From: a virus
Virus record (IMG/VR): IMGVR_UViG_3300025093_000068
Coordinates: 1-32,748 of that record
Reading direction: 5' to 3' (one strand)
Length of the DNA: 32,748 nucleotides
This document shows, in pieces, positions 1 through 32,748 of this stretch (position 1 is the stretch's first letter; every line of letters starts with the position of its first letter). The notes below the pieces were generated by a model that saw nothing but the letters and a program-made list of their open reading frames with translations, ran no database searches and had not been told where the DNA came from. A program made the position numbers and the translations under genes.

Positions 1-3000
1 TCATCAGAAGTTTCAACACTATATGCAGAAACAGCTTCTACAGTAGAATCATTAGACCCATTATCAGAAGATACAACAGACACACTACAAGTACTTGGAG
101 ATAGTTCTTGTATTGCTACTTATAGATTTGAAAACAATGAAGATGATGAAAGTGGCAACTATGATGGAACTGGGACACAAATACAATATGCAGCAGGAAG
201 ATATGGACAAGCAGCAAGTTTTAATGGAAGTAGTAGTTATGTAGAAGTTAATAATTTTATAGATGGTTCTGATAGTACTTTTTCTCTTTCTTTATGGGTA
301 AAAGGAACTGATACATCTAACACTATTTATTCGACTGGTTTTACATCTAATAATGAAAAACTATTAATACAAGGAGCAATTGTAAAAAGTTACAATGGTA
401 GTTGGGCAGAAAGTGGTTCAATATCTGCAGCATTAGATGGTTCTTGGCATCATTTAGCAATTTCTGTTTCTTCTAATGCAGCAACTATATATATTGATGG
501 TGTTTCTACAACTTCTGTTACATTAAGGTCATTATCTGACAACAATAAAGCTGATACAATAGGTGCAAGATGGACAGATACTGCATCAGCAAGAAGTAGT
601 TTTTTTGATGGAGAAATAGACCAAGTAAGAATATTCAACAAAGCATTATCAGCAAGTGAAGTAACTACATTGTATAATGAAAACTCACTTGTAGCTTCTT
701 ATAGATTTGAAGGAAATGCAAATGATGATACAAGAAATTATGATGGTACTACAAGTAATGTTACTTATGAGTATGGTCTGAATTTTACCCCTGATTTAGT
801 TTGGATAAAAAATAGAGACCAACCTGACCATCATAGATGGTTTGATACAAGTAGAGGTGCTACTAAAGTAATTGGCTCAAGTTCATCAGTTAATCAAACA
901 ACAGATTCAGATGGATTATTATCTTTTGATACAGGAGGCTTTACAGTAGGTGATGATATAAGAGCAAATACAAATGGAGAAGATTATGTAGCTTGGGCAT
1001 TTAAAGTAAACGGAGGAACTACAAGCAGCAATACTGATGGGACAATTACAAGTACAGTCCAAGCAAATACAGATGCTGGTTTTTCAATAGTTAGTTATAC
1101 AGGAAATGGGAGTTCTTCACAAAGCGTAGGACATTCATTAAATACGGCTCCTGAATTAGTTATTGTCAAAAATTTATCAGCAGCTAGGGACTGGAATGTT
1201 GGAAGTACAAGCATAGGGTGGACAAAATATTTAGAATTAAACGATACAATTGCAGCAACAACAAGTTCTACTCGTTGGAATGACACTGCACCAACAAGTA
1301 CAGTTGTTTCAATCGGTAGCGCTATTAATGTTAATGAAAATAATGATTTAATGGTAATGTATTGTTTCCATTCAGTCGAAGGGTTTTCAAAGATTGGCTC
1401 ATACACAGGTACTGATGCAACAGGTAACTATGTAGAAACAGGATTTGAACCTGCGTTTTTAATGGTAAAATGTACAAGTACTGCTGGAGGGCAATGGGTT
1501 ATGTATGACAACAGAAGAAGCAGCATAAATCCAAGAACAAAAAAATTAGCTGCAAATTCAAATGTTGTTGAAAATGATTCAGGTTTATTAGGTGGCGATT
1601 CATTGCATCAAGTTAATTTTTTAAGCAATGGATTTGAACTGTTAGAAACAGGGGGAGGAATAAATACTAATAAAAATACCCAAACATATATCTATATGGC
1701 ATTTGCTGCAGATCCTGACACAGAAGCACCAACAGTAGCAAAAAGTTTTAGTACAGTAGCTTATACAGGTACAAGTGCAACAAATAGTATTACAGGATTA
1801 GGATTTAAGCCTAATTTAGTTTGGATAAAAGATAGAGGAAATGCTGAACAGCATATATTAAACGATTCAATAAGAGGGGCAACCAAAGATTTATCATCAA
1901 ACACAACAGCAGCAGAAGCAACTCGTTCTACTGGTTTTACTTCTTTTGATGATGATGGATTTACTTTAGGTACAGATGGGGGTGGTATTGTTAATGATTC
2001 AACAAGAGGTCCTTATGTTGCTTGGGCGTGGAAAGCTGATGATAATGAGCCGACACTTTTTGGAGGACCAGCAAAAGCAGTATATAAATTTGAGGACAAT
2101 GCGAATGATGTAACTGGTGACTATAATGGGACTGCTTCTAATGTATCTTATGTTACTGGTAAATTTAATAAAGCAGCTGATTTTAATGGAAGTTCAAGTT
2201 ATATAAATACAGGTTTAACAATATCAAATTGGGTAAGTAACTTAAACAGTAGAAGTGTTGATTTTACTATTTCATTATGGGCAAATGTAGATTCTGTAGT
2301 GGGTGGTGATAATACTTTTTTATACATAGGTAATTATAATGCCTATTCGCCTAATTACGCTGCAATGATAATAGATTATAGGTCTACAGGCAGCAAAATA
2401 AGATTTACACATTCAAGCACTTATATAGAATCAACTTCAACTATAAGTTTAGATACTTGGTATCATATAGTCTGTGTTAGAGAAAGTGGTGTTATCAAAT
2501 TATATATTAATGGTGTTTTAGAAAATTCTGCAACACCATCTGCTGATATGCAAATAAGTTCTTCTGCAGTAGCTACTTTAGGTGCTTTATATTTTAGTAG
2601 TACAACTCACGGTGAACTTGATGGTATGTTAGACCAATTAAGAATATATAATGGTGCAGTATCTGATATAGGTGTTGCAGCTTTATATGCAGAAACAGTA
2701 TCTGACAATGATGATTTAACTTTAGGAGCGCCAAAAGAAACTATAATTAGTGCAAATGCTAATGCAGGATTTAGTATAGTTAAATATGAAGGGAATGGAA
2801 GCACACAAAAAATACCACACGGATTAGGTCAAAAGCCAGATTTTGTTGTTATTAAACATACAAACGATGCAAGTGCTTGGGTTGTATTTTCAGATGCTAC
2901 AGGTACTTTTAGTTATAGTTACTTAAATCTTACTAGCGCATTTACTGCTTATCCTCAAATGTCTTGGGATAGTACAGTAATAAATTTAAATAGTGGTGGT

Positions 3001-3369
3001 GACCAAAATGGAGCTGGAGATACTCATATAGCTTATTTCTTTACATCAATAGCTGGATATAGCAAGATTGGAAGTTATACTGGTAATGGAAATGCAACAG
3101 GTCCAACTGTTACTTTAAATTTTGCTCCAGATTGGATAATGATTAAAAGAACTGACTCAACAGGTGATTGGAGAATTTGGGATAGTGTTAGAGATTCAAG
3201 CACACCAAATAACAATATATTGAAACCAAACTCAAGTGAGGCTGAAGCAGTTAATGATGCAAGTGCTAAAATTAATTTTTTAACTACAGGTTTTCAACCA
3301 GCATCAACACATTCATCAGTCAACACAAGTGGAGCAACTTATATATATATGGCATTTAAAATAAATTAA
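1..3369 (+). CDS. LamG / DUF7483 adhesion-type virion protein (5' end missing)
   Basis: The frame is open from base 1 to the taa at 3367-3369 (1,122 visible residues), so the true start lies outside the window; the TTG at 670 is internal. LamG-type lectin-like domains (Y-R-F-E start, F-N-G-S-S-S-Y core, D-Q-V/L-R-I-F/Y end) occupy about residues 38-226 and 692-899. DUF7483-type units (G-F-S-I-V-x-Y-x-G-N-G, P-x-x-V-x-I-K, G-S-Y-T-G, Y-I-Y-M-A-F) occupy about 260-339, 359-572, 586-681 and 922-1122. Residues 230-259 are a LamG N-terminal fragment joined directly to a DUF7483 unit. Such domains are common in marine phage appendage proteins; surface glycan binding is inferred. No signal peptide or membrane segment is visible in the part present. 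It is followed after one base by the lysis genes. Confidence 0.85.
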   Translation, partial: SSEVSTLYAETASTVESLDPLSEDTTDTLQVLGDSSCIATYRFENNEDDESGNYDGTGTQIQYAAGRYGQAASFNGSSSYVEVNNFIDGSDSTFSLSLWVKGTDTSNTIYSTGFTSNNEKLLIQGAIVKSYNGSWAESGSISAALDGSWHHLAISVSSNAATIYIDGVSTTSVTLRSLSDNNKADTIGARWTDTASARSSFFDGEIDQVRIFNKALSASEVTTLYNENSLVASYRFEGNANDDTRNYDGTTSNVTYEYGLNFTPDLVWIKNRDQPDHHRWFDTSRGATKVIGSSSSVNQTTDSDGLLSFDTGGFTVGDDIRANTNGEDYVAWAFKVNGGTTSSNTDGTITSTVQANTDAGFSIVSYTGNGSSSQSVGHSLNTAPELVIVKNLSAARDWNVGSTSIGWTKYLELNDTIAATTSSTRWNDTAPTSTVVSIGSAINVNENNDLMVMYCFHSVEGFSKIGSYTGTDATGNYVETGFEPAFLMVKCTSTAGGQWVMYDNRRSSINPRTKKLAANSNVVENDSGLLGGDSLHQVNFLSNGFELLETGGGINTNKNTQTYIYMAFAADPDTEAPTVAKSFSTVAYTGTSATNSITGLGFKPNLVWIKDRGNAEQHILNDSIRGATKDLSSNTTAAEATRSTGFTSFDDDGFTLGTDGGGIVNDSTRGPYVAWAWKADDNEPTLFGGPAKAVYKFEDNANDVTGDYNGTASNVSYVTGKFNKAADFNGSSSYINTGLTISNWVSNLNSRSVDFTISLWANVDSVVGGDNTFLYIGNYNAYSPNYAAMIIDYRSTGSKIRFTHSSTYIESTSTISLDTWYHIVCVRESGVIKLYINGVLENSATPSADMQISSSAVATLGALYFSSTTHGELDGMLDQLRIYNGAVSDIGVAALYAETVSDNDDLTLGAPKETIISANANAGFSIVKYEGNGSTQKIPHGLGQKPDFVVIKHTNDASAWVVFSDATGTFSYSYLNLTSAFTAYPQMSWDSTVINLNSGGDQNGAGDTHIAYFFTSIAGYSKIGSYTGNGNATGPTVTLNFAPDWIMIKRTDSTGDWRIWDSVRDSSTPNNNILKPNSSEAEAVNDASAKINFLTTGFQPASTHSSVNTSGATYIYMAFKIN

Positions 3370-3370
3370 A

Positions 3371-3514
3371 ATGAATGGATTTGAACCAACAATATTAGGA
3401 ATTAGTGTGTATATAATAACAATAGCAGAAATAAATGAAGTATTACAAGGACTTCTAATAATAGCAACGTTGGTTTATACTGTGATTAAAATATCGCAGT
3501 TATTAAAAAAATAA
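3371..3514 (+). CDS. small membrane protein, lysis region
   Basis: A 47-residue ORF starting one base after the LamG gene stop. It is hydrophobic with a helical membrane segment over about residues 24-40 and a basic C-terminus (L-L-K-K). No family is recognised. Its position ahead of the peptidase and holin-like genes suggests a holin or antiholin role, which is inference from context only. Confidence 0.6.
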   Translation: MNGFEPTILGISVYIITIAEINEVLQGLLIIATLVYTVIKISQLLKK

Positions 3515-3537
3515 TAACTTTATAAAAAAATAGTATT

Positions 3538-3690
3538 ATGAAAAACTTTTTAAATAAAATTTGGGAAGGTATTAAAGATGCATTTTGGGTGCAAGTACCT
3601 TATATGATTTACTCAATAGTATGGGTATTTTTAACATTATTTTGGGCAACGCAATTTTTTAAGTGGTACGTTAAAAACTATATAGGATGA
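3538..3690 (+). CDS. small Trp-rich membrane protein, lysis region
   Basis: A 50-residue ORF whose tga overlaps the ATG of the endolysin gene (ATGA). An amphipathic, Trp/Lys-containing N-terminus (M-K-N-F-L-N-K-I-W) is followed by one strongly hydrophobic segment over about residues 20-41 and a basic tail. It has the size and shape of a small single-pass lysis accessory protein, but no family is recognised. The tight overlap with the endolysin gene supports that it is translated. Confidence 0.65.
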   Translation: MKNFLNKIWEGIKDAFWVQVPYMIYSIVWVFLTLFWATQFFKWYVKNYIG

Positions 3691-4247
3691 AACTTTCACA
3701 AAATTTAACATTAGCAGAAGCGTGTAGATCTGAAACTGCGAAACGCAGACACATAGATAACACACCTAGCGGTATAGAAATAGATAACTTAAAACTAACT
3801 GCTGAAAAAATATTTCAACCCATAAGAGACCACTTTAAAAAACCAATATATGTATCTAGTATGTATAGGTGTAAAAGATTAAATGGTTTAGTAGGTGGAA
3901 CATCGCATAGCAAACACATTACAGGACAAGCAATAGATATAGACAACGATGGTACTGATGTATCTAATAAAGATATATTTAACTTTATAAAAGATAATTT
4001 AAAGTTTGATGTATTAATATGGGAGTTTGGTGACGATAGTCCTAACTGGGTACATTGTAGTTATGTAGAAGGTTTAAATAGAGGTCAAGTATATAGAAAT
4101 ACTAAGGACCAAGGTTTAATAGTTTATAAAGAACCTAAAAAAGTAAACAATGAGCAAAAAAAGAAAAAAGTTCAAGGAAACAAAACTAGGTCAGTTTCTA
4201 CTGGGGAAGTCAGGAGTATTCCAAAGCCTAGCAGAGACGATTCCTGA
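3687..4247 (+). CDS. Peptidase M15-family endolysin
   Basis: A 186-residue protein with the M15A/M15_3 zinc peptidase signature: S-K-H-I-T-G-Q-A-I-D-I-D (His77, Asp84) and W-V-H (His123), preceded by the typical substrate-cleft motif S-S-M-Y-R (58-61). Family members cleave peptide cross-links of peptidoglycan, so this is the likely cell-wall lytic enzyme. There is no signal peptide, so export would depend on a holin. The catalytic domain ends near residue 150; the last 35 or so residues are Lys/Arg/Ser-rich and lie in a 98-nt overlap with the following holin-like gene. It starts inside the stop of the preceding small membrane protein gene. Confidence 0.85.
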   Translation: MKLSQNLTLAEACRSETAKRRHIDNTPSGIEIDNLKLTAEKIFQPIRDHFKKPIYVSSMYRCKRLNGLVGGTSHSKHITGQAIDIDNDGTDVSNKDIFNFIKDNLKFDVLIWEFGDDSPNWVHCSYVEGLNRGQVYRNTKDQGLIVYKEPKKVNNEQKKKKVQGNKTRSVSTGEVRSIPKPSRDDS

Positions 4248-4566
4248 TAAGGGTGTTTTAGGCGTTTTAAAGAACTTAATTATTAAAGATGATAGCCTAC
4301 CTCAACCAGATAAAGAAACTGCTCTTAAAATGCTTGATATTGAGTTACAAGAGATGGAATCGGTTACTCGTAGATGGGAAGCTGATGCTTTATCAGATTC
4401 GTGGCTTAGTAAAAACGTTAGACCATTAACCTTAGTATTCTTTACATTAGTGTATACTGCAGGTTTCTTTTTTAAATATGAACTAGGTGCTATTAACCAA
4501 ATCTTATTACTTATTATAGGAGCTTATTTTGGTGGCAGATCTTTCGAAAAAATACAAAAGTTGTAA
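4150..4566 (+). CDS. Holin-like membrane protein (GTA_holin_3TM-like)
   Basis: A 138-residue protein. A basic N-terminus (S-K-K-R-K-K) is followed by a helical charged region, then W-L-S-K-N-V-R-P-L-T leading into two membrane segments (about 92-108 and 115-128) and a C-terminal G-G-R-S-F-E-K. This pattern resembles holins of the gene-transfer-agent three-TM family, although only two clear membrane segments are seen. Such proteins permeabilise the inner membrane and release the endolysin. The start is the ATG at 4150, which overlaps the endolysin gene by 98 nt in another frame. Family assignment is by pattern, not by a search. Confidence 0.7.
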   Translation: MSKKRKKFKETKLGQFLLGKSGVFQSLAETIPDKGVLGVLKNLIIKDDSLPQPDKETALKMLDIELQEMESVTRRWEADALSDSWLSKNVRPLTLVFFTLVYTAGFFFKYELGAINQILLLIIGAYFGGRSFEKIQKL

Positions 4567-4626
4567 TACAATATAGTATTGTACTATATAATATTATACT
4601 ATATAATACAATACAATATAGTATAG
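4567..4626 (+). repeat. Four tandem 15-bp AT-rich repeats (iteron-like)
   Basis: Four back-to-back 15-mers at 4567-4581 (tacaatatagtattg), 4582-4596 (tactatataatatta), 4597-4611 (tactatataatacaa) and 4612-4626 (tacaatatagtatag). The consensus is TAC-W-ATATA-R-TA plus three variable bases; the outer two copies are one subtype and the inner two another. The first also forms a 7-bp hairpin (4567-4573 with 4577-4583). Two TATAAT strings occur at 4587 and 4602. The array sits between the lysis and replication blocks. A replication origin, an operator or a promoter cluster are all possible. Confidence 0.7.
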
Positions 4627-4645
4627 TTTTTTATATATTTATATA

Positions 4646-5035
4646 ATGCGACAAAAATTAATTAAAAAAATTGATAGGTTGTTTAGTGAATATATAAGAT
4701 TAAAACACGCAGATCATTCAGGTAATTGTAAATGTATAACGTGTGGAAAAACTTATCATTATAAAGATATTGATGCTGGTCACTTTGTTAGTCGTAGGCA
4801 TCTTATTGTTCGGTTCGATGAACTAAACGTACATCCCCAGTGTAAATATTGCAACAGATTTTTAAATGGATTACAATATGAATACGGTAAAGCTATAAAT
4901 ATGCTTTATGGTAAAGGTACTGCAGATAAGTTAGTTAGCCTATCTAAACAAACAACTAAAGTAGAAAATCACGAATTAGAAGAAAAATATTTGTTTTATA
5001 AAAAAAATTTGATAACTTTGAAGAAACAATTATAA
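4646..5035 (+). CDS. NinG/Rap-like HNH recombination nuclease
   Basis: A 129-residue protein resembling lambda NinG (Rap), a Holliday-junction and branched-DNA nuclease. It has the zinc/HNH layout expected of the family: C-x-x-C (Cys30, Cys33), D-A-G-H-F (43-47), R-F-D-E-L-N-V-H-P-Q-C (57-66) and C-x-x-C-N (66-70). It is the first gene after the 15-bp repeat array, opening the recombination/replication block. The length is shorter than lambda NinG, but the core motifs are complete. The start is the ATG directly after an A/T-rich leader. The role in recombination-dependent replication is inferred. Confidence 0.85.
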   Translation: MRQKLIKKIDRLFSEYIRLKHADHSGNCKCITCGKTYHYKDIDAGHFVSRRHLIVRFDELNVHPQCKYCNRFLNGLQYEYGKAINMLYGKGTADKLVSLSKQTTKVENHELEEKYLFYKKNLITLKKQL

Positions 5036-5039
5036 AGTT

Positions 5040-5228
5040 ATGTACACACAAAACGACTTCGATTTAATACAAACACAAGCTAATGGCTTTGTGAATGACC
5101 AGTTAAAATGGCAAAGACTAAGAATAGAATCTCTAGAAAAAGAGTTATCTAAGGAAAAACAAAAAACAAAAAAGCTAGAAGAACTTTTAGCATATGCAGA
5201 TAAATTTAATTTAACAAACACACAATGA
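5040..5228 (+). CDS. hypothetical coiled-coil protein
   Basis: A 62-residue protein, almost entirely helical. Residues about 25-52 (E-S-L-E-K-E-L-S-K-E onward) form a likely coiled coil rich in Lys and Glu. The start lies 4 nt after the NinG-like gene and the stop overlaps the next ATG (ATGA at 5225-5228), so it belongs to the same operon. No family is recognised; it may serve as a small partner of the neighbouring replication proteins. Confidence 0.65.
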   Translation: MYTQNDFDLIQTQANGFVNDQLKWQRLRIESLEKELSKEKQKTKKLEELLAYADKFNLTNTQ

Positions 5229-5773
5229 GTTTAGCAGTAAATGAAAACAAAGCAAGTACTATTACTTTTATAGAAGAAGGTAAAACTTGGGAAGGTAAAG
5301 ATGAAACACTAATGAAAGAACATAGAGTTTCTCTTAAAAATGGCGATATGCCAATATTTAATTATCCAGCAAATAAAAATTATCCATTTGCGAAAGGTGA
5401 TAATGTTACGTATCTTTTAAACGAAAAATATAATGAAAAACAAAAAAAAATAATTCAATACGGTAAACAAATGAAAAAAGTAGAAAATAATCAAACTACA
5501 ACAAATAGTACAGCTACAGAATCTTTAACACAGCAACAAAGTATAGCATTATCAGTAGCAGCTAAGTTAGGTTATGAAACTGTTACTAGCGATGCTTGGC
5601 AGAATATAGCAAAAATAAAAGCTAAACCAGCAAACCAACAAGAAGATGAAACTCTTGAACAAGCTACTGCAAGATTACAAGCTGAAGCGCAAAGCCAATT
5701 ACTAAGTTCTATAGGACAAGTAACAATAGCTTATTATAATTTATTAACATCTAAACCACAAAACAATGCCTGA
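5225..5773 (+). CDS. hypothetical replication-region protein
   Basis: A 182-residue protein of no recognised family. The first 75 or so residues look beta-rich, with alternating hydrophobic positions and a W-E-G-K motif, which could be an OB-like fold. A Thr/Asn/Gln-rich linker follows at about 88-105, then a helical C-terminal half. Translation is coupled to both neighbours: it overlaps the upstream stop by 4 nt and the downstream start by 8 nt. Context between a NinG-like nuclease and a helicase suggests a DNA-binding role, which is inference. Confidence 0.6.
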   Translation: MSLAVNENKASTITFIEEGKTWEGKDETLMKEHRVSLKNGDMPIFNYPANKNYPFAKGDNVTYLLNEKYNEKQKKIIQYGKQMKKVENNQTTTNSTATESLTQQQSIALSVAAKLGYETVTSDAWQNIAKIKAKPANQQEDETLEQATARLQAEAQSQLLSSIGQVTIAYYNLLTSKPQNNA

Positions 5774-6104
5774 ATTTGAAAACGATACAATATTTGTAAG
5801 TGGCTTATATACTTATGAAGTTAATAATAAATATGTTGTATGTAAGTGTAGCTTAAACGTAGAAAAGTTTAAGAAAATGTTAGAAGATCCTGCAGTACTA
5901 CAGCATATAAAAGAAAACGAAGGTTATCTTAAATATGTAAGTATGATTTCTAAAAGAACTGGTAAACCTTTTAGTAAATTAGAAGATAATAACTATAAAG
6001 AAGTAACAAGCAAACAACATAGTCCAGATCGTGACGATGTTGCTGTAAAACCGTCAGTACAAGTTACTACTAATCAGAATGAAGATGACGGATTGCCATT
6101 CTAA
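5766..6104 (+). CDS. putative replication accessory protein with SSB-like C-terminal tip
   Basis: A 112-residue protein. An N-terminal mixed alpha/beta region (about 1-75) is followed by a polar low-complexity stretch and a terminal acidic-hydrophobic tip, N-E-D-D-G-L-P-F. This matches the partner-docking tip of bacterial single-stranded DNA-binding proteins (for example D-D-D-I-P-F). It could be a divergent phage SSB or a protein that mimics the SSB tip. The tip codons lie inside the 26-nt overlap with the following helicase gene. The fold of the N-terminal region cannot be decided from the sequence alone. Confidence 0.6.
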   Translation: MPEFENDTIFVSGLYTYEVNNKYVVCKCSLNVEKFKKMLEDPAVLQHIKENEGYLKYVSMISKRTGKPFSKLEDNNYKEVTSKQHSPDRDDVAVKPSVQVTTNQNEDDGLPF

Positions 6105-7005
6105 TACAGTATCTCTAAGGTCGCAAGTCGATAGGCTAAATGATATTCGTAACGGTAAAGTTAAGGAAGGTCTACGACTTGGGGTACCAGAGATAGACGA
6201 GTACTGGAGATTTAAATTCTCATCTTTTAATGTAGTACTTGGACACGCATCAACAGGAAAAACTACAACACTACTTTATTTACTTTTATTATACGCTGTT
6301 AAGTATAATTTAAAATACTTAATATATAGTTCAGAGAATGAACCTAGCAGTATAAGTAAAAAGCTATGTGAATTTTTAGTAGGGTTACCATTTAATAAAA
6401 TACCAGATAAAGTATGGAAAGAAAAAATTAAATGGATACACGAACACTTTAGATATATTAATATAGATCAAGTATATACATCTAGCGAATTATTAAAAAA
6501 TGCAGAAGAAATAAAAAAAACATTTGATTATCACGGCTTAGTTATAGATCCATATAATTCACTAGTAAGAGATAAAGAACTTATGAAAGTATACGGTGGA
6601 CACGAATACGACTATGCTATAATGGGTGACTATAGGTTATTTACTAGAAAAAACAAATGTTCATTATTTTTAATAACACACGCAGTAACAGAAGCATTAA
6701 GACACAAACATCCAGGAGGACATAAGTTTGAAGGATACATACAACCTCCTAGTGCAGGATCAGCTGAAGGTGGGGGAAAGTTCTTAAATAAGAGCGATAA
6801 TTTTTTAATCTTACACAGATACACAAATCATCCAGAGTTATGGACTAATACGTATTTAGCTGTAATTAAAATAAAAGAGATAGATAGTGGTGGTAGACCT
6901 ACACCTATGGACAATCCTATAGAGTTTAGATCTATAGCAAACAATGTAGGGTTTAGTATAAATAATAAAAATTTATTACATTTAGTAACAAACGGTGATT
7001 CTTGA
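6079..7005 (+). CDS. RecA-fold / DnaB-like replicative helicase ATPase
   Basis: A 308-residue P-loop ATPase. Walker A is G-H-A-S-T-G-K-T (55-62), a catalytic-Glu-type strand follows at I-Y-S-S-E-N-E (82-88), Walker B is L-V-I-D-P (154-158), and a sensor-like F-L-I-T-H is at 197-201. This is the layout of the RecA core in DnaB-type and RepA-type helicases. No N-terminal primase or toprim domain is present, so it would act as a stand-alone helicase or loader, and no primase or polymerase is in the window. The ATG at 6079 overlaps the upstream gene by 26 nt; an in-frame ATG at 6085 is an alternative. Confidence 0.8.
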   Translation: MKMTDCHSNTVSLRSQVDRLNDIRNGKVKEGLRLGVPEIDEYWRFKFSSFNVVLGHASTGKTTTLLYLLLLYAVKYNLKYLIYSSENEPSSISKKLCEFLVGLPFNKIPDKVWKEKIKWIHEHFRYINIDQVYTSSELLKNAEEIKKTFDYHGLVIDPYNSLVRDKELMKVYGGHEYDYAIMGDYRLFTRKNKCSLFLITHAVTEALRHKHPGGHKFEGYIQPPSAGSAEGGGKFLNKSDNFLILHRYTNHPELWTNTYLAVIKIKEIDSGGRPTPMDNPIEFRSIANNVGFSINNKNLLHLVTNGDS

Positions 7006-7540
7006 AATAGCATATAGGAAACATAAAGATTGGTTAAGGATATGTAAATCTTTTAACTGCGGTGATGACGACTGCAAAGATATTGTTTCAGAGCTATACT
7101 TAAAGATAGATGATCTTACTAAAAAAGGTAAAGATTTAAGTTATGGTGATAATGATATAAATTATTTCTACTGCTATAAAATAATCTTTCATTCTTGTCT
7201 TAGATTAAAACAACACAACAATAAACGTAAAGACTTAATAGTTACTAGTGATAGTGAAAACTTTGATCTTAGTGCTGCACTTGCAAAGTATGGTATTAAA
7301 AGTACAATAGATGAAGATATGTTGTTTAATAAGTTAGAAGAATTTACAGATGAGTATAGACAAAAACTTACCTGGTATGATATAACAATATTTGAATTAC
7401 TATCAAGTGGTAAGAAAATATCAGAGTTACAAAGAGAAACTAATATAAGTTATGTATCTTTAAGAAACACATATTTAAAAGTAAAAGATTTTATAAAAAA
7501 ACAGTATGAGAAATTCGATTGGACTAGGGGATCTAGCTGA
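6995..7540 (+). CDS. phage sigma-70-like transcription factor (HTH)
   Basis: A 181-residue protein with the outline of a small sigma factor. A region-2-like helix pair lies at about 8-75 (K-D-W-L-R-I-C-K-S-F, D-I-V-S-E-L-Y, then Y-F-Y-C-Y-K-I). A C-terminal region-4-like helix-turn-helix follows at about 128-166 (F-E-L-L-S-S-G-K-K-I-S-E-L, N-I-S-Y-V-S-L-R-N-T). Similar proteins recur in flavobacterial phages ahead of a C-G-C-D protein, as here. The start is GTG at 6995, overlapping the helicase gene by 11 nt; no ATG fits without losing the first helix. It probably redirects host RNA polymerase, but could be only an HTH regulator. Confidence 0.7.
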   Translation: MILEIAYRKHKDWLRICKSFNCGDDDCKDIVSELYLKIDDLTKKGKDLSYGDNDINYFYCYKIIFHSCLRLKQHNNKRKDLIVTSDSENFDLSAALAKYGIKSTIDEDMLFNKLEEFTDEYRQKLTWYDITIFELLSSGKKISELQRETNISYVSLRNTYLKVKDFIKKQYEKFDWTRGSS

Positions 7541-7673
7541 AAAAATAATTAACATAATCACATTTGGTTATGGTAAAAGAATAGCTACAAGTATAGCAAA
7601 ACTATTTGGCTATAAAGATTGCGGCTGTGATAAAAGAAAAGACGATTGGAATAAAATACAAATTAAAAGATGA
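7506..7673 (+). CDS. conserved GLGD...CGCD small phage protein
   Basis: A 55-residue ORF. It begins M-R-N-S-I-G-L-G-D and carries K-D-C-G-C-D-K-R-K near residues 37-45. I recall this G-L-G-D plus C-G-C-D-x-R-K pattern as a frequent small protein in flavobacterial phages, always of unknown function. The Cys pair could bind a metal. It starts inside the end of the sigma-like gene and ends in an ATGA overlap with the next gene. These overlaps and the motif make it a real gene despite its size. Confidence 0.75.
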   Translation: MRNSIGLGDLAEKIINIITFGYGKRIATSIAKLFGYKDCGCDKRKDDWNKIQIKR

Positions 7674-7912
7674 CAGATAAAGTACAAATGATAAAAGTTG
7701 ATTACGATCAATGGACAAAATTTAAAGGCGTTAAAAATAACACAATAGCAAAAAACGAACTTAAATTAATCGAAACACTACACGCTAAGTATTTTAATCA
7801 TCCATACGAAAGTTTATGCACTTGTAGGGGTGAACATATTATAGGTAGAATACAGGAGTTTGTAGATGAGCTAAATGTTATTTATAAAAATGGATATACA
7901 ACAAGTACATAA
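7670..7912 (+). CDS. conserved small CxC phage protein
   Basis: An 80-residue protein with N-E-L-K-L-I-E-T-L-H-A-K-Y-F-N-H-P-Y at about 29-46, then a C-T-C motif (50-52) and a helical end (D-E-L-N-V-I-Y). It typically follows the C-G-C-D protein in flavobacterial phages (from memory), and that order is kept here with an ATGA overlap. The function is unknown; the Cys pair suggests metal binding or a redox role, but this is not shown. Confidence 0.7.
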   Translation: MTDKVQMIKVDYDQWTKFKGVKNNTIAKNELKLIETLHAKYFNHPYESLCTCRGEHIIGRIQEFVDELNVIYKNGYTTST

Positions 7913-8321
7913 ATGGGAACAAACAGTAGTGAATATATTAAATCTAGATAACTGGAATTTGACTTGGAGCGGTGGCGAGTTTAAACATTATGACGCAAGG
8001 GGATATACAAGAAAAAATAAAGAGTGTGTGATTGAAATGAAGTTTAGGGATAAATATTATGAAACAAAATTATTGGAAAAGTTTAAATATGATAAATTAA
8101 TGGAGATGGATAAAGAGCTTACGAAATTATATTTAGTATTTGATCCGAAGGGTATGTATATATTTTGGTTAGATAAATTACAGCTACCAGAGTTAGAACA
8201 ATTAAATTGTCCAGATACAACATTATGGACTAAAACAAAAAAACAAAAAGACGTATATTTATTAGAAGAATCACAAGCAAGTTATATAAACAATGAATCA
8301 GGATTTAATAGATGCTTATAA
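7890..8321 (+). CDS. PD-(D/E)XK nuclease-like protein
   Basis: A 143-residue protein from the ATG at 7890; an in-frame ATG at 7875 would add five residues and lengthen the overlap with the upstream gene. An Asp near residue 35 (K-H-Y-D-A-R-G-Y-T) followed by V-I-E-M-K-F-R (Glu49, Lys51) fits the D...ExK core of the PD-(D/E)XK fold. A further Y-D-K-L helix and the beta strands L-Y-L-V-F-D follow. Possible roles include a resolvase, a restriction-like nuclease or recombination. Activity is inferred from the motif only. Confidence 0.6.
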   Translation: MDIQQVHKWEQTVVNILNLDNWNLTWSGGEFKHYDARGYTRKNKECVIEMKFRDKYYETKLLEKFKYDKLMEMDKELTKLYLVFDPKGMYIFWLDKLQLPELEQLNCPDTTLWTKTKKQKDVYLLEESQASYINNESGFNRCL

Positions 8322-8601
8322 AAAGCTAGACGCAATAAAAGAGTTTGAATGCGATCATAATATTACTATAATATTAGAGATGCTTAACAAATGGAATAAA
8401 AAAGCAAACAATAATAAAGAACTTAAAACAGTAATAGAATCTTTTTTAGATATACAATGGCATATTATAGAATTAAAACGTGATAGAGATTTAGCACTAA
8501 AAGCTGTAATGCAATATAAAATACAAAGAGATGCAGCGTTAGACGAAAAGAGCAAAGCAATTAAACAACTTAAATTATATGAAGATCAAAATTTCGACTG
8601 A
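8293..8601 (+). CDS. hypothetical coiled-coil protein
   Basis: A 102-residue, almost wholly helical protein. Residues about 50-97 (E-L-K-R-D-R-D-L-A-L-K onward) form a probable coiled coil of alternating Lys/Arg and Asp/Glu. It overlaps the upstream nuclease-like gene by 29 nt and the next gene by 23 nt. No family is recognised. It may be a small DNA-metabolism accessory protein, by context only. Confidence 0.6.
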   Translation: MNQDLIDAYKKLDAIKEFECDHNITIILEMLNKWNKKANNNKELKTVIESFLDIQWHIIELKRDRDLALKAVMQYKIQRDAALDEKSKAIKQLKLYEDQNFD

Positions 8602-8824
8602 AATAATAGGTACACAACCATCAGATGATGTACAAGATAAATTACTAGATACTATAAATGTTATGTGGTTAGACTTTGATACAGTGCCAGAACTTGGTAG
8701 TGTAATAGAAGTAGATTTGTTTAGTTTTATATTTCGTTTAACAATGGAAAATAAAATATATAAACTAGATGGTACTGATATAGAGATTGTATTAATGTAT
8801 AGATTAACAGAAGAAATATTATGA
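8579..8824 (+). CDS. hypothetical protein
   Basis: An 81-residue protein, predominantly beta-like (E-L-G-S-V-I-E-V-D-L-F-S-F-I-F-R-L-T) with an acidic centre. It overlaps both neighbours; its tga shares four bases with the next ATG (ATGA at 8821). No family is recognised and no catalytic motif is visible. The tight coupling supports translation within the replication operon. Confidence 0.6.
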   Translation: MKIKISTEIIGTQPSDDVQDKLLDTINVMWLDFDTVPELGSVIEVDLFSFIFRLTMENKIYKLDGTDIEIVLMYRLTEEIL

Positions 8825-9108
8825 ACAAACACGACAAGCGAAAACAAATGCCAGTATTTACTGGAGTACTAAAATATTTTCCTACAGCATTACTAGAAAT
8901 AAGTAAAGTAAGTTGGATAGGTAACAAACAACATCACAATAATAAACCATTACATTGGGATAAAAGTAAAAGCAAAGATCATTTAGATGCAGCAGTAAGA
9001 CATATAATAGACCATAGTGTAAACCCTTATGATGATGATGGTATGTTACATTTAGCTAAAGCGGCTTGGAGATTACTAGCGGCATTACAAGAATTTTTAA
9101 TTAAATAA
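8821..9108 (+). CDS. dATP/dGTP diphosphohydrolase-like protein (DUF5664)
   Basis: A 95-residue protein matching, from memory, the DUF5664 (dATP/dGTP diphosphohydrolase N-terminal) pattern: P-V-F-T-G-V-L-K-Y-F-P (11-21), S-W-I-G-N-K-Q-H (31-38), P-L-H-W-D (43-47), D-H-L-D-A-A-V-R-H-I-I-D (53-64) and H-L-A-K-A-A-W-R (77-84). The His/Asp-rich helices suggest a metal-dependent phosphohydrolase acting on deoxynucleotides. Some family members occur in phages that replace adenine with diaminopurine, but no PurZ or matching polymerase is seen here. The gene overlaps its upstream neighbour by 4 nt and shares one base with the methyltransferase start. Confidence 0.7.
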   Translation: MNKHDKRKQMPVFTGVLKYFPTALLEISKVSWIGNKQHHNNKPLHWDKSKSKDHLDAAVRHIIDHSVNPYDDDGMLHLAKAAWRLLAALQEFLIK

Positions 9109-9743
9109 TGATTAACCTATACAACAAAGACTGTATGGAAGCTATGAAAGATATGGCAGACAAACAATATGATTTAGCTATTGTTGATCCACCTTATGGG
9201 ATAGCAAGATTTGGAAGTAGAATAGAAAGTGTAAATAGGATAGATAAGACTGCAAAGATTAACAAATGGGATATAAAACCTACTCAAGAATATTTTAATG
9301 AATTATTTAGAATATCAAAAAATCAAATAATATGGGGTGCTAATAATTTTAATTTACCTACATCAGAATATTTTTGTATATGGGATAAAAAACAAACAGT
9401 TGACAATTTTGCAAGTGCTGAATATGCTTTTGTAAGTATGGGATTAAAAAAACCTGCAAAAGTATTCAGATATTCAATTCATCAAGTAATACAAGACAGA
9501 AAATTAGAAAATGGTAAAATACATCCAACACAAAAACCTATAAAACTTTATGAATGGCTACTTATGAACTATGCTAAAGAGGGTGATAAGATATTAGACA
9601 CTCATTTAGGTTCAGGTAGTATTGCAATAGCTTGTCATAATTTAGGATATGATTTAGATGCTTATGAGATAGACAAAGAATACTATGAAGCAACTATGAA
9701 AAGATTTAACAACCATACATCACAAAAACAACTTTGGACTTAA
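9108..9743 (+). CDS. DNA methyltransferase (N6_N4 / beta-type)
   Basis: A 211-residue SAM-dependent DNA methyltransferase. The catalytic D-P-P-Y (27-30) comes before the SAM-binding motif (D-T-H-L-G-S-G-S-I-A-I-A, 164-175), which is the beta-class order. H-P-T-Q-K-P (139-144) is the usual motif upstream of the SAM site. The expected F-x-G-x-G is H-L-G-S-G here. There is no cognate endonuclease next to it, so it is probably an orphan enzyme modifying phage DNA against host restriction. The target sequence cannot be read from the protein; adenine N6 or cytosine N4 are both possible. Confidence 0.85.
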   Translation: MINLYNKDCMEAMKDMADKQYDLAIVDPPYGIARFGSRIESVNRIDKTAKINKWDIKPTQEYFNELFRISKNQIIWGANNFNLPTSEYFCIWDKKQTVDNFASAEYAFVSMGLKKPAKVFRYSIHQVIQDRKLENGKIHPTQKPIKLYEWLLMNYAKEGDKILDTHLGSGSIAIACHNLGYDLDAYEIDKEYYEATMKRFNNHTSQKQLWT

Positions 9744-9754
9744 TAATACTAGAT

Positions 9755-10534
9755 ATGTTAGAAAATCAAATAAAACTATTAGACGGAAAATACTACGATA
9801 AAACAGAACTATTATCTAAAATGCTAGATGATGATTTTTATTATGGATTTATGAATAAGTTTGCATTTAGCAGCTCAAGTATAAAACTATTATTAGAATC
9901 ACCTAAAACATACTATAATGTAATGAAGTATGGTTCACCTAAAAGCCAAGCACTAAGAGATGGGTGGCTGTTTCATACTTGTATATTAGAACCAGAGGTA
10001 TTCGAATCACAGATATTTGTAGATGTACAAAGCAAAAACACTAACAAATATAAACTTGCTAAAGAACAGCACGGTGAAGTATTTACTATGAAAGAAAAAG
10101 ATGATGCACAAAGACTTGCAGATGCTTTTTATCGTAATGAACCTGCTATGCAAATGATTAAAGGTTGTAAAACTGAATATCCAGGTGTAGCAATAGTACA
10201 AGGTCAACCATTTAGAGCAAAAGCAGATGTACTTGCTAAAGACTATGTGTGCGATCTTAAAACAACAAGTAATATAAAAGGTTTTGAACATAGTGCATAC
10301 AACTTTCACTATGACGTACAAGCATATCTATATACAGAGATATTTAATACACCTAACTTTAGATTTATAGTAATGGATAAAGGTTCTAGAGATATAGGTA
10401 TAAGTAAACCTGTAAGTAAAGAGTTTATACAAAGTGGTAGAGATAAAGTAGCATATGCACTTAATGTTTATGCACAACACTTTGAGCAAGACGAACCAGA
10501 ACTAGACGACTATTATATAGAAATAAACCTTTGA
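9755..10534 (+). CDS. PD-(D/E)XK exonuclease (RecB/exonuclease VIII-like, DUF3799)
   Basis: A 259-residue protein resembling the DUF3799 / PDDEXK family of phage exonucleases. The motifs are a His in W-L-F-H-T (His74), an Asp in R-A-K-A-D-V-L (Asp158), D-L-K-T (Asp167, Lys169) and a Q-A-Y-L-Y helix (Gln189). These fit the RecB-type nuclease site that resects double-stranded ends for recombination. I chose the ATG at 9755; a TTG at 9734 in the same frame overlaps the methyltransferase gene but is less likely. No single-strand annealing protein was recognised beside it, although the unassigned neighbours could include one. Confidence 0.8.
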   Translation: MLENQIKLLDGKYYDKTELLSKMLDDDFYYGFMNKFAFSSSSIKLLLESPKTYYNVMKYGSPKSQALRDGWLFHTCILEPEVFESQIFVDVQSKNTNKYKLAKEQHGEVFTMKEKDDAQRLADAFYRNEPAMQMIKGCKTEYPGVAIVQGQPFRAKADVLAKDYVCDLKTTSNIKGFEHSAYNFHYDVQAYLYTEIFNTPNFRFIVMDKGSRDIGISKPVSKEFIQSGRDKVAYALNVYAQHFEQDEPELDDYYIEINL

Positions 10535-10560
10535 TATATTAAAAAATATTAATAATTTAG
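10531..10560 (+). promoter_or_regulatory. possible Bacteroidota-type promoter
   Basis: TTG at 10531-10533 is followed after 19 nt by TAATTTAG (10553-10560). The flavobacterial consensus is TTG, about 19 nt, then TAnnTTTG, so there is one mismatch in the -7 box. It overlaps the end of the exonuclease gene and would drive the DnaA-like gene. Weak evidence given the AT-rich background. Confidence 0.3.
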
Positions 10561-10566
10561 TAGACT

Positions 10567-10995
10567 ATGACAGAAACATACAAAATTGCAAAAGAAGTTA
10601 AGAAGATTACAGGTATTAACTTTTTAGAAAAGAAAAGACAAACAGAATACGTAGAAGCTAGATCATTCTTCGTACATATATTAAAAAACTATTACAAACT
10701 ACGTAATAGAGATATAATTATAATATTTAACAATTTAGGATTCGATATGGATAGTGCGACACTATGCCACGCTATAAAGATGTTTGAAGTATACGAACAT
10801 AACAATAGAAGAATGCAAGAATGGTTCGATAATCTATTTGCTAAACCAGACTTTAAAAACAGAGCGAATACGAGTGCATTTATTAAATCTAAACTAAAAT
10901 ACTTACCAGAAGATACTTTAGTAAAGATAGCAGCACAGATAGATGCTATGATAAAAGATGAAGTGTTTTTAGATGAAAGTGAATGGGAGTACTAA
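10567..10995 (+). CDS. DnaA domain IV-like DNA-binding protein
   Basis: A 142-residue protein. Residues about 28-75 (V-E-A-R-S-F-F-V-H-I-L, N-R-D-I-I-I-I-F, then S-A-T-L-C-H-A-I-K) resemble the DnaA C-terminal DNA-binding domain: a basic helix, a helix-turn-helix, and a C-H-A-I-K where DnaA has its T-V-x-x-A signature helix. No AAA+ ATPase part is present. Similar short proteins occur in flavobacterial phages. It could bind an origin or act as a repressor. The remaining C-terminal half is helical and unassigned. The match is partial, so the assignment is tentative. Confidence 0.55.
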   Translation: MTETYKIAKEVKKITGINFLEKKRQTEYVEARSFFVHILKNYYKLRNRDIIIIFNNLGFDMDSATLCHAIKMFEVYEHNNRRMQEWFDNLFAKPDFKNRANTSAFIKSKLKYLPEDTLVKIAAQIDAMIKDEVFLDESEWEY

Positions 10996-11012
10996 AAAAA
11001 GTGTAAAAAAAG

Positions 11013-11024
11013 TATTATATTATT
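11013..11024 (+). promoter_or_regulatory. recurrent TATTATATTATT element
   Basis: Exact 12-mer TATTATATTATT, 21 nt before the TTG start of the small basic gene. The same 12-mer lies directly before the starts at 13210 and 23460. It may be a promoter or leader element for the packaging genes; function is inferred only from recurrence. Confidence 0.3.
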
Positions 11025-11045
11025 GATTAATCAAGTTTTTTCAAG

Positions 11046-11177
11046 TTGGCAAGAAAGATAATAAGTACTTACATAGAGCGTCCTAAAAAGAAAAGACCAG
11101 GAGTACATAGTAAGAATGCAAGTAAGAATCAACCAGGTTGGAAAAAGAAATATAGAGGTCAAGGTAAAAAAAGATAA
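11046..11177 (+). CDS. small basic RPKKKRPG protein
   Basis: A 43-residue, strongly basic protein starting at a TTG (M-A-R-K-I-I-S-T-Y-I) and containing R-P-K-K-K-R-P-G-V-H-S-K and K-Y-R-G-Q-G. I recall this pattern as a frequent tiny gene just before the small terminase in flavobacterial phages. Nucleic-acid binding is plausible from its charge, but no role is known. Two bases separate it from the small terminase ATG. Confidence 0.65.
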   Translation: MARKIISTYIERPKKKRPGVHSKNASKNQPGWKKKYRGQGKKR

Positions 11178-11179
11178 CT

Positions 11180-11440
11180 ATGAGTTGGGGTGGTAAAAGA
11201 GAAGGTTCTGGTAGAAAGTCTAAAGCTGATGAATTACAGTTATTAGATAAGCTATCACCTATGGAAGATTTATTTATCCAAGTATTACACGATGGTTTAA
11301 AGAAGGGTGATTATAAGTTTGCACAACTATTTGCTAATTACTATTATGGTAAACCTAGAGAAACACAAGACATAACCCTAAACCAAGAAACACCTTTATT
11401 TGAAGTAGTCGTAAAAGATAATGAACCAAGTACAGACTAA
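11180..11440 (+). CDS. putative terminase small subunit
   Basis: An 86-residue protein beginning with a basic G-G-K-R-E-G-S-G-R-K-S-K (4-15), the usual start of Bacteroidota phage small terminases and related DNA-binding proteins. A helical region and Y-Y-Y-G-K-P-R-E-T follow. It would recognise phage DNA and recruit the large subunit. It lies directly before, and overlaps by 20 nt, the large terminase gene. It is short for a complete small terminase, so an oligomer-only form without a separate domain is possible. Confidence 0.7.
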   Translation: MSWGGKREGSGRKSKADELQLLDKLSPMEDLFIQVLHDGLKKGDYKFAQLFANYYYGKPRETQDITLNQETPLFEVVVKDNEPSTD

Positions 11441-12587
11441 TGTTGTATTTAATCACGCTTATAACTTTTATAGATCTGACAATAAGATACTAATAGAAAG
11501 AGGGGGAAGCCGAAGCGGAAAAACTTTTAATATACTTATCTGGATTATATTTGACTACTGCTTTCAGAACAAGAATAATATAATAACTATATGTCGTAAA
11601 ACATTCCCTAGTTTACGTGGAACTGTTATGCGTGACTTTTTAGATATACTAAAAGAGTATGATTTATATAGCGAAAAGAATCATAATAAGAGTAATAGCG
11701 AATACTATTTAAACAGCAATACTATAGAGTTTATATCACTAGATCAGCCTGCTAAAATACGTGGTAGAAAGAGAAACTTATTATTTGTTAATGAGTGTAA
11801 TGAAATAGACTGGGATAGCTGGCAACAATTAATATTTAGAACAGAAGGTCAGATCATAATAGATTATAACCCTAGTGAAGCAAATCACTGGATATATGAT
11901 AAAGTAGAAACTAGAGATGATGCTGTGTTTTTTAAGACTACATATAAAGACAATCCATTTATAGATAAAACACTTGTACACGAATTAGAAAGACTAAAAG
12001 AAACAGATGAAGAATATTGGCAAGTATTTGGACTGGGTGAAAGAGCGTTATCCAGAACACAAATATTTAGCTTTACTACAATAAATAAAATACCAGAGGA
12101 TGCTAAGTTCCTATCTATAGGTATGGACTTTGGTTATACTAATGATCCTACAGCTGCAGTAGAAGTATATCAGAAAGATCACAGCTTATATATTAATGAA
12201 CTACTTTATAGAACTATGATGACTACCGCAGACATACATAGATTCTTTCTAGAGCATAATAAAGACAATAAGCTATGTTTTGGTGATTCAGCAGAAGTTC
12301 GTTTAATAGACGAGCTTAAAAGAATGGGAAACAATATAAGACCAAGTGTTAAAGGACAGAATAGTATAATGGCTGGTATAGATCTGTTAAAGCGATACAA
12401 ACTACATATAACAGAAACATCTGTAAATGCTATAAGAGAGTTTAGAGATTATAGATGGAAGAAAGATAAAGCTAATAGATTAACTAATATACCCAATGAA
12501 GGTGCAGACCATTTACCTGATGCTACTAGGTATGCTACCTATAGTCTAATGAGCAAACCTAACTATGGTAAATATGCTATTCGTTAG
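11421..12587 (+). CDS. Terminase large subunit (PBSX/Terminase_3-like)
   Basis: A 388-residue DNA-packaging motor. The ATPase has Walker A G-G-S-R-S-G-K-T (28-35) and Walker B L-L-F-V-N-E (120-125, Glu125 catalytic). The RNase H-like nuclease follows, with Asp236 (G-M-D-F-G-Y-T), Asp289 (F-G-D-S-A-E) and Asp367 (L-P-D-A-T-R-Y). The length and layout fit PBSX-type large terminases, which cut concatemers and drive DNA into proheads through the portal. All catalytic acids are present. The ATG at 11421 overlaps the small subunit gene. The end overlaps the minus-strand gene by 11 nt. Confidence 0.92.
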   Translation: MNQVQTNVVFNHAYNFYRSDNKILIERGGSRSGKTFNILIWIIFDYCFQNKNNIITICRKTFPSLRGTVMRDFLDILKEYDLYSEKNHNKSNSEYYLNSNTIEFISLDQPAKIRGRKRNLLFVNECNEIDWDSWQQLIFRTEGQIIIDYNPSEANHWIYDKVETRDDAVFFKTTYKDNPFIDKTLVHELERLKETDEEYWQVFGLGERALSRTQIFSFTTINKIPEDAKFLSIGMDFGYTNDPTAAVEVYQKDHSLYINELLYRTMMTTADIHRFFLEHNKDNKLCFGDSAEVRLIDELKRMGNNIRPSVKGQNSIMAGIDLLKRYKLHITETSVNAIREFRDYRWKKDKANRLTNIPNEGADHLPDATRYATYSLMSKPNYGKYAIR

Positions 12588-12729
12588 AACTAATTAACAT
12601 ACTTTGATAATCCAGTGCTTCACGCTCACTTGTAAATATCTTAGACTTTAACCTACTACTTTCAAACCATAATAGCAAGAATGAATCTCTAGCTTCGTTA
12701 GTTGTAAGTCTTGTTTTAGTAATTTTCAT
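12577..12729 (-). CDS. small minus-strand protein, possible regulator
   Basis: On the minus strand, an ATG at 12729-12727 opens a 50-residue frame ending with a stop at 12577. The product begins M-K-I-T-K-T-R-L-T-T-N-E-A-R and has a helical, amphipathic middle (F-L-L-L-W-F-E-S-S-R) and a helical end (T-S-E-R-E-A-L-D-Y). It is the only convincing minus-strand gene here. It fills a stretch with no + strand gene, converges on the terminase end and diverges from the gene at 12801. A flavobacterial -7-like box precedes it. No family is recognised; a small regulator is a guess from position. Confidence 0.5.
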   Translation of the reverse strand: MKITKTRLTTNEARDSFLLLWFESSRLKSKIFTSEREALDYQSMLISSNE

Positions 12730-12733
12730 AAAC

Positions 12734-12741
12734 CAAATATA
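12734..12741 (-). promoter_or_regulatory. minus-strand -7 box (TATATTTG)
   Basis: Read on the minus strand this is TATATTTG, a perfect TAnnTTTG -7 box of Bacteroidota promoters. It ends 4 nt before the ATG at 12729, so transcription would begin at or very near the start codon. No clear -33 TTG is seen at the usual distance. Confidence 0.35.
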
Positions 12742-12761
12742 AATAAAAAAAAGTTATTAAA

Positions 12762-12769
12762 TAATTTTG
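12762..12769 (+). promoter_or_regulatory. plus-strand -7 box (TAATTTTG)
   Basis: TAATTTTG matches TAnnTTTG and would start a transcript near 12775 reading into the small genes at 12801 and 12896. With the minus-strand box at 12734-12741 it forms a divergent pair within 36 bp. The -33 TTG is not evident. Confidence 0.35.
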
Positions 12770-12800
12770 ATAATTAAAATATAGTTATTAACTTAGTGGT

Positions 12801-12896
12801 ATGAAACAGACATTATTAAACATATCATATATAGCAGTTATATTTATAGCTGTAGTATTATTCTTGTTATTTGAGAACTTTATAATGAATCTATAA
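12801..12896 (+). CDS. tiny membrane protein
   Basis: A 31-residue ORF (M-K-Q-T-L-L-N-I-S-Y start) with one hydrophobic segment over residues about 9-24. Its stop overlaps the next start (taATG at 12894-12898). It lies just downstream of a possible promoter. No family is recognised. Confidence 0.5.
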   Translation: MKQTLLNISYIAVIFIAVVLFLLFENFIMNL

Positions 12897-13108
12897 TGGA
12901 GACAAAATCATATAGAGATACAATGATTGCACTTAACCAAGTATTCGGTCATTATGATTTAGACTTCTTGAAAACACTAGATATATCACAGCTAGAAGAT
13001 TTATTTGTACAAGACGCATTTAGAGATCCAATAAAACACGATCACTTTGAATTACACAAAGACAATATAAATTTTAAAATAATAAAAGAACAACTTACAT
13101 CTACATAA
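12896..13108 (+). CDS. hypothetical small protein
   Basis: A 70-residue protein, helical in its first half (Y-R-D-T-M-I-A-L-N-Q-V-F) and rich in His, Asp and Lys in its second. It overlaps the upstream stop by one base. It is followed by a terminator, so together with the 12801 gene it forms a short separate unit. No family is recognised. Confidence 0.55.
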   Translation: METKSYRDTMIALNQVFGHYDLDFLKTLDISQLEDLFVQDAFRDPIKHDHFELHKDNINFKIIKEQLTST

Positions 13109-13147
13109 TTTTTCTTTTTCAGAGTATTTTTCATATTAATTGGTTAT

Positions 13148-13176
13148 AGGGAGTTTGTAGATGGCTCCCTTTTTTT
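13148..13176 (+). terminator. rho-independent terminator
   Basis: Stem AGGGAG (13148-13153) with CTCCCT (13165-13170), an 11-nt loop, and a T run through 13176. It ends the short unit at 12801-13108 before the tail operon. Confidence 0.75.
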
Positions 13177-13188
13177 ATGAAAAAAACT

Positions 13189-13209
13189 TAAATTTGTTAT
13201 TATATTATT
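13189..13209 (+). promoter_or_regulatory. tail-operon promoter candidate with TATTATATTATT leader
   Basis: TAAATTTG (13189-13196) is a perfect TAnnTTTG -7 box lying just after a terminator. The recurrent TATTATATTATT (13198-13209) follows and abuts the ATG at 13210. The predicted start site near 13203 would leave a leader of only a few bases. No -33 TTG is seen at 17-23 nt. Confidence 0.4.
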
Positions 13210-13872
13210 ATGAAACTTTCTATTAATGTACCAACAGAATTAAATGAACTGACACTAGGTCAATATCAAAAGTTTATTAAGGTACAAAAAGATAATGGTG
13301 ATGGTACGTTTGTAGCACAGAAGATGATAGAGATATTTTGTGGTATAGATCTTAAAGATACATTCAAAATAAAGATTACAGATATGAATGAGATAATTAA
13401 GATACTAAATGATTTACTAGAGATAAAGCCAGAACTAATAAACAGATTCACACTAAACAACCAGGAATATGGTTTTATACCAATACTAGAAGATATATCA
13501 TTAGGTGAGTATATAGATATAGAAAACTTTATGCAGAACTGGGATGAGATGCACAAAGCTATGTGTGTATTATATAGACCAATAAAACAAAAGTATAAAG
13601 ACAAGTATGATATTGTAGAATATGATGCTAAAGAAACCGATGTAATGAAAGATATGCCTTTAGATGTAGTTTTTAGTGCGGTGGTTTTTTTTTACAATTT
13701 AGGAATCGAGTTGTCGAGCAATATGATGGATTATTTAACGGAGGATCAGATGACCAGCCTTATGGAAGGTCAGCACAGTTTTCCAAAAGATGGGGGTGGT
13801 ATTCAGCAATTTACGAACTCGCTCAAGGACGTGTTACAGAATTCGAAAATATCACTAAGGAAAGATTATTAA
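13210..13872 (+). CDS. tail assembly chaperone, G-type product
   Basis: A 220-residue protein resembling, from memory, the tail assembly chaperones of flavobacterial siphoviruses: L-T-L-G-Q-Y-Q-K-F (15-23), Y-G-F-I-P-I-L-E-D-I-S-L-G-E-Y (87-101), A-M-C-V-L-Y-R-P-I (117-125) and V-V-F-F-Y-N-L-G (158-165). Such chaperones coat the tape measure during tail assembly. The gene carries a run of nine T (13685-13693) containing an in-frame T TTT TTT slippery heptamer. A second open frame (-1) continues beyond it to 13961, giving a G/GT pair as in lambda. The start is the ATG after the TATTATATTATT element. Confidence 0.75.
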   Translation: MKLSINVPTELNELTLGQYQKFIKVQKDNGDGTFVAQKMIEIFCGIDLKDTFKIKITDMNEIIKILNDLLEIKPELINRFTLNNQEYGFIPILEDISLGEYIDIENFMQNWDEMHKAMCVLYRPIKQKYKDKYDIVEYDAKETDVMKDMPLDVVFSAVVFFYNLGIELSSNMMDYLTEDQMTSLMEGQHSFPKDGGGIQQFTNSLKDVLQNSKISLRKDY

Positions 13873-13961
13873 AATCGCTAAATGTATTATTATATATTAA
13901 AGAGAAAAACGAAGTAGAACAAGCAGAATTAAAAAGAAATGCCAGCAAACGTAGCCATTAG
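13686..13961 (+). CDS. tail assembly chaperone, T extension reached by -1 frameshift
   Basis: The -1 frame relative to the chaperone gene is open from 13677 to a tag at 13959-13961 and has no good start of its own. Its product includes S-K-R-W-G-W-Y-S-A-I-Y-E-L-A-Q-G, then V-T-E-F-E-N-I-T-K and L-Y-I-K-E-K-N-E-V-E, a pattern I recall as the T part of chaperone fusions in related phages. A slip on T TTT TTT (13686-13692) would fuse 161 residues of the G part to 89 residues, 250 in all. A slip site further downstream cannot be excluded. The end overlaps the following gene by 23 nt. Confidence 0.7.
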   Translation, partial: FFLQFRNRVVEQYDGLFNGGSDDQPYGRSAQFSKRWGWYSAIYELAQGRVTEFENITKERLLKSLNVLLYIKEKNEVEQAELKRNASKRSH

Positions 13962-14412
13962 ATCATATTACTTACTTAGCGAAGCGCTAGAAAGTTCACT
14001 ACTAAACAACAATATAACTAAAACAGTAACAATAGGTGATATATCTGATGTAGACTTAGGTAAGCAAACTATATTTCCATTAGCACATTTTATAGTTAAC
14101 AATGTAGTATCTACAGAACAAACACTTGTATATAATATTACTATACTAGTTATGGATATTAAAGATACTAGTAAAGAAGAAGAAACAGATAAGTTTAGAA
14201 AAAACACAGACGAACAAGACATATTAAACACACAGTTAGGCGTATTAAATAAATTAATACAAACATTAAGATTTGGAGAGCTGCACACAACAGGATATAA
14301 GTTAACTAACGATCCAACTTGTGAACCATTCGTAGATAGGTTTGAAAATAACTTAGCAGGATGGAACGCAGACTTAGAAATAGAATTACCTAATGATCAG
14401 TATATATGTTAG
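13939..14412 (+). CDS. tail terminator / tail completion protein candidate
   Basis: A 157-residue protein with R-S-Y-Y-L-L-S-E-A-L near the start, I-G-D-I-S-D-V-D-L-G-K-Q-T-I-F-P-L (32-48), N-T-Q-L-G-V-L-N-K-L (96-105) and C-E-P-F-V-D-R-F-E-N-N-L-A-G-W at about 128-142. This set recurs in flavobacterial phage tail operons (from memory). Size and context fit a protein that caps the tail or joins it to the head. It starts within the end of the chaperone T extension and overlaps the next gene by 7 nt. Confidence 0.65.
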   Translation: MPANVAIRSYYLLSEALESSLLNNNITKTVTIGDISDVDLGKQTIFPLAHFIVNNVVSTEQTLVYNITILVMDIKDTSKEEETDKFRKNTDEQDILNTQLGVLNKLIQTLRFGELHTTGYKLTNDPTCEPFVDRFENNLAGWNADLEIELPNDQYIC

Positions 14413-14981
14413 TATTTTCAGATAAGTTTAATGCAAGACTAGAGGAGTTCTTTAAAGCTGTTAAAAAACAAGCTAGACAGAATCTTAGTAAGGGTACTAA
14501 GCTACAACGTAAAAAGCGACCTATAAATAACACTAAAAAACTTTATAATAGTATTCAGTATAAAAAACTATACGAAAAGAAAAGTGGCTTAGCATATGGT
14601 TTATTTATGGAGGACTATGGTGATTATATTGATAAAGGTGTAAAGGGTACAAAGAGTAATTACAGAGTAAATAAGAATACCCCTTATAGTTTTAAAACTA
14701 AAATGCCTTATTCGGAAGCATTAGAGAATTGGGCAAAAGCTAGAAACATAAGATTTAGAAATGCACAAGGACAATTTACTAAAGGTAACTATAAACAAAT
14801 AGGTTTTGTATTAGCTAGAAGTATTTATGAAAAAGGTATAAGGGCAAACAATTTTTTTACTATACCATTTGTTAATGAATTTAAAAAATTACCACAAGAC
14901 CTACAAGACATATTTAGTGATGATATGATTATTGAAATGATAGAAAGTATGATAGAAGCAGATTTAATTAAAAAAACATAA
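14406..14981 (+). CDS. HK97 gp10-like minor structural protein
   Basis: A 191-residue, strongly basic protein (many Lys/Arg in residues 15-65) with D-Y-G-D-Y-I-D-K-G-V-K-G (71-82) and a helical C-terminus. Basic proteins with a G-x-x-G-T/S loop at this place commonly belong to the HK97 gp10 head-tail adaptor class. The match is by outline and position only. Its stop shares one base with the next start (taATG). Confidence 0.5.
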   Translation: MLVFSDKFNARLEEFFKAVKKQARQNLSKGTKLQRKKRPINNTKKLYNSIQYKKLYEKKSGLAYGLFMEDYGDYIDKGVKGTKSNYRVNKNTPYSFKTKMPYSEALENWAKARNIRFRNAQGQFTKGNYKQIGFVLARSIYEKGIRANNFFTIPFVNEFKKLPQDLQDIFSDDMIIEMIESMIEADLIKKT

Positions 14982-15988
14982 TGGCAGCAATATTATTAAG
15001 AAGTCCGTATTACGAAACACATAGCCAAGCATATGTTAGTCCTAACGTAGCTAAAAGTGCTACATTAACATTATCTGTAAATGGTACGCAAATATCTTCT
15101 ATGAGTAAAGATACTGTGCTATCTGGAACTAGTGGTCAAGAAACAGGAACAGTAGCATTTGAGATAGCAGATCTATGTAGAGATTATTTAGATGTAACAT
15201 TTAATAATTCTTATACTAGTCAAAGCATAGCAATAACAGGTACACTTACATTTAAAAGTGAAACAATAGATGATATTAATACAGGTACATCTGCAGTTAC
15301 AGTAGGTACGCCTATAAGTATTAATCATATAGGTTTAGATGGTTATTATGAATTTATGGAAGGTTTAGGCACAGGACAAAATAGCGCTAAAACAGTAGCA
15401 ACAAATGATGTCTTACAAGACAATACTCAACTATATTACCCAGACAATACAGCAGGTGTAATTCCTTATTGGGATGGTACTGCAATAGTATATGATACAT
15501 TTAGTGCTTCAGCAATAGCACATACTACAATATCTACTGCATTTACAATAAATAGGGTATGTAATAAACACACAGCGTATAAAGTAACATTTGTAAATAA
15601 ATATGGAGCATTACAAGACTTCTATTTTAATGGTAAAACAACAGAAAACATTAATGTAAGTAAAACTACATTTAAAAGAAACATAGCAAACAGCAGCTTT
15701 GAGTATAATAAACAAAAACATTCTATAAAACAGTTTAATACTTTAGCTAACGAAACACTTATATTAAATACACCTCCTATGAGCTATGATAATGTAAACG
15801 AAGCTATAAAACAATTATTAGTAAGTGAGCAAGTATGGATAAGAAAAGAAGAAGGTGGTTCAGAACAAACTATACCAATTAATATAACCGATACACAACA
15901 AACATTTAAAACAGGCGTAAACGATAAAGTAGTACAATATACAATTACTGCAGAGTATGCCTTTGATATGATAAGTAATATTAGGTAA
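14981..15988 (+). CDS. tail-associated structural protein
   Basis: A 335-residue protein, beta-rich throughout and low in Lys at its start (L-L-R-S-P-Y-Y-E-T-H). An N-terminal Ig-like region (V-A-F-E-I-A-D-L-C-R-D-Y, about 58-69) is followed by further beta strands. Homologous proteins precede the hub gene in flavobacterial phages, as I recall. A baseplate or tail-tip subunit is likely. It has taATG overlaps with both neighbours, so translation is coupled through the tail operon. Confidence 0.6.
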   Translation: MAAILLRSPYYETHSQAYVSPNVAKSATLTLSVNGTQISSMSKDTVLSGTSGQETGTVAFEIADLCRDYLDVTFNNSYTSQSIAITGTLTFKSETIDDINTGTSAVTVGTPISINHIGLDGYYEFMEGLGTGQNSAKTVATNDVLQDNTQLYYPDNTAGVIPYWDGTAIVYDTFSASAIAHTTISTAFTINRVCNKHTAYKVTFVNKYGALQDFYFNGKTTENINVSKTTFKRNIANSSFEYNKQKHSIKQFNTLANETLILNTPPMSYDNVNEAIKQLLVSEQVWIRKEEGGSEQTIPINITDTQQTFKTGVNDKVVQYTITAEYAFDMISNIR

Positions 15989-18900
15989 TGAATGATATTC
16001 AATTATATGTTAAAGAACCTACTGATGTAAATTATACTAGGTTAGATTTATTTAAAGACGAAACAATATCTTTAACACAAACTATACAAGATGTAAAAGA
16101 TCCTGGAAAGATATTTACAAACTTTAGTAAAACATTTAGTTTACCTGCTAGTAAAACAAATAACAAATTCTTTAAACATTACGAAAACTTTATTCAATCA
16201 TCAGAATATTCTTTTGATGCACGTAAAAAGAAAGAAGCTAAAATAGAATTAAATAGTTTACCATTTCAAAAAGGTAAAATAAGATTAGAAGGTGTAGATT
16301 TAAAAAATGGTAGACCAGATACATATAGAATAACTTTCTTCGGTGATTTAGATTTAAAAGAAGTATTAGGTGATTTAAAATTACAGGATTTAGATTTTTT
16401 AGATAATTTTGATTTAACTTATACATCTAGCGATGTTAAAACAGCACTAACATCAATATCTGGTTCAGGTGACGTTACAGTAGGCAGCGAAACATTTACT
16501 ACACCTACATTAGTATCTTTAATAGGTAACTCGCAAAGAGCTTTTTTTTTAAATGTAACATCTCCTGTAACTTCTCCATCGTATTATGATGCAACTAAAG
16601 AAGAAGTAAATATATCAGGTGGTAATTTAAGTACAACTAATAGTGCGCAATACTCTGGCTATTATTGGAAAGATTTAGTTTATAGTATAAGGCTGTATGT
16701 AATAATTAAAGCAATAGAAGATCAGTTTGATAAAATAACTTTTAGTACTGATTTCTTTAATAAAACTAACGGAGGTTTTTATAATCTGTATATGCTTTGT
16801 CAAAGAAATGCAGGTAAAATACTAGAAGGTTTAGGATCCTCATACACACCTAATAAACAAACTGGTAAAACATATTTAAATGCAACAAATTTACATCCTA
16901 ATAATTTAATACTTGGTGAAAGAATATTTGTAATATATAATTTAGCATCATACGAAAACTTTCAATTTGCGCTAACAGTTAATTATACTACATCATCAGG
17001 TAACATATATGTTGATCTAAGGAATACGTCTACTAACCAAACAGTAACAACTTTTACTTATGCTGTAGGTCAATCAGGCGGTACTAGAAGTTTTAGTTTA
17101 GGTAACGGAACATATAAATTAATATTTAGAGCTGATAACAATGAAACTGTAGATACTTTTTCTTTTGATCTATATGGTAATTTTGACAATTTTGATACAA
17201 CAAGTATAGCTACTGGAGATGTAGATGCAAACTTTGATATACCAACACAAGGTTTTTCAATATCACAAAACATACCAGATATTAAAATTATAGACTTTTT
17301 ATCAGGATTATTTAAAATGTTTAATCTAACAGCTTATAAAAAAGATGGTAAAATATATGTTAAAACTTTAGATAGTTATTATACAGACGGTACAGTAAGA
17401 AATATTACAGAATATGTAGATAGTACAACTAAAACAGTAGACAAAGCATTACCATATAGAGAAATAGAATTTAAATATGAAGATACTAATAACATACTTG
17501 CTAAAAACCATTTAGAACAATTTCAAAAAGAATGGGGTGCTGCTACTTATAATGATGATGGAACATTAGATAGCAATAATGAAAAATATGAAATAGTACT
17601 ACCTTTTCAACATATGAAGTTTGAAAAACTGACCACAGGTTTACAAGTAGGGCATTTACTAGATGATAAACAAGCAGCATATTTAGGTAAACCAGTAATA
17701 TATTACCCTATACATAGTTCTACAACAGGGCAAACAGGGCCTTCAATAAATTTACTTTCAGATATAAATGGTTATGATGGTGGAACAATTAACGATTATG
17801 AACCTAACGTAGATCAATATTGGATACCGAGTAACACACCTACAGTTTTAAGTACAGGGTCAGGTTACCCAGAATCTATACATTTTAACAAAGAATTAAA
17901 CGAATGGAACGGAAGCGATGCGTTTAGTGACACTTTATTTGAAAAATATTATAAATCATATATAACTAACGTATTTAGGTTTAACGAAAGGTTAACAAAG
18001 ATAAAAGCTAGATTACCTTTAAGTTTCTTACAAGAATATAGTTTAGCAGACGAATTACAGATAGGTGATTTAACTTATAGAATAAATAGTATAACAACTA
18101 ACTTACAGACAGGTGAATCAACTTTAGAATTATTAAATGGACGTGAAGCAGTAGTTTCATCAGGGGTTGGTTCAGTAAGTATATTAATATCTTCATCTAA
18201 TAGCGCAACACCTAGCACAGCTTGTGGATATACTTTAAATACAACAGTATATTATACAGGTTTATTAGGAAACACAACACAGCTATTTACAGATTCAGCA
18301 TTAACAACTAATTATACAGGATCAGGAAACTATCACGCTTTTCCAGGTAGTAATTATGGTACAATAGATACTAATGGTTATGTGTCTAATTATCAACCTT
18401 GCCCTACACAAGCACCTACAATGACAACTAGTAGTGAGACAAATGTTACTTATCAATCATTTACAATGAATGGTAGTTTAGATGTAACTAATGGAACTGT
18501 AACAGAAAAAGGTTTTTATTGGGGTACAGACGCAACTTACAGCAATAATACAAAAGTAGCAGAAGGAACAACAAGTAGCGGATCTTATCAAAAAACAATA
18601 TCTAGTGGTGTGTCAGCAAATACACTTTATTATGTTACAGCATATGGTATTAATCAACACGGAGAAGGTATAGGAACTACTATAAGTTTTACAACTCCAT
18701 CAGCGCCAATTCCACCAACAGTTACAGCAGAACCTGTAGATAATTTAGGTTATGATAGTTTTACTGCAGAATTAGAAATAACTAGTGATGGTGGAGCAAC
18801 AATAAATGGAGCAGGTTTTTATATGGGAACTAATAGCGCAGCAGCAACAAATAACCCACATTATGACATAACACCTGCACCAACTAGCACAGGAACTAAG

Positions 18901-20262
18901 CAATATGATTTTGGAAGTGCAGAGGGTATATTAGCTAATACTACTTATTATTATTGGGGAACAGCTACAAATACTTATAGCACTACAAAAGGTGTGTCAT
19001 CTACATATACAACCTTTACAACAGATGCTGCACCTTCAGCGCCTAGTGTAGTAACACAAACTGAAACATCTGTAACTTCATCAAGTTTTACAGGTAACAT
19101 AAATATAACAGCGGATAATGGATCAAGTATAACAAGTGCAGGTATATGGATGGGTACAAACAATACTGCTTATAATGCATCAGGTAATACTTTTTATTCA
19201 ATATCTGCTACAAGTACAGGTGTAAAATCATATAACTTTACTGGGTTAAATAGCAATACAACTTATTATTATTGGGGATCTGCTACTAATAGTGCAGGTA
19301 CAACAATATCTAGCGCATACGAAACAGTACAAACACCTCAACAAGTATATAGTTATAATGCACATTACAATACAAGTGCGTTTACTGCGTGTGTACAATC
19401 GACAACAACTACTTATTATTCATATACTTCAACTTGGCAAGCAGGTATGGTATTGTACACAACAAACACAAGTGGTACTCTATCTGGTTTAGCGCCAGAT
19501 GGTAATTATAGATTAAACCCAAATAAATATCACGTAATATCAGGTGGTAATGGAACGCTAGGTGCAGAACAAAATTGTAACTTATCTATAAAAAGATTAA
19601 GAATAACTGCAGATTATGTTTCTGGAACAAACTTTTATGATTTAACTACAGTATTTGGTGAATCATTTAGTACTACAGATTACTTATATCAAGCAGGTGG
19701 TGTGTTTGGTAGTGATAGTTTAGTTTATACTGATGAAAATTTAACGACTACACCTACATATGGTTTAGGTACATATGATCAAGACCATTCATCTGATCCG
19801 TTAAGAATATATTATCAAAGTTTTCCAGACCAAAAAATATTTGCTGCTAAACTTCAGTATTATAGTACATCAACGCAACAATGGGCAGATCAAAACCCTA
19901 ATTACACTAGGTTTTACCAAATGGATAGTAGTGGATATTTAAAAAGATTATATTGGAATCAACCAAATGGTGATTTATACTATGACAGTAATAACCCAAG
20001 TACAGCTGGTTTAACAGGTATAAAAATAACTACTGGTTATACTACTGCATTAGGTGCTTGTGCAGGAACGGCAGGAACTATTGTTTATTTTGCAGGTACA
20101 ACACTTGGTAATAATACAGTATTATATACCGATTCAGTTTCGGCAGGTCAAGCTAAAACTACAGAGAAATTTAATGGTAGTAATCAATGGTATAAGTTTG
20201 AAAATAACTATAGAGCGCAAATAAGCAGCAGCGGTGTAGTATCTAATTATGCAAGTTGTTAA
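15988..20262 (+). CDS. large tail hub / tip protein with FN3 repeats
   Basis: A 1,424-residue protein. Residues 1 to about 730 resemble the tail hub/fibre-base protein common in flavobacterial phages (K-D-P-G-K-I-F-T-N-F-S-K-T-F-S near 37-51, G-R-P-D-T-Y-R-I-T-F-F-G-D-L near 109-122, and A-D-E-L-Q-I-G near 689). Three FN3-like units follow at about 809-906, 910-1010 and 1018-1114, each with Y-Y-W-G or Y-V-T-A-Y-G strand endings. Cys-bounded modules of 60-67 residues lie at 746-805, 1135-1197 and 1358-1424, with a Cys-less relative near 1233-1255. The C-terminal part probably touches the host surface. There is no signal peptide. Confidence 0.75.
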   Translation: MNDIQLYVKEPTDVNYTRLDLFKDETISLTQTIQDVKDPGKIFTNFSKTFSLPASKTNNKFFKHYENFIQSSEYSFDARKKKEAKIELNSLPFQKGKIRLEGVDLKNGRPDTYRITFFGDLDLKEVLGDLKLQDLDFLDNFDLTYTSSDVKTALTSISGSGDVTVGSETFTTPTLVSLIGNSQRAFFLNVTSPVTSPSYYDATKEEVNISGGNLSTTNSAQYSGYYWKDLVYSIRLYVIIKAIEDQFDKITFSTDFFNKTNGGFYNLYMLCQRNAGKILEGLGSSYTPNKQTGKTYLNATNLHPNNLILGERIFVIYNLASYENFQFALTVNYTTSSGNIYVDLRNTSTNQTVTTFTYAVGQSGGTRSFSLGNGTYKLIFRADNNETVDTFSFDLYGNFDNFDTTSIATGDVDANFDIPTQGFSISQNIPDIKIIDFLSGLFKMFNLTAYKKDGKIYVKTLDSYYTDGTVRNITEYVDSTTKTVDKALPYREIEFKYEDTNNILAKNHLEQFQKEWGAATYNDDGTLDSNNEKYEIVLPFQHMKFEKLTTGLQVGHLLDDKQAAYLGKPVIYYPIHSSTTGQTGPSINLLSDINGYDGGTINDYEPNVDQYWIPSNTPTVLSTGSGYPESIHFNKELNEWNGSDAFSDTLFEKYYKSYITNVFRFNERLTKIKARLPLSFLQEYSLADELQIGDLTYRINSITTNLQTGESTLELLNGREAVVSSGVGSVSILISSSNSATPSTACGYTLNTTVYYTGLLGNTTQLFTDSALTTNYTGSGNYHAFPGSNYGTIDTNGYVSNYQPCPTQAPTMTTSSETNVTYQSFTMNGSLDVTNGTVTEKGFYWGTDATYSNNTKVAEGTTSSGSYQKTISSGVSANTLYYVTAYGINQHGEGIGTTISFTTPSAPIPPTVTAEPVDNLGYDSFTAELEITSDGGATINGAGFYMGTNSAAATNNPHYDITPAPTSTGTKQYDFGSAEGILANTTYYYWGTATNTYSTTKGVSSTYTTFTTDAAPSAPSVVTQTETSVTSSSFTGNINITADNGSSITSAGIWMGTNNTAYNASGNTFYSISATSTGVKSYNFTGLNSNTTYYYWGSATNSAGTTISSAYETVQTPQQVYSYNAHYNTSAFTACVQSTTTTYYSYTSTWQAGMVLYTTNTSGTLSGLAPDGNYRLNPNKYHVISGGNGTLGAEQNCNLSIKRLRITADYVSGTNFYDLTTVFGESFSTTDYLYQAGGVFGSDSLVYTDENLTTTPTYGLGTYDQDHSSDPLRIYYQSFPDQKIFAAKLQYYSTSTQQWADQNPNYTRFYQMDSSGYLKRLYWNQPNGDLYYDSNNPSTAGLTGIKITTGYTTALGACAGTAGTIVYFAGTTLGNNTVLYTDSVSAGQAKTTEKFNGSNQWYKFENNYRAQISSSGVVSNYASC

Positions 20263-20291
20263 AAAAAATAAAATAATATTATTATATATAT

Positions 20292-20444
20292 ATGATATCT
20301 AGCATAATCGAATTATTAAAATACTCTAAAAGCAAAAGCGAGAATGTACAAATAGCTAAAGGTAAATATAAACTACCTAGTAGCGTAAAAGAAGCGTATA
20401 ACCAATTTAAACAAGAGCTTAAATGGCAGTCAAAAAAACAATAG
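20292..20444 (+). CDS. hypothetical small protein upstream of the tape measure
   Basis: A 50-residue ORF beginning M-I-S-S-I-I-E-L-L-K-Y-S-K and rich in Lys and Ser, ending Q-E-L-K-W-Q-S-K-K-Q. It starts 30 nt after the hub gene behind a TATTATAT-type leader and overlaps the tape measure start by 22 nt. No family is recognised. The overlap supports translation coupled to the tape measure gene. Confidence 0.5.
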   Translation: MISSIIELLKYSKSKSENVQIAKGKYKLPSSVKEAYNQFKQELKWQSKKQ

Positions 20445-22183
20445 AGTTAGAAGTAGAGGTTGGTAATCTTAAAAAAGATTTAGAAGCAATACAAAAAGAG
20501 TTTGCTGAAATAAAAGGTTCTATAAAAGATGTAGAAAAACAAAGTAAAAAACAAACTAAAGCTACTGAAAAAGGTTTTAAAAGATTACAAGCTACAGCTG
20601 GCAAAGTTAGAAAAGGTATAAGCGGTATAGGCGCTGCATTTAAAGCTATACCAATAGCTGCAGCATTACAAGCATTTCAATTTTTAGCTAATGCTTTTAA
20701 TTCAAATAGAGAAGCAGCTGATGCATTTGCAACAGTAACAGGAACAGTACAAAAAGTAATTAGAGATTTTATAGATCTTATTGTAGATAATTTTGATAAT
20801 GTAATAAACTTTTTTAAAGAACCAATAAAAAGTATTAAAGATTTTGGTCAAGCTATTATAGATTCTGTAAAACAACCATTAGCAGAAGCATTAGAAGGGT
20901 TAAAGTTTTTTGGTAAAGCGGCATTAAAAATATTAACATTAGATTTTGCAGGAGCTGCAGTAGAAGCAGCACAAGGTGTAGAAAAATTTAAAGGTGTTAC
21001 AGATACAGTTAAAGAAGGTGTATCTGAATTTACAGGTAAAATAAAAGAAGGTGTAGAAACATTTAAAAACTACGTAACTGAAACAGGAAAATCAGTAAAA
21101 AATTCTGTTGATTTGGCAAACGCAGCTAGAATAGCAGCAGCAGAGCAAGAAAAACAAAGATTAGTTACATTACAGGCGGCAGAAGAACAAAGACAAATAA
21201 GAGATGATGTAAGCCAAAGTATAGAAGATAGAATAGCAGCTAATGAAAAACTAGGTCAAATATTACAAGAAGGTGCCGAAGAAGAACTTAGATTAGCTAA
21301 ATTACAAGTAGCTGCAGCAGAAGCTAAAGCTGCTTTGAATATAGATAGCATAGAAGCACAAGAAGAATTAATTAGAGCGCAAAACTTATTACTAGAAGTA
21401 ACTGAAAGAATAGGTGGTATAGAATCTGAACAATTAACTAATAGAAATGCTTTAATACAAGAATCTGTAGACCTACAAACTACACTTTTACAACAAACAT
21501 TTGATTTAGAAGAAGCTGAAAGGCAATCGTTAATAAACTTAACAGATAATGAGTTTGAAAAACTAAGAATACAACAAGAAGCAGCTGAAGCTAGAAAACA
21601 ATTAGCATTAGATGTATTTGCAGAACAAGAAAGGTTATTAGATAAAGAATCAGCAGCGTTTAAAGAAGCAGAAGCAGAAAAAATACGATTAGTTGCAGAA
21701 GCTAATGCAGAAGAAGAACTATTAGACAAAAATTTAGCTGATATGAAATTTAATCTAGCTAAAGATGGTTTAAAAGCAATAGCAGGTGCGTTGAATGAAA
21801 ACAGTGCAGCAGCTAAAGCAGCATTAACTGCAGAAGCAATAATGAGTACATATAAAGCAGCTACTACGGCATTAGATAGTAAACCATTTTTCCCTTTAGG
21901 TTTAATTGGATTTGCTACAGCACTTACAACAGGTTTTAGCGCAGTTAAAAATATAGTAAGCACAAAAGTACCTGGAGGTGGAGCAGGAGCAGTAGGTGTA
22001 TCAGCAGCAGCGGCATCACCAGTAGCACAAGCACCAGCATTTAATGTAGTAGGGCAATCACCATTAAATCAAATAGCTGAAACACTAAACAACCAACCAC
22101 CAACAAAAGCATATGTAGTTTCTGGTGAAGTTACAACAGCACAACAATTAGATAGAAATATAATTAGTGAAAGTGGAATATAA
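20423..22183 (+). CDS. tape measure-like protein
   Basis: A 586-residue protein with a long helical N-terminus (E-L-E-V-E-V-G-N-L-K-K-D-L), an Ala-rich central part with hydrophobic patches (A-A-A-L-Q-A-F-Q-F-L-A-N near 74-85), a charged coiled coil at about 240-445 (E-E-Q-R-Q-I-R and A-E-A-R-K-Q-L), and a Gly/Ala/Pro-rich end. This is the usual tape measure layout, setting tail length and aiding DNA ejection. If wholly helical at 0.15 nm per residue the tail would be about 88 nm; that is an estimate, not a measurement. The ATG at 20423 follows from the N-terminal repeat of Glu/Val. Confidence 0.7.
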   Translation: MAVKKTIELEVEVGNLKKDLEAIQKEFAEIKGSIKDVEKQSKKQTKATEKGFKRLQATAGKVRKGISGIGAAFKAIPIAAALQAFQFLANAFNSNREAADAFATVTGTVQKVIRDFIDLIVDNFDNVINFFKEPIKSIKDFGQAIIDSVKQPLAEALEGLKFFGKAALKILTLDFAGAAVEAAQGVEKFKGVTDTVKEGVSEFTGKIKEGVETFKNYVTETGKSVKNSVDLANAARIAAAEQEKQRLVTLQAAEEQRQIRDDVSQSIEDRIAANEKLGQILQEGAEEELRLAKLQVAAAEAKAALNIDSIEAQEELIRAQNLLLEVTERIGGIESEQLTNRNALIQESVDLQTTLLQQTFDLEEAERQSLINLTDNEFEKLRIQQEAAEARKQLALDVFAEQERLLDKESAAFKEAEAEKIRLVAEANAEEELLDKNLADMKFNLAKDGLKAIAGALNENSAAAKAALTAEAIMSTYKAATTALDSKPFFPLGLIGFATALTTGFSAVKNIVSTKVPGGGAGAVGVSAAAASPVAQAPAFNVVGQSPLNQIAETLNNQPPTKAYVVSGEVTTAQQLDRNIISESGI

Positions 22184-22213
22184 AAAAAACATAAATAAAT
22201 ATATTATATAATT

Positions 22214-23230
22214 ATGAAGATAGTAGAACTTATTTTAGACGAAGAACAAGAGTATTCAGGTATTGAAGCTATATCTATTGTAGAGAAACCAGCAATAGAA
22301 GAAGATTTTATTACACTTAACGCTGATGTAGAATATAAATTAGCGCAAGTAGATGATGAAAAGAGAATATTACTTGGAGCGTTACTAATACCTAATAAAC
22401 CTATACTTAGAGTTAACGAAGATGGGGAATATTATATATATTTTAGTAAAGATACAGTTCGCAAAGCTAGTGAGTTATATTTAATGGACGGTAACCAAAA
22501 TAATGCAACTCTAGAACACCAAATGCAACTTAAAGGTCTTAGTTTAGTAGAAAGCTGGATAGTAGAAGATCAAAACAAAGATAAAACTGCTTTTTATGGT
22601 TTAAAATACCCTGTAGGTACTTGGGTGGGATCTGTAAAGGTAAATTCGGATAAAGTATGGCAAGAATTTGTTAAAACAGGTGCTGTAAAAGGTTTTTCTA
22701 TAGAAGGGTACTTTCAAGACAAGTCTACATATAGAAAAGATGATTTAAGTGCTATAGAAACAGCAGAAGCAGAATATTTACTATCAAATATTAAAGATAT
22801 TGTTAATGGTGTAGAAGTTACACTAGAAAGTTATAACGATTACCCAGATTCTGTTGCAAATAACGCTAAAAGAGGTATAGAACTTAACGAAAAGGTAAAT
22901 AATAAGTGTGCAACTGATGTAGGTAAGATAAGAGCGCAACAATTAGCTAAAAAAGAGAAAATAAGTACTGAAACTATAAAAAGAATGTATAGTTATCTAT
23001 CTAGAGCAGAAGAATACTATGATGAAAGCGATACAACTGCTTGTGGTACAATAAGTTACTTATTATGGGGAGGTAAATCAGCTAAAAGTTGGGCGGAAGC
23101 TAAAATAAAAGAATTAGACTTAGCTACAGAACAAGAATTAAAAGAACCTTGTCAAGCAGGATATGAAATGATAGGGTTTAAAATTAAAAATGGTAGAAAA
23201 GTACCTAACTGTGTCCCTATAAAACGATAA
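22214..23230 (+). CDS. XkdF-like prohead protease with C-terminal extension
   Basis: A 338-residue protein. Residues 1 to about 175 match the XkdF/Peptidase_S78_2 type: G-A-L-L-I-P-N-K-P-I (55-64), E-H (101-102), E-S-W-I-V-E-D (113-119) and G-F-S-I-E-G (160-165). His102 and Ser114 are the likely catalytic pair. Residues about 206-302 hold a second domain (Y-P-D-S-V-A-N-N-A-K-R-G, C-A-T-D-V-G-K-I-R-A-Q-Q-L-A, A-C-G-T-I-S-Y-L-L-W-G-G). The end carries C-Q-A-G-Y and V-P-N-C-V-P. It would cleave scaffold and capsid during prohead maturation; the extension's role is unknown. It lies upstream of the scaffold and capsid genes. Confidence 0.75.
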   Translation: MKIVELILDEEQEYSGIEAISIVEKPAIEEDFITLNADVEYKLAQVDDEKRILLGALLIPNKPILRVNEDGEYYIYFSKDTVRKASELYLMDGNQNNATLEHQMQLKGLSLVESWIVEDQNKDKTAFYGLKYPVGTWVGSVKVNSDKVWQEFVKTGAVKGFSIEGYFQDKSTYRKDDLSAIETAEAEYLLSNIKDIVNGVEVTLESYNDYPDSVANNAKRGIELNEKVNNKCATDVGKIRAQQLAKKEKISTETIKRMYSYLSRAEEYYDESDTTACGTISYLLWGGKSAKSWAEAKIKELDLATEQELKEPCQAGYEMIGFKIKNGRKVPNCVPIKR

Positions 23231-23232
23231 AT

Positions 23233-23265
23233 ATGTGTAACTGCGAATTTTGTATTTGTAAATAA
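23233..23265 (+). CDS. possible 10-residue Cys-rich leader peptide
   Basis: ATG at 23233 opens a frame for M-C-N-C-E-F-C-I-C-K, with four Cys in ten residues. It starts 2 nt after the protease stop and its taa overlaps the next ATG (taATG), the same geometry as real neighbours. It could be a chance frame. Confidence 0.25.
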   Translation: MCNCEFCICK

Positions 23266-23408
23266 TGGCAAGAAAAGATAAACATTATAAAACACCTAGT
23301 AGAACATCACCTAGAAGCTCTAGGAGAGCTTGTTTATGCAAAGATAATACTTATAGTATAAAATGCTGTGATGGTTCAATACAAGCGCAGGGAATAGGTC
23401 GTATTTAA
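23265..23408 (+). CDS. conserved small CxC...CCDG protein
   Basis: A 47-residue protein: a basic Ser/Arg/Pro start (K-T-P-S-R-T-S-P-R-S-S-R-R) followed by A-C-L-C-K-D-N-T-Y-S, K-C-C-D-G-S and an end in Q-A-Q-G-I-G-R-I. I recall this C-x-C-x-D...C-C-D-G...Q-G-I-G pattern from small head-region proteins of flavobacterial phages, unknown in function. Four Cys could bind zinc. It lies between the protease and the scaffold genes. Confidence 0.7.
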   Translation: MARKDKHYKTPSRTSPRSSRRACLCKDNTYSIKCCDGSIQAQGIGRI

Positions 23409-23447
23409 AAATACTTCAATACAAAATATAAAAAAAATAGTGGTATT

Positions 23448-23459
23448 TATTATATTATT
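23448..23459 (+). promoter_or_regulatory. recurrent TATTATATTATT element
   Basis: Exact 12-mer TATTATATTATT that abuts the ATG at 23460. It is the second copy placed directly before a start codon (the other is at 13198). A leader or promoter role is inferred from recurrence only. Confidence 0.3.
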
Positions 23460-24086
23460 ATGAATGCTACAGAGATATTATCAAAGGTCAAGACCTTACT
23501 TGGTGTTGAACCGAGTGATCTTGATGTACAATTAGAACAAATTTCTTTAGAAGAAATAACTCTCGAAAATGGTACTGTGCTTACTGCTGATAAATTTGAA
23601 TCAGGTAGCGAAGTATTTATTAAGACAGAGGATCAGAACGTACCCTTACCAATCGGTGAGTACGAACTATCGGACAATAGAATATTAATCGTTAAAACAG
23701 AAGGTATGATAGAAGATATCAAAAATTCAGAAGAAGTAGTAGAAGAAACTGCAGCAGCAGTAGAAGATACTAACTTAGAAGAAGCACCAGTTCAAGAAGA
23801 AGAAAAATCAGAAATGAACTATGCTACTAAAGATGAGCTTACAGCTTTAGCAGAATCTGTTGAAGAAGTAAAAGGGCAAATCAAAGAACTTATCGATGCT
23901 ATATCAGGCGATAAGGAAAAAGAGGAAATGTCACAGCAGCAAGAAGAACTTTCTAAGCCTGCGGCAGAAGGAATCAAACATTCACCTGAAAACGTTGAAG
24001 AAAAATTAGGTGCAAGGTTTGCAGTCAACTCAAATCAAAACACTACGTATGGTAGAGTGTTACAAGCAATTTCTAACAATAATTAA
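23460..24086 (+). CDS. capsid scaffold-like protein
   Basis: A 208-residue, very acidic protein lying between the protease and the capsid genes. An N-terminal beta-rich region (I-S-L-E-E-I-T-L-E-N-G, near 28-38) is followed by a Glu-rich stretch (about 85-120), a coiled coil (L-T-A-L-A-E-S-V-E-E-V near 127-137) and a short C-terminal conserved-looking end (A-R-F-A-V-N and G-R-V-L-Q-A-I). Acidity, helicity and place between protease and capsid are typical of scaffolds. Cleavage by the upstream protease is expected but not shown. Confidence 0.65.
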   Translation: MNATEILSKVKTLLGVEPSDLDVQLEQISLEEITLENGTVLTADKFESGSEVFIKTEDQNVPLPIGEYELSDNRILIVKTEGMIEDIKNSEEVVEETAAAVEDTNLEEAPVQEEEKSEMNYATKDELTALAESVEEVKGQIKELIDAISGDKEKEEMSQQQEELSKPAAEGIKHSPENVEEKLGARFAVNSNQNTTYGRVLQAISNNN

Positions 24087-24093
24087 TTAAATA

Positions 24094-25029
24094 ATGGCAA
24101 CAACAACTTCAATAACAACTACATATGCTGGAGAATTTGCAGGGAAGTATATTTCTGCTGCTTTATTATCTGGTAAAACATTAGCAGAAGGTAACATTTC
24201 TATTGTACCTAATGTTAAGTTTAAACAAGTAATGAAAAAAGTAGCAACTGATGCAATCGTAAAAGATGCAACTTGTGACTTTACAGATACTTCAACTTTA
24301 ACTTTAACTGAAAGAATTCTACAACCAGAAGAATTTCAGGTAAACTTAGAGCTTTGTAAAAAAGACTTTAGATCAGACTGGGAAGCAGTATCAATGGGAT
24401 ACTCTGCATTTGATAACTTACCTCCTAAGTTTTCTGACTTTTTAATTGCTCACGTAGCAGATAAAGTAGCTCAAAAAATGGAACAAAACATTTGGACAGG
24501 TACTAACGCAAATGCTGGTGAGTTTGATGGATTCATCACTACTTTAGGTGCTGATGGTGACGTAAACGATGTAACAGGTACTGCAAGTACTTCTGCTAAC
24601 GTAATCGAAGAATTAGGTAAAATAGCTGATGCTATCCCAACTGCAGTATATGGTGCTGAAGATTTAACTATCTACTTACCATCTAATATGTACAGAAACT
24701 ATATTAGAGCTTTAGGTGGATTTGGTGCATCAGGTTTAGGTGCAGCAGGTACTAACGCTCAAGGTACTCAATGGTACAATATGGGTAATGCATTATCGTT
24801 TGATGGAATTAAGGTAGTAAACGCTCCTGGACTTTCAGACAACGATGCTGTTGCAGCTCAAGCAAGTAACCTATTTTTTGGAACTGGATTAATGTCAGAC
24901 CAAAACGAGGTAAAAGTAATTGATATGGCTGATCTAGATGGATCTCAAAACGTAAGAGTTGTAATGAGATTTACTGCTGGAATTCAGCACGCAATCGGTG
25001 GTGACATTGTATTATACGCTACAGCGTAA
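24094..25029 (+). CDS. major capsid protein (HK97-like)
   Basis: A 311-residue protein with the pattern of Bacteroidota phage capsid proteins: F-A-G-K-Y-I-S-A-A-L-L near 14-24, Q-P-E-E-F-Q-V-N-L-E-L-C near 77-88, K-F-S-D-F-L-I-A-H-V-A near 112-122, N-I-W-T-G near 132-136, D-L-T-I-Y-L-P-S-N-M-Y near 191-201, and V-V-M-R-F-T-A-G-I-Q near 290-299. It builds the icosahedral shell. It follows the scaffold gene by 7 nt and ends at a terminator, consistent with high expression. By eye it uses more C-ending Asn, Asp and Tyr codons than its neighbours. There is no obvious N-terminal delta domain, which the separate scaffold would replace. Confidence 0.85.
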   Translation: MATTTSITTTYAGEFAGKYISAALLSGKTLAEGNISIVPNVKFKQVMKKVATDAIVKDATCDFTDTSTLTLTERILQPEEFQVNLELCKKDFRSDWEAVSMGYSAFDNLPPKFSDFLIAHVADKVAQKMEQNIWTGTNANAGEFDGFITTLGADGDVNDVTGTASTSANVIEELGKIADAIPTAVYGAEDLTIYLPSNMYRNYIRALGGFGASGLGAAGTNAQGTQWYNMGNALSFDGIKVVNAPGLSDNDAVAAQASNLFFGTGLMSDQNEVKVIDMADLDGSQNVRVVMRFTAGIQHAIGGDIVLYATA

Positions 25030-25050
25030 TTAAAAATAATTGTATAACAT

Positions 25051-25089
25051 AAAAAGGGTAGGTGGCATAGACTACCGCCCTTTTTTTTT
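25051..25089 (+). terminator. terminator after the capsid gene
   Basis: GGG (25056-25058) with CCC (25078-25080), an imperfect inner stem, A runs before and nine T (25081-25089) after. It lies between capsid and major tail genes. Confidence 0.7.
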
Positions 25090-25104
25090 AAAATAAAATA
25101 AATT

Positions 25105-25677
25105 ATGGCTTGTGCATTAACAACAGGAAGACAGTTACCTTGTAAAGAATCGGTAGGTGGATTAAACAGAGTATATTTTGCAGATTATGGTACTTTAGGT
25201 ACAGCAACAATTTCTGCAGGTAGTATTACTGCATTATCAGGAACACCAACTTTTTTTGAATACGATTTAAAAGGTGCTACTAGTTCTTTAACAACAAATA
25301 TTATAAGTTCTAGAGATACAGGTACAACTGTATATGAAACAACACTAGAATTAACATTTACACATCTAGACGTAGCTACGCAAGAAGAAATTAAACTTTT
25401 AGCAGCAGCTAGACCTCACGTAGTAGTAGAAGATAACAATAGAGTAACAGGTTCGTCAGTAGATCCTGATACTGATAGTACTGCTAACTATTTAATGGTA
25501 GGTTTCCATCAAGGAGCTGAAGTTACAGCAGGTACTATTGTAAGTGGAGCAGCATATTCTGACTTGAGTGGATTTACGCTGACGTTCACAGCTACAGAAG
25601 TTATACCACCGTTATTCGTAACAGGATCGGTAATTACTGCGTTAGCGAGTGGAACACAAATTAATCCAACTTCATAA
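25105..25677 (+). CDS. major tail protein
   Basis: A 190-residue beta-rich protein that begins A-C-A-L-T-T-G-R-Q-L-P-C-K-E-S-V-G-G, a start I recall from major tail (tube) proteins of flavobacterial phages. T-T-L-E-L-T-F-T-H-L-D (about 79-89) and V-V-E-D-N-N-R (107-113) follow. Tail tube subunits of this class form the hollow shaft around the tape measure. It stands between two terminators, so it is likely its own high-output transcript or is reached by readthrough. There is no clear promoter in the 25090-25104 gap. Confidence 0.75.
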   Translation: MACALTTGRQLPCKESVGGLNRVYFADYGTLGTATISAGSITALSGTPTFFEYDLKGATSSLTTNIISSRDTGTTVYETTLELTFTHLDVATQEEIKLLAAARPHVVVEDNNRVTGSSVDPDTDSTANYLMVGFHQGAEVTAGTIVSGAAYSDLSGFTLTFTATEVIPPLFVTGSVITALASGTQINPTS

Positions 25678-25702
25678 CAGTTTTTTGTTTTTGTGTGTTT
25701 TT

Positions 25703-25730
25703 AAAGGGGAGTTTTTAACTTCCCTTTTTT
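25703..25730 (+). terminator. terminator after the major tail gene
   Basis: Stem aaagggga-g (25703-25711) with cttccc-ttt (25719-25727), one G-T pair, 7-nt loop and T-rich tail. It separates the major tail gene from the portal unit. Confidence 0.75.
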
Positions 25731-25767
25731 ATTATATAAAAAATATATTTTTTTTTATTATATATGT

Positions 25768-26199
25768 ATGAAGATTTTAACAACTAGTACTTCAGCACAA
25801 ACTTTAACTTTTGCACCAAGAGCATATCCGTCAGAAGTTATTGTATCTATTAGAGATAATAGTACTAATACGACAACAAGAACAGAAAGCGTAACATTAA
25901 CAAGAGCAAACGATAACGCATCAATATCTACAACATTCAGTTTAAAAGAAGGTAGATTTTATGATTTAAAAATATTACAAGGTGTAGGCGCTCTATGGAA
26001 CACTTACAATGTAATATGGGAAGCTGCTAGCGATAATTGGGAAAGTATAACAGCATCTGAAAACACTATTTATTTAGATAAAATATTTTGTACTGATCAA
26101 ACTATAAATCAAGCAGAGAATAACTATTATACTATTAATAGCGGAGAATACACACAAACAACTAATTATCCTGATGATGATTATATAATAATAAACTAA
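25768..26199 (+). CDS. minor virion protein
   Basis: A 143-residue beta-rich protein, beginning M-K-I-L-T-T-S-T-S-A-Q-T-L. It has F-S-L-K-E-G-R-F-Y-D-L near 57-67 and D-K-I-F-C-T-D-Q-T-I-N-Q near 107-118. This set recurs in flavobacterial phages (from memory), where its exact role is unknown. It overlaps the portal gene by one base (taATG), and a TATTATAT-type leader precedes its start. A structural role, perhaps at the neck or tail, is inferred from context. Confidence 0.65.
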   Translation: MKILTTSTSAQTLTFAPRAYPSEVIVSIRDNSTNTTTRTESVTLTRANDNASISTTFSLKEGRFYDLKILQGVGALWNTYNVIWEAASDNWESITASENTIYLDKIFCTDQTINQAENNYYTINSGEYTQTTNYPDDDYIIIN

Positions 26200-27974
26200 T
26201 GAGTAATATTAGAGTAGTAAATTTAAGCACATATACAGCACCTAAGATAACAGAGGAAAAGAATAAAGATTTTGTATCATATGGTGAAGATAATAACTAT
26301 TATCAATATTTAATAGACCAATATCAAGGCAGTCCAACTAATAATGCAATTATTAATGGTATTACAGAAATGATATATGGTAAAGGTTTAAGCGCAACTA
26401 ACAGCGATAAAAAACCTATGGAATATGCACAAGCGGTAACACTTTTTACTAAAGAAGATCTTAAAAAGATATGTTCTGATTTTTATTTATTAGGTCAAGC
26501 TACGCTGCAAGTTTATTATAATGTAGATAGAAGCAAAATAGTAAAAGTAGAGCATTTTCCAGTACAAACATTACGTGCTGAAAAAGCAGACAAAAAAGGT
26601 GATATAAAAGGGTATTATTATTTTCACGATTGGAGCAAATACACAAACAGAGATAAACTAACTAGAATACCAGCATTTGGTAGCGGTAATAATGCAATAG
26701 AAATACTTTGTATTAAACCATATAGAGCAGGATATTTTTATTATACACCTGTAACATATCAAGGTGCTTTACCATACTGTGAATTAGAAGCAGAGGTAGC
26801 AAACTATCATATTAATAATATACAGAACGGAATGGCACCTAGTATGTTAATTAACTTCAACAATGGTACGCCAGATGAAGAAGCTAGAGAACTGATAGAA
26901 AAAAGAATATACGATAAGTTTAGCGGAAGTAGTAATGCAGGTAAATTTATATTAGCATTCAATGACAATCAAGAAAGTGCAGCTACTATAGATCCAGTAC
27001 AACTGTCAGACGCACATAATCAGTATCAATTTTTAAGTGACGAAGCAACTAATAAAATATTAGTAGGGCATAGATTATCATCACCTTTATTATTAGGTAT
27101 TAGAACAGGTAATAATGGTTTAGGTAGTAATGCTGATGAATTAAAACAAGCTAGTATATTATTCGACAATATGGTTATTAGAGTACAACAAGAATATATA
27201 TTAGATGCTTTAGATACTATTTTAGCATTTAATAATGTATCGCTTAATTTATACTTTAAAACACTTCAACCATTAGAGTTTACTGATTTAGAAGGCAATT
27301 TAGTAGATGATGAAACTAGAGAAGAAGAAACTGGTGTTGAATTAGAAGATAAAGCAGAACTATCTAGCGATAAAACTGATTTACAAGAACTATTAGATTT
27401 AGGTGAAGATGAAGATTTAGATAATTGGGAATTAATAGAATCAGCACCTGTAGATTATGAAAAAGATGATGAGTTAAATCAAAAGTTAGAATTAGCTAGT
27501 ACAGGTAGTGCTAAGTCAAATGCTAAAAGTGATCAAGACGGAGAAAATAAAGAAGGTTTTAAATATAAAGTAAGATATCAGTATGCACCTTTAGAATCTG
27601 ATGGTAGCAGTAGAGAATTTTGTAATAAAATGGTAGCCGCTAAAAAAGTATATCGTAAAGAAGATATTATTGCTATGAGTAGCAAATCTGTTAATCCAGG
27701 TTGGGGACCTGATGGCGCTAATACATATGATATATGGTTATATAAAGGCGGTGGTTCTTGTAGACATTATTGGGAACGTAGAGTATATATGGCTAAAACA
27801 GTTACACCTGATGCTAAAAACCCTAGATCAGAAATTAGTGTAAACGAAGCTAAAAAGCAAGGTTTTAAACCAGAAACTAACGATCCTAAAGTAGCTAAAA
27901 GACCTAGAGATATGAAGAACAGAGGTTTTAAAAAGAAAAAAGATTTTACAACACCGAAAGGTAAAGCATTTTAG
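26199..27974 (+). CDS. portal protein with C-terminal extension
   Basis: A 591-residue protein. Residues 1 to about 380 match Bacteroidota phage portals: Y-G-E-D-N-N-Y-Y near 28-35, N-A-I-I-N-G-I-T-E-M-I-Y-G near 48-60, then H-R-L-S-S-P-L-L-L-G near 291-300. The portal ring is the DNA channel at the capsid vertex and docks the terminase. A Glu/Asp-rich linker (about 370-440) leads to an unusual domain at about 454-534 (R-Y-Q-Y-A-P-L, R-E-F-C-N-K-M, N-P-G-W-G-P-D-G-A-N-T-Y, G-G-S-C-R-H-Y-W-E-R), with a basic tail. The extension has no assigned function. The gene lies downstream of the capsid genes instead of before them. Confidence 0.8.
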   Translation: MSNIRVVNLSTYTAPKITEEKNKDFVSYGEDNNYYQYLIDQYQGSPTNNAIINGITEMIYGKGLSATNSDKKPMEYAQAVTLFTKEDLKKICSDFYLLGQATLQVYYNVDRSKIVKVEHFPVQTLRAEKADKKGDIKGYYYFHDWSKYTNRDKLTRIPAFGSGNNAIEILCIKPYRAGYFYYTPVTYQGALPYCELEAEVANYHINNIQNGMAPSMLINFNNGTPDEEARELIEKRIYDKFSGSSNAGKFILAFNDNQESAATIDPVQLSDAHNQYQFLSDEATNKILVGHRLSSPLLLGIRTGNNGLGSNADELKQASILFDNMVIRVQQEYILDALDTILAFNNVSLNLYFKTLQPLEFTDLEGNLVDDETREEETGVELEDKAELSSDKTDLQELLDLGEDEDLDNWELIESAPVDYEKDDELNQKLELASTGSAKSNAKSDQDGENKEGFKYKVRYQYAPLESDGSSREFCNKMVAAKKVYRKEDIIAMSSKSVNPGWGPDGANTYDIWLYKGGGSCRHYWERRVYMAKTVTPDAKNPRSEISVNEAKKQGFKPETNDPKVAKRPRDMKNRGFKKKKDFTTPKGKAF

Positions 27975-27976
27975 TA

Positions 27977-28477
27977 ATGGCACAAGTATTATTTATAAAA
28001 GTACAGGATTTAAAAAAGAATACAATACTAGATGGTAATGTAGATGTAGACAAGTTATTGCCTTATATCAAATTAGCACAAGAAATACATATACAAAATT
28101 TCTTAGGTACTAAACTATATGAAGCAATAGAAACTAAAATTACTGATGATACTTTAACAGGTAATTATTTAACATTAGTGAATAAATATGTACAACCTGC
28201 TTTAATACATTTTGCTATGATGGATTATTTACCATTTGCAGCATATCAAGTAAAAAATGCAGGAGTATTTAAACACATTAGCGAAAATGCCGAAAGTATA
28301 ACTAAATCAGAAGTAGATTATTTAGTAAATAAAGAAAGAGAGTTTGCAGAATATTATATAAGAAGAATGATTGATTATTTAAGTTTTAATAACAATTTAT
28401 TTCCAGAATATAATACGAACTCTAACGAGGATGTATATCCAGACAAAGACAATTTATTTAATGGTTGGGTATTATGA
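27977..28477 (+). CDS. head-tail connector-like protein (DUF6712)
   Basis: A 166-residue helical protein with L-P-Y-I-K-L-A-Q-E-I-H-I-Q-N-F-L-G-T-K-L-Y (28-48), V-Q-P-A-L-I-H-F-A-M-M-D-Y (72-84) and S-E-V-D-Y-L-V-N-K-E-R (113-123). This pattern is that of DUF6712, placed after the portal in many Bacteroidota phages. It is likely the adaptor that bridges the portal and the tail terminator. It begins 2 nt after the portal stop and overlaps the next small ORF by 4 nt. Confidence 0.7.
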   Translation: MAQVLFIKVQDLKKNTILDGNVDVDKLLPYIKLAQEIHIQNFLGTKLYEAIETKITDDTLTGNYLTLVNKYVQPALIHFAMMDYLPFAAYQVKNAGVFKHISENAESITKSEVDYLVNKEREFAEYYIRRMIDYLSFNNNLFPEYNTNSNEDVYPDKDNLFNGWVL

Positions 28478-28581
28478 AAAACAGATATAAAGTAAAAAAC
28501 AAAAATATAGTAAAATTAAAAAAGTATATAAATAATAAATTAAACAAAAATGGCGACATTAACTGGAAATTCAATAAGTAG
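28474..28581 (+). CDS. small Lys-rich protein
   Basis: A 35-residue ORF starting in an ATGA overlap with the connector gene. It is very basic (K-N-R-Y-K-V-K-N-K-N) and ends W-K-F-N-K, overlapping the fibre start by 32 nt. Its A-rich DNA also resembles a leader, so it may be only the untranslated region of the fibre gene. Confidence 0.35.
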   Translation: MKNRYKVKNKNIVKLKKYINNKLNKNGDINWKFNK

Positions 28582-31500
28582 TACTTATACATCGCTGTTA
28601 AAAGTAGGTGATAACGGAACACTATCGGCAACATTACAATCTATTTCAGATGGAGCAGGTAACACTACTGGACTAAGTATGAATACAGGCGGTGATTTAA
28701 CTGCTATTGGTACTGTAACTGCAAATGCTTTTAGTGGACCTTTAACTGGGAACGTAACAGGGAATTTGACAGGTAATGTTACTGGTAATGTTACAGGTGA
28801 TATAACTGGAAATGTAACTGGAAATCTAACAGGTGATGTAACAGGGAATGCAGATACAGCAACTGCATTAGAAACAGCAAGAACAATAGCAGGTGTTAGT
28901 TTTGACGGTACTGCTAATATAAGTTTAACAACCGATAATATTACAGAGGGATCTAATGAATATTATACTGCAGAAAAAGTAGATGATCAAGTAAATACAT
29001 TAGTAGTAGCAGGCACAGGTATTAGTAAAACCTATGATGATGTAAATGGTACACTTACTATTGCAAACACTAGTCCTGATCAAACTGTATCTTTAAGTGC
29101 AGGAGCAGGAATATCTACTAGCGGTACATACCCTAGTTTTACAATAACAAATACACAACCTGACCAAACAGTTAGTTTAACTGCAGGTACAGGTATAACA
29201 GTAAGTGGTACTTATCCTAATTTCACGATAGCTAATAGTGGATCAGGAATAAGTTTAACAGATTTATCTGCAAATGATACTGGCGGACTTGGAAGTTTTA
29301 GCTATGATAATACAACAGGTGTGTTTACTTACACTGGACCTTCGGATGCAAATGTAAGAGCTTTAATTAGTGCTGTAGACAATGGCGGTGATGGTTCACT
29401 ATCTTACAATAGTTCAACAGGAGTTATTTCCTATACTGGACCAAGCTCAAGTGAAGTACAAGCACACATTACTAAAACATATGTAGATAGCTTAGGGATA
29501 GCCGCATCAACTGCAGATACCTTATCAACACCTAGAACGATAAATGGAGTATCGTTTGATGGTAGTGCGAATATTAGTTTTGATACTGATTCAGTAAGCG
29601 AAGGTTCAACAAACCTTTATTACACGACTGCTCGTTTTGACACAGCTTTTGGTACTAAAAGTACAAGTGATTTATCAGAAGGTACAAATCTTTATTACAC
29701 CTCTGAGCGTGTTGACGATAGGGTTGCTAATTTAGTAGTAGCTGGAACTGGAATAAGCAGCACATATGATGACGTTAATAATACTTTAACACTTGCTAAT
29801 ACAAGCCCAGACCAAACTGTTTCATTAACAGGTGGTACTGGAATATCAACTTCTGGAACTTATCCTAACTTTACAATTACTAACGATAGTCCAGATCAGA
29901 CAGTATCATTAACTGCAGGTAGCAACGTAACAATTACAGGTACATATCCTAGCTTTACTATTGCTGCAGCTTCAGATACCGATACAACTTATACGCTAAG
30001 TAGTGAAACATCAGGTGATAATGCAATAATAAGATTAACAGGTAGCGATGCTAGTACTGATGATGTAACGATAGCAGCAGGTAGCAATATAACTATAACT
30101 GAAACAGGAGATACAATAACACTATCTAGTGAAAGTACAGATCAAGTAAGAGTAGCTTGTAAAAACACATCAGGTAGTACAATAACAAAAGGAACTCCTG
30201 TATATGTAACAGGTTCAGTTGGTGCTTCAGCAGTGGTTGAAATAGCACCAGCAAATGCAGCTAATGCATCTACTATGCCTGCATCTGGTTTGCTTTTAAC
30301 TGATTTAGCGAATAATGGTGAAGGACATATAGTAACAGGTGGTGTACTTAAAAACTTAATTACCGACCCAATAGATGGCGTAACACCTTCAGAAAATGAT
30401 ACGCTTTATGTAAAGTCAGGAGGAGGTTTAACAACTACAAAACCAACAGGAACAGCATTAATACAAAATGTAGGTAAAGTAGGTAGGGTATCTACTACTG
30501 CTGATGGTTCAATATTAGTTTCATCAATACTTAGGTCTAATGATATTCCTAATATACAACAAAATTATTTCTGGTTAGGTAATGCTAGTGGTGTAGCAAC
30601 TGCAACAGAACATACACTTTCAACTTTAACAGATGTAACATTAACAAGTCCAGCAGCTGGAAACTTATTAATTTACGATGCTAGTAATTCATACTTTGAA
30701 AACGCTTTATTAACAGCTGGAAGTAATGTGAGTATAACTAACGCAGATGGAAGCATAACTATTGCGTCCACAGACACTACTTATAGCGCTGGTACAGGAC
30801 TTTCTTTAACTGGAACGACCTTTGCCTTAGACGCAGGGTTAAACAATCTTACAGACGCTAATATTACAACTCCTGCAGCAGGTAATTTATTAATATATGA
30901 TGCAACTAATAGTTATTTTGAAAATGCACTATTAACTGCAGGTTCAAATGTTACAATTACAAATGCAGATGGAGCGATAACAATAGCAGCAACTGACACT
31001 AATACTACTTATACAGCAGGTAGTGGGTTAACATTAACTGGAACTGAATTTTCATTAACTAATGATTCTGTAACAATAGGTGGTACTTCGTTGAGTTTAG
31101 GTGGTTCGTTAACTGCAACATCAGGTTCGTTAACTATAGGTGGTAATGGTAGTACAGGTGGTGTAACTATCGATGATGGAAGTATTCAAATAAGAAGTAA
31201 TACAGGTAATGTAGCAGAAATGAGAATGTACTGTGAAGTAAGCAACGCTCATTATCAAACATTAAAAGCTCAACCTCATAGTGTAGCAAGTAGTGCGGTA
31301 TTAACATTACCAGAAAATACAGGTACTTTAGTAGGTACAGGTGATACAGGTTCGGTAGCAACTGCTATGATAGCAGATGATGCAGTAGGTTATGCTAAAT
31401 TAGGTGCAGAATATACAACTTCGGCAGCTATTTCGGCAAGTGATGTAGATTGGTCAACTGCAGCGGTATTTACTAAGACATTAGCAGCAAATACTACACT

Positions 31501-31687
31501 TACATTTAGTAATGTTTCAACAGGTATGGCGGTAGATTTAGTAATAAGTGGAAATTATACATTAACTTTACCTGCAAGTGTAAAAGAAATAACAGGTACT
31601 TATGATGGGACAGTAGCAAACCTAATTCAAATAGTAAGTACAAACGGATCAACAGAACAATGGGCAACAATTAGTCAAGAAGCATAA
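28550..31687 (+). CDS. repeat-rich tail fibre protein
   Basis: A 1,045-residue Thr/Ser/Gly/Asn-rich protein. An N-terminal anchor-like region (1-60) is followed by G-N-V-T-G-type tetrapeptide repeats (about 67-100), N-x-Y-Y-T-x-x-x-x-D units near 137, 355 and 381, four P-D-Q-T-V-S-L units (about 176, 204, 420, 448), a middle domain near 530-670, two N-L-L-I-Y-D units near 705 and 779, and a final beta-rich part. Such repeats are typical of trimeric beta fibres of marine phages. Host-receptor binding is inferred. The stop shares one base with the next start. Confidence 0.8.
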   Translation: MATLTGNSISSTYTSLLKVGDNGTLSATLQSISDGAGNTTGLSMNTGGDLTAIGTVTANAFSGPLTGNVTGNLTGNVTGNVTGDITGNVTGNLTGDVTGNADTATALETARTIAGVSFDGTANISLTTDNITEGSNEYYTAEKVDDQVNTLVVAGTGISKTYDDVNGTLTIANTSPDQTVSLSAGAGISTSGTYPSFTITNTQPDQTVSLTAGTGITVSGTYPNFTIANSGSGISLTDLSANDTGGLGSFSYDNTTGVFTYTGPSDANVRALISAVDNGGDGSLSYNSSTGVISYTGPSSSEVQAHITKTYVDSLGIAASTADTLSTPRTINGVSFDGSANISFDTDSVSEGSTNLYYTTARFDTAFGTKSTSDLSEGTNLYYTSERVDDRVANLVVAGTGISSTYDDVNNTLTLANTSPDQTVSLTGGTGISTSGTYPNFTITNDSPDQTVSLTAGSNVTITGTYPSFTIAAASDTDTTYTLSSETSGDNAIIRLTGSDASTDDVTIAAGSNITITETGDTITLSSESTDQVRVACKNTSGSTITKGTPVYVTGSVGASAVVEIAPANAANASTMPASGLLLTDLANNGEGHIVTGGVLKNLITDPIDGVTPSENDTLYVKSGGGLTTTKPTGTALIQNVGKVGRVSTTADGSILVSSILRSNDIPNIQQNYFWLGNASGVATATEHTLSTLTDVTLTSPAAGNLLIYDASNSYFENALLTAGSNVSITNADGSITIASTDTTYSAGTGLSLTGTTFALDAGLNNLTDANITTPAAGNLLIYDATNSYFENALLTAGSNVTITNADGAITIAATDTNTTYTAGSGLTLTGTEFSLTNDSVTIGGTSLSLGGSLTATSGSLTIGGNGSTGGVTIDDGSIQIRSNTGNVAEMRMYCEVSNAHYQTLKAQPHSVASSAVLTLPENTGTLVGTGDTGSVATAMIADDAVGYAKLGAEYTTSAAISASDVDWSTAAVFTKTLAANTTLTFSNVSTGMAVDLVISGNYTLTLPASVKEITGTYDGTVANLIQIVSTNGSTEQWATISQEA
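28748..28849 (+). repeat. 12-bp-period tetrapeptide repeat in the fibre gene
   Basis: About eight units of N/D-x-T-G encoded in 12-bp steps (for example aacgtaacaggg, aatgttactggt, aatgttacaggt, gatataactgga). The protein pattern is regular while synonymous bases vary between units. Confidence 0.85.
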
Positions 31688-31914
31688 TGTGGGCAAATAA
31701 TATAAATGGTGAAATAAGAGTATATAGTAAACTTCCAACTTATTGGGATGGTGTAAAATTATATACATTAGGTTTTGCAAGTTCGCCAATAGAAGTATTA
31801 GAAGAAGAAGGTTTTTTTCCAATAGTAGATCCACAAATAGATCCTGAAACAGAAGAACTAGGAGATTTATATTTAGAAGATAACAAATATTATTATACAG
31901 TAATACAAAAATAA
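31687..31914 (+). CDS. fibre-associated protein, short paralogue
   Basis: A 75-residue protein. The pattern N-G-E-I-R-V-Y, then E-V-L-E-E-E-G-F-F-P-I and E-L-G-D-L-Y-L-E-D is shared with the N-terminal half of the next protein. It is coupled to the fibre gene by taATG. A tail-fibre accessory or chaperone role is inferred from place. It is shorter than the next gene because it lacks the second domain. Confidence 0.6.
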   Translation: MWANNINGEIRVYSKLPTYWDGVKLYTLGFASSPIEVLEEEGFFPIVDPQIDPETEELGDLYLEDNKYYYTVIQK

Positions 31915-31916
31915 TT

Positions 31917-32402
31917 ATGAAAGCAGTAAACAACAATGGAATAATAACTACATATCCAGACGTACCAGTAAAGTTTAAATCGTCAACAGGGTATCATTTA
32001 AACGCTAGAAGTATGACAGCAGACCAACTGCGTGACGCTGGATTATTTGATGTAATAATAGATGAAAATTATGATTCTAGAATACACGACTTAGGTGAAA
32101 TATATTTTGATAGTGCTTCATCAGTATTTAGAAAAGATACAATAGATAAAACTTGGTCGCAAACACTAGCAGAGTTAAAAGAGCAAAAGATCACAAACTT
32201 TAAACATATAGTAGGTGGTGAATTAGCGAAAACAGATTGGTATATTATAAGACAAACAGACAATGGTGAAACAGTACCTACTGAAATAGTAGAAGCAAGA
32301 CAATTACTGCGTAACCAAACTACACAAGTAGAAAACGAAGTAAACGCTTTAACAACTAAAAAGCAAGTTATATTATACGAATATCCAGAATATGAGTCTT
32401 AG
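31917..32402 (+). CDS. fibre-associated protein, long paralogue (fibre assembly-like)
   Basis: A 161-residue protein. Residues 1-75 resemble the preceding protein (N-G-I-I-T-T-Y, L-R-D-A-G-L-F-D-V-I, D-L-G-E-I-Y-F-D). The rest is a second domain with L-K-E-Q-K-I-T-N-F-K-H near 87-97, D-W-Y-I-I-R-Q-T-D-N-G near 107-117 and a C-terminal helix, reminiscent of XkdW or fibre-assembly proteins near phage fibres. The end overlaps the next start by 11 nt. Function in fibre folding or attachment is inferred. Confidence 0.6.
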   Translation: MKAVNNNGIITTYPDVPVKFKSSTGYHLNARSMTADQLRDAGLFDVIIDENYDSRIHDLGEIYFDSASSVFRKDTIDKTWSQTLAELKEQKITNFKHIVGGELAKTDWYIIRQTDNGETVPTEIVEARQLLRNQTTQVENEVNALTTKKQVILYEYPEYES

Positions 32403-32748
32403 AAAACGATTATTAGTTAAACCAGCAGCAGCACCAGGAGGATTAGTACCGAGTGAACACTTTGGAGTAGTATTATACGAAGGAGATGGTGCATTATCAC
32501 ATTCTATTAACGGAGGTAAGTTTGGTGCAGCAGGGTATTTTACAAATGCAGGTGTTGTTACAATCCCAAGTAGTGTTATAGATACTAATAAGCATAGTTT
32601 ATCTGTTTGGTTTAATACAGGTTCAACAAGTGGCACACAAACTGTATTTGAATTTAATACAGGAAACAGAATAATATTTAGAGCAGCATCAACTGATTCT
32701 AATAAAGCTAATTTTGGTGGTGGAGGTTGGTTTGATCACGGTATATCT
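32392..32748 (+). CDS. LamG-domain protein, N-terminal part (cut by window edge)
   Basis: An open frame from ATG at 32392 to the last base (119 residues visible). A short basic start (M-S-L-R-K-R-L-L-V-K-P) and Ala/Pro-rich stretch are followed by the first half of a LamG-type domain (A-L-S-H-S-I-N-G-G-K-F-G-A-A-G-Y-F, then L-S-V-W-F-N-T-G). The frame is complete at the right edge and would read on into base 1 in the frame of the left-hand LamG gene, if the map is circular. It overlaps the fibre-associated gene by 11 nt. Confidence 0.75.
   Translation, partial: MSLRKRLLVKPAAAPGGLVPSEHFGVVLYEGDGALSHSINGGKFGAAGYFTNAGVVTIPSSVIDTNKHSLSVWFNTGSTSGTQTVFEFNTGNRIIFRAASTDSNKANFGGGGWFDHGIS

Follow-up and report, generated by a model that had tools for sequence, protein, structure and literature searches.

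How could a phage reading frame that lacks a start codon be translated, and which proteins would result? The locus that raises this question lies in a 32,748-base virus record (hereafter, the window), whose source is a marine flavobacterial phage and which had no near nucleotide match in the phage collection. On the plus strand, ORF G (13210–13872) encodes 220 amino acids, consisting of a shared N-terminal core (residues 1–161) followed by a 59-amino acid zero-frame C-terminal tail. Read directly from the sequence, a T9 run occupies positions 13685–13693 of G. The codons there are GTT TTT TTT TAC, with the slippery heptamer T_TTT_TTT in frame at 13686–13692, its P-site TTT at 13687–13689, and its A-site TTT at 13690–13692. 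The −1 frame stays open over 13677–13961, contains no ATG, GTG, or TTG, and overlaps the open zero frame for 196 nt. From 13692 to 13961 it encodes a domain of 89 amino acids plus a stop (LQFRNRVVEQYDGLF...FSKRWGWYSAIYELAQG...), which we refer to as T. The zero-frame tail and T are thus both encoded by a dual-coded stretch of 180 nt (13693–13872).

A sequence-only reading of this DNA had proposed a programmed −1 frameshift at the T9 run, and our coordinates agree with its placement of the in-frame heptamer, with a start-less −1 frame that continues past 13872 to 13961, and with a predicted fusion of 250 residues (161 + 89). It was also correct in suggesting that the slip may come early in the overlap; 180 nt separate the heptamer from the zero-frame stop. 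Under this proposal, ribosomes translating G would arrive at Val-Phe-Phe (GTT TTT TTT), where some would step back one base on T_TTT_TTT, with both tRNA-Phe molecules able to re-pair perfectly. Ribosomes that do not slip would produce the 220-amino acid protein with its 59-amino acid zero-frame tail, and those that slip would produce a 250-amino acid protein ending in the 89-amino acid helical T domain.

Within the window, the motif alone is not significant. In this AT-rich sequence, T9 runs number five against 5.1 expected, and in-frame T_TTT_TTT occurs at five places among the ORFs; with counts so close to chance, it is the relatives that decide. One other T9 run with an in-frame T_TTT_TTT (16542–16550) lies inside a 1,424-amino acid ORF (15988–20262). 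The paired open frames are significant, and less likely to be due to chance than the motif: redrawing synonymous codons gave a probability of 0.0004 that the −1 frame would be stop-free given the zero-frame protein, and codon resampling in the window gave 0.0015 for a stop-free zero frame given the −1 protein.

Using G and T themselves and their profiles as queries against IMG/VR, we obtained approximately 320 loci and 260 unique G+T pairs. T lies at −1 relative to G in 259 of the 260 unique viral loci, and an in-frame T_TTT_TTT occupies the corresponding codons in the same proportion (259/260); the lone exception to the −1 relation, L310, differs from a near relative, L315, by one T in the run. 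The run is nine T's long in 234 loci and ten in 25, and it is never shorter than nine among the T-type relatives (259/259). In 112 representative loci less than 80% identical to one another, the second and third heptamer codons are invariably TTT (112/112), whereas these genes use TTC for 26% of their Phe codons (P ∼ 1e-15 for the last heptamer codon alone). The base preceding both TTT codons is always T in these representatives, although T ends only 36% of Val, Leu, and Ile codons. Judged by these counts, the in-frame heptamer is conserved beyond codon usage. No other heptamer is shared across the overlaps, 176 of 258 of which contain none. The sequence-only reading had looked to related phages for loss of the downstream frame or of the slippery site; essentially every relative keeps both.

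The same arrangement occurs at six loci in GTDB genomes, five of them in records titled Bacteroidota or its genera. These include a prophage of the cultured bacterium Galbibacter pacificus CAA-3 (L343), which carries both the site and the −1 T domain. One relative (L340) is a contig in a bin labelled Epsilonproteobacteria; the other named hosts are all Bacteroidota, and a binning error is likely.

These genomes bear on whether a sequencing or assembly indel within one continuous gene could have created the offset. T homopolymers are error-prone, and L310 and its near relative L315 differ by just one T, but the arrangement recurs in hundreds of contigs, in a cultured bacterium, and in an isolate phage, and the zero-frame tail is under selection (discussed below). 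With the site present both in the Galbibacter pacificus CAA-3 assembly and in the isolate P12024L, it did not arise from faulty metagenome assembly. We consider an assembly indel refuted by the cultured genomes and by a clade bearing a different heptamer, described below, leaving this explanation a negligible probability.

T might instead be a separate gene, translated through its own initiation or through reinitiation and without any frameshift. Phage P12024L is annotated in this way, with gp40 followed by gp41, whose ATG overlaps the preceding stop. Yet the −1 frame of the window has no ATG, GTG, or TTG, and an ATG falls within 30 codons past the slip in only seven of 258 relatives. Moreover, the gp41 ATG lies a long way downstream of the slip site, where the FRxR...Y..LF part of T directly begins, and an internal start would not explain selection on the slip-site bases. 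With ATG, GTG, and TTG absent in the window and ATG nearly so in relatives, we rejected an independent T start, which we regard as highly improbable; gp40 and gp41 (JQ823123.1 23946–24640; L001:6001–6695) look like one frameshift gene. The −1 frame downstream of the slip is, as we read its conservation, coding and without a start of its own.

If ribosomes do shift frame at this site, they appear to do so without a recognised stimulator, as the mean folding z is near 0 past the slip in 80 relatives and no downstream RNA structure was found in them. Such structure is frequent in −1 frameshifting but not obligatory, and so is not defining; nor is lambda G/T known to depend on a stimulatory RNA structure.

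By itself, T9 is compatible with ribosomal and with transcriptional slippage, and a natural change of slip site helps to distinguish the two. Fifteen loci (L192 and L322–L335) carry A_AAT_TTT at the heptamer codons, with no homopolymer. The preceding codon in this clade varies among GTA, ATA, and GCA but without exception ends in A, and these loci have kept both T in the −1 frame and a long zero-frame tail. In a tree of 70 G+T sequences, these loci form one group nested inside the T9 family (support 100/99). Both U_UUU_UUU and A_AAU_UUU have the form H_HHU_UUY, a class that ranks with the most efficient −1 motifs in E. coli (PMC4066793).

According to the transcriptional account, RNA polymerase stutters on T9 and adds one U in some mRNAs, from which normal translation then makes the −1 product. 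Several features of the family fit this account. Every T-type member has nine or ten T's, in three different registers (GTT TTT TTT T.., TTT TTT TTT CTG, and GGT TTT TTT TTG), and the run shifts register while remaining at this length (L340:3469–3477, L350:1492–1500, and L306:2965–2974), where a bare heptamer needs only seven. The third base of the last TTT is likewise invariant, though a change to TTC would be silent in frame 0 and the resulting CTR would leave Leu in frame −1. A bare heptamer rule demands neither the run of at least nine T's nor the invariance of this codon, which TTC never replaces, and runs of at least eight are typical of genes that use transcriptional slippage (PMC3711429). 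Set against these points, conserved flanking hydrophobic and aromatic codons, together with the fixed heptamer, force nine T's in most members, and the nested A_AAT_TTT clade keeps the −1 arrangement with no homopolymer at all. A T run of nine is common to this family and to the genes of programmed transcriptional realignment (PMC3711429), but the A_AAT_TTT clade lacks it; the homopolymer of at least eight that a transcriptional-slippage gene would show throughout its family is absent from these 15 loci. RNA polymerase slippage would not readily explain this clade, whose lack of a homopolymer favors ribosomal −1 slippage. We consider a transcriptional origin improbable, although polymerase slippage may contribute as well in members with T9.

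The distance from slip to zero-frame stop is 180 nt in the window and approximately 140–290 nt in most relatives, compared with a mean of 26 nt in annotated actinophage (SEA-PHAGES) frameshift genes (PMC10885494). This bears out the view of the sequence-only reading that the overlap, which it put at nearly 200 nt, is longer than usual. We computed omega across 13 independent pairs of close relatives. In the overlap it is 0.32 [0.19–0.51] for frame 0 and 0.27 [0.15–0.49] for frame −1, against 1.76 [1.25–2.72] and 3.61 [2.26–6.76], respectively, in matched single-coding controls; for frame 0 in the T-only stretch, a weaker control only 78 nt long, it is 0.67 [0.35–1.98]. Own-frame values in the single-coding parts are 0.08 for G and 0.16 for T. 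Codon-position constraint passes along the gene from frame 0 to both frames and then to frame −1. Within the overlap, the first 60 nt past the slip conserve mostly frame 0, frame −1 dominates the middle 60 nt (omega 0.15 versus 0.62 for frame 0), and the last 54 nt conserve both. Both overlap frames are, on these estimates, under purifying selection.

Such selection has to be weighed against the possibility that only the −1 frame matters past the slip, the zero-frame tail being an accidental by-product whose frame stays open because of how T is composed. Dominance of frame −1 in the middle third of the overlap is consistent with this, as are the disordered or low-confidence prediction for the tail and the tails of merely 16–25 amino acids in the Inhavirus-like clade (P12024L/S and L162–L164), the only clade in which they are short. 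A by-product would not be expected, however, to show a frame 0 omega so far below that of its matched control, to remain open across the overlap in nearly all members (a state with the resampling probability of 0.0015 in the window), or to conserve a motif, GxGI..F..SLKE, common to the zero-frame tails. We therefore regard a dispensable tail as unlikely. Purifying selection on both frames suggests that the gene does not choose between stopping and extending but switches between two C-terminal ends, each of them conserved. The sequence-only reading had missed the conservation of the zero-frame ending, because of which the gene would not follow a simple scheme in which G stops and GT extends. 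In L143 (2522–3313), the zero-frame product (264 amino acids) is longer than the frameshift product (254 amino acids), a swap of the long and short roles. We lean modestly toward a general form of this proposal, in which the frameshift would choose between two independently functional C-terminal domains, overprinted over 180–290 nt, family-wide in Bacteroidota phages, with short and long roles reversed in some. In the open-access literature searched, we found neither this family described nor a long G/GT overlap with dual coding.

We infer slippage in vivo from the conserved site, the −1 relation, the conservation of both frames, and the heptamer swap. The programmed −1 frameshift at T9 is strongly supported by its recurrence in 259 of 260 loci and by the conservation of both frames, and on such comparative evidence we hold the frameshift itself to be nearly certain. 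That it would be a −1 ribosomal slip yielding a G/GT pair with two alternative ends is very probable, and is the best explanation overall.

What the two proteins do is suggested mainly by analogy. Searches of Pfam, PHROGs, and the PDB with G and T returned no named family; neither the two sequences nor their profiles had a Pfam or PDB sequence match, to a chaperone or otherwise, and the G profile matched nothing in the PDB at E up to 1. The profile comparison that the sequence-only reading had suggested, of the −1 product with tail chaperones, accordingly gave no chaperone match in Pfam or the PDB. G matches phrog_32199, of unknown function (3.9e-19), and T weakly matches phrog_38404 (16 of 71 members, best 0.0012). 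AlphaFold2 (AF2) models of G and T were built separately. The core of G is predicted with pLDDT mostly 80–90 and its zero-frame tail mostly below 50; T is modeled as four helices (pLDDT 74.6). Foldseek matched many unnamed phage proteins, some of which, such as A0A516L5A8 (260 amino acids), fit both the G and T models, and single-frame fusions may therefore exist; annotated tail assembly chaperones among its hits numbered two, both weak (E 0.61 and 1.5). Foldseek and VIA-align searches of the PDB yielded no match above Z 4.7, and the lack of a strong match in this fold search is not evidence of a new fold. In a second Galbibacter prophage, a 187-amino acid single frame directly after the terminase (L354:7364–7927, minus strand) has a T-like C-terminal domain (E 3.5e-6) and is a likely single-frame analogue.

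Gene order places the G/T pair in the tail module, though not beside the tape-measure gene as in lambda. The pair is directly 3′ of the large terminase gene (11421–12587; phrog_2, 2.3e-42) and is followed by a 157-amino acid gene (13939–14412; phrog_30964) whose first 23 nt are shared with the end of the T frame, an order also found in P12024L and the Galbibacter prophage. Four ORFs and approximately 6.5 kb separate the pair from a tape-measure-like ORF (20423–22183; phrog_3336 tape measure, 6.7e-6), a call backed by a Galbibacter homologue (phrog_1538, 2.3e-7), and the position of the pair relative to the tape measure is matched in the Galbibacter prophage. Since the pair does not immediately precede the tape-measure gene, we do not file it as a lambda-type member, only as working like one. 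Of the tail chaperone G/GT pair named by the sequence-only reading, the −1 pair thus held, whereas the chaperone assignment stays an analogy, given the lack of Pfam or PDB matches, the Foldseek values, and the post-terminase position. By that analogy, a tail-chaperone role is probable, and the G/GT pair would take part in tail assembly as lambda gpG/gpGT does.

The result of our analysis is a proposed mechanism for a gene family that is large, unannotated, and found in environmental phages of Bacteroidota. Having no start codon, the T domain is readily lost or wrongly split off by gene callers, P12024L being an example. Because one gene combines a naturally exchanged slip site with an extended region of dual coding, several questions can be tested there: which slip rules Bacteroidota ribosomes follow, how overprinted domains evolve, and whether a frameshift can work as a two-ended switch.

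Among the closest known systems is Nonlabens (Persicivirga) phage P12024L, whose gp40/gp41 is a true homologue (G core 31% identical). It shares the T9 run with T_TTT_TTT, the −1 T domain, and the gene order, and differs in a zero-frame tail of merely 25 amino acids and in its annotation as two separate hypothetical proteins. For a lambda-type chaperone pair, the expectation is that G binds the tape measure, T binds the major tail protein, and neither is found in the virion. Lambda makes its tail assembly chaperones gpG and gpGT by a frameshift (Levin 1993; Xu 2004; reviewed in PMC5009743) with features seen or proposed at this locus too: a −1 slip on a heptamer inside the upstream ORF, a downstream ORF with no start, and two proteins with a common N-terminus, made from the structural module of a tailed phage. 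The lambda pair has no detectable sequence relation to G and T, and it adjoins the tape-measure gene, whereas the pair here follows the terminase. Furthermore, the slip in lambda comes late in g, close to its 3′ end, and gpG stops soon after, while here the zero frame continues, conserved, for 180 nt. The −1 chaperones of actinophages (SEA-PHAGES, PMC10885494) are alike in that a backward slip joins two ORFs in the tail module, and differ in the far shorter mean distance from slip to stop noted above. The event proposed for this family, most likely ribosomal, is therefore of a known kind; what would be new is that it joins two conserved, dual-coded endings with a natural swap of the slip site.
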